Assembly: GCF_024701375.2 (NCBI RefSeq) | Contig: NZ_CP113910.1 | Span: 5,084,001 to 5,148,000 of the forward strand | Direction: 5' to 3' | Length of the DNA stretch: 64,000 nt | From: Streptomyces sp. KMM 9044 | Lineage (GTDB): Bacteria > Actinomycetota > Actinomycetes > Streptomycetales > Streptomycetaceae | In this document: one piece after another, positions 1 through 64,000 of the stretch | Layout of the letters: each line of letters opens with the position of its first letter | Position numbering within the stretch: the first letter of the stretch is position 1 | Notes under the pieces: generated by a model | Databases searched by the model: none | What the model was told of the DNA's origin: nothing | What the model saw: only the letters and a program-made list of their open reading frames with translations | Translations under genes and position numbers: made by a program

Positions 1-1
1 T

Positions 2-2791
2 CGCCGCAGGCGCGGCGAGTCCGCCGAGGCCGACGCCGAGGGCGACGAGCCCGGGACCGACGCCGAGCGGGACCACGAGAACGCCGCCGACGGATCCGCC
101 GACGACGCGGAGGACACCGACGAGCCGGCCGAGGACCGTGACGACTCGGGCGCCGCGGGCGGCTCCAGCAGCAGCCGGCGCCGTCGTCGCCGGCGCCGCC
201 GGGCCGGGGACGGAGGCGAGGCCGAGACCCCCACCGACGACCCCGAGCGCACCGTCGTCAAGGTCCGCGAGCCGCGCAAGGCCGCCGAGCCGTCGGACGA
301 GGTGCAGTCCATCAAGGGCTCCACCCGCCTGGAGGCGAAGAAGCAGCGCCGCCGGGAAGGCCGTGAGCAGGGCCGCCGACGCGTCCCGATCATCACCGAA
401 GCCGAGTTCCTGGCCCGACGCGAGGCCGTCGAGCGCGTCATGGTGGTCCGGCAGTACGGCGACCGCACGCAGATCGGCGTCCTGGAGGACGGCGTGCTCG
501 TCGAGCACTACGTCAACAAGGAGCAGGCCACCTCGTACGTCGGCAACGTGTACCTCGGCAAGGTGCAGAACGTGCTGCCGTCGATGGAGGCCGCCTTCAT
601 CGACATCGGCAAGGGCCGCAACGCCGTGCTCTACGCCGGCGAGGTCAACTTCGAGGCGCTGGGCATGGCCAACGGCCCGCGCCGGATCGAGGCCGCGCTG
701 AAGTCCGGCCAGTCGGTCCTCGCCCAGGTGACGAAGGACCCGATCGGGCACAAGGGCGCCCGTCTGACCAGCCAGGTCTCCCTCCCGGGCCGCTACCTCG
801 TGTACGTCCCCGAGGGCTCGATGACCGGCATCAGCCGCAAGCTGCCCGACACCGAGCGGGCCCGGCTGAAGACCATCCTCAAGAAGGTCGTCCCCGAGGA
901 CGCGGGCGTCATCGTGCGCACCGCCGCCGAGGGCGCGAGCGAGGACGAGCTGCGCCGTGACGTCGACCGGCTGCAGGCGCAGTGGGAGGACATCAGGAAG
1001 AAGTCCAGGAGCGGCGGCAGCTCGAACGCGCCGACGCTGCTGTACGGCGAGCCGGACATGACCGTCCGGGTCGTGCGGGACATCTTCAACGAGGACTTCA
1101 CCAAGGTCATCGTCAGCGGTGACGAGGCCTGGGAGACCGTCCACGGGTACGTCGCGCACGTCGCGCCCGACCTGGCCGACCGGCTGCAGAAGTGGACCAG
1201 CGAGGTCGACGTCTTCGCCACGTACCGGATCGACGAGCAGCTCGCCAAGGCCCTGGACCGCAAGGTCTGGCTGCCCAGCGGCGGTTCGCTGGTGATCGAC
1301 CGGACCGAGGCGATGGTCGTCGTCGACGTCAACACCGGCAAGTTCACCGGGCAGGGCGGCAACCTCGAGGAGACGGTCACCAGGAACAACCTGGAGGCGG
1401 CCGAGGAGATCGTGCGCCAGCTGCGGCTGCGCGACCTCGGCGGCATCATCGTCATCGACTTCATCGACATGGTGCTGGAGTCCAATAGGGATCTTGTTCT
1501 GCGGCGTCTCCTTGAGTGTCTGGGCCGGGACCGTACGAAGCACCAGGTCGCCGAGGTGACCTCGCTGGGCCTGGTGCAGATGACCCGCAAGCGGGTCGGC
1601 CAGGGTCTGCTGGAGTCGTTCTCGGAGACCTGCGTCCACTGCAACGGACGCGGTGTCCTCGTCCACCTGGACCAGCCCACCTCCACCGGAGGCGGCGGCA
1701 AGCGCAGGAAGCGGGCGCGGGCCGGGGCCGGGGAGCACACCCACGAGCACGAGGCCGACGTCGCCCTGACGGCGGAGCAGGAGGCGGAAGCGGAGTCGGA
1801 GGCCGAGGTCGCCGCCGAGGCGGCCGAGCCCGTCGCGCTCCCGGCGCCCGGGTACATCCCCGACGAGGAGCTGTACAGCAGCGCTGCCGAGGCGGAGGCC
1901 GCGGCCACCCGCGGCCGTGGCCGCCGCCGGGCGAGCCGGAGGGCCTCGGCCCCGGCCGGCGCGCCGAGGCGCGAGGAGCGTCGCCGCGAGCCGGCCGCCG
2001 TCGAGGAGCCGGTGGCGGAGGTGCCGACGGCTCAGGACACGACGGCCGCCCAGGAGGCCGCGCGTCCGGTGCAGCCGGAGCCGGCCTCGGGGGCGCACGC
2101 CGAGCCGGTCGCCGCCGAGGACCCGGTCGTCGAGGCACCGACCGAGGCGCCCGTCGAGGCACCGGCAGCCGAGGAGGCCGCGCCCAAGGGCCGTACGCGT
2201 CGTCGGGCCACCCGTAAGGTGTCCGCGCCGGCCGGTTCCCCGGCGGGTGCCGAGGCCACGGTGGTGACGGTCGCGGAGGCCGCGTCCGCAGCCGCCCCGT
2301 CGGAGCCCGAGCAGGCGCCGAAGCAGGTCTCGACCGAGCCGGCCGAGGCGCCCGAGGCGGCGGCCGAGACCGCCGCGCCGCCTCGCCCGCGCCGCCGCGC
2401 GGTGCGCCAGCCGACCGTATCCACCGCGTCCGAGGAGGCGGCCGTCGTGGTCGTCCCGTCGGCCACGGCGGACCAGGCGGCCCCGGTGGACGAGGCGGCA
2501 GCGGTCACCACTGACGCGGAAGCCGTCGAGGAAGCCGCTGACGAGAAGGCCCCGGCCAGGAAGACCGCCCGCGCGGCGGCCAAGAAGGCCACGGCGAAGA
2601 AGGCCACCGCGAAGAAGACGGCGGCCAAGAAGACGGCGGCCAAGACCACCAAGTCGGCCACGAAGAAGACGACGGCCAAGAAGACGGCGGCCAAGACCAC
2701 CAAGTCGGCCACGAAGAAGACGACGGCGAAGAAGACCGCGGCAGCGGCCCAGCAGCCGTCGCCCTCGGTCACGGCGTCGATGGAGGACTGA
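2..2791 (+). CDS. rne: Ribonuclease E/G, 5' end outside window
   Basis: Endoribonuclease of the RNase E/G family, which cleaves mRNA and rRNA precursors. The frame is open from base 2, so the true start lies upstream; 929 codons are visible. An Arg- and acidic-rich disordered stretch comes first, then the S1-type region (about 470-780). The catalytic part carries VVVDVNTGKFTG, whose acidic residues bind Mg, followed by RDLGGIIVIDFIDM. The zinc-link Cys pair is in CVHCNGRG (near 1630). After about 1700 comes a long Ala/Glu-rich then Lys/Ala-rich low-complexity tail. That arrangement (catalytic core between disordered ends) is usual in actinobacteria. It is followed by a strong hairpin terminator. 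Family assignment is secure; E versus G naming is convention. Confidence 0.95.
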   Translation, partial: RRRRGESAEADAEGDEPGTDAERDHENAADGSADDAEDTDEPAEDRDDSGAAGGSSSSRRRRRRRRRAGDGGEAETPTDDPERTVVKVREPRKAAEPSDEVQSIKGSTRLEAKKQRRREGREQGRRRVPIITEAEFLARREAVERVMVVRQYGDRTQIGVLEDGVLVEHYVNKEQATSYVGNVYLGKVQNVLPSMEAAFIDIGKGRNAVLYAGEVNFEALGMANGPRRIEAALKSGQSVLAQVTKDPIGHKGARLTSQVSLPGRYLVYVPEGSMTGISRKLPDTERARLKTILKKVVPEDAGVIVRTAAEGASEDELRRDVDRLQAQWEDIRKKSRSGGSSNAPTLLYGEPDMTVRVVRDIFNEDFTKVIVSGDEAWETVHGYVAHVAPDLADRLQKWTSEVDVFATYRIDEQLAKALDRKVWLPSGGSLVIDRTEAMVVVDVNTGKFTGQGGNLEETVTRNNLEAAEEIVRQLRLRDLGGIIVIDFIDMVLESNRDLVLRRLLECLGRDRTKHQVAEVTSLGLVQMTRKRVGQGLLESFSETCVHCNGRGVLVHLDQPTSTGGGGKRRKRARAGAGEHTHEHEADVALTAEQEAEAESEAEVAAEAAEPVALPAPGYIPDEELYSSAAEAEAAATRGRGRRRASRRASAPAGAPRREERRREPAAVEEPVAEVPTAQDTTAAQEAARPVQPEPASGAHAEPVAAEDPVVEAPTEAPVEAPAAEEAAPKGRTRRRATRKVSAPAGSPAGAEATVVTVAEAASAAAPSEPEQAPKQVSTEPAEAPEAAAETAAPPRPRRRAVRQPTVSTASEEAAVVVVPSATADQAAPVDEAAAVTTDAEAVEEAADEKAPARKTARAAAKKATAKKATAKKTAAKKTAAKTTKSATKKTTAKKTAAKTTKSATKKTTAKKTAAAAQQPSPSVTASMED
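2630..2731 (+). repeat. 51-bp tandem repeat in the rne tail
   Basis: Two copies of a 51-bp unit (2630-2680 and 2681-2731), differing at one base, encode the 17-residue unit KTAAKTTKSATKKTTAK twice. The tail resembles histone H1-like Lys/Ala repeats and may bind RNA or DNA (inference). The unit is in frame, so copy number changes would not break the gene. Confidence 0.85.
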
Positions 2792-2818
2792 TCAGGGCCC
2801 GCCCGGCAGGGCGGCACG

Positions 2819-2864
2819 CGGAGAGGGGCGGGCACCGGCGACACCCGGTGTCCGCCCCTCTCCG
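2819..2864 (+). terminator. Hairpin terminator after rne
   Basis: A long GC-rich inverted repeat begins 28 bases after the rne stop codon; arms beginning CGGAGAGGGGCGG and ending CCGCCCCTCTCCG pair almost completely. It is followed by TGTTTC rather than a clean U-run, as is common in Streptomyces. It may also serve the leftward catR transcript. Confidence 0.75.
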
Positions 2865-2931
2865 TGTTTCGTCTCCCTCGCGTCTCTCGCGTCCCTCGCG
2901 CCGGACCTCGAACGCCGGCCCGGCCCCGGCA

Positions 2932-3345
2932 TCACGCCGTGCAGTTCGGACAGGTGCCGCGGTACGTCAGCTCGACGTCAAGGACCGTGTACCCGAAGCG
3001 TTCCGACGCGGGGAGCGCCGAGAGCGCGTCACCCGCCGGGTGCACGTCGCGGATCGTTCCGCAGCGGTCGCAGAGCAGGTGGTGATGAGGGCGGTGCGCG
3101 TTCGGGTCGTAGCGCGTGGCGCGGTGGTCGGTCGAGACCTCGGTGAGCTCGCCCAGGGTCACCAGTTCGCCCAGGGTGTTGTAGACCGTGGCCCGGGAGA
3201 TCTCGGGCAGCCGCTCCGTCGCGCGCGCGTGCACCTCGTCGGCGGTCAGGTGGATGTGGTCTCCGCCGAATACCTCGGCCACGACGCGTCGCTGCGCGGT
3301 CAGGCGCCAGCCGCGTTCCCGAAGCCTCTTCAAGAGATCACTCAT
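2932..3345 (-). CDS. catR: Fur/PerR-family repressor, CatR-like
   Basis: 137-aa metal-dependent repressor of the Fur superfamily. An N-terminal winged helix (residues about 1-80, with ISRATVYNTLGELV as recognition region) is followed by the metal-binding dimerisation domain. The HHH run (87-89) and Asp80 fit the regulatory metal site. Two CxxC pairs (Cys92/95 and Cys132/135) form the structural zinc site of PerR-like members. It is divergent from katA across about 190 bp, the arrangement known for CatR-catalase in Streptomyces, where CatR represses the catalase gene and its own gene until peroxide oxidises it. The assignment to PerR/CatR rather than iron-sensing Fur rests on the neighbour and the residues. 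Confidence 0.85.
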   Translation of the reverse strand: MSDLLKRLRERGWRLTAQRRVVAEVFGGDHIHLTADEVHARATERLPEISRATVYNTLGELVTLGELTEVSTDHRATRYDPNAHRPHHHLLCDRCGTIRDVHPAGDALSALPASERFGYTVLDVELTYRGTCPNCTA

Positions 3346-3379
3346 ACCGTCACCCTAACCAGCGGTGGAACCCATCTCA

Positions 3380-3396
3380 AGAACAGGTATGGTTCT
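3380..3396. promoter_or_regulatory. Candidate CatR operator (inverted repeat)
   Basis: AGAAC-(7 nt)-GTTCT lies in the catR-katA divergent region, just upstream of the katA -35 box. A second GGAACC at 3367-3372 pairs with GGTTC at 3391-3395. Position and symmetry fit a Fur-family operator; binding is inferred only. Confidence 0.45.
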
Positions 3397-3406
3397 GAAA
3401 GTTGCC

Positions 3407-3434
3407 TTGACTTAGATCTTGTCCAACGTAGGGT
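3407..3434 (+). promoter_or_regulatory. Candidate katA promoter
   Basis: TTGACT (3407-3412) and TAGGGT (3429-3434) are separated by 16 bp, a good match to the housekeeping sigma (HrdB) consensus. It lies about 100 bp before the chosen katA start and immediately downstream of the inverted repeat at 3380-3396. Confidence 0.55.
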
Positions 3435-3535
3435 GTGTGCCGATGCGAGCCGCGGAGCGGCTTGCGCGGACACTCGGACGGCCAGGACCGCAGGCCTTGA
3501 TTCCAAGCGAAGAACCACTCACCGAGGAGCGAGCT

Positions 3536-4999
3536 TTGACCGAGAACCCCCAGAAGCCGTTGACCACGGCTGCCGGTGCACCGGTTGCCGACAACCAGAA
3601 CTCCCTGACGGCCGGTCCGCGCGGTCCGATGCTCCTGCAGGACGTCTGGTTCCTGGAGAAGCTCGCGCACTTCGACCGTGAGGTCATCCCGGAGCGCCGG
3701 ATGCACGCCAAGGGCTCGGGCGCGTTCGGCACCTTCACGGTGACCCACGACATCACGCAGTACACGAGTGCGAAGATCTTCTCCGAGATCGGCAAGAAGA
3801 CCGACCTGTTCGTCCGGTTCTCCACCGTCGCGGGTGAGCGCGGCGCGGCCGACGCCGAGCGCGACATCCGCGGCTTCGCCCTGAAGTTCTACACGGACGA
3901 GGGCAACTGGGACCTGGTCGGGAACAACACCCCGGTCTTCTTCTTCCGCGACCCGCTGAAGTTCCCGGACCTCAACCGCGCGGTGAAGCGCGACCCGCGG
4001 ACCAACCTCCGCGACGCCGAGAACAACTGGGACTTCTGGACCAACCTCCCCGAGGCCCTGCACCAGATCACGATCGTGATGTCCGACCGCGGCATCCCCG
4101 CCTCGTACCGGCACATGCACGGCTTCGGCTCGCACACCTACAGCCTGATCAACGCCGAGGGCGAGCGGTTCTGGGTCAAGTTCCACCACCGCACCCAGCA
4201 GGGCATCAAGAACCTCACCGACGCCGAGGCCGAGGCCCTCGTCGGCAAGGACCGCGAGTCCCACCAGCGCGACCTCTTCGACGCGATCGAGAACGGCGAC
4301 TTCCCGAAGTGGAAGATGTTCATCCAGGTCATGCCGGAGGCCGACGCGGAGAACTACCGCTTCCACCCCTTCGACCTCACCAAGGTCTGGTCCAAGAAGG
4401 ACTACCCGCTGATCGAGGTCGGCGAATGGGAGCTCAACCGCAACCCCGAGAACTACTTCGCGGACGTCGAGCAGGCCGCCTTCACCCCGGCCAACGTGGT
4501 TCCGGGTATCAGCTACTCGCCCGACAAGATGCTGCAGGGCCGTCTCTTCTCCTACGGTGACGCCCAGCGCTACCGCCTCGGCGTGAACCACCACCAGATC
4601 CCCGTCAACGCCGCGAAGAACCCGGTGAACACCTACCACCGCGACGGCGCCATGCGGGTCGACGGCAACCAGGGAGCCACCCCGGGCATCGAGCCCAACT
4701 CGTACGGACGCTGGCCGGAGCAGCCGGCCTACCGCGAGCCGAGCCAGGCCGTGGGCGCCGTCGCCGACCGGTTCAACTTCCGGGAGGACGACGACAACTA
4801 CTTCGAGCAGCCCGGCAACCTGTTCCGCCTGATGAGCGCCGAGCAGCAGCAGGTTCTCTTCGCCAACACGGCGCGCGCCATCAACGGCGCGTCGCAGCGG
4901 ACCGTCGAGCGGCACATCGCCAACTGCACCCAGGCCGACCCGGCCTACGGTGAGGGCGTCCGCAAGGCGATCGAGGCCCTGGTCGACGGCAGCCTCTGA
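3536..4999 (+). CDS. katA: Monofunctional haem catalase
   Basis: 487-aa catalase that disproportionates hydrogen peroxide in the cytoplasm. The distal haem His is in [12 protein letters not shown] (His57), the distal Asn in [10 protein letters not shown], and the proximal haem-ligand Tyr in [14 protein letters not shown]. Length and the [17 protein letters not shown] start are typical of small-subunit (clade 3) catalases. I chose the TTG at 3536 because GAGGAG lies six bases upstream and the protein then begins like its family; the longer in-frame TTG at 3419 lies inside the promoter region. It is divergent from catR and followed by an ankyrin protein, so it is probably peroxide-inducible. 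Confidence 0.95.
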
Positions 5000-5008
5000 G
5001 CCCCGCTC

Positions 5009-5033
5009 GCGGGGGCGCGCTCCGCGCCCCCGC
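5009..5033 (+). terminator. Hairpin between katA and the ankyrin gene
   Basis: A perfect 11-bp GC stem with a three-base loop begins 10 bases after the katA stop. No U-run follows, so it may be an mRNA-stabilising or attenuating hairpin that lowers expression of the downstream ankyrin gene, rather than a full terminator. Confidence 0.5.
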
Positions 5034-5145
5034 ACCGTACCCGGCGTGGGCCACGGAGCACCCCCGCGCCGGGTAGGGCACGGCCACCGGCCCGGCAGCC
5101 CTCACGGGCACGACCAGCAGAACCGCTCGATCGGGAGAGATACGC

Positions 5146-5532
5146 ATGAGCAGGGACGGTCTGACTCCTGAGCAGACGGAACGCGTCATGGCCATCGCCA
5201 TGGAACTGGCCCGTGAGGGCAACACCGAGGAACTCGTGGGGTTCGTGGAGCACGGGCTGCCGGTGGACACGGCCGACGCGGACGGCAACACCCTGCTCAT
5301 GCTCGCCGCCTATCACGGCCACGCCGACACCGTGCGGGCTCTGGTCCGGCTCGGCGCCGACCCGGACCTGCGCAACGCCCGGGACCAGGCCCCCCTCGCC
5401 GGTGCCCTGTTCAAGGGCGCGGACGAGGTGGTCGAGGTGCTGCGGGAGGCCGGTGCGGACCTGGACTCCGGCACGCCGACCGCGCGGGCCGCGGCGTCCA
5501 TGTTCGGCCGCGCCCACCTGCTCGCGCGCTGA
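5146..5532 (+). CDS. Ankyrin-repeat protein downstream of catalase
   Basis: 128-aa cytoplasmic protein made of about three ankyrin repeats; the clearest contains DGNTLLMLAAYHGHAD, the next VRLGADPDLRNARDQ. A GGGAGAG ribosome-binding site precedes the ATG. In Pseudomonas an ankyrin protein (AnkB) encoded beside a catalase is needed for full catalase activity; the same gene pairing here suggests a KatA-supporting role (inference). It probably shares the katA transcript, with the hairpin at 5009-5033 in between. Confidence 0.8.
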   Translation: MSRDGLTPEQTERVMAIAMELAREGNTEELVGFVEHGLPVDTADADGNTLLMLAAYHGHADTVRALVRLGADPDLRNARDQAPLAGALFKGADEVVEVLREAGADLDSGTPTARAAASMFGRAHLLAR

Positions 5533-5584
5533 TCCACCGGGGCCCGCGCGGTCCGTCACCGTGACCGCCCGGGCCGGGCCCGGT

Positions 5585-5614
5585 TTGACCGGTCAGGCCA
5601 TGTCCCCGTAGCCT
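5585..5614 (+). promoter_or_regulatory. Candidate promoter for rplU-rpmA
   Basis: TTGACC (5585-5590) and TAGCCT (5609-5614) are 18 bp apart. This leaves a leader of about 145 nt before rplU that contains a stem (CTCCCG/CGGGAG, about 5666-5693). Leaders of ribosomal-protein operons often carry autoregulatory structures, but no known one is recognised here. Confidence 0.4.
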
Positions 5615-5765
5615 TGACCACCGGCGTGTCCATCGGGACCGCCACATTCCCGTAAACCTCTTCCTCCCGGGTGCATGGACTGGCTCGGGAGAGGTTGCCC
5701 GCGTGTCTGTACTGTCGGGCGGCTGGCCTGCGGGGTGCCGTTCTTCGAGTGAGAGAGAGATCCGC

Positions 5766-6086
5766 GTGTACGCCATCGTGCGCAGCGGTGGTCGCCAGCA
5801 CAAGGTTGCTGTCGGCGACATCGTTGAGGTTGACAAGATTTCCACCGCCAAGGTCGGTGACACGGTCGAGCTCTCGACCCTGCTCCTCGTCGACGGCGAT
5901 GCCGTGACCAGCGACCCGTGGGTACTGGACGGCGTCAAGGTCCAGGCCGAGGTCGTGGACCACCACAAGGGCCAGAAGATCGACATTCTGCGCTACAAGA
6001 ACAAGACCGGCTACCGCCGTCGTCAGGGCCACCGCCAGCAGTACACGGCGATCAAGGTCACTGAGATCCCCACGGCTGCGAAGTAA
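5766..6086 (+). CDS. rplU: 50S ribosomal protein L21
   Basis: 106-aa ribosomal protein bL21, starting [18 protein letters not shown], with the C-terminal signature [15 protein letters not shown] chose the GTG at 5766 because a purine-rich GAGAGAGAG lies just upstream and the product then has the normal length; a longer in-frame start at 5703 adds a non-conserved leader. Cotranscribed with rpmA 14 bases downstream. Confidence 0.97.
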
Positions 6087-6100
6087 GGGACTGAGGAGAG

Positions 6101-6355
6101 ATGGCACACAAGAAGGGCGCATCGTCCACCCGGAACGGTCGCGACTCCAATGCCCAGCGGCTCGGCGTGAAGCGCTTCGGTGGTCAGGTCGTCAACGCGG
6201 GTGAGATCCTCGTCCGCCAGCGTGGCACCCACTTCCACCCGGGCGCCGGCGTCGGCCGTGGTGGCGACGACACGCTGTTCGCTCTGGCGGCCGGTTCGGT
6301 GCAGTTCGGCACCCACCGTGGCCGCAAGGTCGTGAACATCGTTCCGGTCGCCTGA
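6101..6355 (+). CDS. rpmA: 50S ribosomal protein L27
   Basis: 84-aa ribosomal protein bL27, whose N-terminal tail reaches the peptidyl-transferase centre. It begins [16 protein letters not shown] and carries the conserved GVKRFGGQ and [10 protein letters not shown] segments. There is no cleavable N-terminal extension of the Firmicutes type. GAGGAG precedes the ATG. Second gene of the rplU-rpmA operon, closed by a terminator. Confidence 0.97.
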
Positions 6356-6370
6356 TCGGAAGCTTTCGCG

Positions 6371-6410
6371 AGGCGGACCTCACTTCCCTGGCGGGAAGGC
6401 GGGTCCGCCT
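6371..6410 (+). terminator. Terminator after rpmA
   Basis: AGGCGGACC (6371-6379) pairs perfectly with GGTCCGCCT (6402-6410), with an outer CGCG/CGCG extension, and TTTCGCGTGTT follows. It separates rplU-rpmA from obg, which therefore probably has its own promoter or is served by read-through. Confidence 0.75.
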
Positions 6411-6472
6411 TTCGCGTGTTGACCAGGAAACACGTACGTACGTACACCGCACTGTCTCTGGAGGCACCCCAC

Positions 6473-7921
6473 ATGACCACCTTCGTGGACCGCGTCGAGC
6501 TGCACGTCGCCGCGGGTAGCGGAGGTCACGGCTGTGCCTCCGTCCACCGTGAGAAGTTCAAGCCGCTGGGCGGACCCGACGGCGGGAACGGCGGGCGGGG
6601 CGGCGATGTGATCCTCACCGTCGACCAGTCCGTGACCACGCTGCTCGACTACCACCACTCCCCGCACCGCAAGGCCACCAACGGCAAGCCCGGCGAGGGC
6701 GGCAACCGCAGCGGCAAGGACGGCCAGGACCTGGTCCTGCCGGTGCCGGACGGGACCGTCGTCCTGGACAAGGCGGGCCACGTGCTCGCCGACCTGGTGG
6801 GGCACGGGACCTCGTACATCGCCGCCCAGGGCGGCCGGGGCGGGCTCGGGAACGCCGCCCTCGCCTCCGCGCGGCGCAAGGCGCCCGGGTTCGCGCTCCT
6901 CGGCGAGCCGGGTGGCCTGCGGGACATCGGCCTGGAGCTGAAGACCGTCGCCGATGTGGCCCTGGTCGGCTATCCGAGCGCGGGCAAGTCCTCGCTGATC
7001 TCCGTGCTCTCCGCCGCCAAGCCCAAGATCGCCGACTATCCGTTCACCACCCTCGTGCCCAACCTGGGTGTCGTCACCGCCGGTTCGACCGTCTACACCA
7101 TCGCCGACGTGCCGGGGCTCATCCCGGGCGCCAGCCAGGGAAAGGGCCTCGGGCTCGAGTTCCTGCGGCACGTGGAGCGGTGCAGCGTGCTCGTGCACGT
7201 GCTGGACACGGCGACGCTGGAGTCCGACCGCGACCCCGTCTCCGACCTCGACATCATCGAGGAGGAGCTGCGGCAGTACGGCGGTCTCGACAACCGTCCC
7301 CGCGTCGTCGTCCTCAACAAGACCGACGTGCCGGACGGCAGGGACCTCGCCGAGATGGTGCGCCCCGATCTGGAGGCACGCGGCTACCGCGTCTTCGCGG
7401 TGTCCGCCGTCGCCCACCTCGGGCTGCGGGAACTGTCTTTCGCGCTGGCCCAGTTGGTGGCCGAGGCGCGGGCCGCCCGCCCGAAGGAGGAGTCCACGCG
7501 CATCGTCATCCGGCCGAAGGCCGTGGACGACGCCGGGTTCACCGTCGCCCGCGAGGACGAGGGTCTGTTCCGGGTGCGGGGCGAGAAGCCCGAACGATGG
7601 GTCCGCCAGACCGACTTCAACAACGACGAGGCCGTCGGTTACCTCGCCGACCGGCTCAACCGGGTCGGTGTGGAAGCGGCGCTGATGAAGGCCGGCGCCC
7701 GGTCCGGCGACGGTGTCGCCATCGGCCCCGAGGACAACGCGGTCGTCTTCGACTGGGAGCCGACGGTGACCGCCGGTGCGGAGATGCTCGGCCGGCGCGG
7801 CGAGGACCACCGTTTCGAGGAGCCCCGCCCGGCCGCCCAGCGCCGCCGAGACCGGCAGGCCGAACGGGACGAGGTCGAGCAGGCGTACGACGACTTCGAC
7901 CCGTTCCGCGACAAGTCGTAG
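6473..7921 (+). CDS. obg: GTPase Obg (CgtA)
   Basis: 482-aa GTP-binding protein associated with the large ribosomal subunit; in Streptomyces, Obg has been tied to the onset of differentiation. The glycine-rich Obg fold occupies about 1-158, including [12 protein letters not shown]. The G domain follows, with G1 GYPSAGKSS (166-174), switch II DVPGL (212-216) and NKTD (282-285). A C-terminal OCT domain lies around 350-430. The ATG at 6473 has GGAGG upstream and gives the conserved start [12 protein letters not shown]; the frame extends 57 bases further back without support. Confidence 0.97.
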
Positions 7922-8000
7922 GGCCCGCGGGGCCGGCGGGGGGGCAAGGGGCCGATCCGGCGACGGGATTCCCGGCCGCCGCCCGACGCTCACCTCGAGG

Positions 8001-8040
8001 ACCCGCCCGGGCAACGGGACGTTCCCGTGCCGGGGCGGGT
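8001..8040 (+). terminator. Hairpin terminator after obg
   Basis: A nearly self-complementary 40-nt segment (outer arms ACCCGCCC / GGGCGGGT) lies about 80 bases after the obg stop codon. No U-run. Confidence 0.55.
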
Positions 8041-8175
8041 TCCCTCCTGTCCGTATTCTTGTCATGCCCCTGCCTTTCTGGGCTCGGTGTGCGGACCATC
8101 CGGAGCGGAGGCTTCCCGGCGTCCGGAACGCATGCGAGGCAGGGGAGTCCGCTCATGTCCGGAGCAGTGCCGCCC

Positions 8176-8226
8176 GACCGCCGCCGTGTTCCGACCGCCG
8201 CCGTGTTCTGACCGCCGCCGTGTTCT
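8176..8226 (+). repeat. Three tandem copies of a 17-bp unit
   Basis: GACCGCCGCCGTGTTCY is repeated three times (8176-8192, 8193-8209, 8210-8226), the first copy differing only in its last base. Two extra copies (34 bp) put the phoD remnant out of frame; one copy restores continuity of its Tat-like leader. Confidence 0.9.
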
Positions 8227-8350
8227 GACCGCCGGCGCCGCCGCGCCCGGCGCCACGGCCTTCACCCAGCTGCGGCTGCCGGCCACCGCTCGCGCGGCGG
8301 AGCGGAAACCGTTGCCAGACGGGGTGTTCAGCCTGGGAGTCGCCTCCGGC

Positions 8351-8381
8351 TACCCTCCCCCCACTGCCTTGAAGGTGTGGG
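8351..8381. repeat. 31-bp palindromic insert inside the phoD remnant
   Basis: Removing bases 8351-8381 joins GCCTCCGGC to GACCCCCACCCCGAC and restores the PhoD motif GVASGDPHPDG. The insert is partly self-complementary (CCCCAC / GTGGGG) and looks like one of the small palindromic elements dispersed in Streptomyces genomes (inference). Its length is not a multiple of three. Confidence 0.6.
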
Positions 8382-8704
8382 GACCCCCACCCCGACGGCG
8401 TCGTGCTGTGGACCCGGCTGGCCCCCGCCCCCCGAACGGTGGCGGCATGCCGGACCGCGCGGCCCCCGTCGAGTGGCGGATCGCCCCAGGACCCGGTTCA
8501 GGTGGATCGTCCGCCGGGGCACCGCAGAGGCCCGGCCCGCCTCCGGGCGCAGCGTCCACGTCGACGTACGCGGGCTGCGCCCGGACACCCGGTACTGGTT
8601 GGTACCGCTTCCGTGCCGACGGACAGCTCTCCCGCACCGGCAGCCCAGCGGGTTCCGGGCTCCTCTCATGGCATCCTCAGCGAACCGCCCTACCATGCCT
8701 AGAC

Positions 8705-9883
8705 ATGGACACAGAACGTACGCGAGAAGAACTCCCGGTCGCCGGCGCCGCCGTCTCCCCGCTGCCTGCCGGCACCCGCCTGCTGCACATAGGCCCCCAC
8801 AAGACCGGCACCACCGCCGTCCAGGGCGCGCTGTTTGCCGCGAAGGAGGAGATGGCGCGGCACGGCGTCGACTTCCCGGCGCACAGCCGGCATCCGATCG
8901 AGGCCGCCCTCGCCGCCTGTGCCCGGCCCGCGATGATGGGGGACACGGCCCCCACCGAGCGCCACTGGCAGCGGCTGCTGGACCAGGTGCGGGCCACCGA
9001 GGAGCGCACCTCCGTGATCAGCAGCGAGTTCTTCGCGGACGCCGAGGAGGAGACGGCCGTCGCCCGGATCGTCGAACAACTCGGTGGCGACCGGGTGCAC
9101 GTCCTGGTCACCCTGCGTCCCCTGGCGCGGATCATGCCCTCGCAGTGGCAGCAGTACGTGCAGAACGGGCTGCGCATGGACTACGAGCAGTGGCTGGAGC
9201 ACATGCTCCGCCGGCCCCCGTACGGCAGCCCCACTCCCAGCTTCTGGCGCCGGCACCGGCACGACCGGCTGGTCGAGCGGTGGGCCGGGGTGACCGGGCC
9301 GGACCGGGTGACCGTCGTGGTGGTCGACGACCGCGACCGGGACGCGCTGATGCGCACCTTCGAGACGCTGCTCAGACTCCCCGAGGGGCTGCTCAGGCCG
9401 GTTCCGGAGACCGCGAACCGCTCCCTCACCCTCGCCGAGACCGAAATGCTGCGGAATCTTAATAAAGAATTCCGCGGCAACGCGCTTCCGGAAGAGCTGT
9501 ATTCGAGGCTCGTACGGCACGGCGCCATCGCACATATGAAGAACTCGTGCAGCCCCACTCCGCAGGACGTGAAGATCCGTACTCCGCAATGGGCCCTGGA
9601 GGCCGCCGCCGGGATCGGCGCCGAGGCGGCCGCGCGGATCGGAGGCATGGGCGTGCGGATCCTCGGCGACCTGGAACCGCTGTCCCGCGTACCGGAGTCC
9701 GCGGGGCCGGCGGGTGAGCCGCGGCTCGCTCCCGAAGTGGCCGCGCAGGCCCTGTTCGGGGTGCTGGCCACGGTCGCCGCGACGAACGGTGCCGGCAAGG
9801 GGCGTAGCGTCCACCGGACACCGTCGAAGGAACTCGTGAAGGTCCTCGGTCACCGCTGCCTGAAGCGACTGCGTCTGCGCTGA
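8705..9883 (+). CDS. Sulfotransferase-fold protein
   Basis: 392-aa protein with an N-terminal nucleotide-binding loop LLHIGPHKTGTTAVQG (residues 27-42), the hallmark of the PAPS-dependent sulfotransferase superfamily. Further support is VLVTLRPLARIMPSQWQQY (3'-phosphate-binding Arg/Ser region) and LRMDYEQWLE. No signal peptide or membrane segment is seen. The substrate is unknown; its place directly before wall-polymer genes suggests a surface glycan or a cell-envelope target. I chose the ATG at 8705; TACCAT at 8691-8696 could be a -10 box for a nearly leaderless transcript. The frame extends back through the phoD remnant, but that part is not this gene. Confidence 0.75.
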   Translation: MDTERTREELPVAGAAVSPLPAGTRLLHIGPHKTGTTAVQGALFAAKEEMARHGVDFPAHSRHPIEAALAACARPAMMGDTAPTERHWQRLLDQVRATEERTSVISSEFFADAEEETAVARIVEQLGGDRVHVLVTLRPLARIMPSQWQQYVQNGLRMDYEQWLEHMLRRPPYGSPTPSFWRRHRHDRLVERWAGVTGPDRVTVVVVDDRDRDALMRTFETLLRLPEGLLRPVPETANRSLTLAETEMLRNLNKEFRGNALPEELYSRLVRHGAIAHMKNSCSPTPQDVKIRTPQWALEAAAGIGAEAAARIGGMGVRILGDLEPLSRVPESAGPAGEPRLAPEVAAQALFGVLATVAATNGAGKGRSVHRTPSKELVKVLGHRCLKRLRLR

Positions 9884-10107
9884 ACGCGCCGGAGGCGTCC
9901 CGTCCGTCACGAACGGTGAGGGCGTGACTCCTGTGGGGTCGCTCACGGCGATTCAGGGGGCGTCCCGGGAGCCGTCGTCCGACACCGGGAGTCCCAGGTG
10001 AATGACAGGTTGCGTGCACATATGCGGCGGAGGTCGCTCACCTTGCACTGCGGTAACCGCTAGTGGGACCATTTGGAAGTTCCCTGTCGCCCCAAGGTAG
10101 GTCACCT

Positions 10108-11604
10108 GTGTCCCAGCGCATAGCCAAGCCCCGTACCACCGCAGTGATCCTGGCCGGTGGCACCGGCCAGCGGGTGGGTCTTTCGATCCCCAAGCAGCTG
10201 CTGAAGATCGCCGGCAAGGCAGTCATCGAGCACACCCTGACCACCTTCGAGAACACCGACTCGATCGACGACATCATCGTGCTGATGGCGCCGGGCTATG
10301 TGCCCGACGTCGAGAAGATCGTCGACAGGGCCGGGTTCAAGAAGGTCTCCCGGGTCATCGAGGGCGGCTCGACGCGGAACGAGACCACCGAGCGGGCCAT
10401 CTCGGCACTCGGCGAGAGCCTGGCCGAGGGCGAGGACCGCAACGTCCTCTTCCACGACGCCGTCCGCCCCCTGCTGTCGCAGCGTGTCATCGAGGACTGC
10501 GTGAGCGCCCTGGAGCGCTACCAGGCCGTCGACGTGGCCATCCCGTCCGCCGACACCATCATCGTCACGCGGACGCACGGTGAGGACGGCGAGTTCATCA
10601 CCGAGATCCCCGACCGCTCCCGGCTGCGCCGCGGGCAGACCCCGCAGGCGTTCAAGCTGTCCACGGTCCGCCGTGCCTACGAGGTCGCCGCCGGCGACCC
10701 CAACTTCCAGGCCACGGACGACTGCTCGGTCGTGCTCAAGTACCTGCCCGACGTGCCGATCCACGTCGTCGCGGGCGACGAGTACAACATGAAGGTCACC
10801 CAGCCGGTCGACGTCTTCATCGCCGACAAGCTGTTCCAGCTCGCCTCCACCGCCACCCCCGAGCAGATGGGGGAGGACGCCTACCGCGAGCTGCTCACCG
10901 GCAAGACGGTCGTCGTCTTCGGCGGTTCGTACGGTATCGGCAAGGACATCTGCGGGCTTGCCGAGTCCTACGGGGCCACCGTGTACGCGCTCGGCCGCTC
11001 CACCACCGGCACCCACGTGGAGAACCCGGAGGAGGTCGACGACGCGCTGTCCAAGGCGTACGCCGAGACCGGCCGCATCGACTACGTCGTCAACACGGCA
11101 GGTGTGCTGCGCATCGGGAAGCTGGCCGAGACCGACAACGCCACCATCGAGGAGGCGCTGAAGGTCAACTACCTGGCACCCGTGCAGATCGCCCGGTCGG
11201 CGTACAAGTACCTCGCCGAGAGCAAGGGTCAGCTGCTGCTCTACACCTCCAGCAGCTACACCCGGGGGCGCGCCGAGTACAGCCTCTACTCCTCGACCAA
11301 GGCCGCAATGGTCAACCTCACCCAGGCCCTGGCCGACGAGTGGGCCGGTGACGGCGTCCGCGTCAACTGCGTCAACCCGGAGCGCACCGCCACACCGATG
11401 CGGACCAAGGCTTTCGGCCAGGAGCCGGCGGGCAGCCTGCTGTCCTCCGAGGCGGTGGCCCGTACGTCCCTGGACGTGCTGCTCTCCGAGCTCACCGGCC
11501 ATGTCATCGACGTGCGCCAGCAGGACCCGACGGCGGGCGCCGCCCGTGCCAGCGGTTTCGAACAGGCGCTGGCGTCGGTGCTGGACCGTCAGGACGGCGT
11601 GTAA
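10108..11604 (+). CDS. Fused CDP-ribitol synthase: cytidylyltransferase plus SDR reductase
   Basis: 498-aa two-domain enzyme. Residues about 10-245 are an IspD/TarI-type cytidylyltransferase (AVILAGGTGQRVG at 13-24, PKQ 28-30, HDAVRP 116-121). Residues about 262-495 are a short-chain dehydrogenase (FGGSYGIGK 271-279, NTAG 329-332, catalytic YSSTK 394-398). The same fusion is known in Haemophilus Bcs1, which reduces ribulose-5-phosphate to ribitol-5-phosphate and activates it as CDP-ribitol. That makes this the likely CDP-ribitol source for the downstream polymer genes. GTG at 10108 with AAGG upstream was preferred to the earlier frame opening at 10063. Confidence 0.88.
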   Translation: MSQRIAKPRTTAVILAGGTGQRVGLSIPKQLLKIAGKAVIEHTLTTFENTDSIDDIIVLMAPGYVPDVEKIVDRAGFKKVSRVIEGGSTRNETTERAISALGESLAEGEDRNVLFHDAVRPLLSQRVIEDCVSALERYQAVDVAIPSADTIIVTRTHGEDGEFITEIPDRSRLRRGQTPQAFKLSTVRRAYEVAAGDPNFQATDDCSVVLKYLPDVPIHVVAGDEYNMKVTQPVDVFIADKLFQLASTATPEQMGEDAYRELLTGKTVVVFGGSYGIGKDICGLAESYGATVYALGRSTTGTHVENPEEVDDALSKAYAETGRIDYVVNTAGVLRIGKLAETDNATIEEALKVNYLAPVQIARSAYKYLAESKGQLLLYTSSSYTRGRAEYSLYSSTKAAMVNLTQALADEWAGDGVRVNCVNPERTATPMRTKAFGQEPAGSLLSSEAVARTSLDVLLSELTGHVIDVRQQDPTAGAARASGFEQALASVLDRQDGV

Positions 11605-11757
11605 TAATCGACTGCAAATAGACTCCGGTAATTCAGGCCTCTGCGGCCTCCCGTTTACGCAGTTCCTGCGCGGGTGTTCGCAGGGGCCTGAATCCGTCGC
11701 TCACGAATTACCCACAGGCACAAACCGGCACTCACCCTCCAAGAGCAGGTTTCTCCG

Positions 11758-13875
11758 TTGATATCCACCGCTATTCGCGTCGCCCGGGTGGGCAGCGCGG
11801 CCGAACTGGCCGCGGCGGCCCTCATGATGCTGGGCTTCCCCTGTCTCATGCTGGCCGCGATCGTCCCGAACGTCCCCGCCTTCGCGGCAGCGGCCGCCGT
11901 GACGTACCTGGCGGACCACTATCTGCACCGCAGGGGCAGCTACCTGGTCAACCGCCTCAGCAAGGTGCGGGCGGGCCTGTCGATCCGCTTCCTGATCCGG
12001 CAGCTGCTGCTGATCCTGCTCCTGGCCCGGATGTCCCTCGCGGACAACCTGATCTACTACGGGGCGATCGCCTGCTTCATCACGTTCTACGGTCTGCAGG
12101 CCCCGCACGGTGCGCTGACCACGTTGATCCGCAACCGGCGGCGCATGCCGGTGGCCACCCGCAACGTGGACCTGGCCTCCCGCATCCGGATCCCGGACGC
12201 GCCGCCGCGCGCGCTGATGAACCGCGCCGCGGAGAAGATGCTCCACCTCGACCTGGCGGCGGTCGTCGGCATACTCCTCGCCGCCGCCCTCGACTCGGCC
12301 GTCATCGGCTTCGCCGGCATCGGCATCACGGTGCTGCTGGGCCTCCTGTACGTGCTGGGCCTGGTGCCCTACGTGCGCGGCCGGCGGATACCGCCGAAGG
12401 CCGACCAGGTTCTGGTGGCGGTCGACGACTGGCTGCGCGAGTACCGGCCGCAGACGGTGCTGTACTTCTCCGGCTCCAAGGACTCCGCGTACCAGGTCAA
12501 CATGTGGCTGGAGACCATGGAGCAGCTGGACACGCGGCCGTTGGTCGTCCTGCGCGAGCGGGTCATACTGAACAACCTGGCCCCCACCACGGTCCCGGTC
12601 GTCTGCGTGCCCGGAGGGGTGCACCTGATGAACCTGGACCTGTCCTCGGTGCGGGTCGCGCTGTACGCGGCGAACGTCGGCAAGAACATCCACCTGCTGC
12701 GCGTACCGACCATGAAGCACGTCTTCATCGGTCACGGCGACAGCGACAAGCTCGCCAGCGTCAACCCGTTCAGCAAGGTCTACGACGAGGTGTGGACGGC
12801 CGGCCGTGCGGGCCGCGACCGCTACGCCATCGCCGACGTCGGCGTCCGTGACGACGACATCGTCGAGGTCGGCCGCCCGCAGCTGGCCCCCATCGAGACC
12901 CGGCAGGCCACGGCCGCGGGCTCCGCCGAGGGGCGCTGCCCGACGGTCCTGTACGCCCCCACCTGGGAGGGCTGGGACGACAACCCGGGCAACACCTCGC
13001 TCCTGCTGGCCGGTGAGAACATCGTGAAGCGGCTGGTCACGGCCGACCCCGCGGTCCGTGTCCTCTACAAGCCGCACCCCTTCACCGGCACCCGCAGCGC
13101 GCAGGCCCTGGCCGCCCACCTGCGGATCACCGCGCTGATCGAGCAGGCCGCCGCCGAGCGCGCCGCCGACCCCCGTCTCACCGCCGACCCGGCGGCGCAG
13201 GACCGGGCGCGGGGCGAACTGGCCCGTATCGAGGCCCGGCTGGCCGAACTGACCGGCTCCGCCGACAAGGGCGACGAGGCCGAGGCCAGTCGCGACGGCG
13301 TGATCGACGTGGCCCTGCACGAGGAGACCACCCGGCTGCGCGCCGAGTGGGACACCGCGTACTGGAGTTCCTTCCCCGACTGGGAGCACCGCGTCATCAC
13401 GGGGGCCGAGCCGCGCCTGTACGACTGCTTCAACGTCTCCGACGCGATGGTCTCCGACATCTCCAGCGTCGTCTCCGACTTCATCGCCAGCGGCAAGCCG
13501 TACGCCGTCACCGACTCGGCCGGGCTGGGCCTGGAGGAGTTCAAGCGGCAGAACACGGCGGTGCGCGCCGCGGTGATCCTGTCCAACGACGCGGCCCAGC
13601 TGGCCGAGCTGCTCGAGGCGGTCCGCACCCCGGAGGCCGACTCCCTGGCCGGAGAGCGGGGCGAGCTCAAGCGCTACCTGCTGGGTCCGGACGAACCGAC
13701 GTCCATCGACCAGTTCAACGCGGCGGTCGCACAGCTCGCCCGCAAGGCCGAGACGCGCAACCTCGGCCAGGAGTCCCGGACCACGGTCGGCGGCCCGGAC
13801 GTGGAGCCGGTGGACGCACTGCCCGCACCGTCGGCGTCCGTCACCGGCGAGCCGGACGCCACCGGAGCGAACTGA
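11758..13875 (+). CDS. CDP-glycerol/ribitol phosphotransferase-family membrane protein
   Basis: 705-aa protein of the TagB/TagF/TarL superfamily, expected to transfer polyol-phosphate from a CDP donor to a lipid-linked wall polymer at the inner membrane. The first 210 residues hold several hydrophobic segments. The transferase part follows: YFSGSKDSAYQVNMWLET, FIGHGDSDK (equivalent of the catalytic HGTPLK motif of TagF), YAPTWEGWDDNPGNT, YKPHPFTG and SDISSVVSDFIASGKP. The start is a TTG at 11758 with only a weak AGCAGG upstream. It follows the CDP-ribitol enzyme, so ribitol-phosphate is the likely substrate (inference). Confidence 0.85.
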   Translation: MISTAIRVARVGSAAELAAAALMMLGFPCLMLAAIVPNVPAFAAAAAVTYLADHYLHRRGSYLVNRLSKVRAGLSIRFLIRQLLLILLLARMSLADNLIYYGAIACFITFYGLQAPHGALTTLIRNRRRMPVATRNVDLASRIRIPDAPPRALMNRAAEKMLHLDLAAVVGILLAAALDSAVIGFAGIGITVLLGLLYVLGLVPYVRGRRIPPKADQVLVAVDDWLREYRPQTVLYFSGSKDSAYQVNMWLETMEQLDTRPLVVLRERVILNNLAPTTVPVVCVPGGVHLMNLDLSSVRVALYAANVGKNIHLLRVPTMKHVFIGHGDSDKLASVNPFSKVYDEVWTAGRAGRDRYAIADVGVRDDDIVEVGRPQLAPIETRQATAAGSAEGRCPTVLYAPTWEGWDDNPGNTSLLLAGENIVKRLVTADPAVRVLYKPHPFTGTRSAQALAAHLRITALIEQAAAERAADPRLTADPAAQDRARGELARIEARLAELTGSADKGDEAEASRDGVIDVALHEETTRLRAEWDTAYWSSFPDWEHRVITGAEPRLYDCFNVSDAMVSDISSVVSDFIASGKPYAVTDSAGLGLEEFKRQNTAVRAAVILSNDAAQLAELLEAVRTPEADSLAGERGELKRYLLGPDEPTSIDQFNAAVAQLARKAETRNLGQESRTTVGGPDVEPVDALPAPSASVTGEPDATGAN

Positions 13876-13895
13876 CCGGGGCCGGACACCTGACA

Positions 13896-13940
13896 GGGCT
13901 CGGCCCCCGAGGAGAGACTCCTCGGGGGCCGAGCCCTTTT
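13896..13940 (+). terminator. Terminator after the first polymerase gene
   Basis: Perfect 19-bp stem (13896-13914 with 13918-13936), three-base loop, followed by TTTT. One of the clearest intrinsic terminators in the window. Confidence 0.92.
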
Positions 13941-14090
13941 GCGTCCGAGACCGCCGACAGGTTCCCGCCACACCCGTGTGGTGTAGGCCACTTGAGGGGT
14001 GGGTCGAGGCAACCATCCACCTCGAACACACGTCTAACAGGTAGAGAATGAGGCGATACAAAGGGAAATATATCGTAATGAGGGGGAAAC

Positions 14091-15320
14091 GTGACCGTGG
14101 CGCAGCCTGATGTCACCGTGGTCATCGGGGCGTACGAAGCGATGCCGTACCTGATCGACTGCCTCGCCTCGGTGGAGGCGCAGACCATCGACCCGGAGCG
14201 CGTCGAGGTCGTCGCCGTGGACGACGGCTCGACGGACGGCACGGGGGAGTACCTGGAGGAGTTCACGGACCGCGCGCCCATGCGGGTCACCGTGATCCGG
14301 CAGGCGAACTCGGGCGGCCCCAGCGGCCCGCGCAACGTCGGTCTGGGCAGGGCCTCCGGGCGCTACGTGTTCTTCCTGGACGCCGACGACCGGCTGGGCC
14401 CCGAGGCCCTCGAGCGGATGGTCGCCATGGCCGACCGGGCCGGCACCGATGTCGTCCTGGGTCGGGTCGAGGGCGTCAACCGCGGCGCCCCGAAGTCGAT
14501 GTGGGGCCGCACGGTGGAGCGCACCGACGTGCACTCCTCCAACATCATGTTCACCCTCAGTGCGCAGAAGCTGTTCCGCCGCGCCCTGCTGGACCGGCAC
14601 GGCTTACGGTTCGACGAGTCGCTCTACACCGGTGAGGACGCGCTGTTCACCATGGAGGCGTACCTCAGGGCGGACGGCGTCTCCGTGGTCGCCGACCACA
14701 CCTGCTACTACCTGGTGGGCCGCGACGACGGCAAGCACGTGACCAAGAGCGGGAGGTACACCCTGAGGTTCGACTCCGCCCGCCTCCTGACGAACCTGAT
14801 CGCCGACCTCGTCCCCGAGGGCCCGCAGCGTGACCGGCTGATGGTGCGGCCCTTCACCGTCACCCTGCTCCCGCAGTTCGGCCCCCGGTTCCTCAAGGAC
14901 AGCGACCAGGTGCGGCGGCACAAACTGGAACTGGCGAAGCCGCTGACGGACGCCCACTGGACCGAGGACGTCGCCCAGCACCTGAAGGTCGAGGAACGGC
15001 TGCGGCTGCACCTGGTGGCCGAGCAGCGGCTCGGACTCCTCACCGAGACGGTGAAGTTCACGGCGTCGAAGAAGCAGGCGCCGGCCCTGCTGGAGCGGCG
15101 GGGCCGGCGCGTCTACCTCGCCTACCCGCACTTCCGCGACCGGGCGGCGGGCATCCCCGACTCCGTCTACCTCGCCGCGCCCCGTGAGGCCCGCGCCTTC
15201 CCCGGCTACCGCGAGGGCGGCACGGTCACCGTCCTGCGCCGCGCCGCCCGCCGGGCCCGCCGCCTGCTGGTCCCCGGCGAGAAGGTCACGCCGGAGGGCC
15301 CGACCTCGACGGCGGCGTGA
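14091..15320 (+). CDS. Family 2 glycosyltransferase, TarS/TarP-like
   Basis: 409-aa GT-A glycosyltransferase. The nucleotide-binding VDDGSTDGTGEY starts at residue 43, NSGGPSGPRN is at 73-82, the metal-binding DADD is at 97-100, and the probable catalytic region is YTGEDALFTMEAYL. The order of GVNRGAPKSMW, FTLSAQKLFRRALL and GEDALFTMEAYL matches, from memory, staphylococcal TarS/TarP. Those enzymes add GlcNAc to poly(ribitol-phosphate) wall teichoic acid. The C-terminal trimerisation domains of TarS are missing. GTG at 14091 follows an AGGGGG site. Its 3' end overlaps the convergent next gene by 35 bp. Confidence 0.82.
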   Translation: MTVAQPDVTVVIGAYEAMPYLIDCLASVEAQTIDPERVEVVAVDDGSTDGTGEYLEEFTDRAPMRVTVIRQANSGGPSGPRNVGLGRASGRYVFFLDADDRLGPEALERMVAMADRAGTDVVLGRVEGVNRGAPKSMWGRTVERTDVHSSNIMFTLSAQKLFRRALLDRHGLRFDESLYTGEDALFTMEAYLRADGVSVVADHTCYYLVGRDDGKHVTKSGRYTLRFDSARLLTNLIADLVPEGPQRDRLMVRPFTVTLLPQFGPRFLKDSDQVRRHKLELAKPLTDAHWTEDVAQHLKVEERLRLHLVAEQRLGLLTETVKFTASKKQAPALLERRGRRVYLAYPHFRDRAAGIPDSVYLAAPREARAFPGYREGGTVTVLRRAARRARRLLVPGEKVTPEGPTSTAA

Positions 15321-17535
15321 CGGGCCCCACCGTCTCGGCGTCGGCTGCGGTGGGGGCTCCCGTGCCGGCGTCGGAATCCCGGCGCTGACCGGGCAGGCCG
15401 GACAGCAACTCCTCCGCGAGCCGCTGAGAGTGCGGATGCCGCCGTGCCTCGGCCTGTCCACCGTGCGCCCTGCGGTGCAGGGCCGCCGCGTACAGGCCGT
15501 GCAGGGCCGCGTTGCAGCGCTCCTGGGACGCCGGCTCGTCGGGTCCCAGCAACCGTAGCTTCAACTCCGCTCGGGTATCGGCCAGTTCGTCCTTCTCCGG
15601 GTGCCGGACCGCCTCCAGCAACTCCGGTACCCCGCCCGCGTCCGGGGTCAGCACGGTCGCCGCCGCCGCCGTCGGGAACTCGGCGCGGAAGGCCTCCTCG
15701 GACAGCCCGCTGGTGTTCGCCACCGCGTACGGCTTGCCACTGGCGAGGAAGTCGCTGATGACACTGGAGACGTCACTGATCAGCAGGTCGGCGGCGTTGA
15801 AGCAGGAGTACAGGGTGGGCCGTACACCCGTGACGATCTGGTGCTCGTCCGCCGGCAGCGACGCCCAGTACGCCTCCTCCCAGGCCGCCGTGGCCCTGGC
15901 CACCGCCTCGGCCCGTCCAGGCGGCGGAGCGGACTGGGCCAGCATCCTCTCCACCTGGTCGGCGCCCTCCCGGACCCCGGCCGCCGTGAGCCGGTCCAGC
16001 TCCGCCGTGAGCCGCTCCAGCTCCGGGGCGGATCGCTCGGGCCCCGCGGATGCCGCGGGCCGTTCCCGGTTCGCCGCCCGGACCAGCTCCCGGATGCGCC
16101 GGTCCGCGGCGCCCGCCGCCGGCTGCACCGAGCCGGTCAGCGGGTGCGGCTTGTACAGCAGCCGCACGGCCGGATCCGCGAGCAGCGCCCGTACGAGGTT
16201 CTCCCCGGCCGCGACCACCGAGGTGTTGCCCGGGTTGCCGTCCCAGCCCTCCCAGGTCGGCGCGTACAGCACGGTGGTGCGGGCACCGGCGGCCGGCGGG
16301 CCCGACCGGGGGCGCACGGCGTCCAGTTGGGGACGGCCGATCTCCACCACGTCCTTGTCCTCGACCCCGACCGCCGCCCGGGCGTACCGCTCACGTGCCT
16401 GCGGACCGGCCACCCACACCTCGTCGTACGCCTTCGCGTACGGGTTGCAGGACGACAGCTTGTCGCTCTCGCCGTGGTTGACGAAGGCGTGCTTGATCGA
16501 GGGGATGCGCAGCACCTGCGAGGTCTTGCCGGAGTTCGACGGGTGGATGAGGACCCGCAGCGTGGAGTGTTCGAGCCGCATGAGGGTGGATACCTTCGGC
16601 AGGCACACGACGGGAATGTCGGTCGCCGCGATCCTCGCCACCATGAACCGCTCGCGCAGGATGACGACAGGCCGCCCGTCGAGCCTGCTCATCGTCTCCA
16701 GCCACATGTTGGCCTGATAGGCCGAGGACACCCCGCCGGAGAAGTACAGGCCGACCGTGGGCCGGTAGTCGGCCAGCCAGGCGTCGAACCAGCCGAGCAC
16801 CTCCTGCTCGCCCGCCGGACGCCGGGAGGGCAACAGCCGCACCAGCAGCGCGCCCAGTCCCGCCGCCGCGAGTACCACCGACACCGTGATCCCGGCCGCA
16901 GCGGGCAGGGGCTCCCCGGTCACCGCCGCCGCGGCCAGGCCGGCGGTCGTGGGCAGGCCGAGGAGCAGCAGCCGGTGGCCGGGCCGGCGCAGCGGCGCGG
17001 CGGGAGCGGGGGACAGGCGCAGCGCCGAGGCGTCGATGTTCCGGGTCAACACCGGCGGTGTGCGGGTGCGGCGGACCAGTACGGACACCGCCTGGATCGC
17101 GCAGTGCAGCGCGTAGAAGGCGAGCAGACCGGCGACCGGCCACGCGAACTGCTGCTCCCGGCCGTGTTCCCCGAGCCGCAGCAGGCCCACCACCAGGAGC
17201 AGATCGCGCAGTACATGACGGACGGTGATGTCCGCGTGCGACTTGGCCAGCAGCGACAGCATGCCGGGCTGCCACCGGTACAGCACGCCCTCGACCGTCA
17301 GGGACACGGCGGTCGCGGCGAGCAGCAGCGGGACGTCGGGGAGCAGGGCCCCGGCCGCCTGCGCCACGAAGGCACCGGCCAGGACGGCCGCCACCAGCAC
17401 CTTGGCGACGAGCGGACGGCCGGACGGACGGGGCGAGGTACGGCACCGGCGGATACTCGCCGTGAGCCGGCGACGGGACCGGGACAGCCGGCCGGACCGG
17501 GACGGCCGACCGGATCGGGACAGGGGCAGGGGCAC
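15286..17535 (-). CDS. Second CDP-polyol phosphotransferase-family membrane protein
   Basis: 749-aa paralogue of the product at 11758-13875. An Arg-rich N-terminus and several hydrophobic segments (to about 220) precede the transferase domain with YFSGGVSSAYQANMWLET, FVNHGESDK, YAPTWEGWDGNPGNT, YKPHPLTG and SDVSSVISDFLASGKP. The GTG start at 17535 has TGGAG eight bases upstream. It lies on the opposite strand and converges with the TarS-like gene. Two polymerase-family proteins could act as primase and polymerase, or make two different polymers (inference). The 3' end is low-complexity. Confidence 0.83.
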   Translation of the reverse strand: MPLPLSRSGRPSRSGRLSRSRRRLTASIRRCRTSPRPSGRPLVAKVLVAAVLAGAFVAQAAGALLPDVPLLLAATAVSLTVEGVLYRWQPGMLSLLAKSHADITVRHVLRDLLLVVGLLRLGEHGREQQFAWPVAGLLAFYALHCAIQAVSVLVRRTRTPPVLTRNIDASALRLSPAPAAPLRRPGHRLLLLGLPTTAGLAAAAVTGEPLPAAAGITVSVVLAAAGLGALLVRLLPSRRPAGEQEVLGWFDAWLADYRPTVGLYFSGGVSSAYQANMWLETMSRLDGRPVVILRERFMVARIAATDIPVVCLPKVSTLMRLEHSTLRVLIHPSNSGKTSQVLRIPSIKHAFVNHGESDKLSSCNPYAKAYDEVWVAGPQARERYARAAVGVEDKDVVEIGRPQLDAVRPRSGPPAAGARTTVLYAPTWEGWDGNPGNTSVVAAGENLVRALLADPAVRLLYKPHPLTGSVQPAAGAADRRIRELVRAANRERPAASAGPERSAPELERLTAELDRLTAAGVREGADQVERMLAQSAPPPGRAEAVARATAAWEEAYWASLPADEHQIVTGVRPTLYSCFNAADLLISDVSSVISDFLASGKPYAVANTSGLSEEAFRAEFPTAAAATVLTPDAGGVPELLEAVRHPEKDELADTRAELKLRLLGPDEPASQERCNAALHGLYAAALHRRAHGGQAEARRHPHSQRLAEELLSGLPGQRRDSDAGTGAPTAADAETVGPVTPPSRSGPPA

Positions 17536-17643
17536 GCGGTCACTCCAGGGTGCGTCGCGGAGACGGACGTCCGGGTTAACGCGTACCGACGTCCGGACGA
17601 CACGCGCGTGTCCGCAACCTGTGGAGTGACTGTTGACTGCTAG

Positions 17644-17673
17644 GGCCTGTCCGGCAGATCTGCCGGACAGGCC
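17644..17673 (-). terminator. Palindromic terminator after the pyruvyltransferase gene
   Basis: A perfect 30-nt palindrome (15-bp arms GGCCTGTCCGGCAGA and complement) lies 36 bases after the stop codon of the leftward gene at 17710-19227 and before the start of the next leftward gene. Confidence 0.8.
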
Positions 17674-17709
17674 TCGACGTCCCGGGGGCCCCGAAGGCCT
17701 CGAGGAGCC

Positions 17710-19227
17710 CTACCCGCGCCCGCCCTGGAGGGCTCGTCGCAGCGGGCGGCCCACGACCCGGCGGGCCTTGCGGTACACCGAGCCGGAGGCGGGGGCGACC
17801 ACGGTGGTCTTCGCGGCGCCGGTCTTGGCCCCCGCCTTGGCCGCGGCCTTGCTCTTCGCCTTGACGGCGGCCAGTTCCTTCTTCAGCCTGGCGTTGTCCG
17901 CGCCCAGTTCGCTGACCCGGGTGTGCAGCCAGCCGAAGCGCGCGACGAGCGAGGCCGGGTCGGTGTCGGTCCACGGGCGGACACCGTCGGGGAAGTCCAG
18001 CGAGCGCAGCTTCTCCTCGTAGGCCGCGCCACCGTCGCCGTGCGTGAACGTGTTGTCCAGCCCGTTGCGGTCGAGGAACGACGTGAACCGCTCGAACCGT
18101 TCGTGGTGGTTGCCGGTGAGCGCCCCGAGGTCGGTCTCCTCGTACAGCCGCGCCGGGTCGATGTCCTCGGGCAGCTTGTCGAGGGTGTGGTGCGGGATCT
18201 CGAAGTAGCGGCACAGCTCCAGCGTGCGTGAGTCCGAGCACAGCACGTTCGCGGGCGTACCGGCCAGCAGCGCCGCGATGTTGCCGTGGATGCGGGAACC
18301 GAAGGAGAAGTCGAAGTCTCGCAGGTCGTCGATCCAGGTCACCGGGTCGATGTAGACGCGGGCCTTGCCCTCCCGGTACATCGGGTGGTCGGGGTGCGTC
18401 GGCATCCCGGTGACCTTCCCGTTCGGGTCGGACAGGTCCCGCCAGTGCAACTGCATCGCGTCGCTGAGGTTCTGGCCTATGAACCGCAGGTTCGGGTAGC
18501 GGGCGTGGGTACGGGTGACGACCCGGTCCAGTCCCTGGTTGCGGACCGCGTTGTGCGAACCGTTGATCGCGATGCGGGAGTCGGCGGTCAGTTCCTGCGT
18601 CCGCTTCCGTACGTCGAGTTCCTTGCCGTACATGAACAGCGAGGGACAGCCGATGACGTCGACGTCCTTGAAGCCCAGGTCGTTCAGGTACTTCTCGGTG
18701 AACTCGCCGCGCACACCGATCGAGGCGCTGCGCTCCAGTACGGCGGAGACGAACTCGCGCACCGCCGGCTCCATCGGCTTCAGCCGCGCCGGGTCGTAGT
18801 CGAGGCCCGCCTGCGCGCCGATGCCGACGACGACCACCGGGATCTTCAACTGGCCGATCAGCCGCGTCAGCCGCCGCAGGCTCGGCTCGAAGGACGGCCG
18901 GAAGGCGTTGGCGAGCGGCACGACGAAGGCGTCGTACTCCTCGTTGATGCGTCCCGCCGGAGTCCCGTCGGCCCGGATGCCGTTGGACACCACCGTGGTG
19001 TGCGGTGTCTCGAGGATCTTGTGCGTGGCGTCGCTGAAGATCAGGTTGCCTGCGTTGCTGGCGATGACGTCGCGGTGGAGGGCTTCCTCGACCGGGAAGA
19101 CGTCGTAGGGGCTCTTCCCCGACCTGAGGAGGATGCGCTGTATGCGAGAAGCGTTGGGTGACACGGAGTTCACAATATGTTTCCGGAAGCTTTTATTTCT
19201 ATAGGCAACCAATGCAATCTTTTTCAC
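17710..19227 (-). CDS. Polysaccharide pyruvyltransferase-family protein
   Basis: 505-aa protein resembling the polysaccharide pyruvyltransferase family, which moves a pyruvyl group from phosphoenolpyruvate to a surface sugar. Recognisable segments include VVVGIGAQAGLDYD, RSASIGVRGEFTEKYLNDLG, VIGCPSLFMYG and DFDFSFGSRIHGNIAALLAG (the conserved GxRxHG near the C-terminal lobe). The last 75 residues are a Lys/Ala-rich coiled-coil-like tail. I chose the GTG at 19227, giving VKKIALVAYRN; its ribosome-binding site is weak and an in-frame GTG 10 codons upstream is possible. Likely part of the neighbouring envelope-polymer set. AT content near the start is higher than in its neighbours. Confidence 0.7.
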   Translation of the reverse strand: MKKIALVAYRNKSFRKHIVNSVSPNASRIQRILLRSGKSPYDVFPVEEALHRDVIASNAGNLIFSDATHKILETPHTTVVSNGIRADGTPAGRINEEYDAFVVPLANAFRPSFEPSLRRLTRLIGQLKIPVVVVGIGAQAGLDYDPARLKPMEPAVREFVSAVLERSASIGVRGEFTEKYLNDLGFKDVDVIGCPSLFMYGKELDVRKRTQELTADSRIAINGSHNAVRNQGLDRVVTRTHARYPNLRFIGQNLSDAMQLHWRDLSDPNGKVTGMPTHPDHPMYREGKARVYIDPVTWIDDLRDFDFSFGSRIHGNIAALLAGTPANVLCSDSRTLELCRYFEIPHHTLDKLPEDIDPARLYEETDLGALTGNHHERFERFTSFLDRNGLDNTFTHGDGGAAYEEKLRSLDFPDGVRPWTDTDPASLVARFGWLHTRVSELGADNARLKKELAAVKAKSKAAAKAGAKTGAAKTTVVAPASGSVYRKARRVVGRPLRRALQGGRG

Positions 19228-19354
19228 ACGCGCGGCCTGTGAGCGGGGGGTCACGACGGAGTATCCGGAGGCTGGACCGACGGGCGTGCCCCGCCCCGCT
19301 TCGCGTAGATTGCCGGGCGAGGCGACCGATCGGCGTGAGGGGACGGGCGGCACG

Positions 19355-20482
19355 GTGGCAGGGGCAAGGCAGGTCGTGGGCGAGGCCCGCAGGATCGTCG
19401 TCAAGGTCGGGTCCTCGTCGCTGACGACCGCGGCGGGCGGCTTGGACGCCGACCGGGTCGACGCGCTCGTCGACGTGCTCGCGAGGGTCCGCAGTGGGGG
19501 AGCACGCGAACTCGTCCTCGTCTCCTCAGGCGCCATCGCCGCCGGGCTCGCCCCGCTGGGCCTCGCCCGGCGACCACGCGACCTCGCCCGCCAGCAGGCC
19601 GCCGCCAGCGTCGGCCAGGGCCTGCTGATGGCCCGCTACACCGCCTCCTTCGCCCGCTACGGCGTCCGCGTCGGCCAGGTGCTGCTCACTTCCGACGACA
19701 TGAGCCGCCGCGCCCACCACCGCAACGCCTCCCGCACCCTCGACAAGCTGCTCGCCATGGGCGCCTTCCCGGTCGTCAACGAGAACGACACCGTCGCCAC
19801 CGACGAGATCCGCTTCGGTGACAACGACCGCCTCGCCGCCCTCGTCGCCCACCTGGTCCGCGCCGACCTGCTGGTCCTGCTGTCCGACGTGGACGGCGTG
19901 TACGACGGCGACCCGGCCCGGCCCGGTACCGCGCGGATCGCGCAGGTGCGGGGCCCCGGGGACCTCGCCCACACCGAGATCGGCAGCGCCGGGAAGGCGG
20001 GCGTCGGCACCGGCGGCATGGTCACCAAGGTCGAGGCCGCCCGGATCGCAGCCGCCGCGGGCGTCCCGGTCGTGCTGACCAGCACCGTCCACGCGGGCGA
20101 CGCCCTCGCCGGCGCGGACACCGGCACCTACTTCCACCCCACCGGCCGGCGCTCCGCCGACCGGCTGCTCTGGCTCCAGCACGCGTCCACCCCGCAGGGC
20201 TCGCTCACCCTCGACGACGGGGCGGTGCGCGCGGTCGTCGAGCGCCGCAAGTCGCTGCTGCCGGCCGGGATCGCGGGCGTCGAGGGCGCGTTCAGCGCGG
20301 GCGACCCGGTCGAGCTGCGGGACCACGCGGGGCGGCCGGTGGCCCGCGGCCTGGTCAACTTCGACGCCAAGGAGATCCCCCGGCTGATCGGCCGTTCCAC
20401 CCACGACCTCGCCCGCGATCTCGGACCCGCGTACGAGCGAGAGGTCGTACACAGGGACGATCTGGTGGTCCTGTATCCGTAA
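19355..20482 (+). CDS. proB: Glutamate 5-kinase
   Basis: 375-aa enzyme that phosphorylates glutamate in the first step of proline synthesis. It has the amino-acid-kinase domain (VVKVGSSSLT at the start, LVSSGAIAAG, VVNENDTVATDEIRFGDND, GTGGMVTKVEAA) and a C-terminal PUA domain (about 275-370). GTG at 19355 has GAGGGGA 12 bases upstream. It is divergent from the pyruvyltransferase gene and near proA, with one small gene between. Confidence 0.97.
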   Translation: MAGARQVVGEARRIVVKVGSSSLTTAAGGLDADRVDALVDVLARVRSGGARELVLVSSGAIAAGLAPLGLARRPRDLARQQAAASVGQGLLMARYTASFARYGVRVGQVLLTSDDMSRRAHHRNASRTLDKLLAMGAFPVVNENDTVATDEIRFGDNDRLAALVAHLVRADLLVLLSDVDGVYDGDPARPGTARIAQVRGPGDLAHTEIGSAGKAGVGTGGMVTKVEAARIAAAAGVPVVLTSTVHAGDALAGADTGTYFHPTGRRSADRLLWLQHASTPQGSLTLDDGAVRAVVERRKSLLPAGIAGVEGAFSAGDPVELRDHAGRPVARGLVNFDAKEIPRLIGRSTHDLARDLGPAYEREVVHRDDLVVLYP

Positions 20483-20617
20483 ATGTCCCGGAGGGTCCGC
20501 CCCCCGTGGTGGACGTTCCGTAAAACCGCCCCACGACGTCCGGCGGCCTGCTCAACTTTGTCCCAGGGACACATCCGCCCGGCCACCAGGGCCGGCCTGT
20601 GCGTGAAGGAGGCCGTC

Positions 20618-21085
20618 GTGAGACGAGTGCGCCCTGGGACGACGACGTCCCGCGGTGGTGCCGGCTCCCGGGCGGCCGGCGAGGAACGCGCCCTGACCAG
20701 CGTCGCGACGGGGGACCGCTGCCAGAGCGGCGAGCCCCACGACCTCCCGCGCCTGTGGCACGTCACCCTCAGCGTCTCCGGCGGCCGGGCCCCGATCGCC
20801 GAGGTCCGCCGCGCCCTGGAACAACTCGCCCACGACCACCCCTTCCTGCTGACCAGCCGGTACGCCGACGACCACGCGGAGATCCGCTACTGGGAGGAGG
20901 CCCGCGACCTGCACGACGCCGCCGCCGTGGCGCTGCGGCTGTGGGGCGAGCACCGGCAGACCGCGGGACTGCCGCCCTGGGAGATCGTCGGCCTGGAGGT
21001 CATCGACCGGGCCACCTACCACCAGCGCATCGCCGCGGGCTACGGCCCGGCGCCGGCGACGCCGGTGGGGGTACATCCGTTCTGA
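20618..21085 (+). CDS. Conserved hypothetical protein between proB and proA
   Basis: 155-aa protein, function unknown. The C-terminal two thirds look folded: WHVTLSVSGGRAPIAEVRRA, LEQLAHDHPFLLTSRYADDH and RDLHDAAAVALRLWGEHR suggest a small alpha/beta domain. The first 45 residues are Arg/Gly-rich. A strong GAAGGAGG five bases before the GTG at 20618 decides the start. It lies between proB and proA on the same strand, but nothing links it to proline synthesis beyond position. Confidence 0.75.
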   Translation: MRRVRPGTTTSRGGAGSRAAGEERALTSVATGDRCQSGEPHDLPRLWHVTLSVSGGRAPIAEVRRALEQLAHDHPFLLTSRYADDHAEIRYWEEARDLHDAAAVALRLWGEHRQTAGLPPWEIVGLEVIDRATYHQRIAAGYGPAPATPVGVHPF

Positions 21086-21194
21086 CTTCAGGGGCCGGTC
21101 CGGCTCTCCGTGAGGCGACGGACCCCCGTGCCGGCGGCGACGGGCCCCGTGTCTCGGGGTTCGGGACGACAGTGGTCCGGCCCCCCGGCCGCAC

Positions 21195-21200
21195 TACCCT
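21195..21200 (+). promoter_or_regulatory. Candidate proA -10 box (leaderless start)
   Basis: TACCCT ends seven bases before the A of the proA ATG, so transcription would start at or next to the start codon. No ribosome-binding site precedes the ATG (TTCCCCC). No convincing -35 box is visible. Confidence 0.45.
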
Positions 21201-21206
21201 TCCCCC

Positions 21207-22493
21207 ATGACCACGCTTTCGCCGTACGACTCGATGTCCCCGGTCAACCAGGCCGCCTACCGTGCCAAGGGGGCCGCCGCCACCCTCGCGCCGCTGCCGC
21301 GTGCGGCGAAGGACGACGCGCTGCTCGCCGTCGCGGACGCGCTGGAGGTCCGGGCGAGCGAGATCGTCGAGGCCAACGCCCAGGACGTCGCCAGGGCGCG
21401 CGAGGCCGGCATCGGCGAGGGCATGATCGACCGGCTCACCCTCACCCCGGAGCGGGTGCGCGCGATCGCCTCCGACGTGCGGGACGTGGCCGCGCTGCCC
21501 GACCCGGTCGGCGAGATCGTCCGTGGCTCCACCCTGCCCAACGGCATCGACCTCCGGCAGGTCCGGGTGCCGCTCGGCGTCGTCGGGATCATCTACGAGG
21601 GCCGCCCCAACGTCACGGTCGACGCCGCCGCCCTGTGCCTGAAGTCCGGCAACGCGGTCCTGTTGCGCGGCTCGTCCTCCGCGTACCGGTCGAACACCGC
21701 GCTGGTCCGGGTGCTGCGCGACGCCGTGGGCGGCGCCGGGCTGCCCGCCGACGCCGTACAGATGGTGCCCGGAGAGGGCAGGGACAGCGTGCGCGATCTG
21801 ATGCGCGCACGCGGCCTGGTCGACGTCCTCATCCCGCGCGGCGGCGCCTCCCTGATCAACACGGTCGTCCAGGAGTCGGTCGTCCCGGTCATCGAGACCG
21901 GCACCGGCAACTGCCACGTCTACGTCGACGCCCACGCCGACCTCGACACCGCCGTGAAGATCCTGGTCAACTCCAAGACCCAGCGGGTCGGCGTCTGCAA
22001 CGCCGCCGAAACGCTCCTGGTCCACCAGGACATCGCCCCCGCGTTCCTGCCGCGCGCCCTGGACGCCCTGGCCGCGGCCGGGGTCACCGTGCACGCCGAC
22101 GAACGGGTGATGGCGTATGCCAAGGACTCCGCGGCGACGGTCGTGGAGGCCACCACGGAGGACTGGGAGACCGAGTACCTCTCCCTCGACATCGCCGCGG
22201 CCGTCGTCGACTCGCTGGACCGGGCCGTGGAGCACATCCGGCTGTGGACCTCCGGCCACACCGAGGCCATCGTCACCACCTCGCAGCCGGCGGCCCGCCG
22301 GTTCACCCAACTGGTGGACTCCACCACCGTCGCCGTCAACGCCTCGACCCGGTTCACCGACGGCGGCCAGTTCGGCTTCGGCGCGGAGATCGGCATCTCC
22401 ACGCAGAAGCTGCACGCCCGGGGGCCGATGGGGCTGCCGGAGCTGACCAGCACCAAGTACGTCGTCACCGGCGACGGCCACGTCCGCCGCTGA
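21207..22493 (+). CDS. proA: Gamma-glutamyl phosphate reductase
   Basis: 428-aa NADPH-dependent enzyme that reduces gamma-glutamyl phosphate, the second step of proline synthesis. It is a member of the aldehyde dehydrogenase superfamily: [20 protein letters not shown] forms part of the cofactor site and the catalytic Cys is in [14 protein letters not shown] (about residue 264). Length is normal. The ATG has no Shine-Dalgarno sequence but sits seven bases after TACCCT. Confidence 0.97.
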
Positions 22494-22583
22494 CCCACCG
22501 GCCCGCCGTCCCACGCGCTGGGGCAGACGGACGAATTTCCTTACCGTCTGCCCAAATTGACCCCTCAGGTCTACTCTGGAGAG

Positions 22584-23180
22584 GTGCCGGAGGACGTGGG
22601 GGGCACGCCGTTCTCCGACGGCGGGGAGCCCGACGACGACCACGACCGCGGGGTGCCGGACGAAGAGTTCGACTCCGTGGTCTTCGACGAGGCCTTCATC
22701 GGCGCGGCCCTGGTCCATGAGCCGACCGCCGTCGAACGTCTCCTTGCCGCCGCCCGGGCCAGAGCGGAGGCCTCGGAGGCCGAGGCCCACCGCACCCGCC
22801 CGAAGACCGAGCGGTACGACGACGGGTACCACGGGTACGGAGGCCGAGGGCGGTACGACCGCCGCCGGGGCGACGGCTTCGAGGACCTGGACGACGACAC
22901 CGGCACCCCCGAGGACGACTACGGCATCACCGGGCGGCCGTACGGCAGACCGGTCCGCTGGCACCGCCCGGTGGCCTGGGTGCTCGCCCTCGTCATGGGC
23001 ATCGGCATGGTCGCGCTCGCCTTCTCGGCCGTCTACCGGGGGTCCTCCGCCGACAACCGGCAGGACCCGGTGCCGCCGCCCGCCTCGACCGGTCTGGAAC
23101 AGGGCGGCAGGGGCGCGGCCCCGTCCGCCTCCGCAGACTACTCCCGGCCGGACGTCCCGGTGATCCCGGGCAGCCCCTGA
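22584..23180 (+). CDS. Single-pass membrane protein with SVVFDE motif
   Basis: 198-aa protein, function unknown. An acidic cytoplasmic N-terminus carries EFDSVVFDEAFIGAALVHE, followed by Glu/Ala-rich and Tyr/Arg/Gly-rich stretches. One transmembrane segment (PVAWVLALVMGIGMVALAF) and a short Pro/Ser-rich outer tail follow. I chose GTG 22584 because TACTCT ends seven bases before it, as for a leaderless transcript; a TTG at 22557 is an alternative. The next gene encodes a protein with the same motif and topology. Confidence 0.65.
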   Translation: MPEDVGGTPFSDGGEPDDDHDRGVPDEEFDSVVFDEAFIGAALVHEPTAVERLLAAARARAEASEAEAHRTRPKTERYDDGYHGYGGRGRYDRRRGDGFEDLDDDTGTPEDDYGITGRPYGRPVRWHRPVAWVLALVMGIGMVALAFSAVYRGSSADNRQDPVPPPASTGLEQGGRGAAPSASADYSRPDVPVIPGSP

Positions 23181-23266
23181 CGGGCCACCGGCAGGTCCGG
23201 CGGCAGGTCCGCCAAGGTGTCCCGGCCGGGGCGGGACCCTGTCACAACCTGGCGTGCGCCAGGGCG

Positions 23267-23294
23267 TTTACGCGGGCCCACCGCGACCTACCCT
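23267..23294 (+). promoter_or_regulatory. Candidate promoter for the gene at 23301
   Basis: TTTACG (23267-23272) and TACCCT (23289-23294) are 16 bp apart; the -10 ends exactly seven bases before the ATG at 23301, predicting a leaderless mRNA. Confidence 0.5.
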
Positions 23295-23300
23295 GAAGAT

Positions 23301-24371
23301 ATGGCAAGCCCTGAGGACCCGCCCGGAGGGACACCCGAGGGGGCCTCCGGAGGCGGCGAGGACGAGTACCGGTCCGTCGTCTTCGACGAGACCTTCGTCC
23401 GCGCTGCCCGCCTCCAGGAGTTCTCCGCCCAGGAGCGCATCGCCGACCACGCCCCCGCCGTGCGCCGCCGGCCGCCCCGGCACCGGAGCCTGTCCCGGCA
23501 GGCGCTGGTCCTCGTGATGCTGATCGCCGTGGCCTTCGGCACCGCGCTCTACATGGGCGTACGGCATCCCTACCGGACGCCCGCGACCTGGGCGGCCGCC
23601 GAGCCGCTGCGCATGACCGTGATCCCGCTCGCCCCCGAGGACAAGGTGCCCGGCACCTCCGACTCCGAACAATTGTACGACAGTAGTCCGGCGGCGCAGT
23701 TCCGCATCGGCGCCGAGGGAGTGACGCTCCCGGCGGCCCGGAACACCGCGCACTTCTCGGACGGACAGGTCGTGACGGCGCTGCTCACCGCGAAGGACTA
23801 CATCGTCCGGTCCGCGCTCGACCCCGAGGTACTGACCGGAGGGGAGACCCGCGCCGTACGCGTCCTGCTCGACACCGACCAGCAGGACCAGTTCGACCGG
23901 AGCTTCAGGCGGCCGGCCCCGGACGGGCGGCACGCGCCCACCGGATGGCTCGTGCGCTTCGACCCCTCCCGCGCGGAGCTGGCCGACCGCAGAATCAGGG
24001 TCCAGGGCACCCTGCAGGCGTCCGAGGCCGACTCCGGCCTCCTCGAGGTCACCGCGGACCACACCTCGGTGTACGCGCTGCGGCCGGCCGGCGCGGACCC
24101 GGGAGCCCGGGTGTCGCTCTTCACCGTCCGGCGCGAGCTGCACTTCCGCTTCGACCGCGAGGACCTGCGCCTGCACCAGGCACAGCTCGTCGCCTCCTAC
24201 GTCCAGGCCGGCCCACTCTCCTGCGCCGAGGACTCCGCGGGCCATCTGCGCCCCCTGCTGGCGGGCGGCACGGCCAAGGAGGGCGGCCCCGTCGGCACCG
24301 ACCCGTACGCCACCGGCGGCACCCGGGCCCTGTGCGGCTCACTGGCGGCGGGGGCACAGCCCCAGGTGTGA
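23301..24371 (+). CDS. Membrane-anchored protein with SVVFDE motif and outer domain
   Basis: 356-aa protein, function unknown. The N-terminal cytoplasmic segment contains EYRSVVFDETFVRAARLQE, closely matching the preceding protein. One membrane segment (QALVLVMLIAVAFGTALYMG, about residues 69-88) leads to an extracytoplasmic domain of about 265 residues with no recognised fold. Two Cys near the C-terminus (PLSCAEDS and RALCGSL) could form a disulfide. ATG 23301 is supported by the -10 box seven bases upstream. The pair probably works as one membrane complex (inference). Confidence 0.72.
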   Translation: MASPEDPPGGTPEGASGGGEDEYRSVVFDETFVRAARLQEFSAQERIADHAPAVRRRPPRHRSLSRQALVLVMLIAVAFGTALYMGVRHPYRTPATWAAAEPLRMTVIPLAPEDKVPGTSDSEQLYDSSPAAQFRIGAEGVTLPAARNTAHFSDGQVVTALLTAKDYIVRSALDPEVLTGGETRAVRVLLDTDQQDQFDRSFRRPAPDGRHAPTGWLVRFDPSRAELADRRIRVQGTLQASEADSGLLEVTADHTSVYALRPAGADPGARVSLFTVRRELHFRFDREDLRLHQAQLVASYVQAGPLSCAEDSAGHLRPLLAGGTAKEGGPVGTDPYATGGTRALCGSLAAGAQPQV

Positions 24372-24404
24372 CGCCCGGACGCGGACGCCCGTGGTGCCCG
24401 TGCC

Positions 24405-25565
24405 TCAGGCGCCGTCGCGCGGCGGCCGGCCGTCCCCGGCGTCCGGGTCCGACGACGTACCCGGCTCCTGCGGGCCGCCCTCGGTTCCCCGGGACCCGTC
24501 CGGTCCCTGCGCGGGCTTCGGTCCCGAGGACGTGAAGCCGCCGAAGCCGCGGCGGACCCGGCCGCCCAGGTCCCCGGCGCCGCCCGCGATGTCGCTGACC
24601 AGCTTCATCAGCGGATCCTTGGAGTTCTTCACATCACCGGCGTAGCTGGTCGCCGAGTCGCGCCAGGAGTCCCGCACCGAGGCGTCCTTGTCCTCGTCGC
24701 GGCGCGGGTAGTGGCCGTCCATGGTCCGCTGGTAGTCGCGGCTCTCCGCCCACTTCTTCAGCTCGGCGGCCCGGACGGTGGTGAACGGGTGGGAGCGGGG
24801 CAGCACGTTGAGGATCTTCAGCACGGAGTCGCGCAGGTCGCCCCCGGCGTCGTACTCCTCGGCCTGCTCCAGGAACGCGTCGACGTTCATCTCGTGCAGG
24901 TGGTTGCCGCCGGCGATCTTCATCAGGCCGCGCATCGAGGCCTGGAGGTCCTGGCCCACCAGCAGCCCCGCACGGTCCGCGGACAGCTCCGACTTGCGGA
25001 ACCACTCGCGCAGCGCCGTCACGATCGCCATGATCGCGACGCTGCCCAGCGGGATCCAGGCCACCCGCACCGCGAGGGACGTCAGGAACAGCAGGATGGT
25101 CCGGTACACCGCGTGCCCGGACAGCGCGTGCCCGACCTCGTGCCCGACGACGGCCCGCATCTCCTCCTCGTCGAGCAGCTCGACCAGACCCGTGGTGATC
25201 ACGATGATCGGCTCGTCCAGGCCGATGCACATCGCGTTCGGCGTCGGGTCCTGGTTCACGTACATCGGCGGGACCTTCTCCAGGTCCAGGATGTAGCAGG
25301 CGTCCCGCAGCATGACGTTGAGGTGCGCGAACTGGCGTTCCGAGACGCGCACCGAGTCGGACAGGAAGAGCAGCCGCAGGCTGCGCTCGGGCAGCAGACC
25401 GCTCAGCGTCTTGAAGACCGTGTCGAAACCGGTCAGCTTGCGCAGCGCCACCAGGGCGGAGCGGTCGGCGGGGTGTTCGTACGCACGCGAGGAGATTCCG
25501 GGGAAACGCCTGTGCTGCCTGCTCGGCACCTTCTCGTGCCCGTTGTGCTGATGGCCGTCGGACAT
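24405..25565 (-). CDS. M48-family zinc metalloprotease, membrane-bound
   Basis: 386-aa HtpX/Ste24-type protease. The catalytic HEVGH (142-146) lies in [17 protein letters not shown] and the third zinc ligand Glu in [10 protein letters not shown] (about 191). A hydrophobic segment between them ([17 protein letters not shown]) places the enzyme at the membrane. The C-terminal 80 residues are Gly/Pro-rich and disordered. The ATG at 25565 has AGGGGGG upstream; the frame stays open far beyond it without conserved sequence. Such proteases degrade damaged membrane proteins. It converges with the preceding gene, the stops being 33 bases apart. Confidence 0.88.
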
Positions 25566-25958
25566 GTGTCCCCCCTGTGCGTCTGTGTGACCTCGCGGTC
25601 CGTCTTGACCTGCGTGGTCGTCAGTACGGTCCCTTGGCGGTCCTCTGTTCGCTCCTTCACCCGCCCCAGGCGAAGCCCAGCCTAGGCGGAGAAGGCGTGG
25701 ACCGGCAGACCGGTGGAGCGGAAGAGCGGCACGGCCGGGGGACCGCGCGTGGAGCACCGTTCCCGAGCCGCCCGGCTCCCAGGGAAGGACGATCAGGACC
25801 GCGGAATGGTTGCCTGAGCCGGCCCCCACCCGCCCGGGAAGAGCCGGGCGCGGCGGCCGGGGCCCGCAACGGCGGAGTCGGAGTGATCGGGGGGAAGGCG
25901 CCCGCATACGATGAGCCGACGTCCTTGTCCCGCCCACACGCGATAGGTACTGCCGAAG
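25566..25958. other. Non-coding gap upstream of the M48 protease
   Basis: 393 bp separating the leftward protease from the rightward small membrane peptide. It should hold promoters for both. Candidate elements on the + strand are TTGTCC (25925) and TAGGTA (25944), but the 13-bp spacing is poor. Several frames are open, as expected from GC content, but none shows recognisable protein sequence. Confidence 0.5.
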
Positions 25959-26123
25959 ATGAGCTTCCCCAGCACCGCTGCCCAGTTGGTCACCCTCGCC
26001 GCCGAGGGCGGAGAACACAGTGGCAACCACGAGAGCCTCGACCCCTACTTCGTGGGCGGCTGTGTCCTGGCCGCCCTGCTGCTCCTGTTGTGGATCACGA
26101 CCCGCTTCAACCGCGACCGGTAG
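25959..26123 (+). CDS. 54-aa small membrane protein
   Basis: Short gene encoding [18 protein letters not shown] then a polar stretch with [10 protein letters not shown], one transmembrane helix ([14 protein letters not shown]) and a basic end RFNRDR. A positively charged C-terminus suggests that end stays inside. Function unknown. Codon use has the strong third-position G/C of real genes and the topology is clean, which argues for a real gene despite a weak ribosome-binding site. It lies 98 bases before nadD on the same strand. Confidence 0.7.
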
Positions 26124-26221
26124 ACCCCCGGGGCCTGTTGGGGGCGCGGCCGGAGGGCGTACCTGGCGGCCGGACCGTTCAGGGAGGGCCGGTAGGGTCT
26201 GCTCGCATGGGAGAGCAGGAC

Positions 26222-26917
26222 ATGCCTACCGGTCCGGCGAAGGGCACGGCCGGACGGCCGGCGAGCGGCACCGGGCGCCGGCCGGCGCCGAGCCGGGCAG
26301 ACGGACCGGGCGGCGGCCTGCCGCAGCAGGGCAGGCGCCGCCTCGGCGTCATGGGCGGCACCTTCGACCCGATCCACCACGGGCACCTGGTGGCGGCCAG
26401 TGAGGTCGCCGCGCGGTTCCACCTCGACGAGGTGGTCTTCGTCCCCACCGGGCAGCCGTGGCAGAAGAGCCACCGGATGGTCTCCGCGGCCGAGGACCGC
26501 TACCTGATGACGGTCGTCGCGACCGTCGAGAACCCGCAGTTCTCGGTGAGCCGGATCGACATCGACCGCGGCGGACCCACCTACACCGTGGACACCCTGC
26601 GCGACCTGCGCGCGCTCAGCCCCGACACGGACCTGTTCTTCATCACCGGCGCCGACGCCCTCGCCCAGATCCTCACCTGGCGGGACAGTGAGGAACTGTT
26701 CTCCCTGGCGCACTTCGTGGGCGTCACCAGGCCCGGCCATCATCTGACCGACGCGGGCCTGCCCGAGGGGGGCGTCTCGCTCGTGGAGGTTCCCGCCCTG
26801 GCCATTTCCTCGACGGACTGCCGTGTGAGAGTCGCCAAGGGAGATCCCGTCTGGTACCTGGTGCCGGACGGGGTCGTGCGCTACATCGCCAAGCGCGAGC
26901 TGTACCGCGGCGAGTGA
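26222..26917 (+). CDS. nadD: Nicotinate-nucleotide adenylyltransferase
   Basis: 231-aa enzyme that adenylates nicotinate mononucleotide in NAD synthesis. The nucleotidyltransferase signature [16 protein letters not shown] and the C-terminal [13 protein letters not shown] are both present. About 40 Gly/Pro/Arg-rich residues precede the domain. The ATG at 26222 has GGAGAG upstream; another ATG at 26207 is possible. First gene of an nadD - lytR-like - rsfS - phosphatase cluster that is common in actinobacteria. Confidence 0.93.
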
Positions 26918-26933
26918 GCGGAGAGGGGCACCG

Positions 26934-28787
26934 GTGAACGACCGATACGACGCGGGATACGGCGACGGAGGGGACGACCCGTACGGACTCGTGGGCTACG
27001 ACGAGTACGGCCGGCCCGTCTACCGCCAGGCCGACACCCAGGAGGCCCCGCAGGCCCCGCAGCAGCCGTACGACCCGTACCGGCAGCAGGGGCAGCAGGA
27101 CCAGTACGGACAGGGGCAGCAGGACCAGTACGGACAGGGGCAGCCGGGCTACGGCGGCGGTTACGGCTACGACCCGTACGCAGCCGGCGGCCCACAGCAG
27201 CCCTCGCAGCCGTACGACCCCTACGGGGCAGGGACCGGTACCGGGCAGCAGCCGCCCTCCTACGACCCCTACGGGACCCAGGGCGGCTACGCCGCCTCCC
27301 AGGGCGCCGCGGCGGCCACCCCGTACGACCTCTACGGCGACTCCTACGGGCAGACCGTGCAGGGCGGCACCGGGCAGCAGCCCCGGGTCACCGAGCAGAC
27401 GGCGCACATTCCGCAGCAGCCCGGCCCGGCCGACGGCACAACCGGCCCTCACGACCGCGAAAGCCGCGAGGACCACCCGGCCGCGGCCCCCGGGGCGCCC
27501 GGGGCGCCCGAACGGGATTACCGCACCGAGCAGTTCGCCTTCGTCGAGGAACCGGACGACGACTCCGAGGACGTCATCGACTGGCTGCAGTTCACCGAGA
27601 ACCGCACCGAGCGCCGCGAGGAGGCCAAGCGCCGTGCCCGCAGCCGGATCGTCGCCCTGGTCGTGGCCCTCGCCCTGGTCGCGGCCGGCGGCGTCGGCTA
27701 CCTCTGGTACGCCGGGAAGCTCCCCGGCCTCTCCGGCTCCGACGCCGGTACGGGCACCACGACGGACGCGGGCGCCCAGAAGCGGGACGTCATCGTCGTC
27801 CACCTGCACGACACCAAGAAGGGCGGCACCGCGACCGCGCTGCTCGTCGACAACACCACCACCCAGCAGGGCGGCACCGTCCTGCTGCCCAACTCCCTGG
27901 CACTCGCCGCCGACGACGGCACCACCACCACACTCGCCAAGTCGGTCGAGGACGACGGTTCCGGCGGCACCCGGAGCGCCCTCGACACGGTCCTCGGCAC
28001 CGACATCGAGGGAACCTGGCGGCTGGACACGCCCTATCTGCAGAACCTCGTCGACCTGGTCGGCAACATCGACATCGACACCGACGCCGACGTGCCCGAC
28101 CCGGACGCCGACCAGAAGGGCGAGGCCCCCCTGGTCAAGAAGGGGAAGAGCCAGACCCTCACCGGGAAGGCGGCCGTCGCCTACGCCACCCACCGCGCCC
28201 CCGGCGAGGTCCAGAACGCCCAGCTGGAGCGGTTCGGGCAGGTCATGCAGGGCGTACTGCGGAAGATGACGTCCGACGCGGGCGCCGCGACGACCACCAT
28301 CCAGACCCTGGGACAGATCATCGAGCCGCCCCTGACCGACAAGGACCTCGGCTCCTTCCTCGCCCGGCTCGCCGACCTGGCCAAGGGCGGCGACCACAGC
28401 ACCGCGCTGCTGCCGGTCGAGGAGGACGGCACACTCACCGCTCAGACGAGCGACAGTGTGGTCAAGGAGGTGCTCGGCGGCACCGCGAAGAGCCCCGACA
28501 AGGACGCCGCCGTCAGCGTCTCGGTGCGCAACGCCACCGGCGTCGAGGACAACACCGAGAAGGCCCGGGTGGTCCTCCTCAACGGCGGCTTCACCTTCCT
28601 GGAGGGCGGCACGGCCACCGCGGCGGCGTCCTCCGAGGTCGTCTACGCGGACGACGCCGACAAGGAGAACGCCTCCGAGGTCGCCAAGACCCTCGGACTG
28701 CCCACAGAGGCCGTCACCAAGGGCGAGGTCTCCGGCAACGCCAGGGTCTCGGTGGTCCTGGGCCAGGACTACGGGCCGGGCACCTGA
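26934..28787 (+). CDS. LytR-CpsA-Psr-like membrane protein with LytR_C domain
   Basis: 617-aa envelope protein. Residues 1-185 are Gln/Tyr/Gly/Pro-rich and disordered, with tandem QQDQYGQG units. A membrane segment (RIVALVVALALVAAGGVGYLWY, about 238-259, shown here over 20 positions only in part: VALVVALALVAAGGVGYLW) precedes an LCP-like domain (about 280-450) and a LytR_C domain (about 520-615, starting AVSVSVRNATGV). LCP enzymes attach wall polymers to peptidoglycan. Here the usual phosphate-binding Arg residues look partly lost (see findings), so catalysis is uncertain. GTG 26934 follows GAGAGGGG. It lies 16 bases after nadD. Confidence 0.78.
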   Translation: MNDRYDAGYGDGGDDPYGLVGYDEYGRPVYRQADTQEAPQAPQQPYDPYRQQGQQDQYGQGQQDQYGQGQPGYGGGYGYDPYAAGGPQQPSQPYDPYGAGTGTGQQPPSYDPYGTQGGYAASQGAAAATPYDLYGDSYGQTVQGGTGQQPRVTEQTAHIPQQPGPADGTTGPHDRESREDHPAAAPGAPGAPERDYRTEQFAFVEEPDDDSEDVIDWLQFTENRTERREEAKRRARSRIVALVVALALVAAGGVGYLWYAGKLPGLSGSDAGTGTTTDAGAQKRDVIVVHLHDTKKGGTATALLVDNTTTQQGGTVLLPNSLALAADDGTTTTLAKSVEDDGSGGTRSALDTVLGTDIEGTWRLDTPYLQNLVDLVGNIDIDTDADVPDPDADQKGEAPLVKKGKSQTLTGKAAVAYATHRAPGEVQNAQLERFGQVMQGVLRKMTSDAGAATTTIQTLGQIIEPPLTDKDLGSFLARLADLAKGGDHSTALLPVEEDGTLTAQTSDSVVKEVLGGTAKSPDKDAAVSVSVRNATGVEDNTEKARVVLLNGGFTFLEGGTATAAASSEVVYADDADKENASEVAKTLGLPTEAVTKGEVSGNARVSVVLGQDYGPGT

Positions 28788-28921
28788 GCGGACCGCGGCG
28801 CGGCCCCGGCCGGGACGCCCCGTACCGGGCGGCCCGGCCGGGGCACGTCGAAACGCGTGGGGCGTGCCCGGCGGTCCGTGAGACCCTTGAAGGCAAACGA
28901 CCGCCGAGCGAAAGCCTTGCA

Positions 28922-29368
28922 GTGACCGCAACCGACCGTTCCATCGAGCTCGTCCAGGCCGCCGCCCAGGCCGCGGCCGACAAGCTCGCGCACGACATCG
29001 TCGCCTACGACGTCAGTGACGTGCTGTCCATCACCGACGCCTTCCTGCTGGCCTCCGCGCCCAACGACCGTCAGGTCAAGTCGATCGTCGACGAGATCGA
29101 GGAGCGGCTCAGCAAGGAGCTCGACGCCAAGCCGGTCCGCCGCGAGGGCGACCGCGAGGCCCGCTGGGTGCTGCTCGACTACGTCGACATCGTCGTCCAC
29201 GTCCAGCACAGCGAGGAGCGCGTCTTCTACGCCCTCGAGCGGCTGTGGAAGGACTGCCCCGAGCTGGAGCTGCCCGAGGACGCCGTGGCCACCCGCGGCA
29301 AGGCCGCCGAGCACGCCCGGCAGAAGGAGGCCGAGGAGGCCGCGGCGCCGGGTGGTGAGTGGCGGTGA
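28922..29368 (+). CDS. rsfS: Ribosomal silencing factor RsfS
   Basis: 148-aa protein that binds ribosomal protein L14 and blocks subunit joining. It contains DIVAYDVSDVLSITDAFLLA, APNDRQVKSIVDEIEERL and ARWVLLDYVDIVVHV, all characteristic. GTG 28922. A C-terminal Glu/Ala-rich tail ends in the overlap with the next gene: the stop codon overlaps a GTG (GTGA at 29365-29368), suggesting translational coupling. Confidence 0.95.
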   Translation: MTATDRSIELVQAAAQAAADKLAHDIVAYDVSDVLSITDAFLLASAPNDRQVKSIVDEIEERLSKELDAKPVRREGDREARWVLLDYVDIVVHVQHSEERVFYALERLWKDCPELELPEDAVATRGKAAEHARQKEAEEAAAPGGEWR

Positions 29369-30036
29369 GCCCCGCCGGCGAGGTCTCCGGTTCCGGCGTG
29401 GGCCGGGGCCGCCGCGTCATCCTGTGGCGGCACGGCCAGACCTCCTGGAACGTGGAGCGCCGCTTCCAGGGCAGCACCGACGTGGAGCTGACCGACACAG
29501 GCGTCGCCCAGGCCCGCCGGGCCGCCCGCCTCCTCGCCGGCCTCGAGCCCGACGCGATCATCGCCTCCGACCTGAAGCGGGCCGTGCACACCGCCGCGGA
29601 ACTCGCCGCGCTCACCGGTCTGGAGCCGGTCCACGACGAGGCCCTGCGGGAGACCTACGCGGGCGTCTGGCAGGGCCTGACGCACGACGAGATCATCGCC
29701 AGGTACGGTGACGAGTACACCGCCTGGAAGCGCGGCGAGCCGGTACGCAGGGGCGGTGGCGAACTGGAGACCGAGGTCGCCGACCGCGCCGCTCCGGTGG
29801 TGCTCCGGCACGTGGACAAACTCCCGGACGACGGCACGCTCGTGGTGGTCAGCCACGGCGGCACGATCCGCACCACCATCGGCCGGCTGATCGGGCTCGC
29901 CCCGCGCAGTTGGGAGAGCCTCGGCGGGCTCACCAACTGCTGCTGGTCCGTCCTCGGCGAGGGCGCCCGCGGCTGGCGGCTGCTCGAGCACAACGCCGGC
30001 ACCCTGCCGGAACCGGTGCTCGGCGACGACGACTGA
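29365..30036 (+). CDS. Histidine phosphatase (phosphoglycerate mutase-like)
   Basis: 223-aa member of the histidine phosphatase superfamily. The phosphorylated His is in ILWRHGQTSWNVERRFQG (RHG), the second catalytic His in VVVSHGGTIRTTIGRLIG, and the acid/base Glu is probably in ALRETYAGVWQG. The substrate is unknown: members act as cofactor-dependent mutases or broad phosphatases. GTG 29365 overlaps the rsfS stop; a GTG six bases upstream is an alternative. Confidence 0.9.
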   Translation: MSPAGEVSGSGVGRGRRVILWRHGQTSWNVERRFQGSTDVELTDTGVAQARRAARLLAGLEPDAIIASDLKRAVHTAAELAALTGLEPVHDEALRETYAGVWQGLTHDEIIARYGDEYTAWKRGEPVRRGGGELETEVADRAAPVVLRHVDKLPDDGTLVVVSHGGTIRTTIGRLIGLAPRSWESLGGLTNCCWSVLGEGARGWRLLEHNAGTLPEPVLGDDD

Positions 30037-30100
30037 ACCCCCTGGCCGCGGCCCTGGGCCCGGCCCGGGGCCGGATTTCACTTTCCGGCAGGACGCAGGC

Positions 30101-30106
30101 TAAAGT
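30101..30106 (+). promoter_or_regulatory. Candidate -10 box of the first tRNA-Ala gene
   Basis: TAAAGT lies 36 bases before the tRNA; TTTCAC/TTCACT near 30076-30082 could be the -35. The second tRNA gene has the same TAAAGTT 39 bases upstream, which supports both. Confidence 0.5.
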
Positions 30107-30141
30107 TCTTCTTGTTCGCCCGCCGAGCGGGAAGAACACTC

Positions 30142-30214
30142 GGGGCTATAGCTCAGTTGGTAGAGCGCCTGCATGGCATGCAGGAGGTCAGGAGTTCAAT
30201 TCTCCTTAGCTCCA
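30142..30214 (+). tRNA. tRNA-Ala (anticodon GGC), copy 1
   Basis: 73-nt cloverleaf. Acceptor GGGGCTA pairs with TAGCTCC including the alanine identity pair G3-U70. The D-arm is GCTCAGTTGGTAGAGC, the anticodon stem CCTGC/GCAGG with loop ATGGCAT (anticodon GGC), and the T-arm contains GGAGTTCAATTCTCC. The 3' CCA is not encoded. Identical to the copy at 30892-30964. Confidence 0.97.
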
Positions 30215-30244
30215 CAGAAGCTCCACAGGTCGCATGACGAAGAT

Positions 30245-30272
30245 CCCGTCCTCACCGCGAGGGCGGGTTTTT
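30245..30272 (+). terminator. Terminator after the first tRNA-Ala
   Basis: CCCGTCCTC (30245-30253) pairs with GAGGGCGGG (30259-30267), five-base loop, followed by TTTTT. A classical intrinsic terminator 30 bases after the tRNA. Confidence 0.9.
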
Positions 30273-30434
30273 CGTTGCTCCCGGTTGAGCAGGAGGCGGC
30301 CGGCAGGCGTATACCTCCACGGGGCGGTCAGCCGTGTCCCGACCGGTACCCCGGCGTCGCTGACCGTACTGGTCCGGCCGTGGCAGAATCAAACGACCGG
30401 AAGGAGGGCGCGGCCCGACGGGAGGGAGTTGTTG

Positions 30435-30551
30435 ATGCCTGCGAGCATCCACGAGGAGGTCGACCACCTCTTCGGCGGGGTGTTGACACGACGGACCTCT
30501 GCCCGCTTCCGCTCCTCCGCGCGTACGGCCTGCGGCCACAGCTGGAGCTGA
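30435..30551 (+). CDS. Possible 38-aa ORF upstream of the zinc-ribbon gene
   Basis: ATG 30435 starts MPASIHEEVDHLFGGVLTRR and ends at a TGA three bases before the next ATG, so translation could be coupled. GGGAGGGAG lies about ten bases upstream. No family is recognised, and the short length makes a chance ORF plausible. Confidence 0.3.
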   Translation: MPASIHEEVDHLFGGVLTRRTSARFRSSARTACGHSWS

Positions 30552-30554
30552 GCG

Positions 30555-30788
30555 ATGGGTGCACACAGGCGAAGGTGCGACTGGTGCGGCAGCGGGACTC
30601 CGATCGTGCGGGACATGGAGCCGGTCAATCCCGACTACCAGTACTGGTGCGCGGAGTGCGCGCAGGCGCTGATCATAAAAGGCGACCCGATCGAGACGTA
30701 CCGCGAACTCGAGGGTGAACCGATCTACGGCCGGCTCCTCGAGGAGCACTGCACGCTCAAGCGTTTCTATTCGTTCGTGACCGCGTGA
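30555..30788 (+). CDS. Small zinc-ribbon-like hypothetical protein
   Basis: 77-aa protein with two CxxC knuckles, CDWC (near residue 8) and CAEC (near residue 32), spaced as in a zinc ribbon; then IETYRELEGEPIYGRLLEEH. Function unknown; it may bind nucleic acid or protein (inference). GGAG lies seven bases before the ATG. Flanked by two identical tRNA-Ala genes on the same strand. Confidence 0.75.
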   Translation: MGAHRRRCDWCGSGTPIVRDMEPVNPDYQYWCAECAQALIIKGDPIETYRELEGEPIYGRLLEEHCTLKRFYSFVTA

Positions 30789-30822
30789 AAACGCGGGCAG
30801 AACCGGGCGGAGCGGAATCGAT

Positions 30823-30853
30823 TTGGTGTTGGGCCCGGATGACCGTGTAAAGT
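30823..30853 (+). promoter_or_regulatory. Candidate promoter of the second tRNA-Ala gene
   Basis: TTGGTG (30823-30828) and TAAAGT (30848-30853), 19 bp apart, lie 39 bases before the tRNA, matching the -10 and distance of copy 1. Confidence 0.5.
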
Positions 30854-30891
30854 TGGCGTCGCCGCCGGGGCAGCCGGGCGGGATGTGACCT

Positions 30892-30964
30892 GGGGCTATA
30901 GCTCAGTTGGTAGAGCGCCTGCATGGCATGCAGGAGGTCAGGAGTTCAATTCTCCTTAGCTCCA
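30892..30964 (+). tRNA. tRNA-Ala (anticodon GGC), copy 2
   Basis: Identical base for base to the copy at 30142-30214, including the G3-U70 pair and anticodon GGC; CCA not encoded. Followed within eight bases by a strong palindromic terminator. Confidence 0.97.
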
Positions 30965-30971
30965 CAGCAGT

Positions 30972-31007
30972 AGAGGGCGGATCATCCGATCGGATGATCC
31001 GCCCTCT
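30972..31007. terminator. Bidirectional terminator between tRNA-Ala and the NuoF-like gene
   Basis: Perfect palindrome with 17-bp arms (AGAGGGCGGATCATCCG and complement) and a two-base centre, between the rightward tRNA and the leftward gene ending at 31099. It can serve both strands. Confidence 0.85.
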
Positions 31008-31098
31008 GCGTATGGTCGGGGCGTGTGATCGGGCGTGCGGCTACAGGGATCGTGCGGCCGTACGGGCCGGCCCGGAGGGCGGCCCGCACGAAGCCGTG

Positions 31099-32706
31099 TC
31101 AGCGGCCCAGCGCGCGCCGGCCACGGCCCTGGGAGAGGACCGGCAGATTGCGGGAGGGTGCCTTGGACTGCGTCCCCTCTTCGAGGCGCAGGGCCAGCGC
31201 CGGGCAGCGGCGCACCGCGCGGATCGCCTTGGCCTCCGCGTAGCGCGGCACCTGGGCCTGGGCGACGGTCGGGAAGCCGTCCGCGCCGAGCTGGAAGACC
31301 TCCGGGAGGATGTCCGCGCACAGGCCGTGGCCTCGGCACAGCGTCCAGTCGACGAAGATCTTCTGGCGGCTGGGGCCGTTCTCCTCCCCGCCACCGCCCG
31401 GGATGCCCGTAGGGGCCCTGCCGCCCTCGAAGAGCGGCAGCACGCCCTCCACGGGGCGCCCGCAGCCGTTGCCCAGGACGTGGGCGGCGAGGTCGTCGGT
31501 GAACGCCTTGACGGTCGATTCCAGGAACATCGCGGAGCCGTCCGGGTGCGAACAGGCGCCCCGCCGCTTCACGTTCTTGGCGACCTGCTTGACCGCCTCC
31601 AGAGCGGCCGGACCGCCGCCGTTCAGGATGTCCTCCAGGCCGCGCGCGGCGGCCGGCAGTCCGAGGTAGCAGGGGCCGCACTGGCCGGCGCTCTCCTCGG
31701 CCAGCCATTTCGCCACCATCAGGGACTCACCCAGCGGACAGGTGTCCTGACTGATCGGCAGGATCGCGCCCGCGCCGAGCGCGCCGCCCACCGCGTCCAG
31801 GGAGTTGCGGGAGATGATCGCCTCGTTGACGGTCGCCGCGTCGATCCACTTGCCGTGGTAGCCGCCGGTGAGCACACCCTGCGGCATCGGCGGAGCGCCG
31901 GCGAGCTGGAGGACGTAGCGCAGCGGTACACCCGTGGGGACCTCGATCACCATGGGGCGGGCGACCGCCCCGGAGACCGTGAGCAGGACGGTGCCCGGCT
32001 CGTCGTACAGGCCGGTGTTGCAGTAGCGCTCCGGGCCTATGCGGGCGGCGATGGCGAGCTGCGCGAAGGTCTCGGCGTTGGAGAGGAGGGTGGGGGCGCC
32101 GCCCACCCCGTTCTTCGAGGCGCTGACCTTGCGGCCCGGCGGCACCGCAGGACCACCGTCGATGGAGCGGATCAGCGAGGCCGCGGCACCCGTGACCATG
32201 CGCACCGGGTTGAGCTGCACGCGGGCGCGCAGCGCGGACCGGCGTCCGTTGTTCAGGCCGCGTTCGGCGAGCGCGGCCTCCATGGAGCGCTTGGTGGACT
32301 CCCGGGTGACCCCCACCACGAGCGTGCGGGCACCCATGGCCTCGGCGCACAGCAGCGCGCCGTCCAGGATGAGGTGCGGGGCACGGTTGATCATCACCGT
32401 GTCCTTGCGGCAGGCCGGTTCGTCCTCGCTGCCGTTGACGACGACGACCGGCCGGACGCCGCGTTTGATCGCCGTCTCGGCGACCGAACGCAGCTTTTTG
32501 TGGAAGGGGAAGCCGGCGCCGCCGCGTCCCCTGAGGTTGATGCGTTCGGCGAGCTGGGCGAGCTGCTCGCCGCCCAAGGGTTCGAGCGGCCCGTGCACCT
32601 TGAGGTGCATGGGCAGATCGAGCCGGTCGACAAGGTCGAAGCCCGACGTGAGCTGGGGAAGCCCGACGACGCGGACTTCGGGTACGTCGGGCAGAGCCTC
32701 GTTCAC
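31099..32706 (-). CDS. NuoF-like flavoprotein fused to a C-terminal ferredoxin
   Basis: 535-aa electron-transfer protein. The N-terminal part resembles NuoF of complex I: FMN/NADH-binding LRGRGGAGFPFHKK (58-71) and VVNGSEDEPACRKD (89-102), then an SLBB-type region and an iron-sulfur helical domain with SAGQCGPCYLG. In NuoF that last motif is SCGxCxPC; the first Cys is Ala here, so this [4Fe-4S] site is altered. The last 80 residues form a small ferredoxin (CRGHGLC and later CPALAL), probably [3Fe-4S]. GTG 32706 has GGAGG six bases upstream and overlaps the stop of the upstream membrane gene (GTGA). Not a complex I subunit by context, as no other nuo genes are near. Confidence 0.8.
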   Translation of the reverse strand: MNEALPDVPEVRVVGLPQLTSGFDLVDRLDLPMHLKVHGPLEPLGGEQLAQLAERINLRGRGGAGFPFHKKLRSVAETAIKRGVRPVVVVNGSEDEPACRKDTVMINRAPHLILDGALLCAEAMGARTLVVGVTRESTKRSMEAALAERGLNNGRRSALRARVQLNPVRMVTGAAASLIRSIDGGPAVPPGRKVSASKNGVGGAPTLLSNAETFAQLAIAARIGPERYCNTGLYDEPGTVLLTVSGAVARPMVIEVPTGVPLRYVLQLAGAPPMPQGVLTGGYHGKWIDAATVNEAIISRNSLDAVGGALGAGAILPISQDTCPLGESLMVAKWLAEESAGQCGPCYLGLPAAARGLEDILNGGGPAALEAVKQVAKNVKRRGACSHPDGSAMFLESTVKAFTDDLAAHVLGNGCGRPVEGVLPLFEGGRAPTGIPGGGGEENGPSRQKIFVDWTLCRGHGLCADILPEVFQLGADGFPTVAQAQVPRYAEAKAIRAVRRCPALALRLEEGTQSKAPSRNLPVLSQGRGRRALGR

Positions 32707-33962
32707 TTGAAGCCTCCGGAAGGCGTGTTCCAAGGTTCGCCCGATCCCGGTGCGTCGAAGTCGTACGACGCACCGGGGGATGGATCAGTGGCGGGACCGC
32801 TGTTGTACGTGTCACTCGGGTTGTACGTGTTGTAGAGGTTGTTCGACTCACCGGTGTCGTACACATCACTCGAGCCGTAGCCGGAGGCAGCCGAATTGTC
32901 GTAGGTCGGGATGTTGTATCCGGTGTCCTGGAGCGGGTCGTAGGCCGACGGCGGGGCCTCGCCGACCGGCGGCGGGGACGGGATGGGCCAGCTGCCCGAC
33001 GTGCTGGAGAGGCCGTCCGCGATCGGGCCGTCCACGGTGGGGACGGCCTGCGTGGGCTGCATGTCCGGGGGCAGCTGCATGGGGGCGGTCCGGTCGGTGT
33101 GGAGGGGCTGCTGCGGCTGGGACGGGGCGGAGACCGCGCGGTAGGCGGCCGCGAAGCCGTTCGCAGGGTCCGGGGCCGGTGGCGCGACGCGTTCGGCGGT
33201 CTCGTACAGCGGCCGGGACGCCGGTTCGAGGCGCTCGGCACGGGACCGGGAGTCCCGCCTGCCGCCACTCTCGTACCCGGGGAGCGAGGCCTCGGCGACG
33301 CGGGCCCGGCTCTCGTCCAGTCTGTCGCGGCCACCCTGCTCGGCGGTGCCGAGCAGGGTGGTGGCCCGGTCGGCGACCTTGCGCTTGACCTGCGGCGGGG
33401 AGGCGCGCAGGGCAAGGGCTGCCATGACGCCGAGCAGGGACAGGCCGTACAGGATCAGGAAGACCGGCTTCGCCGCTCGACCCGCGTAGAGCCCGTGCAC
33501 GAGCGCCGCGCACCAGGCCGGGTAGGCCAGCATGTGCATGGCGCGCCAGCGGGCCGCGACGGGTGCCGGCGAGGTGAAGCGGTTGCGCAGGACGCCGGTG
33601 ACGCCGACGAAGATCATCAGCATTCCGGCCAGGGTGCCCAGGCCGATCAGGAAGGACCTGCCGAGGGCTGCCTCGTCGTCGGTGAGGGCCAGCCCGAAGG
33701 GGATCGCCGCGGCGATCCAGGTGGTGTGGTCCAGTGCCAGCTTGATGCCGATGTGCACCAGCAGGAAGGCGATCGAGGCGGCCGCGGTCGCCCGGTGCAC
33801 CGCCTGCGCCAGGATGCGCTGGCGCGGACCGAGCAGGACCCGGTCCTGGGCGACGAGTCCCCAGATCACCGAGCAGCTCAGGCAGACGAGCGACAGGACG
33901 CCCATGCCGAAGTTGAGGAACTCGGCGAACCAGTCGTCCGCCGTGCTGTCGTCCGGCCTCAC
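32703..33962 (-). CDS. Ferric-reductase-like bis-haem membrane protein
   Basis: 419-aa protein. The first 190 residues carry about six transmembrane helices. Two His pairs, His56/His70 (HRATAAASIAFLLVH) and His143/His156 (HMLAYPAWCAALVH), have the 13-14 residue spacing of haem-b ligands in ferric-reductase-like transmembrane domains. The rest (about 230 residues) is a Pro/Ser/Tyr-rich disordered tail. GTG 33962 follows GGGAGG. Together with the overlapping downstream flavoprotein-ferredoxin gene it suggests a route NAD(P)H - FMN - FeS - haem across the membrane; the acceptor is unknown. Confidence 0.75.
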   Translation of the reverse strand: MRPDDSTADDWFAEFLNFGMGVLSLVCLSCSVIWGLVAQDRVLLGPRQRILAQAVHRATAAASIAFLLVHIGIKLALDHTTWIAAAIPFGLALTDDEAALGRSFLIGLGTLAGMLMIFVGVTGVLRNRFTSPAPVAARWRAMHMLAYPAWCAALVHGLYAGRAAKPVFLILYGLSLLGVMAALALRASPPQVKRKVADRATTLLGTAEQGGRDRLDESRARVAEASLPGYESGGRRDSRSRAERLEPASRPLYETAERVAPPAPDPANGFAAAYRAVSAPSQPQQPLHTDRTAPMQLPPDMQPTQAVPTVDGPIADGLSSTSGSWPIPSPPPVGEAPPSAYDPLQDTGYNIPTYDNSAASGYGSSDVYDTGESNNLYNTYNPSDTYNSGPATDPSPGASYDFDAPGSGEPWNTPSGGFK

Positions 33963-34130
33963 GCCCCGCCTCCCCGTGTCGCGACGGAGAACGGGGGAAG
34001 GCGCACTGCGGAATGCGGGTACGGCCGAGCGGCAGCCGGCCGGCCCTGAACGGGAGGCGGGCTGCTGTCTGGACGAGGGCTCATGGGGGAACTCCGAACG
34101 TTCGGGAGAAGCGGTCCCGCGCCGCACTCT

Positions 34131-34161
34131 AAACCTCGTTGTACCGGGTAGTACGAGGTTT
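34131..34161. promoter_or_regulatory. 31-bp palindrome upstream of the electron-transfer operon
   Basis: Arms of 15 bp (AAACCTCGTTGTACC and its complement, 13 of 15 paired) surround one central base; the outer nine pairs (AAACCTCGT / ACGAGGTTT) are perfect. It lies about 170 bp upstream of the leftward operon and about 160 bp before the leuS leader, in an AT-richer stretch. It looks like the operator of a dimeric regulator. Confidence 0.6.
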
Positions 34162-34306
34162 GAGTTATTGCGCTGTTATTAAAAGACGATCTGACTGTCG
34201 TGATGCCCCTTAGGGGTTGTTACGCGAAGTAATTTTTGACCGGGATTCAGGAGCGGTGCCCGTCGCGGCGGGGCACGGTGCGTCGCGGCGCGCGCCGGGC
34301 CTGCGG

Positions 34307-34312
34307 TACCCT
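34307..34312 (+). promoter_or_regulatory. Candidate -10 box for the leuS leader transcript
   Basis: TACCCT ends seven bases before the A of the leader-peptide ATG at 34319, so the mRNA would begin at or near that ATG. No clear -35 box; TTGACC at 34236 is too far upstream to pair with it. Confidence 0.45.
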
Positions 34313-34318
34313 GACGTC

Positions 34319-34357
34319 ATGCGTGCCGTACGCCTTCTGCTTAGCGAGCCGCGCTGA
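34319..34357 (+). CDS. leuS leader peptide (MRAVRLLLSEPR)
   Basis: A 12-residue ORF with three consecutive leucine codons (CTT CTG CTT, 34334-34342) lies 135 bases upstream of leuS and before an intrinsic terminator. Runs of the regulated amino acid in a short ORF are the mark of a ribosome-mediated attenuator. Leader-peptide attenuation of amino-acid genes is known in actinobacteria. The ORF appears to lack a Shine-Dalgarno sequence and may be translated from a leaderless mRNA. Confidence 0.7.
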   Translation: MRAVRLLLSEPR

Positions 34358-34413
34358 TCAGCCCCGACCACGGTCGAAGAGCGAACCGGACGGCCGGAAT
34401 CGGCGCGGCGTCC
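34348..34413 (+). promoter_or_regulatory. Alternative leader RNA pairings for leuS attenuation
   Basis: Bases 34348-34358 (GCCGCGCTGAT, spanning the leader stop codon) can pair with 34399-34409 over 11 positions with one G-U. In competition, GGACG plus GCCG (34388-34396) can pair with CGGC (34401-34404) and CGTCC (34409-34413), taking the first three bases of the terminator's left arm. A ribosome stalled on the Leu codons would cover 34348-34358 and favour this antiterminator. The model is inferred from pairing only. Confidence 0.5.
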
Positions 34414-34435
34414 CCTCCTGTGCGAGGGGATTTTT
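34411..34435 (+). terminator. leuS leader terminator
   Basis: TCCCCTC (34411-34417) pairs with GAGGGGA (34424-34430), six-base loop, followed directly by TTTTT. It lies 57 bases before the leuS start, where read-through is required for leuS expression. Confidence 0.85.
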
Positions 34436-34492
34436 CATTTCCGAATGTCGCAGCGGCCGTGGGCGCAGACGATCGATGGAGCTTTGAGGATC

Positions 34493-37381
34493 ATGAGCGA
34501 GACGAACCCCGCGGCCACCCCCGAAGTGGCCGCGCCGCACCGCTACACGGCCGCCCTGGCGGCCGAGATCGAGGCACGCTGGCAGGACTTCTGGGACGCC
34601 GAGGGCACGTACGACGCACCCAATCCGAGCGGCGACCTGGCGGGCGACCCGGAGACGGTGGCCCGGCCCAAGAAGTTCATCATGGACATGTTCCCCTACC
34701 CGTCGGGTGCGGGACTGCACGTCGGCCACCCCCTGGGGTACATCGCCACCGACGTCTCCGCCCGGTTCCAGCGCATGACCGGCCACAACGTCCTGCACAC
34801 CCTGGGCTTCGACGCCTTCGGCCTGCCCGCCGAGCAGTACGCCGTGCAGACCGGCACGCACCCGCGCGCGTCCACCGAGGCCAACATCGAGAACATGAAG
34901 GCCCAGCTGCGCCGCCTGGGACTGGGCCACGACCGGCGCCGGTCGTTCGCCACGATCGACCCGGACTACTACAAGTGGACCCAGTGGATCTTCCTGCAGA
35001 TCTTCAACTCCTGGTACGACGACGAAGCCGGCCGGGCCCGGCCCATCGCCGAGCTGATCGCCGAGTTCGAGTCCGGTCAGCGCCCCGTACCGGGCCGCAC
35101 GCGCCCGTGGAGCGAGCTGAGCGGTGCCGAGCGCGCCGACGTCCTGGGCGGCTTCCGGCTGGCCTACGCCTCCGACGCGCCGGTCAACTGGTGCCCCGGG
35201 CTGGGCACCGTACTGGCCAATGAGGAGGTCACCGCCGAGGGCCGCTCCGAGCGCGGCAACTTCCCGGTCTTCAAGGCGAAGCTGCGCCAGTGGAACATGC
35301 GCATCACCGCCTACGCCGACCGGCTGCTGTCGGACCTGGACGCACTGGACTGGCCCGAGGCCATCAAGCTGCAGCAGCGCAACTGGATCGGCCGCTCCGA
35401 GGGCGCCCGCGTCGACTTCCCCGTCGACGGCGAGCGGATCACCGTCTTCACCACCCGCCCCGACACCCTGTTCGGCGCGACCTACATGGTGCTGGCGCCC
35501 GAGCACCCGCTGGTCGAGAAGTTCACCCCGGCCGCCTGGCCCGAGGGCACCCACGACGTCTGGACCGGCGGCCACGCCACCCCGGCCGAGGCCGTCGCCG
35601 CGTACCGCGCACGGGCCGCGTCCAAGTCGGACGTGGAGCGGCAGGCCGACGCCAAGGACAAGACCGGCGTCTTCATCGGCGCGTACGCGACCAACCCGGT
35701 CAACGGCGAGCAGGTGCCCGTCTTCATCGCGGACTACGTCCTGATGGGCTACGGCACCGGCGCGATCATGGCCGTACCGGCCGGCGACCAGCGCGACTTC
35801 GAGTTCGCGCGCGCCTTCGAACTGCCGGTCCACTGCATCGTCGAGCCGACCGACGGCCGCGGCACCGACACCTCCACCTGGGAGGACGCCTTCTCCTCCT
35901 ACGAGGCGAGGATCATCAACTCGTCGAACGACGAGGTGAGCCTGGACGGCCTGGGCGTCGCCGAGGCCAAGGCACGCATCACCGAGTGGCTGGAGCGCCG
36001 GGGCATCGGCGAGGGCACCGTCAACTTCCGGCTGCGCGACTGGCTGTTCAGCCGGCAGCGCTACTGGGGCGAGCCCTTCCCGATCGTCTACGACGAGGAC
36101 GGCACCGCCCACGCCCTGCCCGAGTCGATGCTGCCGCTGGAACTGCCCGAGGTCGACGACTACTCCCCGCGCACCTTCGACCCCGACGACGCCGACACCC
36201 GGCCCGAGACGCCGCTGTCACGCAACGAGGACTGGGTCGAGGTCACCCTGGACCTGGGCGACGGCCGCGGCCCGCGCGCGTACCGCCGCGAGACCAACAC
36301 CATGCCCAACTGGGCCGGCTCCTGCTGGTACGAGCTGCGCTACCTGGACCCGCACAACAGCGAGAAGCCGGTCGACCCACGGATCGAGCAGTACTGGATG
36401 GGCCCGCGCGAGGGCATGCCGCACGGCGGCGTCGACCTGTACGTCGGCGGCGCCGAACACGCCGTCCTGCACCTGCTGTACGCGCGCTTCTGGTCCAAGG
36501 TGCTGTACGACCTGGGGCACGTGTCGTCGGCGGAGCCGTTCCACAAGCTGTTCAACCAGGGCATGATCCAGGCCTATGTCTACCGTGACAGCCGGGGCAT
36601 CGCGGTGCCGGCCGCCGAGGTGGAGGAGCACGAGGGCGCCTACCACTACCAGGGCGAGGAGGTCTCCCGGCTGCTGGGCAAGATGGGCAAGTCCCTGAAG
36701 AACGCGGTCACGCCGGACGAGATCTGCGCCGAGTACGGGGCCGACACGCTGCGCCTGTACGAGATGGCGATGGGCCCCCTGGACGTGTCGCGGCCGTGGG
36801 ACACCCGCGCGGTGGTCGGCCAGTTCCGGCTGCTGCAGCGGCTGTGGCGCAACATCGTCGACGAGAACACCGGCGAGGTGACCGTCGTCGACACCCCGGA
36901 CGCCGACATCGACGTGGCCACCCTGCGTGCCCTGCACAAGGCGATCGACGGGGTGCGCCAGGACCTGGAGGGGATGCGTTTCAACACCGCCATCGCCAAG
37001 GTCACCGAGCTGAACAACCACCTGACGAAGGCGGGGGGCCCGGTCCCGCGCTCGGTCGCCGAGCGGCTGGTGCTGCTGGTGGCGCCACTGGCCCCGCACC
37101 TCGCCGAGGAGCTGTGGCGCACGCTGGGCCACACCGACTCGGTCGTCCACCGGGACTTCCCGGTCGCCGATCCGGCGTACGTCGTCGACGAGACCGTCAC
37201 CTGCGTGGTCCAGATCAAGGGCAAGGTGAAGGCCCGGCTGGAGGTCTCGCCGTCCATCTCCGAGGCGGAGCTGGAGAAGGCCGCGCTGGCCGACGAGAAG
37301 GTCACCGCCGCGCTGGGCGGGGCCGGGATCCGCAAGGTGATCGTGCGGGCGCCGAAACTGGTGAACATCGTTCCGGCGTGA
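34493..37381 (+). CDS. leuS: Leucyl-tRNA synthetase
   Basis: 962-aa class I aminoacyl-tRNA synthetase that charges tRNA-Leu. The HIGH motif appears as HVGH in [18 protein letters not shown] (about residue 75). The KMSKS motif is KMGKSLKN (about 729). The CP1 editing domain lies between, with [22 protein letters not shown] 34493 has GAGGA six bases upstream; the open frame begins earlier, inside the leader terminator region. Expression is probably controlled by the upstream leucine-codon attenuator. Confidence 0.97.
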
Positions 37382-37556
37382 CGGTGCAGGGCCGGCGCCG
37401 GTCGGGCCGCGGGCTGGGGGGCCGCTGGTTCGGGGCAGCCCCCTACGGGCAGGTTCGGGGTTCTTCCGGAACTCAGGGCCTGCCCGTTGCGTTTACCGTT
37501 GAAGAACGGCGCAGTGCGTGTGACGGGTGGCCCCAGGGCCTTGGAGGAGGAGTCTC

Positions 37557-38306
37557 GTGGAAGCAGTGATCGCAGTGCTGGCCCTGCTCTTCGTGCTCTT
37601 TGTCACGCTGGGCGTGTACGCCACGGTGAAGGCCGTCGGCGCCGCCAGGCGCAGCGCGGACCACCACATCACGCAGGCCCGACGCACGGTCGAGGACCAC
37701 ACCCTGAGGGTCAAGTCCTTCGCCCAGCCCGGCCCGGTCGGTGAGATCGCCCAACTCAGGCTGAAGCTGCGGACGTCCATGCGCGCCACCCAGGACGCGC
37801 TGCAGTCCGGCATGTCGGAGGACCAGTCCCTCAAGGAGTCCCTCGGCCTCTTCGAGCGGCTCAACGCACACGGGCACGAACTGGACGCCGAACTCAGGCG
37901 CCTGGAGTCCGAACCGGACCGCGGCACCCTCGCCAAGCGGCTGCCCGAGCTGCGCGAGCGCACCAACCGCATCGTACGGTCGGCCGACTCCCTGCGCTGG
38001 GCGGCCCGTGACCGCGCCCGCCACTTCGCGGAGGACGACCTCGACTCGCTCAGCACCCAGATCGACATGGAGACCGGCGCCCTGCGGCACTGGACGGCCA
38101 CCGACCCGCAGTCCGCGCCCGGGTCCGCGCCCGCGTCCGGGTCCGCCCACAGCGCCCCGGCGGCGGATCGGACCAGGCCGGAGCCGTCGCGGTCCGAGGC
38201 CGTGCGGGAGCCCGCGCCCGAGCCGGCGCAGCCCTCGATCGCACCGGCCGCGCCCCGTCCCACGTACCCCTGGCAGAAGAAGCCCCGCCCCGAGAGCACC
38301 ACCTGA
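37557..38306 (+). CDS. Single-pass membrane protein with coiled coil
   Basis: 249-aa protein, function unknown. An N-terminal membrane anchor (AVIAVLALLFVLFVTLGVYA) is followed by a long helical, probably coiled-coil, cytoplasmic or external region with alternating charge (about 30-190) and a Pro/Ala/Ser-rich tail ending YPWQKKPRPESTT. GTG 37557 follows a strong GGAGGAGGAG, which decides the start; an in-frame ATG-like start 10 codons earlier lacks support. Confidence 0.75.
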   Translation: MEAVIAVLALLFVLFVTLGVYATVKAVGAARRSADHHITQARRTVEDHTLRVKSFAQPGPVGEIAQLRLKLRTSMRATQDALQSGMSEDQSLKESLGLFERLNAHGHELDAELRRLESEPDRGTLAKRLPELRERTNRIVRSADSLRWAARDRARHFAEDDLDSLSTQIDMETGALRHWTATDPQSAPGSAPASGSAHSAPAADRTRPEPSRSEAVREPAPEPAQPSIAPAAPRPTYPWQKKPRPESTT

Positions 38307-38404
38307 CCGGGCGCACTGTCCTGACGCGGTGATCCGGCCCCGGCTGCGTTTGGCCCGCGGGGCCGGGCTGCCCAGGGGGCGGTACGCCAGGTAACCTCCA
38401 GCTC

Positions 38405-39286
38405 ATGTCCCGCCATGTCGCTATCGTCACCGATTCAACGGCCTACCTTCCGGCCCGGACGATGGAGCGGCACGGCATCACGGCGGTCCCCCTGACCGTG
38501 GTCCTCGGCGACCGCGCGCTCGAAGAGGGCACCGAGTTCTCCACCCGCTCCCTCGCCCAGGCGCTCCAGAAGCGGCGGCCGGTGACGACGTCCCGGCCCG
38601 GCCCCGAGGTCTTCGCCGCGACCTACCGCCGGGCAGCCGAGGCCGGCGCCGCCGGCATCGTCTCCCTCCACCTCTCCGCCGAACTCTCCGGCACCTACGA
38701 CGCGGCGGTCGTCGCGGCCCGCGAGGCGCCGGTGCCGGTGCGGGTGGTGGACACCGGCATGATCGCCATGGCGCTCGGATTCTGCGCGCTCGCGGCGGCG
38801 GAGGCCGCGGAGGCGGGCGGCACCGTGGACGACGCCGTCACGGCTGCGGAGAAACGGGCGGCGGGCACCGCCGCCTACTTCTACGTCGACACCCTGGACT
38901 ATCTGCGCCGGGGCGGACGCATCGGGGCCGCGCAGGCCCTGCTGGGGTCGGCGCTCGCCGTCAAGCCGCTGCTCCAACTGGCCGGCGGCCGCATCGAACC
39001 CCTGGAGAAGGTGCGCACGGCGTCGAAGGCCATCGCCCGCCTGGAGGAGATCGCGGCCGAGCGGGCGGGCGGCGCCGAGGTCGACATCGCCGTCCACCAC
39101 CTCACCGCCCCGGAGCGTGCCTCGGCTCTCGCGGACCGGCTGAAGGTGCGGGTGCCCGGACTGACCGAGCTGCACGTCAGCGAGGTCGGCGCGGTGATCG
39201 GGGCGCACACGGGACCGGGCCTGCTGGGGGTCGTGGTCTCGGCCCGACGAGGCGGCGGCGGGACCGCGCCGGGGCCGTACGGGTGA
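38405..39286 (+). CDS. DegV-family fatty-acid-binding protein
   Basis: 293-aa DegV protein. Members bind a fatty acid and, with FakA, form fatty acid kinase. Family segments are IVTDSTAYLPARTMERHGI at the N-terminus, VTTSRPGPEVFAATYRRA, LHLSAELSGTYDAA and GAVIGAHTGPGLLGVV at the C-terminus. TAACCT (38392-38397) ends eight bases before the ATG. No FakA gene is visible nearby. Confidence 0.9.
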   Translation: MSRHVAIVTDSTAYLPARTMERHGITAVPLTVVLGDRALEEGTEFSTRSLAQALQKRRPVTTSRPGPEVFAATYRRAAEAGAAGIVSLHLSAELSGTYDAAVVAAREAPVPVRVVDTGMIAMALGFCALAAAEAAEAGGTVDDAVTAAEKRAAGTAAYFYVDTLDYLRRGGRIGAAQALLGSALAVKPLLQLAGGRIEPLEKVRTASKAIARLEEIAAERAGGAEVDIAVHHLTAPERASALADRLKVRVPGLTELHVSEVGAVIGAHTGPGLLGVVVSARRGGGGTAPGPYG

Positions 39287-39351
39287 CGGAGTTGTCCACA
39301 ACCGGGAAGTGATCCACCGGAATTGAGCAAGATCATCGCGGAGGCGGCGGG

Positions 39352-40587
39352 ATGCCCGATCCTCCCGGCATGGCACTTCGATCACGTTCGCATCCACCGT
39401 CGCGTTCGGCCGCGGCGACCAGCGGCCCGGGGCGCGCGCCCGCGTCCGACGGACGGGCCCGGCACCGCCGGCCGACCACTGCCGGTACCGCAAGAGGGCC
39501 GGGGCCGGGGCTGAGGCCCGGTGGTCGGGAGACCCGGCGCGGGCACCGGCTCCGGGGCGGCCGGGACCGGGACGCCTCGGCGGAGGAGCTCGTGCGCCGG
39601 GCGGAGGCGCTGTTCGGGGAGGGAACAGGGCCCGGCACTCGGGGCGTCGGAGGCGTCGGGCGGACCCGGCGTGTGCCGACCTGGGCCGTGGGTGGTGAGG
39701 ACGAGTCGGTAGCGCGATCCGGGAGGGGCCCGGCCGCAGCCCGTGGCGATGTGGACGGAGGGGAGGCGGGGACCTGGGAGGAGGTTCCGGAGCCGGCCGC
39801 CTCGGACCCGGTGTCGCCGGGGGAGCGGCGGCCGGTCGGCCGGACGGTGCTCGCGCTGCGGGAGCGGTTGCCGTTGTGGGTGCGGACGCGGTGCGGGCTG
39901 GAACGGCGGAGCGTGGTCGCGCTGTCGGTGCTGCTCGTGCTGGCGGTGGGGTTCGCCGCGCAGCACTTCTGGGCCGGGCGGACCCAGCCCGTGCGGGCGC
40001 CGGAGGTGGTGGGAGCGGCCGTGCCCCGGGCCGGGGACGGAGCGGGAAGCACGCCGGTCACCTCGGCGGGGGCCGTCGGCGAGGCCCCCGGCACGAGTGC
40101 GGGCTCCGGTACGGCCATGGCGGGCACGGCGCTGCCCGAGATCGTGGTCGACGTCGGCGGCAAGGTCCGCGACCCGGGCGTTCACCGTCTCCCGGCCGGC
40201 TCACGGGTCGCGGACGCGCTGCGGGCGGCGGGCGGAGTACGGCCCGGGACCAGGACCGACGGGCTCAACCGTGCCCGGTTCCTCGTGGACGGGGAGCAGG
40301 TGATCGTCGGCGGCCCGCCGCCGACGGGGGCGGGGGCCGGCCAGGCACCGGCGGCGGGCGGTCCGGCCGGGGTGGCGCCGGGCGCCGGGCCCGCGACACC
40401 GGTGTCCCTCAACACCGCGACGCTGGATCAACTGGACGGCCTTCCGGGGGTCGGCCCCGTACTGGCCCGGCACATTCTCGACTACCGTACCCGCAACGGC
40501 GGTTTCCGCTCGGTGGACGAACTGCGGGAAGTGAACGGCATCGGCGACCGCCGCTTCGCGGACCTGAAGAACCTCGTACGGCCGTGA
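39352..40587 (+). CDS. comEA: ComEA-like DNA-binding protein
   Basis: 411-aa membrane-anchored protein. A long Arg/Gly-rich, disordered N-terminal region (to about 170) is followed by a hydrophobic anchor (SVVALSVLLVLAVGFAAQHF). An SLBB domain follows (IVVDVGGKVRDPGVHRLPAG), then a C-terminal double helix-hairpin-helix DNA-binding domain (LNTATLDQLDGLPGVGPVLA and VNGIGDRRFADLKNLV). GGAGG lies seven bases before ATG 39352. The TGA stop overlaps the GTG of comEC. Natural transformation is not established in Streptomyces, so the role is open. Confidence 0.9.
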   Translation: MPDPPGMALRSRSHPPSRSAAATSGPGRAPASDGRARHRRPTTAGTARGPGPGLRPGGRETRRGHRLRGGRDRDASAEELVRRAEALFGEGTGPGTRGVGGVGRTRRVPTWAVGGEDESVARSGRGPAAARGDVDGGEAGTWEEVPEPAASDPVSPGERRPVGRTVLALRERLPLWVRTRCGLERRSVVALSVLLVLAVGFAAQHFWAGRTQPVRAPEVVGAAVPRAGDGAGSTPVTSAGAVGEAPGTSAGSGTAMAGTALPEIVVDVGGKVRDPGVHRLPAGSRVADALRAAGGVRPGTRTDGLNRARFLVDGEQVIVGGPPPTGAGAGQAPAAGGPAGVAPGAGPATPVSLNTATLDQLDGLPGVGPVLARHILDYRTRNGGFRSVDELREVNGIGDRRFADLKNLVRP

Positions 40588-43286
40588 ACAGCCGGACGGA
40601 CCTGACGCCCCCGGACCTGAGGCACCCCGGGCGGATGGCCCCGGGGCGGACGGATACGGCGCCCCCCGCTCCCGGTGACCCGCCCGCCCGGCTGTCCGTG
40701 CACGCTGCCTCGGGGAAGCGGCTCGGGGCGTCCCACCCCCGGCAGGAGGGACCTGCCGACCTGCGGCTCGTACCACCCGCGCTGGCGGCCTGGGCCACGG
40801 CGGCGGTGATGCTGCACGCCCCGCCCGGCCTGGTGACGGGCACGGTGGTCATCTCTCTGCTCCTGGCCGCGGTCCTCCTCGCACGGCGAAACCGCCGGAC
40901 GGAGCCACGACCTGCGGGGCAGGGACGTGCGGGAGCCGGACACGCACGCGGACAAGGCCGGTCGCGGGTTTCCGGAGCCGCGGTGCTCCTGTGCGTCGCC
41001 GCTGCCGCCGGATCGGCAGGCCTGCACGGCGCCGATCTGCGGCGGGGCCCGGTGCCGGAGCTGGCGCGGGCGTACGCCTCGGTCACGGCCGAGGTCGAGG
41101 TCACCGCCGATCCCCGGCTCACCCGGCCCCGGGCCGGCGCCGGCCACGTGGCTCCGACAGCGGTGCTCGTCGAGGGAGATGCGCGGCGGGTGGAGCGGGA
41201 GGGGGACGGCGCGGCGGTCGTGACCCGGGTCCCGGTGCTGATGATGGTCGACGCGCGTTCGGCCCGGTCGGGCCCGCGGGACGGCGGACAGGCGCGGGCG
41301 GGGGATGCGCGGGAGCACACGCCGTGGCTCGGGCTGCTGCCGTCCACCCGGCTGCGGGTCGAGGGCCGGCTCGCGCCGGCGACAGCGGGTGGTGACCGGT
41401 TCGCGGCCGTGCTGCGGGTCAGGGACGAGGCCGGGCCGCACACGGTGGGAGAGCCCTCGGCACCGCAGCGGCTGGCCGGACGGCTGCGCGCCGGACTACG
41501 GGCGGCGACCGACGGCCTGCCGGCGGACGCGCGAGCCCTGCTGCCGGGACTGGTCGTGGGCGACACCTCCCGTGTCACCCCGGAACTGGAAGAGGCGTTC
41601 GAAGAGACCGACCTGACGCACACCTTGGCGGTATCCGGTGCGAACTTCACGATCCTCCTCGCCCTGCTCCTCGGCCCGCCGGGGCTGGCGCAGTACGCCG
41701 AACGCCGCGGTCTCGCGTCCCGCCTCGGTCTCTCGCTGCGCACGACCGCGCTGCTCGGCGGGGCGGTCTCGCTCGCCTTCGTCGTCGTGTGCCGGCCCGA
41801 TCCGAGCGTGCTGCGGGCCGCCGCCTGCGGATCCGTCGCGCTGCTCGCGCTCGCCACCGGCCGCCGCCGGTCCCTGATCCCGGCACTGGCGACCGCCGTC
41901 CTGCTCCTGGTGCTCTACGACCCGTGGCTGGCCCGCAGTTACGGCTTCCTGCTCTCCGTGCTGGCCACCGGCGCCCTGCTCACGCTCGCGCCGCGCTGGA
42001 GCGCCGGGCTGCGACGGCGCGGGGTGCCGCCACGGCTCGCGGAGGCGCTGGCCGCTGCGGGTGCCGCGCAGGCGGTGTGCGCGCCGGTGGTCGTCGTGCT
42101 GTCGGCGCGGGTGAGCCTGGTGGCGGTGCCGTGCAACCTCCTCGCCGAGTTCGCGCTCGCCCCGGCCACCGTGCTGGGCTTCCTGGCCCTGGCCACCGCC
42201 CTGCCGGCGTTACCGGTGGCGAAGGCGCTGGCCTGGTGCGCGAGTTGGCCCGTGGAGTGGATCGCGCAGATCGCCCGGACCGGGGCGGCGCTGCCCGGCG
42301 CCGGGGTCGACTGGCCGGGCGGCTGGCCCGGGGCAGCGCTGCTCGGGGCGCTCACCCTGGTCCTCCTGCCGGTCGGCCGGAGACTGCTGCGGCACCCTTG
42401 GTGGTGCGGGGCCTGCGCCCTGCTCCTGGTGCTGCTGGTGGTGCAGCCGCCACTGCTGACCCGTGCGGTCACGGGCTGGCCGCCACCGGACTGGCGGATG
42501 GTGATGTGCGACGTGGGGCAGGGCGACGCGATGGTGCTGGCTGCGGGCCAGGACACCGGCGTGGTCGTGGACGCCGGTCCGGACCCGGTCCTGGTGGACC
42601 GCTGTCTGCGCTCCCTCGGCATCACCCGGGTCCCGCTGGTCGTGCTGACCCACTTCCACGCCGACCATGTGGCGGGCCTGCCCGGCGTCCTGCGCGGACG
42701 GTCGGTGGGCGGCATCGCGGCCACGGGACTGGAGGAACCCGCCGGGCAGGCCCGGTTCGTCCAAAGACTCGCGGCGGACCGGCACCTGCCGGTGACGCGG
42801 GCCGTCGCGGGGGAGCGGCGGCGCACGGGGGAGCTGTCCTGGGAGGTGGTGTGGCCACCGCCACCGAACACCGTTCACCCGGTCGGCACTTGGCCGGCCC
42901 CGGCCCCGGAGGGGCCGAACGACGCCAGTGTGGCCATGCTCGTCCGCACGGCGGGGCTGCGCCTGCTGCTGCTCGGGGACATGGAACCGCCGGCCCAGCA
43001 GGCCCTGGCGAGATCGCCCGGGGCGGGCCGACTGGCGGACGTCGACGTCCTCAAGGTCGCCCATCACGGCTCGGCGTATCAGGATCCGGGCCTCGTACGC
43101 CGGTTGGCGCCCCGGCTGGCGCTGATCTCCGCGGGCCGCGACAACCCGTACGGACATCCGGCCCCGGGCACGGTCGCCGCGCTGCGGGAGACCGGGGCCG
43201 CGGTGCTGCGGACGGACCGGGGCGGGTCGATCGCCGTGCTCGGTGGGAAGAACGGGGGCGGAGAGCTGCGGGTGGCGCGACACTGA
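40584..43286 (+). CDS. comEC: ComEC/Rec2-family membrane protein
   Basis: 900-aa polytopic membrane protein, the presumed DNA channel of competence systems. After a polar N-terminus, hydrophobic helices and the ComEC core (ETDLTHTLAVSGANFTILLA) lead to a C-terminal metallo-beta-lactamase domain. That domain carries CDVGQGDAMVLAAGQDTG and the metal motif THFHADHVAG, with LKVAHHGSAYQDPGL later. GTG 40584 overlaps the comEA stop (GTGA), showing coupling; the open frame upstream in the same phase is antisense-like noise within comEA. Confidence 0.93.
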   Translation: MNSRTDLTPPDLRHPGRMAPGRTDTAPPAPGDPPARLSVHAASGKRLGASHPRQEGPADLRLVPPALAAWATAAVMLHAPPGLVTGTVVISLLLAAVLLARRNRRTEPRPAGQGRAGAGHARGQGRSRVSGAAVLLCVAAAAGSAGLHGADLRRGPVPELARAYASVTAEVEVTADPRLTRPRAGAGHVAPTAVLVEGDARRVEREGDGAAVVTRVPVLMMVDARSARSGPRDGGQARAGDAREHTPWLGLLPSTRLRVEGRLAPATAGGDRFAAVLRVRDEAGPHTVGEPSAPQRLAGRLRAGLRAATDGLPADARALLPGLVVGDTSRVTPELEEAFEETDLTHTLAVSGANFTILLALLLGPPGLAQYAERRGLASRLGLSLRTTALLGGAVSLAFVVVCRPDPSVLRAAACGSVALLALATGRRRSLIPALATAVLLLVLYDPWLARSYGFLLSVLATGALLTLAPRWSAGLRRRGVPPRLAEALAAAGAAQAVCAPVVVVLSARVSLVAVPCNLLAEFALAPATVLGFLALATALPALPVAKALAWCASWPVEWIAQIARTGAALPGAGVDWPGGWPGAALLGALTLVLLPVGRRLLRHPWWCGACALLLVLLVVQPPLLTRAVTGWPPPDWRMVMCDVGQGDAMVLAAGQDTGVVVDAGPDPVLVDRCLRSLGITRVPLVVLTHFHADHVAGLPGVLRGRSVGGIAATGLEEPAGQARFVQRLAADRHLPVTRAVAGERRRTGELSWEVVWPPPPNTVHPVGTWPAPAPEGPNDASVAMLVRTAGLRLLLLGDMEPPAQQALARSPGAGRLADVDVLKVAHHGSAYQDPGLVRRLAPRLALISAGRDNPYGHPAPGTVAALRETGAAVLRTDRGGSIAVLGGKNGGGELRVARH

Positions 43287-43290
43287 AGGC

Positions 43291-44284
43291 ATGAGGGAAG
43301 CCGCGCACGAGCACATGCACGAGCACATGCACGACCGCACGCGCGTGGACACGGACGAGGGAGCGTACCCGAGCCCGGACGCGGGTACGTGGGCCGACGC
43401 CGGCCCGGACGCGGCGGCGGTCGATGCCTATCTGCGGCGGCTGGGCATGGAGCGACCGGCCCGGCCCACCGCCGACGCGCTGCGCGAACTGCACCTGCGC
43501 CATCTGCGGACCGTGCCCTTCGAGAACCTCTCGGTCCACCTCGGTGAGGAGATCGTGCTCGACGGGAGACGACTGAGGGACAAAGTGGTGAGCGGCCACC
43601 GGGGCGGCTTCTGTTACGAACTCAACGGAGCCTTCGGCACCTTGCTCACCGCCCTCGGGTACGAGGTCACCCTGCTCGCCGCGCGGGTGTACGACGACGG
43701 AGGACGGCTCGGCATCCCGTACGACCATCTCGCCCTGCGCGTACGGACCCCGGACGGGGACGACCGGCTGGCCGACGTCGGGTTCGACGCGCACTTCCTG
43801 CTGCCGCAGGCGTTCGGGGAGCGGGGAGACCAGGAGGACCCCGGGGGTACGTTCCGCATCACCGGGGCGGAGCCGGACGCGGCCGGGACGCGCGGCGGTC
43901 ATGACGCCGACCCGAGCACGGACCTGGACGTGCTGAAGGACGGGAAGCGGGTGTACCGGCTGGAGCAGCGCCCGAAGGCGCTCGGCGACTTCGTGACCGG
44001 GGCGTGGTGGCACAGCACCTCGCCGCAGTCGCATTTCACCCGCTCACCCGTCTGCTCACGGGTCACCGAGGAGGGAGGGAGGATCACCCGTCTGCTCACG
44101 GGTCACCGAGGAGGGAGGGAGGATCACCCTCAGCGGCCGCCGGGTCACCACGACGGCGGCGGACGGCACGCGTGAGGAGCGGGAGTTGAAGACCGACGGG
44201 GAGGTGCTCGCGTTCTACCGGGACCGGTTCGGAATCCGCCTCGCCCAGGTGCCGACAGTGAGAAATCCCCACCGGGCCGGCTGA
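43291..44284 (+). pseudogene. nat: Arylamine N-acetyltransferase, frameshifted by a tandem duplication
   Basis: The gene encodes a NAT-family enzyme (acetyl-CoA to arylamine). The catalytic Cys is in HRGGFCYELNGAF, the His in PYDHLALRV, and the Asp in LADVGFDAHF. A 40-bp segment at 44046-44085 is repeated at once (44086-44125), shifting the frame. The product would end at 44175 with an unrelated tail after GGRIT. Removing one copy restores LSGRRVTTTAADGT...REERELKTDGEVLAFYRDRF and a natural stop at 44282-44284. The triad is intact, so a truncated protein could fold in part. N-terminal EHMH repeats and the exact start are uncertain. Confidence 0.85.
44046..44125 (+). repeat. Perfect 40-bp tandem duplication in nat
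   Basis: Two identical adjacent copies (44046-44085, 44086-44125) beginning ACCCGTCTGCTCACGGGTCA. Forty is not a multiple of three, so the duplication is a frameshift mutation. The perfect identity suggests a recent event or an assembly artefact. Confidence 0.95.
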
Positions 44285-44305
44285 GCGCGACCGGCCGGGT
44301 CTTTA

Positions 44306-44560
44306 ATGGCCGACGTGAGCGATGTGAGACATGTGCTGGTGCTGCCCGACCGCGAGGCCGCGGAAGCGGTGGCGGAGGAGCTGGGTGAGCGGTTCGGCGT
44401 CGACGAGGAACCGCAGCTCGTACGGGACGCCCTGGCCGGCGAGGACGACGCGGAGGACGCCCAGTGGCTCGTCGTCCTGCACGACGAGAGGCAACGGCTG
44501 GACCCCGGCGCACTGGACGAGTTCGCGGCGGAGTGGGAGGGCTGGCGCGAGGAACCCTGA
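44306..44560 (+). CDS. Small acidic hypothetical protein
   Basis: 84-aa acidic protein: HVLVLPDREAAEAVAEELGE, an acidic middle (AGEDDAEDAQWLVVLHDE) and ALDEFAAEWEGWREEP. The beta-alpha-beta pattern suggests a small ferredoxin-like fold, but no family is recognised. Its TGA stop lies inside the 8-bp tandem repeat that follows. Located between nat and holA. Confidence 0.65.
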   Translation: MADVSDVRHVLVLPDREAAEAVAEELGERFGVDEEPQLVRDALAGEDDAEDAQWLVVLHDERQRLDPGALDEFAAEWEGWREEP

Positions 44561-44596
44561 CGTCCTGACGTCCTGACGTCCTGACGTCCTGACGTC
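44557..44596 (+). repeat. Five tandem copies of CTGACGTC
   Basis: The octamer CTGACGTC repeats five times without change, starting over the stop codon of the small acidic gene and running into the following terminator hairpin. Copy number is likely variable. Confidence 0.95.
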
Positions 44597-44622
44597 CTGG
44601 CCTCCGGGATCCCGGAGGCCAG
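44597..44622. terminator. Palindromic terminator before holA
   Basis: Perfect 26-nt palindrome, arms CTGGCCTCCGGGA and complement, directly after the octamer repeats and 44 bases before the holA start. Confidence 0.7.
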
Positions 44623-44665
44623 GGAACACGTATCGGTGTCAGTGGTGCGTGGGATGCTTGTCGAG

Positions 44666-45655
44666 ATGGCCAGGAAGACAGCTCAAGACGACCCTCTCGC
44701 CCCGGTGACGCTCGCCGTGGGCCAGGAGGACCTTCTGCTCGACCGTGCCGTGCAGGAGGTGGTGGCCGCTGCGAAGGCCTCCGACGCCGACACGGACGTA
44801 CGCGACCTCACCCCGGACCAGCTCCAGCCCGGCACCCTCGCCGAGCTGACCAGCCCCTCGCTCTTCGCCGAGCGCAAAGTCGTGGTCGTACGCAATGCGC
44901 AGGACCTGTCGGCCGACACCGTCAAGGACGTGAAGTCGTATCTCGGGGCGCCCGCCGAGGAGATCACGCTCGTCCTGCTGCACGCCGGCGGAGCCAGGGG
45001 CAAGGGCCTGCTCGACGCGGCGCGCAAGGCCGGGGCGCGGGAGGTGGCCTGCCCGAAGATGACGAAGCCGGCGGACCGGCTGGCCTTCGTGCGGAGCGAG
45101 TTCCGGACCACCGGGAGATCGGCCACACCGGAGGCGTGCCAGGCGCTCGTCGACGCCATCGGCAGTGATCTGCGGGAGCTGGCGGCCGCGGTCTCCCAGC
45201 TGGCGGCGGACATCGAGGGCACGATCGACGAGGCGGTCGTCGGCCGTTACTACACCGGGCGGGCCGAGGCGTCGAGTTTCACGGTCGCCGACCGCGCGGT
45301 CGAGGGACGGGCGGCGGAGGCGCTGGAGGCGTTGCGCTGGTCGCTGTCGACGGGGGTGGCGCCGGTGCTGATCACCAGTGCGCTGGCCCAGGGCGTCCGG
45401 GCGATCGGGAAGCTGTCGTCGGCGCGCGGCGGCAGACCGGCCGATCTGGCACGGGAGCTGGGCATGCCGCCGTGGAAGATCGACCGGGTGCGTCAGCAGA
45501 TGCGGGGCTGGACCCCCGACGGCGTGTCCGTCGCCCTGCGGGCGGTGGCCGAGGCGGACGCCGGTGTCAAGGGCGGCGGGGAGGACCCGGGGTACGCCCT
45601 GGAGAAGGCGGTCGTCACCATCGCACGCGCGGCCAGGTCGAGGGGCCGGGCGTAG
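44666..45655 (+). CDS. holA: DNA polymerase III delta subunit
   Basis: 329-aa clamp-loader subunit that opens the sliding clamp. Family segments: LAVGQEDLLLDRAVQEVV at the N-terminus, LTSPSLFAERKVVVVRNAQD, AIGSDLRELAAAVSQLA and ARGGRPADLARELGMPPWK (C-terminal domain). ATG 44666 gives MARKTAQDDP; earlier in-frame starts at 44654 and 44636 cannot be excluded and no strong ribosome-binding site distinguishes them. Confidence 0.93.
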   Translation: MARKTAQDDPLAPVTLAVGQEDLLLDRAVQEVVAAAKASDADTDVRDLTPDQLQPGTLAELTSPSLFAERKVVVVRNAQDLSADTVKDVKSYLGAPAEEITLVLLHAGGARGKGLLDAARKAGAREVACPKMTKPADRLAFVRSEFRTTGRSATPEACQALVDAIGSDLRELAAAVSQLAADIEGTIDEAVVGRYYTGRAEASSFTVADRAVEGRAAEALEALRWSLSTGVAPVLITSALAQGVRAIGKLSSARGGRPADLARELGMPPWKIDRVRQQMRGWTPDGVSVALRAVAEADAGVKGGGEDPGYALEKAVVTIARAARSRGRA

Positions 45656-45694
45656 GTCCTGCCGTCGCCCTCGGGCATCCTGCCCCGTGACAAG

Positions 45695-45746
45695 CCGAGG
45701 ACCCCGCCGCACGCCCGGGGAAGGGCGGACGAAGCGGGGTCCTCGG
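45695..45746. terminator. Bidirectional terminator between holA and rpsT
   Basis: CCGAGGACCCCGC (45695-45707) pairs perfectly with GCGGGGTCCTCGG (45734-45746). It lies between the convergent holA and rpsT genes and can serve both. Confidence 0.75.
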
Positions 45747-45883
45747 TCACGCTCGGAGCCCGTACCCGCGTGGCGAACGCAGGCCGCGTACAGGCTCGGG
45801 GTTGCCGGTCGGGGGCGGAGAGAGAGGGCCCGCCCGGGGTCCTTCCGGCGGTCGGATCAGATCCGGTCAGATCAGCGAGTGGT

Positions 45884-46150
45884 TCAGCCCTTGAGGGACG
45901 CGACCTTCAGAGCCAGCGCCGACTTCTTGTTGGCGGCCTGGTTCTTGTGGATGACGCCCTTGGAGACGGCCTTGTCGAGCTGACGCGCGGCAGCGCGCTG
46001 GTACGCGGTGGCCTTCTCGGCGTCGCCTGCGACGGCGGCCTCACGAGCCTTGCGGATCGCGGTCTTCAGAGAGGACTTGACGGCCTTGTTGCGCAGCCGG
46101 GCCTTCTCGTTGGTCTTGTTCCGCTTGATCTGGGACTTGATGTTCGCCAC
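45884..46150 (-). CDS. rpsT: 30S ribosomal protein S20
   Basis: 88-aa ribosomal protein bS20: [18 protein letters not shown] at the start, then [17 protein letters not shown] and [20 protein letters not shown] 46150 preceded by AGAGG gives the normal length. It is divergent from lepA across 291 bp, which should hold both promoters. No attenuating structure was recognised. Confidence 0.97.
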
Positions 46151-46441
46151 GAAGGAGCCTCTACAGGTTCTGGTACGGGGCCGCACGGGTCCCGTACCGG
46201 TGAATTTCTTGAGATGCGCCCCACGCCGGGAGGGCAGGAGACGCAACGCCCCACGTTACCAGCGGCCCGGCGGACGGCCCAAACCCGGCCCAGGCCGGGT
46301 GCCGGTACGGGCCCCGGCCGGACCCCCGGTCCCCACCCGGGGCACCACGCCCCCCGCCCGTGGGACCATGGAAGCTACGTATCGATCCGATCCGACCCGA
46401 GACCGCAGACACTGCGGACGCCTCAAGAATCAGGACCCTGC

Positions 46442-48310
46442 GTGCCCGCGACCCCCAGCCACGTGCCCGAGCCGAGCCGTACCGACCCGGCTCTGATCCG
46501 CAACTTCTGCATCATCGCGCACATCGACCACGGCAAGTCCACGCTCGCCGACCGGATGCTCCAGCTGACCGGTGTGGTCGATCAGCGGCAGATGCGCGCC
46601 CAGTACCTCGACCGCATGGACATCGAGCGTGAACGCGGCATCACGATCAAGTCCCAGGCGGTGAGGCTGCCGTGGGCGCCCACGGACGACAAGGGCAGCA
46701 CGCGCATCCTCAACATGATCGACACGCCGGGGCACGTCGACTTCACCTACGAGGTGTCGCGGTCGCTCGCCGCCTGCGAGGGCACGGTCCTCCTGGTGGA
46801 CGCCGCGCAGGGCATCGAGGCCCAGACCCTCGCCAACCTGTACCTGGCGATGGAGAACGACCTCACGATCATCCCGGCGCTCAACAAGATCGACCTGCCG
46901 GCCGCACAGCCCGAGAAGTTCGCCGAGGAGCTCGCCAACCTGGTCGGCTGCGAGCCCGACGACGTGCTGAAGGTGTCCGCGAAGACCGGTCTCGGTGTCG
47001 AGGCGCTGCTGGACAGGGTGGTCGCCGACGTCCCCGCCCCGGTCGGCGTCGAGAACGCCCCGGCCCGTGCGATGATCTTCGACTCGGTGTACGACTCCTA
47101 CCGCGGTGTCGTGACGTACGTCAGGGTCATCGACGGCCAGCTCAACAAGCGTGAGCGCATCCGGATGATGTCCACGGGCGCGACACACGAGCTGCTGGAG
47201 ATCGGTACCAACTCGCCGGAGATGCTGCCCGCCGACGGCCTCGGCGTCGGCGAGGTGGGCTACCTCATCACCGGTGTGAAGGACGTCCGCCAGTCGAAGG
47301 TCGGGGACACCGTCACCAGCCAGCACAAGGGGGCCGAGGAGGCGCTCGGCGGCTACAAGGACCCCAAGCCCATGGTGTTCTCGGGCCTGTACCCGCTGGA
47401 CGGTTCCGACTACCCCGAGCTGCGCGAGGCGCTGGACAAGCTCCAGCTCAACGACGCCGCCCTGGTCTACGAGCCGGAGACCTCCGCCGCCCTCGGCTTC
47501 GGCTTCCGCGTCGGCTTCCTCGGCCTGCTGCACCTCGACGTGATCCGCGAGCGCCTCGAGCGTGAGTTCGGGCTCGACCTGATCGCCACCGCGCCGAACG
47601 TCGTCTACCGCGTGGACATGGAGGACGGCACCGAGCACATCGTCACCAACCCGAGCGAGTTCCCCGAGGGGAAGATCGCCGAGGTGTACGAGCCGGTCGT
47701 GCGTGCCACCCTCCTGGCGCCCAGCGAGTTCATCGGCTCGATCATGGAGCTGTGCCAGACCCGGCGCGGTGTCCTGCTCGGTATGGACTACCTCTCCGAG
47801 GACCGGGTGGAGATCCGCTACACCCTCCCGCTCGCCGAGATCGTCTTCGACTTCTTCGACCAGCTGAAGTCCAAGACCCGCGGCTACGCCTCCCTCGACT
47901 ACGAGCCCACCGGCGAGCAGACCTCCAGCCTGGTGAAGGTCGACATCCTGCTGCACGGCGACAAGGTGGACGCGTTCTCCGCGATCACTCACAAGGACCA
48001 GGCGTACGCCTATGGTGTGCGGCTCGTCGCCAGGCTCAAGGAGCTGATCCCGCGGCAGGCCTTCGAGGTGCCGGTGCAGGCCGCCATCGGCTCCCGGGTG
48101 ATCGCCCGCGAGACCATCCGCGCCATCCGCAAGGACGTCCTCGCCAAGTGCTACGGCGGTGACATCTCGCGCAAGCGCAAGCTGCTGGAGAAGCAGAAGG
48201 AGGGCAAGAAGCGGATGAAGATGGTGGGCTCCGTGGAGGTCCCGCAGGAGGCCTTCATCGCCGTCCTCTCCAGCGACGAGAACGCGGGGTCGGGCAAGGC
48301 CAAGAAGTAA
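46442..48310 (+). CDS. lepA: Elongation factor 4 (LepA)
   Basis: 622-aa translational GTPase that acts on stalled or back-translocated ribosomes. G1 is [10 protein letters not shown]2 ERGITIK, G3 DTPGHVDF and G4 NKID. The LepA-specific C-terminal domain holds [20 protein letters not shown] and ends near [16 protein letters not shown] 46442 has AGGA upstream. Followed by a strong palindromic terminator. Confidence 0.97.
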
Positions 48311-48365
48311 CCGCGGGTCACCGGAGGCGGCCGGGGGAGCGCCCGCCGGAGAGCCCGGGGCGGAG

Positions 48366-48399
48366 CGAGGCCCGTCGTGCGCGCGCACGACGGGCCTCG
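48366..48399. terminator. Palindromic terminator after lepA
   Basis: Perfect 34-nt palindrome, arms CGAGGCCCGTCGTGCG and complement, 56 bases after the lepA stop codon. The rest of the 341-bp gap holds the operator-like repeat at 48536 and the promoter region of the acyl-CoA ligase. Confidence 0.8.
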
Positions 48400-48535
48400 G
48401 CGCGTTCGCGCCGGGTCCGCAGCGGCTCCCCGGCGGGTTCGTCGTCCGCCCGTCAGGGGATTTCCTGTACGAAGTGACAGGCCGTGGCCCCTTACGCAGC
48501 CGCCGGTGGGCCTTTACTCTGTCCCTGCTCGACGG

Positions 48536-48550
48536 TTACTCGCGAGTTAA
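48536..48550. promoter_or_regulatory. Operator-like repeat upstream of the acyl-CoA ligase
   Basis: TTACTCGCGAGTTAA is almost symmetric (TTACTCG / CGAGT-TAA with one extra T), about 100 bp before the ligase start. TetR-family regulators of fatty-acid genes bind similar sites; identity of the regulator is unknown. Confidence 0.4.
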
Positions 48551-48651
48551 ACAAGGGTACGACAGCGTAACCGGCCGAACACCACCCGCATGTCAGCCGT
48601 ACACCAGCCGCATCTGAGCCAGCCGCACCGTCGCGGGTCCCGGAGGATGTC

Positions 48652-50526
48652 TTGAGCGACACACAGACTTTGATCGAGAACCGGCCGCCGAGCGTGGCGA
48701 CCCTCTTCCTGGAGCGTGTCGCCGCCACACCGGACGCCGAGGCGTACCGCTATCCCGTCCCGCCCGCCTCGGGCGGGGGACCCGACGACTGGAAGTGCCT
48801 CACCTGGGCCGAGGCCGCCGAACGGGTCAACGCCATCGCGGCCGGCCTGATCGAGCTGGGCGTGAACCCGGAGGAACGGGTGGCGCTCGCGTCCGCCACC
48901 CGGGTCGAATGGGTCCTCGCCGACCTCGGCATCATGTGCGCGGGCGCCGCCACCACCACGGTCTACCCGCAGACGAACATCGAGGAGTCCGCGTACATCC
49001 TGTCGGACTCCGACAGCCGGGTGCTGATCGCGGAGAACGCCGAGCAGGTGGACAAGGTCGCGGCGAAGCGCGCCGAGCTGCCCCACCTCGGCCACGTCGT
49101 GGTCATCGACGCGGCCGGCGTCGAGACGGACGACTGGGTGATCAGTCTCGCCGAGCTGGAACGCCGCGGCACGGCCCGGCTGGAGAGGGACGCCGGGCTG
49201 GTCAAGGAGCGGGTCGCCGCGATCACCAAGGACCAGCTGGCCACCCTCATCTACACCTCGGGCACCACCGGCCGCCCCAAGGGCGTCCGCCTGCCGCACG
49301 ACAACTGGGCGTACATGGCGAAAGCGATCGCCGCGACGGGCCTCGTGCACGCGGACGACGTGCAGTACCTGTGGCTGCCGCTCGCGCACGTCTTCGGCAA
49401 GGTGCTCACCTCGGGCCAGATCGAGGTCGGCCACGTCACCGCCGTCGACGGTCGTGTCGACAAGATCATCGAGAACCTGCCGGTGGTGCAGCCGACCTAC
49501 ATGGCGGCCGTCCCGCGCATCTTCGAGAAGGTCTACAACGGGGTCGCCGCCAAGGCGCGGGCCGGCGGCGGAGCCAAGTACAAGATCTTCCAGTGGGCCG
49601 CGGGCGTATCCCGCGAGTATGCCAAGGTCACCCAGGACAACTTCCGCCGCACCGGCACCGCCAGTGCCCCCTTCGGCCTCACCGCCAAGCACAACGTCGC
49701 CGACAAGCTGGTCTACGCCAAGATCCGCGACGCGTTCGGCGGCAACCTGCGCGCCTGCGTCTCCGGTTCGGCGGCCCTCGCGCCCGACATCGGCTACTTC
49801 TTCGCCGGCGCCGGGATCCACATCCTGGAGGGCTACGGACTCACCGAGTCCTCCGCAGCCTCCTTCGTGAACCCCGGCGAGGCCTACCGCACCGGCACCG
49901 TCGGCAAGCCGCTGCCCGGCACCGAGGTGCGCGTCGCCGACGACGGCGAGATCCTGCTGCGCGGCCCCGGCATCATGGAGGGCTACCACGGGCTGCCCGA
50001 GAAGACCGCCGAGGTCCTGGAGTCCGACGGCTGGTTCCACACCGGTGACATCGGCGAGCTGTCGCCCGACGGCTACCTGCGGATCACCGACCGCAAGAAG
50101 GACCTCATCAAGACCTCCAGCGGCAAGTACATCTCGCCCGCCGAGGTCGAGGGACAGTTCAAGGCGGTGTGCCCGTACGTCTCCAACATCCTGGTGCACG
50201 GCGCCGACCGGAACTACTGCACCGCCCTCATCGCCCTCGACGAGGTGGCCCTCGCGGCCTGGGCGCAGGAGAACGGCCTGGAGGGCAAGCCGTACGCGGA
50301 GATCGTCGCCGCGCCCGCCACGGTCGAGATGGTCGACGGCTACGTCAAGCAGCTCAACGAGGGCCTCCAACGCTGGCAGACCATCAAGAAGTTCCGCGTC
50401 CTGCCCCGCGACCTCGACATCGAACACGGCGAGATCACCCCGAGCCTGAAGCTGAAGCGCCCGGTGGTGGAGCGCGAGTACAAGCACCTGATCGACGAGA
50501 TGTACGCGGGCGCCCGGGAGGCGTGA
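48652..50526 (+). CDS. Long-chain fatty-acid-CoA ligase (AMP-forming)
   Basis: 624-aa adenylate-forming enzyme of the FadD15/ACSL type that activates fatty acids as acyl-CoA. The AMP-binding P-loop is YTSGTTGRPKG (about residues 199-209), then ILEGYGLTESSAA, GWFHTGDIGELSPDGYLRI and the hinge/catalytic DRKKDLIKTSSGKYISP. The TTG start at 48652 is supported by GGAGGATG seven bases upstream. Monocistronic: a 23-bp terminator stem follows. Confidence 0.93.
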   Translation: MSDTQTLIENRPPSVATLFLERVAATPDAEAYRYPVPPASGGGPDDWKCLTWAEAAERVNAIAAGLIELGVNPEERVALASATRVEWVLADLGIMCAGAATTTVYPQTNIEESAYILSDSDSRVLIAENAEQVDKVAAKRAELPHLGHVVVIDAAGVETDDWVISLAELERRGTARLERDAGLVKERVAAITKDQLATLIYTSGTTGRPKGVRLPHDNWAYMAKAIAATGLVHADDVQYLWLPLAHVFGKVLTSGQIEVGHVTAVDGRVDKIIENLPVVQPTYMAAVPRIFEKVYNGVAAKARAGGGAKYKIFQWAAGVSREYAKVTQDNFRRTGTASAPFGLTAKHNVADKLVYAKIRDAFGGNLRACVSGSAALAPDIGYFFAGAGIHILEGYGLTESSAASFVNPGEAYRTGTVGKPLPGTEVRVADDGEILLRGPGIMEGYHGLPEKTAEVLESDGWFHTGDIGELSPDGYLRITDRKKDLIKTSSGKYISPAEVEGQFKAVCPYVSNILVHGADRNYCTALIALDEVALAAWAQENGLEGKPYAEIVAAPATVEMVDGYVKQLNEGLQRWQTIKKFRVLPRDLDIEHGEITPSLKLKRPVVEREYKHLIDEMYAGAREA

Positions 50527-50551
50527 CCGGCACAGTCTGACGCGCGGGACG

Positions 50552-50601
50552 GGGGTGGAGTCCCGGACCCGGCCGACTGGCCGGGTCCGGGACTCCACCC
50601 C
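50552..50601 (+). terminator. Long perfect terminator hairpin
   Basis: A perfect 23-bp stem (50552-50574 with 50579-50601) and a four-base loop lie 25 bases after the ligase stop. It also marks the junction between core genes and the restriction-modification region. Confidence 0.88.
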
Positions 50602-50872
50602 CTCGCCGTCTCCCGGTCCCCCGTCGTTGTCCTCTGTCCGTGCCTCCCCGCTCACTGCGGCCAGGTGCACGCCAGGGTGGGCCGTGGGCACGGGATTCCG
50701 GGGGACGCAGGGGTTCATATGGACTGCCGGCGAAGGCAGTGACAGAGGAAGCCCGTGCGTAAAGGCGTGGCCTGACGGGCCGACGGCCACTAGGCTCAAA
50801 GATCCTCAGGAGCCCTCGACGAACCGGACCACGGACTCGGGGCGGACAGCTATCAGAGAGCGTACTCACCCG
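50602..50872. other. Intergenic region before hsdR
   Basis: 271 bp with no recognisable gene. TAGGCT at 50791 could be part of an hsdR promoter, but no well-spaced -35 is seen. No integrase, attachment-site repeat or tRNA is visible at this left edge of the accessory region. Confidence 0.4.
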
Positions 50873-53800
50873 ATGAGTGCAGACGGCGCGGCACGGACGC
50901 CGGATCCCGGACTTGCCGAACTCGCCCGGAATTCCCGCAACTTCGGATTCCTGTACGACCATCTGGCGCTGCTCGTCGCCTACGGCACTGCGGCCGAGGC
51001 CTACGTCTTCACTGACCCGAACACCTCGCTCATCAAGTCCCGCCAGTTCGGCGAGGCCCTCGCCGCTGACCTCGTTCTCCGGGGCCGGGTCCAGTACGCG
51101 GGCAGCAAGCAGATCGAGCGGCTGGCGGCTCTGGACCGAGAGGGCTACCTGCACGGCAACGTGAAAAACGCCTTTCACGAGGTCCGAGTGCTGGGCAACA
51201 AGGCCAGTCACGACGGCTACGACGACCCCGACGACGCGTTCCGGGCGCTGCGGACCTGCCACCGCCTGGGCGTCTGGTACTACCGGCTGCTCACCGCCTC
51301 CCGGGACCAGCGGACCTTCGTCCCGCCGGACCCGGACCGCACGCCGGCCGCCGAGAACCGTGCGCTGCGCGCGCAGGTGGCCGAGTCGCGTCGTGCCCTT
51401 CAGGAGGCACGCCTCAGCTACGCGGGCCAGGCGAGCCAGGCGCAGGCCGAGCAAACCGCACGCACCGCCGCCGAGCAGGAGCTGGCCGCTGCCACCGCCG
51501 AGCGCGAGGAGCTGGCCCGCCAGGTCGAGGCCATGCGCGACCGGCTCGCGGCCCTCCAGCAGACACAGTCCGCCGACGACGACCGCCTGCTGTACGCACG
51601 GGCCACCAGCCCGGCTGCCGCATCCGAAGCAGTGGCCGAACGCGCCCGGCTGCTGGACAACGCAGAGCAGGCCGCCCGCGAGCCGCTCACCGAGGCCCAG
51701 GTGCGCGTACGCCTGGACGAGATGCTCACCGAGGCGGGCTGGAGCGTCCAGGACGCGGGCGCCGACCTCAACCTGTACGTGCAGGGCGACCGACGGGGCA
51801 GTGGCGTCGCCGTCCGTGAGGTGACCACCGCGACCGGCCGCGCCGACTATGCCCTGTACGTGGAGCGCAAACTGGTCGGCGTGATCGAGGCCAAGCGGGA
51901 GGGCGCCGACCTCACCGCCGCCCAGGAACAGGCCGACCGGTACGCGGACCACCCCACGGACGCACAACAGCGCCTGATCGCCTGGCGCACACCCCTCCCC
52001 TTCCGCTATGTCTCGGACGGCGGTGAGACCCGGTTCCGTAACGCCCTCGACCCGGATTCCCGCACCCGGCGCATCTTCTCCTTCCACCAGCCCCGCACCC
52101 TGGCCCGGTGGATCCGTCAGGCGGAGCAGGACCCGCAAGCCCCGTCCTACCGGGCCCGGTTGCGCTACCGGATGCCTGACCTCGACGAACGCCCGCTCCG
52201 TCCCGCCCAGATCAAGGCGGTGCGCGAGGTCGAGAAGTCCGTCGCGTTGGGCAAGGGTCAGCAGGGCACTGGTCAGTCACGCTCCCTGGTGCAGATGGCG
52301 ACCGGAGCAGGCAAGACGTACACGGCCGTCACGTTCGCCTACCGGATGCTCAAGCACGCCCAGGCGGAGCGTGTGCTGTTCCTGGTGGACCGCAACAACC
52401 TGGGCGCCCAGGCGCAGACCGAGTTCGAGAACTTCGTCACCCCCGACACCAACCGCACCTTCGCCGACCTGTACAACGTGCAGCGCCTCGGTGCCGAGGG
52501 CATGAATCCGTCCGCGAAGGTCGTCGTCTCCACCGTGCAGCGCCTCTACATGGAGCTCACGGGCGCGAGCGTGCCCCCGCGACCGGACTCGGCGGAGGGC
52601 GAGGAGGACCACTCCTACGACGTGGCCGCGGACATCTCCGTCGGCTACCACGCGAACATCCCGCCGGAGTCCTTCGACCTGATCGTCGTCGACGAGTGCC
52701 ACCGCTCCATCTATGGCAAGTGGCGTTCCGTCCTGGAGTACTTCGACGCGCCGATCGTCGGCCTGACCGCGACACCCGTCGCCCAGACCTTCGGCTACTT
52801 CAACGGCAACCTGGTCAGCGAGTACACCTACCAGGAGGCGGTCGCCGACGGCGTCAACGTCGACTTCCAGGTGTACGAGATCCTCACCCGGATAACGGGG
52901 GAGGGCGGCGCCATCGCCCGCGGCATCATCCCCGTCCGCGACCGGCGCACCCGGCGACAGCGCTACGAGGACTTCGACGAGGACGTCATCTACGGCGCCA
53001 AGGAAGTCGGCGTCGGCGTGATCAGCAAGGATCAGCTGCGCACGGTGATCCGCACCTTCCGGGAGCGCCTGTTCAGCGAGATCTTCCCCGAGCGCGCCAA
53101 ACGCGACCGGCAGACCGGCGAACTGCTGTGGGACGAGATGTACGTCCCCAAGACGCTCATCTTCGCCAAGAACGACAACCACGCCGAGGAGATCGTCGAG
53201 GTCGTCCGGGACGTCTTCGGCAAGGGTGACGACTTCTGCGCGAAGATCACCCACGCGGCGAGGAAACCCGCCGAACGTCTCTCCGCCTTCCGTAACCTGC
53301 CGCAACTGCGCATCGCGGTCACCGTCGACATGATCGCGACGGGGACGGACGTCAAGCCGCTGGAGTGCCTGCTGTTCCTACGGGACGTCAACAGTTGGGC
53401 CTACTTCGAGCAGATGAAGGGCCGGGGCGCCCGAACCCTGTCGCTGACCGAGTTCGAGCGGGTCACGCCGGGCGTCGGCCCCAAGACGCACTTCGTGATC
53501 GTCGACGCGGTGGGGGTGACCCGCAAGGAGAAGGTGGACGCGGGTCCGCTGGAGCAGCACACGGAGAAGGACCTCAACCTCGAAAAGCTCCTGCGTCTCA
53601 CCGCGCGGGGTCTCGTGGAGGACGCGCACGTCTCCACTTTGGCCTCGCGTCTCGCCAAGCTCGATCTCCAGATGACGGACGAGGAACGGGCGGAGATCGA
53701 GACCCTCAGCGAGGGCGTTCCGCTGAAGACCGTCGTGCACAACATGGTCAAGGCCGTCGCCGTCGACGAGCAGGCCAAGATCCGGGAAGCCGCGGAACGG

Positions 53801-54556
53801 CTCGGGCTCGACCCGGACGAGGCCGTCAGGGCTGCGGTGGTCCGTGCCCTGCAGCCACTGGCGTCCAACCCGCCGCTCCGCAAACGGCTGCTGGAGATGC
53901 GCCGCGCGAAGGACATCCTGTACGACGAGACCAGCCGCGACGCCCTTGTTTCCGCCGGCGCGGTCGCGGAGGACGAGTCGACGGCCCGGGTCACCGTCCG
54001 TGACTGGAAGGTGTACGTGGACGAGCACCGGGACGAGATCGCGGCGCTCTCCCTCGCCTTCGCCGCCGGATCACAGGTCCCGCCGCGCGAGGCATTGCGG
54101 CGCCTCAAGGACCTCGCGCGGTCCGTGGCCCGCCCGCCGCGCGCCTGGACGGCGGACCGGCTGTGGCGTTCCTACGAGAAGGTGGGCGAGGCCGTGACGG
54201 CCGACCGCTCCGGCGCCCGGACGGCGGTCGATCTGCTTGCCCTGCTCCGGTACGAACTCGATGGCGGCGCGGAGAACGGCGCGGACCGGCCACGCCCGCA
54301 CGGGGAGGCGGTACGGGAGCGGTACGCGGGGTGGCTGGCGAGGCAGGAGCAGGCCGGTGTGACCTTCACCGACAACGAGCGCTGGTGGCTCGACCACATC
54401 GCCACCGCCACGGTCAAGCATGTACGCTTCGACACCGCCGACCTCGACTACGCCCCGTTCATCAAGCGGAACGGCACGGACGGCTTCCTCGCGGAGTTCG
54501 GCGAGACGAGGGCGGAAGAAATCCTCGACGAACTGGACAGGGAGCTGGGCGCGTGA
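50873..54556 (+). CDS. hsdR: Type I restriction enzyme R subunit with DUF4145-like domain
   Basis: 1227-aa endonuclease/translocase subunit. Residues 20-145 resemble DUF4145 (NFGFLYDHLALLVAYGTAAE, VFTDPNTSLIKSRQFGEALA). A coiled coil (155-275) follows, then a PD-(D/E)XK nuclease (GRADYAL with Asp325, VIEAKREG at 338-345). The superfamily 2 motor has Walker A MATGAGKTYTAV (about 475) and DECH (about 607). The C-terminal part resembles EcoEI-type HsdR. The ATG at 50873 was chosen as the first Met of conserved sequence; its ribosome-binding site is poor. The TGA overlaps the GTG of hsdS. Likely intact, though its partner hsdS is interrupted. Confidence 0.93.
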   Translation: MSADGAARTPDPGLAELARNSRNFGFLYDHLALLVAYGTAAEAYVFTDPNTSLIKSRQFGEALAADLVLRGRVQYAGSKQIERLAALDREGYLHGNVKNAFHEVRVLGNKASHDGYDDPDDAFRALRTCHRLGVWYYRLLTASRDQRTFVPPDPDRTPAAENRALRAQVAESRRALQEARLSYAGQASQAQAEQTARTAAEQELAAATAEREELARQVEAMRDRLAALQQTQSADDDRLLYARATSPAAASEAVAERARLLDNAEQAAREPLTEAQVRVRLDEMLTEAGWSVQDAGADLNLYVQGDRRGSGVAVREVTTATGRADYALYVERKLVGVIEAKREGADLTAAQEQADRYADHPTDAQQRLIAWRTPLPFRYVSDGGETRFRNALDPDSRTRRIFSFHQPRTLARWIRQAEQDPQAPSYRARLRYRMPDLDERPLRPAQIKAVREVEKSVALGKGQQGTGQSRSLVQMATGAGKTYTAVTFAYRMLKHAQAERVLFLVDRNNLGAQAQTEFENFVTPDTNRTFADLYNVQRLGAEGMNPSAKVVVSTVQRLYMELTGASVPPRPDSAEGEEDHSYDVAADISVGYHANIPPESFDLIVVDECHRSIYGKWRSVLEYFDAPIVGLTATPVAQTFGYFNGNLVSEYTYQEAVADGVNVDFQVYEILTRITGEGGAIARGIIPVRDRRTRRQRYEDFDEDVIYGAKEVGVGVISKDQLRTVIRTFRERLFSEIFPERAKRDRQTGELLWDEMYVPKTLIFAKNDNHAEEIVEVVRDVFGKGDDFCAKITHAARKPAERLSAFRNLPQLRIAVTVDMIATGTDVKPLECLLFLRDVNSWAYFEQMKGRGARTLSLTEFERVTPGVGPKTHFVIVDAVGVTRKEKVDAGPLEQHTEKDLNLEKLLRLTARGLVEDAHVSTLASRLAKLDLQMTDEERAEIETLSEGVPLKTVVHNMVKAVAVDEQAKIREAAERLGLDPDEAVRAAVVRALQPLASNPPLRKRLLEMRRAKDILYDETSRDALVSAGAVAEDESTARVTVRDWKVYVDEHRDEIAALSLAFAAGSQVPPREALRRLKDLARSVARPPRAWTADRLWRSYEKVGEAVTADRSGARTAVDLLALLRYELDGGAENGADRPRPHGEAVRERYAGWLARQEQAGVTFTDNERWWLDHIATATVKHVRFDTADLDYAPFIKRNGTDGFLAEFGETRAEEILDELDRELGA

Positions 54557-55731
54557 CGCTGGGGCTGAGTGCGGCTGCGGGGGATGGGGCCGAGGGGGCT
54601 TCGGGGGAGCTTCCGGCGGGGTGGGTGCGGGCGACGGTTGCCGAGCTGTGTGACGTCAATCCTCGCGGCTTCGACGAGGAGCCCGAAGACGATGAGCTGA
54701 TCTCTCAGGTCCCCATGGCAATGGTCGAGGCCGGGACGGGGCGCCTGGATGCCTCGATGCAGGTGCGGTACGGAGACTTCAAGAGGAAATCCCTGACTCG
54801 CTTCCAGGAGAACGATGTTCTCTTCGCGAAGATTACGCCGTGCATGGAGAACGGGAAGATTGTGCAGGCGCAGGCGCTGGCTGGTGGTCGAGCTCTCGGT
54901 AGCACCGAATTTCACGTTCTTCGCAGTCGGGGGGCCGTCCTTCCCGAATACTTGATGCACTATCTTATGCAGCGCTCGGTGCGAATGGTTGCTGAACAGC
55001 ATATGTCTGGCGCTGTGGGTCAACGGCGTGTGCCTCGCCCCTACCTTGAATCGCTCGAGATCCCTGTGCCGCCTCTTGAGGAACAATTGCGGATCGTTGC
55101 CGAGGTCGGACGCCAGGTGGCCCACATAGAGGCTGGCGAGCGGGCTGTTTCGCTCGCGGTCGAGCGTGCGGTCGACCTCCACGCAAGTATCGCGGACGGT
55201 GCAATTGAGCAGCTTTCTGACGCCCCAGTGGTGAAGCTGGAGTCAGTGTTGCGTGAACCGCTGCGCAACGGTGTCTCGGCGAAGGCGACCAATAGTGGGG
55301 CTGGAATTCGCACCCTCACCCTGACCGCAGTCACCCGAGACGACTTCAGCGACCAGTTCACCAAGATTACCGGCGCAGATCCAAAGAAGGCGAAGAACCT
55401 CTGGCTGGAGGACCAGGATATTTTCATCCAGCGGTCGAACTCGGCCGAGTTGGTCGGGACGTCAGCTATCTACCGAGGGGCTGAAAACTGGGCGATCTAT
55501 CCCGACCTCCTCATTCGCGTGCGGGTGCAGCGTGACCAGTCTTTGCCTGATTATGTAGCTTTGGTCTTGCGTACGAGCCGGGTCCTTTTCTATTTGCGCC
55601 AGAATGCCCGTGGGCTGTCAGGGTCGATGCCGAAGATTGATCAGGCGACGATCGAGAACGTGGAGTTTCCGTTGCCTTCCTTGCCGCGCCAGAAGGAAGC
55701 CATAGACCTCGATTCTTCACTTGCGGTGTGA
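54553..55731 (+). pseudogene. hsdS: Type I specificity subunit, 5' part (interrupted by IS)
   Basis: Specificity subunit that recognises the DNA target. The intact reading covers 384 codons to 55704; an IS adds about eight codons before a stop at 55731. Seen are target domain 1 (about 20-175), the central conserved helix region after VPPLEEQLRIVAEVGRQVAH, and target domain 2 ending PLPSLPRQKEAI. The C-terminal conserved region lies beyond the IS. GC is lower than in neighbours from about 54850, as is usual for transferred hsdS. GTG 54553 overlaps the hsdR stop. A truncated product with both target domains could still be made. Confidence 0.88.
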
Positions 55732-55876
55732 CGTCGGTCGGTTCGGCGGTTTGCCCGTAATGTCCCCTGCCGTTCGAGGACGGGCCGTCGCGTGACGCTG
55801 CGGGGCGTCGGGTTCCACGGGCCCGAGGGTGCTGCGGGTCCTCTCCTCTCCGCTGTCGTCGGGGCGGGGCCGACCG

Positions 55877-57337
55877 TCAGGTGTGGGCCGGAAGCTGGGT
55901 GGCCCGCTGCCAGGCGGTGGCGAACGCCGGCGCCCAGGGCCAGGTGCGGTCGAGGTGGAGGGTGCGTCTGCGTGCGTGGGCGGTGAGCCGGGCGGGCAGG
56001 TGGTAGAGCCTCCTGCGGATCGTCTCCGGTTCGGCGGCGGCGAGTTCGGGCTCGTCATGCAGGAGAAGGAGCCTGGTCCATGCGTCGAGGTCCGCGGCGA
56101 TAGTGGCAGCCAGCACCCAGGCGGCGTTCAGCTGCCAGGACTTCGAGGGCAGCAGCCCGAGGCCGATCCGCTTGATCGCCTTGACACGATCCTCGACCTC
56201 GGCATGATCACGGTAGAGAGCATCGACGAACCACACCTGCCCGGAGCCGGACACCCCGGAAAGCCCCTGGTGGGCGGGGATGTTCGTGGCGACGATCTGG
56301 TAACGCCAGCCGGTGCGCTGCTCGAACGCGGTCAGCTTCTTCAGATCGCGGCGCGAGGGCTTGACCCGGCGCACGATCAGCCGCATCCCCTCGGGCCAGC
56401 CGCTCAGGTCGCGCACCCCGGTCAGCTCGGCGACCTGGTAGGTGACCTTCTGTCCGTCCGGGCCCTTGATCTCGTGGACCTCGCCGTCCTGCCGCAGCGC
56501 GTCGTTCCACACGTCCGCGGGCAGCAGTGCGATCGCGGCCTCGTCGGCGGTATTGATGGCCCAGCCGGTCACCCAGCGCACTCGGCGGCGGCTGGTGGTC
56601 AGCGCCTGCAGATGCTCAAGGAGGCCGTGGCTGAAGGCCGCGCCGTCGATCCTCACCAGCAGCTTCGACCACAGCGGCAGCGGGAGTTGCCGCAGCGCGG
56701 CGGCCAGCACCGTCTTGTGGTCGGCGACGTCGTTGGACGCCGCGTTGCCCGGCCGTAGCAGCATGGTCACGCACTCGCGGGTATTGGCCAGCCAGGCGCC
56801 CAGCGGGTGATGTCCGTAGCCGCCCTTGAACGTGCCGGCCGCGCCGTCCTTCTTGCTGGTGCAGGTCACCAAGGTGGCATCGAGATCCAGGACGTACCAG
56901 TTGGTGAGCGTGCGCCCGCATACCGAGATCCACGGGAACCCACCGGGCCGCAGGGCGAGCAGCGTCCACACCCCACGCCGTATCACGGCGCGCACGCGCT
57001 CCACCCGGGCTCCGACAGGGCCGTCGATGGCTTCCAGCGTGCGCCACAGGGTGCTGTCCGAGACCGGACGGGGGAAGAACGGCCTCCAGTGCTGCTGCAG
57101 TTGCTCGGCCTGCAGGACATTCCTCGCGCCGAGGACGATCGCGCAGGCCAGCTGGACCAGGGCCATCCCGCGATCCCGCCACCCCGGCCCGACGCCGCGG
57201 GGCAGCGCGGCGGCCAGGGCGCGGGTCAGCCCGACCCGGTCCGCGATCCGGTGCAGCAGCACCACGCCCGCATGCCCGACCAGGTTCTTGCCGTCGGCCC
57301 GCACAACGAGCCGACGATCCCATTCGGTAGCCTGCAC
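55877..57337 (-). CDS. IS1380-family transposase
   Basis: 486-aa DDE transposase. The first acidic residue lies in YVLDLDATLVTC, the second in VRIDGAAFSHG, and a conserved region DHAEVEDRVKAIKRIGLG holds the catalytic Glu. These are features of the IS1380 family. The frame is full length and unbroken, so the element may be active. It is transcribed opposite to the hsd genes. Confidence 0.88.
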   Translation of the reverse strand: MQATEWDRRLVVRADGKNLVGHAGVVLLHRIADRVGLTRALAAALPRGVGPGWRDRGMALVQLACAIVLGARNVLQAEQLQQHWRPFFPRPVSDSTLWRTLEAIDGPVGARVERVRAVIRRGVWTLLALRPGGFPWISVCGRTLTNWYVLDLDATLVTCTSKKDGAAGTFKGGYGHHPLGAWLANTRECVTMLLRPGNAASNDVADHKTVLAAALRQLPLPLWSKLLVRIDGAAFSHGLLEHLQALTTSRRRVRWVTGWAINTADEAAIALLPADVWNDALRQDGEVHEIKGPDGQKVTYQVAELTGVRDLSGWPEGMRLIVRRVKPSRRDLKKLTAFEQRTGWRYQIVATNIPAHQGLSGVSGSGQVWFVDALYRDHAEVEDRVKAIKRIGLGLLPSKSWQLNAAWVLAATIAADLDAWTRLLLLHDEPELAAAEPETIRRRLYHLPARLTAHARRRTLHLDRTWPWAPAFATAWQRATQLPAHT

Positions 57338-57342
57338 CTGTT

Positions 57343-57407
57343 GGGTGCCCCCACTCTGCGACGTTCTTGATCTAGGAAGTTCAGATCATCGCAGGTCAGG
57401 GGCACCC
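57343..57407. repeat. 65-nt nested palindrome before the transposase
   Basis: Three nested inverted pairs surround a centre near 57376: GGGTGCCCC/GGGGCACCC (57343/57399), TGCGA/TCGCA (57357/57389) and TGATCT/AGATCA (57368/57383). It ends just upstream of the transposase start. It could be a hairpin limiting transposase expression or a transposase-binding site. Confidence 0.7.
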
Positions 57408-57458
57408 TTCCGCTATCAGGGCGTCACATCACTGACGGACGGCCCTCGTAGCTGAATA

Positions 57459-57728
57459 CACGAGGTAGATTGGGTGGCCCGGCAGGAAGCGTCCCTGGAG
57501 CCCATCCTGTCCTCGATCAACGATGCCCGGAACAGAAGTACCAATCTCCGCGCCTCCCTCCTCCGCGCAGCCTTCACCGGTGCCCTCGTCCCTCAGGACC
57601 CTGCCGACGAACCGGCATCAGTACTGCTCGACCGGATTCGCGCTGAGCAGAAGGCGAAGCCTCCCCGTAAGCGCACCGCACGCAAGCCCCGTTCCACCCC
57701 GCCCGGTCAGGAAGAACTGCCCTCATGA
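57459..57728 (+). pseudogene. hsdS: Type I specificity subunit, 3' part
   Basis: 89 codons continuing the interrupted hsdS: HEVDWVARQEASLEPIL, RSTNLRASLLRAAFTGALVP and the C-terminal DEPASVLLDRIRAEQ typical of HsdS ends, then a basic tail. GTG 57474 could start a short peptide. Its TGA overlaps the ATG of hsdM (ATGA at 57725-57728), the coupling of the original R-S-M operon. Confidence 0.85.
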
Positions 57729-59341
57729 GCACCACCCCCGCTCCAGTGAACAGCGCCACGTCTCCCCGCCGGTCCGCCGGAGAGACGACCTCGACACTCG
57801 TCAACCGGCTCTGGTCGTACTGCGAGCTGCTCCGGCACTCCGGCGTCTCCACCCTCGACTACGTCGAGCAGCTGACCTACCTCCTCTTCCTGAAGATGGC
57901 CGACGAGCGTGCCAAGCGCCCGGCGAGGTTTCGTAGGAATGAGCCCGAGGAGGCGCTCGTCCCCGAGGGCCTGGACTGGCCCAGCCTCACCAGCCGGTCG
58001 GCCGAGGACCTCTTGGAGCACTACGAGCACATTTTGCGGGAGCTCGGCCGCAAGGGCGGCACCATGCTCGGCGAGGTCTTCACCAAGGCGCAGAACAAGA
58101 TCCACGAACCGGCCGTCCTGGACCGGCTGGTCAAGGACCTGATCGACCCCCACACCTGGACCCGCGCGAACCAGGACCTCAAGGGCGACGCCTACGAAGG
58201 CCTCCTCCAGCGCGGTGCCGAGGACCGCAAGACCGGAGCCGGCCAGTACTTCACCCCCCGCCCGCTCATCGACGCCATGGTCGACTGCGTGCAGCCCAAG
58301 CCCGGTGAGTCGGTCACCGACCCCGCCTGCGGCACCGGCGGCTTCCTCATCGCCGCGCACGCCCACATCGCCGAGCGCTACGAGGACGAGCTCTACGGCG
58401 ACCAGGCCCGCAAGCTCCAGACGGGCGCCATCACCGGGTACGAACTGGTCCGGGAGACCGCCCGGCTGGCGCTGATGAACATGCTTCTGCATGGCATCGG
58501 CACCTCCGAGGGCCGCCCCCTCATCACGGTCCAGGACTCCCTTGCGAAGTCGCCCCACAAGTTCTACGACATCGTGCTCGCCAACCCGCCCTTCGGCGTG
58601 GGATCGGTGACCGGCGAGGCCTACACCGCCCGTAAGGACTTCTGGACGCAGACCACCAACAAGCAGCTCAACTTCGTCCAGCACATCTACACCCTGCTGA
58701 AGACGAACGGCCGGGCCGCGCTCGTCCTGCCGGACAACGTCCTGTTCGAGGGCGGCGCCGGTGTGGAGATCCGCCGCCGCATGCTGGAGCTCACCAATGT
58801 CCACACGCTGCTGCGGCTGCCCACCGGCATTTTCTATGCCAACGGCGTCAAGGCGAACGTCCTGTTCTTCGACAAGGTCCCGCCCCGTCCCGGCGGCAAG
58901 CCCGCCACCAAGCAGCTCTGGGTCTACGACTTCCGCACCGACCAGAGCTTCACCCTCAAGCAGCGCGCCCTGCGCCGCGAGCACCTCGACGACTTCGTCG
59001 CCGCCTTCCACTCCGGAGGCAAGGACTACTCGACCCGAAAGCCCAGTGAGTGCTTCCAGCCTTATGAGTACGATGAGTTGATCGCACGCGACAAGGTCAA
59101 CCTCGACCTGACGGTTCTTCAGTCCGCCTCCGCTTCCTCCGCCCCGCTCGCGCCTCCGGACGTGATCGCTCAGGAGATCGTGGATGAACTGGAAAGCGCT
59201 CTGGCCGAGTTCACTGCCGTCGCCCAGGCCCTGAAGAAGGCCGTGGGCACGGCCGCCGGTCCCGAAACGGACCAGGTCGAGGGCGACCCCACGAACAGCA
59301 CCACTACTGGCACCACCGAAGAGACAGACCAGGAGCGGTAG
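57725..59341 (+). CDS. hsdM: Type I methyltransferase M subunit
   Basis: 538-aa N6-adenine methyltransferase. After the helical N-terminal domain (LDYVEQLTYLLFLKMADE), GQYFTPRPLIDAMVD precedes the SAM-binding DPACGTGGF (199-207) and the catalytic NPPF (287-290). LRLPTGIFYANGVKANVLFF is a further family segment. The last 40 residues are Thr/Glu-rich. ATG 57725 overlaps the hsdS stop. It would pair with HsdS; with HsdS broken, its own activity is doubtful unless another S subunit exists. Confidence 0.95.
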   Translation: MSTTPAPVNSATSPRRSAGETTSTLVNRLWSYCELLRHSGVSTLDYVEQLTYLLFLKMADERAKRPARFRRNEPEEALVPEGLDWPSLTSRSAEDLLEHYEHILRELGRKGGTMLGEVFTKAQNKIHEPAVLDRLVKDLIDPHTWTRANQDLKGDAYEGLLQRGAEDRKTGAGQYFTPRPLIDAMVDCVQPKPGESVTDPACGTGGFLIAAHAHIAERYEDELYGDQARKLQTGAITGYELVRETARLALMNMLLHGIGTSEGRPLITVQDSLAKSPHKFYDIVLANPPFGVGSVTGEAYTARKDFWTQTTNKQLNFVQHIYTLLKTNGRAALVLPDNVLFEGGAGVEIRRRMLELTNVHTLLRLPTGIFYANGVKANVLFFDKVPPRPGGKPATKQLWVYDFRTDQSFTLKQRALRREHLDDFVAAFHSGGKDYSTRKPSECFQPYEYDELIARDKVNLDLTVLQSASASSAPLAPPDVIAQEIVDELESALAEFTAVAQALKKAVGTAAGPETDQVEGDPTNSTTTGTTEETDQER

Positions 59342-59411
59342 TCCGGCTCTCGGCCCCTTTGGCCACCCAGCCCAGAGGTCCCGTCGGCGGCCACTCCGTC
59401 AAACGGGACGG

Positions 59412-59455
59412 AACGGCGTGTGGGCCCGTACACGCGTACGGGCCCACACGCCGTT
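59412..59455 (+). terminator. Terminator between the two methylase genes
   Basis: Perfect 19-bp arms (59412-59430 and 59437-59455) around a six-base loop. It ends the hsdR-S-M transcript and implies a separate promoter for the second methylase gene, only 29 bases away. Confidence 0.8.
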
Positions 59456-59484
59456 CCGGGACAGGCACAGGGACTGGGTGAAAC

Positions 59485-60981
59485 ATGGTCAACGGGCTCG
59501 GCAACGGCGTGACGGGAACGGCCGCAGGGGGTGTGCCGGAGAGACTCTGGACCGGAGAGGACATTGCCGTACGGCTCCTGAGGTTCTACGACGAGAAGAC
59601 CAGCACCCGTGCCATCACGCGCCTCCAGTTCGTGGAGCACGTCGGCTACCTGCTCTTCCTGAAGCTGGACCATGAGCGCTCACAGCGGCCGGGACGGTTC
59701 GCCCGCAAGTCCGTTGCCCCCGAAGGATCCTGGCCGAAGCTCACGGACCTCGGCGGGGACGCCCTGCACAGCGGACTCACCGATCTCATGCGTGAGCTCG
59801 ACGACCAGGCACCCAGCCGCTCCGACCGGCGGGTCGCCGGCATGGTCTTCCGCGACGCCCAGCCCTGGGACCTCGGCCGCATGGCCGAACTCGCCAAGCT
59901 GATCACGGAGCAGATAGACCCCTACCAGTGGCGGCTCATACCCCAGACCGAACTGGGGCGTGCCTTCACCATCATGCTGCGCGCCTGCCGGGAGGACATC
60001 GACCGAAAGATCGACACCGGTCAGACGCTGACCCCGTTTCCCGTCCTGAACGCTGTCGTCAAGATCCTCGACGTAGGGCCCGACGACATCGTCATCGACC
60101 CGGCCTGCGGCACCGGCTCCACGCTCATCGCGGCCTACCAGGAGATGCAGTCCACCGACCCGGCCGCCATTGCCGGAGCGGACCTGGACGCCCAGATGTG
60201 CCGGCTCGCCACCCTGAACATCCTGTTCAACACGGGCCGCCCTCTCTCTGACCCCGCGCCGGTGAAGCTCGCGGACACCCTCACGCACAAGGTCCCCGTG
60301 GTGCGGGAAGACAGCAGGCTCCCCACCGTGGCCATCTGCAACCCGCCCTTCAGAAGCGACGGCGTGGTGCCCAACGCCACCATGCGCGACGACTTCCTTG
60401 CCTACGGAGACTTCCCCACCAACTTCCTCCAGCACCTCATGGTCACTCTGGGGTCAGGGGCGCGGGCTGCGGTGTTCGTGCCCGACGGTGTGCTGTTCGG
60501 CGCAGGCGCGGCAGCCACCACAAGGCGCGCGCTGCTGAAGAACTGCGACGTGCACACGCTCCTGCGGCTGCCCACCGGGATGTTCCACCGCAAGGGAGTG
60601 AAGTCGAACATCCTCTTCTTCACCAAGTCCACCCCTAAGCCGAACGGCCAGCCCGTCACGCAGAACCTGTGGGTCTACGACGCCCGCACGGGCAACCACC
60701 GCACGGACACCGGGAACCCGGTCACGGAGGCCGACTTCGACGACTTCGTCGCCGCGTGTATGCCTGGTGGGGACATCACCGAACGCACCGAGTCGGAGCG
60801 CTTCCGTCGCTACCCGGTGAACGAGCTGCTGGACCACCCGGCCGTGACCTTCGACCTGAAGGCCAACCTCGCGCCGGAGGTGGACGACTTCGGCTCCCCG
60901 AAGGAGATCGCCACCGAGATCGCCGATCTGCTGGACACCGCCGCAATGCACTTCCGTGAGGTTGCGGAGGCTTTGCCGTAG
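59485..60981 (+). CDS. Second HsdM-like N6-adenine methyltransferase
   Basis: 498-aa protein clearly related to the upstream HsdM. The N-terminal FVEHVGYLLFLKLDHERSQR matches FVEQ-type helices, motif I is DPACGTGST (205-213; the usual second Gly is Ser), the catalytic motif is NPPF (286-289), and LRLPTGMFHRKGVKSNILFF matches. The region before motif I lacks the GxYFTPR form (it has TLTPFPVLNAVVK). No S or R gene follows. It could be an orphan methylase, a partner of the same HsdS, or a modification/defence enzyme of its own. ATG 59485 has only a weak GGTGAAAC upstream. Confidence 0.88.
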   Translation: MVNGLGNGVTGTAAGGVPERLWTGEDIAVRLLRFYDEKTSTRAITRLQFVEHVGYLLFLKLDHERSQRPGRFARKSVAPEGSWPKLTDLGGDALHSGLTDLMRELDDQAPSRSDRRVAGMVFRDAQPWDLGRMAELAKLITEQIDPYQWRLIPQTELGRAFTIMLRACREDIDRKIDTGQTLTPFPVLNAVVKILDVGPDDIVIDPACGTGSTLIAAYQEMQSTDPAAIAGADLDAQMCRLATLNILFNTGRPLSDPAPVKLADTLTHKVPVVREDSRLPTVAICNPPFRSDGVVPNATMRDDFLAYGDFPTNFLQHLMVTLGSGARAAVFVPDGVLFGAGAAATTRRALLKNCDVHTLLRLPTGMFHRKGVKSNILFFTKSTPKPNGQPVTQNLWVYDARTGNHRTDTGNPVTEADFDDFVAACMPGGDITERTESERFRRYPVNELLDHPAVTFDLKANLAPEVDDFGSPKEIATEIADLLDTAAMHFREVAEALP

Positions 60982-60989
60982 ATAGAAGT

Positions 60990-61017
60990 GGGGGGCTACT
61001 GCGCCCAGCAGCCCCCC
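60990..61017. terminator. Terminator between convergent genes
   Basis: GGGGGGCTACTG (60990-61001) pairs with CAGCAGCCCCCC (61006-61017) with one mismatch, between the second methylase gene and the leftward DUF397 gene. Confidence 0.75.
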
Positions 61018-61026
61018 CGTGTTCGC

Positions 61027-61221
61027 TCAGCCAGCCGCGGCGAAGGCCACGAACGTGGCCCAACCGTCTGCCCGCACGGAGAGGTGCGGCCGGTGTACGT
61101 CCTTGGAGTCACGGACATGGATTACGACGGTGTCGACCGCGACCTCCACGCACTCGCCCCCCTCGTTACCGCTGTAGCTGCTCTTGCGCCAGACGAGCTG
61201 TCGGAAGCTCTCAGCACTCAT
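61027..61221 (-). CDS. DUF397-family small protein
   Basis: 64-aa protein with the family signature WRKSSYSGNEGGECVEVA and a C-terminal VRADGWATFVAF. DUF397 proteins are encoded next to WhiJ-type regulators in Streptomyces, in many copies per genome, and are thought to modulate them. ATG 61221 overlaps the end of the regulator gene by 11 bp, so the two are translationally coupled. Confidence 0.93.
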   Translation of the reverse strand: MSAESFRQLVWRKSSYSGNEGGECVEVAVDTVVIHVRDSKDVHRPHLSVRADGWATFVAFAAAG

Positions 61222-62095
61222 CGTCGGTCTGCATCCTCTCGATCAGAGCCAGAGACTCTCGCGGAGTGAGTGCCTGGGCCCTGATACTGCCGTAGCGTGC
61301 GGCCAGAATACGGACCTCGTCCATGTCCGTGGCCAGACGTGCGACAGCCTGTACTTCTGTGTACCCCACCTGAGGCTTTCCCTTTGGTGTCAGCAAGGTG
61401 AAAGAACCGCCCATACAGGCATGCTCGGATCGGTTTGTGGGCATCACCTGCAACTCGACTGTGCGGAACCGTCCGAGTTCGAGTAGCCGGGACAACTGCT
61501 CCTTGTGGACCTCTGGGCCGCCGATCGGTCGACGAAGTACTACCTCTTCGATCACGGCAGTCACCATGGGCGGGGGCCATTCGGTCAGGATGTGTTGGCG
61601 GTCCATCCTTGAGGTCACTCGCTGTTCGATGGTCTCCTCTGTCAGTAAGGGCTTCCGCATCTCGTACAGCGCCCGGGTTCGCCGTTCGGTCTGGAACAGC
61701 CCGGGGACGTCATGGTTGTTGTAGAAGTTGACCTCAACCGCCTCCGCCTCCAGCCGCGCATAGTCCCGGAACCAAGCCGGGTGCCGGACCCGTGCACGTG
61801 CCTTGGCCCGCGCCACGTCCTCCTTCGTCGCCTTCAGGAGTCCGCCCGCATCGAGCAGGTCGTCCGCCGCGTCGAGGAACTCGGGCTGAGGCGTTCTGCG
61901 GCCCCGTTCCAGGGACGAGACCTGGTCCTCGCCGTACCCCAGCCGGTCGCCCAACTCCTTTTGGGTCAGGCCGGCGCGCTCCCGCAGGAGTTTGACCTGT
62001 CTGCCGACAGCCCGGTTCAGGTCGATGAGGCCGTCCGCGTCCTCCGAGGGCTCGGGGCGGCCTTCGGTGTCGTTCTGACGGGGTCCCGATGTCAT
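61211..62095 (-). CDS. WhiJ-type helix-turn-helix regulator (Xre/DUF5753)
   Basis: 294-aa DNA-binding protein. The Xre-type helix-turn-helix is about 29-85 (VKLLRERAGLTQKELGDRLG and VSSLERGRRTP). The rest matches the DUF5753 ligand/partner domain (FYNNHDVPGLFQTERRTRAL, RRPIGGPEVHKEQLSRLLEL). Members include WhiJ, a developmental repressor whose effect is relieved by its small DUF397 partner. ATG 62095 was preferred to the adjacent GTG 62098. Divergent from an ATPase gene, the usual trio. Confidence 0.9.
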   Translation of the reverse strand: MTSGPRQNDTEGRPEPSEDADGLIDLNRAVGRQVKLLRERAGLTQKELGDRLGYGEDQVSSLERGRRTPQPEFLDAADDLLDAGGLLKATKEDVARAKARARVRHPAWFRDYARLEAEAVEVNFYNNHDVPGLFQTERRTRALYEMRKPLLTEETIEQRVTSRMDRQHILTEWPPPMVTAVIEEVVLRRPIGGPEVHKEQLSRLLELGRFRTVELQVMPTNRSEHACMGGSFTLLTPKGKPQVGYTEVQAVARLATDMDEVRILAARYGSIRAQALTPRESLALIERMQTDDEC

Positions 62096-62165
62096 CACGC
62101 TTCCCCCAACTCACCTGCCCCCGCCCGGTTACTTCCGTCAGAACGGACACGCAACCGTCAGCAGC

Positions 62166-62186
62166 GGTACAGGCGCGTGCTGTACC
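62166..62186. promoter_or_regulatory. Inverted repeat 1 in the divergent WhiJ-type region
   Basis: GGTACAG-(7 nt)-CTGTACC, perfect arms, between the regulator and the ATPase gene. Probable operator for the adjacent helix-turn-helix protein or another dimeric regulator. Confidence 0.55.
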
Positions 62187-62196
62187 GGTGGTTCTT

Positions 62197-62215
62197 CTGG
62201 TCAGCGTACGACCAG
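62197..62215. promoter_or_regulatory. Inverted repeat 2 in the divergent WhiJ-type region
   Basis: CTGGTC-(7 nt)-GACCAG, perfect arms with the same 7-nt spacer as the repeat 11 bp to its left; centres are 30 bp apart (about three helical turns). Confidence 0.5.
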
Positions 62216-62233
62216 TCAGCCACGCTCTGTCAC

Positions 62234-62707
62234 ATGAAGTACGAAATCCGTGACCGATCCTGTCTGCCCCGCCGACTTCCCGCGCCCGCCCCCTTCCGTC
62301 AGCAGTTCAGCTCGACCAGATGCGGAGCACGGCTTGCTCGTCTCCTCGCGGCTCAACAGTTGGCGGACTGGGGGTGGGCCAGGGGCGGCGAATACCTGGA
62401 GGCCGCCGAGCTGGTGGTGGGTGAACTCGCCGCGAACGCGGTCACCCACGGCCGCGTGCCCGGCAGGGACTTCCTGCTCACGATGACGCTGGTCAGGCCC
62501 CAGGAGAGCGGCTCCGGCACCCTCCGGATCGAGGTGGCGGACAGCAGGGGAGAGCGGCTGCCCTTCCCGGCGCCGGAGCCCTGCCCGGACGGAGAGCACG
62601 GCCGTGGACTGGTCCTCGTGAGCGCGCTCGCGGCCCGGTGGGGCGTCGTACCCCGGTCGCCCTCGGGAAAGACCGTATGGGCCGAGCTGCCAAGTCCGCC
62701 GGGATGA
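62234..62707 (+). CDS. HATPase-fold regulator (anti-sigma-factor-like)
   Basis: 157-aa GHKL ATPase of the anti-sigma/AbaA-neighbour type. The N-box is AAELVVGELAANAVTHG, followed by LRIEVADSRGERLP and the G-box DGEHGRGLVLVSALA. It starts at ATG 62234, giving MKYEIRDRSCLP; the frame stays open far upstream but that part overlaps the divergent regulator gene. With the regulator and DUF397 gene it makes a WhiJ-type trio. Confidence 0.87.
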   Translation: MKYEIRDRSCLPRRLPAPAPFRQQFSSTRCGARLARLLAAQQLADWGWARGGEYLEAAELVVGELAANAVTHGRVPGRDFLLTMTLVRPQESGSGTLRIEVADSRGERLPFPAPEPCPDGEHGRGLVLVSALAARWGVVPRSPSGKTVWAELPSPPG

Positions 62708-62753
62708 GGCGGCGCGTGATCTCAACTGCCTGCCTCGCCCCTCTGCCCGACGA

Positions 62754-64000
62754 TTACGACAGGTGCTCGTCCTCGGCCGCCTCCGCGGCTGCGATCCGCT
62801 GCCACAGCCGCTCCGCGATCTCGACCAGCGTTCCCTCACCCGGCACCCGCCACTGCTTGGGCCCCTGGACCGCGCTCCACTGCTCCTTCCAGTCGGCCTC
62901 GTTCCACATCTGGGAGACCAGCCCCGTCGGCGAGTAGCGCTTGCCGTCGGCTTCCCAGAGGAGCGGCGACTTGCGGTCGTTCACCCAACTCGCGCGGCGG
63001 CGCCGGGGGTCGGCGTTGAGCCAGGCGCCGATGGCGAGTTCCTCGACGGCGCTGGGGGCGTACTCCAGACGCGTACCCTCCTCGATCGCGTCGTGGTCGA
63101 CCAGCAGCCGCACGGTCTGGGGCCTGCGCTGCCGCGTCCGCCCGGCAGTCTTCAGCAGTGCCGCCAGGTTCATGGGGGAGTCGGGCCCGGCGCCGCGGTC
63201 CAGTGTGCCCAGCACCGCCGAGGCCAGGCGCGCACAGCGTTCCTCGTTCGCGAAGGTGCTGGTGACGAAGCTCTTGGGGGTGAAGAGGTGGTCGACCATG
63301 CTGATGAGGCAGGCCAGTACGGCGCTCACCTGGTTCGGGACATCCGCGAGTACGCCTGCCCACTCGCTGTCGGAATCGTCGAACCGTTCCCGCCCGATGC
63401 GCTGGAAGACCAGATGGGCCACCAGGAGCCCACCACTGTCCACGACAGCGGCCGGGCGTCCGGTGAGCTTCGCCCGCGTCGTCGTCAGCTCGTCACGTAC
63501 CACCCGGAACACCTGGACCGCACGCCAGATCTGCTGAGCGCTCGGCTGCTGCCCGAAGAGACGCGTGTAGGCACCGCTCGGCCCCTCGCTCCACAGGGCG
63601 TTGGTCGATCCCTTGACCCGCACGGCGAGCGACGAGTCGCGGTGCATGCAGGCCAGGGCGGTGGCCGCCTCCGTGACCGAACAGCCCGACTCGGGTGCGG
63701 GGTCCAGCTCGCCGCGACGGAAGACGTACTCCTTGTCGAGGGAAATGCGGAAGTCCTTTTGGATCTCCCCCTGGACCGGGTCGATCGCGATGAAGTCCCG
63801 GCGCTCCATGTGGTTCTGCGTGTTGGTGGCCTTGGTGATGGAGCGGCCGAACCCTTCCGGTGCCCCGTCCAGAGAGATGACGCGCACCATCACGTACGCC
63901 TCCCCGCTGGCGTCCGCGTCCTTCTCGTACGCCCGGAACGCGGAGGTCACCGTCTGTGCGCCGTTGACGACGCTGGCGTTGGTCAGCGTGAGGACGGTCG
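62754..64000 (-). CDS. AIPR-family abortive-infection protein, N-terminal part outside window
   Basis: The frame is open to the right edge of the window; 415 codons are visible. LTNASVVNGAQTV at the edge matches the conserved NGxQT region of AIPR proteins, and FRISLDKEYVFRRGELDP and AALACMHRDSSLAV follow. AIPR proteins are linked with phage resistance and often lie beside restriction systems. The visible part ends normally (AEAAEDEHLS). It lies near the hsd genes but beyond the WhiJ-type trio, on the opposite strand, converging with the ATPase gene. Confidence 0.75.
   Translation of the reverse strand, partial: TVLTLTNASVVNGAQTVTSAFRAYEKDADASGEAYVMVRVISLDGAPEGFGRSITKATNTQNHMERRDFIAIDPVQGEIQKDFRISLDKEYVFRRGELDPAPESGCSVTEAATALACMHRDSSLAVRVKGSTNALWSEGPSGAYTRLFGQQPSAQQIWRAVQVFRVVRDELTTTRAKLTGRPAAVVDSGGLLVAHLVFQRIGRERFDDSDSEWAGVLADVPNQVSAVLACLISMVDHLFTPKSFVTSTFANEERCARLASAVLGTLDRGAGPDSPMNLAALLKTAGRTRQRRPQTVRLLVDHDAIEEGTRLEYAPSAVEELAIGAWLNADPRRRRASWVNDRKSPLLWEADGKRYSPTGLVSQMWNEADWKEQWSAVQGPKQWRVPGEGTLVEIAERLWQRIAAAEAAEDEHLS

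Follow-up and report, generated by a model that had tools for sequence, protein, structure and literature searches.

Attenuation ahead of the leucyl-tRNA synthetase gene leuS is already in print for Streptomyces. A comparative study (Seliverstov 2005, PMC1262725) predicted a classical attenuator upstream of leuS in both S. avermitilis and S. coelicolor, and an RNA-seq reannotation of S. lividans TK24 from 2021 (PMC8079986) described LeuL2, a leaderless leader encoding the peptide MRAVRLLLSEPR and followed by a hairpin and a uridine stretch. The transcription start of the leuS leader was mapped in the same S. lividans work (PMC8079986), which is also the only paper in the literature searched that contains the peptide.

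Here we analyse a stretch of 64,000 nt (the window) from Streptomyces sp. KMM 9044 (GCF_024701375.2, contig NZ_CP113910.1, positions 5,084,001–5,148,000 of the forward strand), in which MRAVRLLLSEPR is encoded directly before leuS, as it is for LeuL2. The leuS leader attenuator is thus not a new finding, and it is ordinary in kind. What is added here is its presence in many more actinobacterial families, together with a rare leucine codon whose distance from an RNA helix is constant. In the literature searched, with many subscription papers beyond reach, no title or start of an abstract named a leuS attenuator outside Streptomyces, and we found no description of a fixed distance between a rare Leu codon and a covarying helix across families.

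The leuS leader in the window

The gene leuS (34493–37381, plus strand, as are all leader features below) encodes a leucine--tRNA ligase whose protein scores 905.6 bits against TIGR00396, for which the cut-off is 548.4. The region before it opens with a -10 box, TACCCT (34307–34312), followed after 6 nt by the ATG (34319) of a 12-codon leader ORF (34319–34357) that encodes the published LeuL2 peptide. Three consecutive Leu codons, CTT CTG CTT, occupy 34334–34342, and the third of them (CTT, 34340–34342) is the probable sensor. An intrinsic terminator, GTCCCCTC-CTGTGC-GAGGGGAT with its U run, fills 34410–34435; the hairpin itself spans 34410–34431, the U run ends at 34435, and the ATG of leuS at 34493 lies 57 nt beyond it. 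The ORF with its three Leu codons and the terminator 57 nt before leuS had both been proposed in a first-pass annotation made from the sequence, and both hold: the leader is conserved, and the terminator is recovered by reading, by folding, by a terminator scan and by covariation. The scan, which covered 33900–34900, returned three sites against 0.6 expected from shuffles, two of the three being this same hairpin.

The tail of the leader, over its stop codon (34348–34358), pairs with the strand directly before the terminator (34399–34409) in a helix of 11 consecutive pairs, which we call P1, and both P1 and the terminator are part of the minimum-energy fold. Inside P1, a C-rich and a G-rich stretch form a weak hairpin (34364–34397) in that fold; by alignment the stretch is present in many family members and missing in many relatives, and several groups are without it. 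The folding energy of the leader is ordinary (z -1.26, with 26 of 200 shuffles folding equally well) and alone says little; it is conservation that marks the leader as more than chance. Elsewhere in the window, two tRNA-Ala(GGC) genes (30142–30220 and 30892–30970) form a 79-nt repeat that is 99% identical, the copies lying 750 bases apart.

Conservation of the leader and of P1

Within the family the leader is well conserved. A short ORF with at least three consecutive Leu codons lies within 450 nt upstream in 78 of 80 named leuS loci, the remaining two being a locus that begins inside leuS (L081) and one from Mycolicibacterium (L082); four of the 78 leaders belong to Micromonospora and encode MAGVFLLLTGPC or MAGVFLLLTEPC. 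The DNA of 34290–34510 was matched in 138 of 150 family genomes, and all of the other 12 match R2, an RNA model built from the more distant loci described below. A TAnnnT box 6–7 nt before the start codon was found in all 182 parsed loci (178 from the family, 4 from Micromonospora) with a parser that gave preference to candidates having such a box. The parser missed six of the 188 loci: one holds a 10-base placeholder (L184), and the element is present on inspection in each of the other five (L119, L126, L127, L171 and L188). The first-pass annotation had placed the -10 box for a start at the leader ATG, and the constant spacing, like the leaderless state of the S. lividans leader (PMC8079986), agrees with that placement; transcription would start at or beside 34319.

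The third Leu codon is CTT in all 95 loci found among 108 on one strand, the other 13 lying on the opposite strand and being found in a later parse; one family member, L171, has CTG at the sensor place. Across 164 distinct sequences, each of positions 1–9 of P1 is paired in 163 or more, and position 10 is paired in 156. Changes on both sides occur at positions 5, 6 and 11, and sliding one strand along the other lowers pairing to 22–57%. In alignment A1, which holds 58 of 60 sequences chosen for diversity from these 164 (two of 130 nt were omitted), covariation in P1 is thin because the family is so conserved, with 2 pairs and 4 cells; one of 500 shuffles had as many cells.

To look further afield we used R1, an RNA model built from A1, alongside R2. 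R1 matches 147 of 394 class genomes (59 of 137 genera) and R2 matches 181 (76 genera), tallies that include leaders of other genes and that leave more than half of the class genomes without a match at the filters used. The 296 phylum genomes yielded 19 with a match, five of them outside the class, and two of these five have leuS beside the match. We fetched 100 loci: R1 had 110 matches beyond the genus, and 98 of these were taken, along with one locus of the same genus and one of the own genome. In 91 of the 100, leuS lies in the stretch. Omitting the same-genus locus (L320) and the nine without leuS left alignment A3, with 90 loci under 22 family labels. The nine comprise three citramalate synthase loci, two leuC, two leuA, one contig end (L277) and the own-genome locus (L321), a weak second R1 match (E 0.57) that has no leuS and that we take as chance.

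The best LeuS segment falls below 50% identity in 53 loci, of which two lie outside the class. From these we scanned 16 (one per family plus the two outside the class), and leuS_bact was the best NCBIfam family in every one, 15 of the 16 scans falling below the whole-protein cut-off because the segments are pieces. One genome (G341) carries two leuS-like genes, L230 and L284, each with its own Leu leader and P1; their best segments are 40.5% and 73% identical to the LeuS of the window.

Over the 90 loci of A3, P1 and the terminator are paired in 98.5% of cells, a percentage that leans toward the model because A3 was fitted to the model's structure. Changes on both sides occur at 10 of the 16 pairs of P1 and the terminator, in 96 cells, where shuffles average 10.7 and none of 500 comes as high; sliding the strands drops pairing to 41–55%. 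The first-pass annotation had called for compensatory changes in two stems, and for the first of them, which is P1, this is what the class-wide data reveal.

A rare leucine codon at a constant distance from P1

The promoter spacing and the position of the codon extend to other families in the same way. In 89 of the 90 leuS loci a -10 box precedes the start by 6–7 nt, whereas control placements gave 0 of 450. A Leu codon starting 8 nt before P1 is present in all 90 (CTT in 83, CTC in 6, CTG in 1), although this fixed distance is partly ascertained, because the model by which the loci were collected also scores these leader letters. When the Leu codon nearest to P1 is counted instead, 88 stand at 8 nt, a further Leu codon following in L272 and L280. 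The expectation that related leaders would keep their Leu codons is therefore borne out at the sensor place, inside the family and beyond it. The rest of the run is less constant: Leu stands one, two, three and four codons upstream of the sensor codon in 89, 78, 16 and 0 of the 90 loci, and in L300 the sensor CTT is the sole Leu left of the run.

The sensor codon is rare in the gene that it precedes. None of the 75 Leu codons of leuS in the window is CTT, and CTT accounts for 2 of 1276 leuS Leu codons in 74 named segments (Streptomyces and close relatives) and for 14 of 1689 in 91 segments.

The end of the peptide, on the other hand, floats. The stop codon lies between -2 and +25 nt relative to the start of P1, at -2 in 14 loci, at +7 in 62 and at +10 to +25 in 14. 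In the loci with the stop at -2, the CCGCG-like tail lies beyond the end of the peptide and keeps its distance as non-coding RNA. Because the stop codon drifts while the distance of the tail is kept, the codon-to-P1 distance looks selected and the end of the peptide does not, as far as sequence comparison can tell.

Candidate antiterminators

A classical attenuator also has a competing stem, and the first-pass annotation drew one: a stalled ribosome would let 34388–34396 pair with 34401–34413, taking part of the 5' arm of the terminator. This stem can be drawn in the window sequence and is absent from the minimum-energy fold. Scored in A1 as nine pairs, it holds in 79.9% of cells for the inner four but in 49.6% for the outer five, those that reach the terminator, and much of the stretch that it uses, the upstream strand included, is missing in many relatives that keep P1, the Leu codons and the terminator. 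In the same 58-sequence alignment, none of 500 shuffles reached its covariation score or its 16 double-change cells (against 7.8), so the stem may matter in part of the family. We rejected it as a general antiterminator, its pairing being patchy, and an attenuator built on it appears unlikely.

The pairing of 34403–34408 with the terminator loop (34418–34423) was rejected as well. It is possible in 94.8% of cells, with no double changes and with all 500 shuffles reaching each measure, and its energy does not improve on that of random loops: of 23 families, 8 rank below 0.5 and none below 0.1, with a mean of 0.58. The median barrier to refolding from the loop pairing to the terminator is 11.2 kcal/mol for the own family; two other families give 11.1 and 11.8, another two give 2.8 and 3.4, and most of the remainder lie at 6.4–9.4. 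The loop pairing could play a part only kinetically. Neither of the two pairings tested is supported as a general antiterminator, and the class-wide data support two helices only, P1 and the terminator. The antiterminator may vary from lineage to lineage, or else exposure of a single strand would suffice.

Attenuation and its alternatives

We propose ribosome-mediated transcription attenuation of leuS, as the first-pass annotation did, and consider it probably the best explanation of the leader. An ORF with Leu codons, a terminator between that ORF and leuS, and a helix that a stalled ribosome could break are all in place, and the peptide, the codons, the promoter spacing and the first of the two proposed pairings are each supported by comparison. 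With transcription starting at the leader ATG, ribosomes would load on the bare 5' end of the RNA. When Leu-tRNA is ample, the ribosome would complete the leader and depart, P1 would form and lock the strand next to the terminator, the terminator would fold, and leuS expression would stay low. When Leu-tRNA is short, the ribosome would stall, most effectively at the third Leu codon, CTT, and cover the start of P1; the freed G-rich strand (34399–34409) could then interfere with the terminator and allow read-through into leuS. We infer the stalling, the masking and the direction of the response from the layout, including the earlier suggestion that slow Leu decoding keeps leuS on, and the step from stall to read-through is borrowed by analogy from the classical model. 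On this basis, the leader probably raises LeuS when charged leucine tRNA is scarce.

Simple arithmetic indicates which codon would do the sensing. For three assumed lengths of the ribosome footprint, a ribosome whose A site holds the third Leu codon covers 1–7 of the 11 P1 bases on the 5' strand, and one at the first Leu codon covers 0–1, so that the last Leu codon is the natural choice of sensor. If a ribosome with the longest footprint stalls at the third Leu codon and masks P1, the prediction is that the freed strand pairs with the 5' half of the nascent terminator while the 3' half has yet to emerge, by a mean of 4.5 pairs over the 164 sequences and 2.3 in the leader of the window. When the stall is placed at the first Leu codon, the figure is 0.2. 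At equilibrium with P1 masked the terminator still wins (mean probability 0.95), so any effect of a stall would be kinetic.

It is also conceivable, if quite improbable, that the leader is translated and control is exerted otherwise, for example through protein binding to P1 or to the terminator, or through plain coupling of translation and transcription. The want of a conserved antiterminator among the pairings tested would fit such control, and so would a report that exchanging regulatory codons of the ilvB leader in S. coelicolor was without effect (PMC1262725), which counts against codon sensing. However, a Leu codon at a fixed distance from a covarying helix, ahead of the enzyme that uses leucine, points to codon reading, and so do Ile codons, with a spacing close to this one, ahead of a citramalate synthase gene (below). 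A T-box or other ligand-binding riboswitch is almost certainly not involved: unusual T-boxes have been reported before ileS in some Actinobacteria (PMC1262725), but 33900–34800 has no match to any Rfam covariance model, the T-box included, at E up to 1, and the whole window contains only two tRNAs.

Related leaders

The geometry seen at leuS recurs at other genes. The own genome has a leader, MRTRILVLGQRVGRR (L342, C1:1983135–1983160, minus strand), ahead of a gene for the large subunit of acetolactate synthase, ilvB. Its last Leu codon is CTT, followed at 8 nt by a helix of 9 pairs and directly by a terminator. It shares the geometry of the leuS leader but has mixed branched-chain codons, and no TAnnnT was seen at the usual place.

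Three of the fetched loci (L313, L314 and L316) have, about 1000 bases in, a leader with three Ile codons and a terminator before a citramalate synthase gene. In L313 the helix starts 7 nt past the last Ile codon and the downstream piece matches TIGR00977; the other two are alike by eye. The leader appears to be an isoleucine attenuator built like that of leuS, and no paper on a leader of citramalate synthase was found in the literature searched. Two further leaders, one with four Leu codons (MRTVLLLLSGRDETSF, L315) and one whose Leu codons are interrupted by His (L318), have a -10 box 6 nt before the ATG and stand ahead of leuC. Their tails resemble those of the leuA leaders in L317 and L319. 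The gene was assigned by scan in L315 (leuC) and L317 (leuA) and by eye in L318 and L319, respectively.

Ahead of leuS, the plan was seen under 23 family labels of the class (counting the own family) and in two genomes from outside the class; it also precedes ilvB in the own genome and, with Ile codons, the citramalate synthase gene. We tentatively suggest, at somewhat less than even chances, that one switch helix with no dedicated antiterminator runs these actinobacterial attenuators: a rare sensor codon would stand 7–8 nt before the helix, the far strand of the helix would abut the terminator, and exposure of that strand would spoil termination. If exposing one strand does defeat the terminator, attenuators of this kind require fewer components than the textbook version, and leaderless initiation would, if the idea is true, be a regular route for amino-acid sensing in Actinobacteria.

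Comparison with known systems

With our analysis, what had been predicted for two species becomes a measured design rule that names the leucine-sensing codon, the place where the ribosome would stop and the helix that it would have to break. The fixed distance between rare codon and helix makes the mechanism directly testable, and the leaders before citramalate synthase and leuC suggest that the rule can serve to find more.

The closest relative is LeuL2-leuS of S. lividans TK24 (PMC8079986), which has the same peptide and the same hairpin and uridine stretch before leuS, and whose leaderless start agrees with the -10 spacing in the window; the element itself is no different. The part of that account devoted to LeuL2 leaves P1, the distance rule and other families unmentioned (PMC8079986). 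The attenuators predicted at leuS in 2005 (PMC1262725) consist of a leader peptide, an antiterminator and a terminator; the leader peptide and the terminator are shared with the present one. They concern some Streptomyces only, whereas the leader described here extends to other families. The ilvB1 attenuator of Mycobacterium tuberculosis (PMC13236596) combines an upstream ORF carrying branched-chain codons with a terminator and an antiterminator. It differs in the gene that it precedes and in the length of its leader, 166 nt, and its ORF is not described as leaderless in the portion of the report that bears on it (PMC13236596). The LEU element before leuA of Actinobacteria (PMC1262725) also has a leader with a run of Leu codons. 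That element, however, is a pseudoknot over the Shine-Dalgarno box (PMC1262725) and, as described for leuA of S. lividans (PMC8079986), is without a typical terminator, whereas the leuS leader has a typical terminator, abutted by P1.
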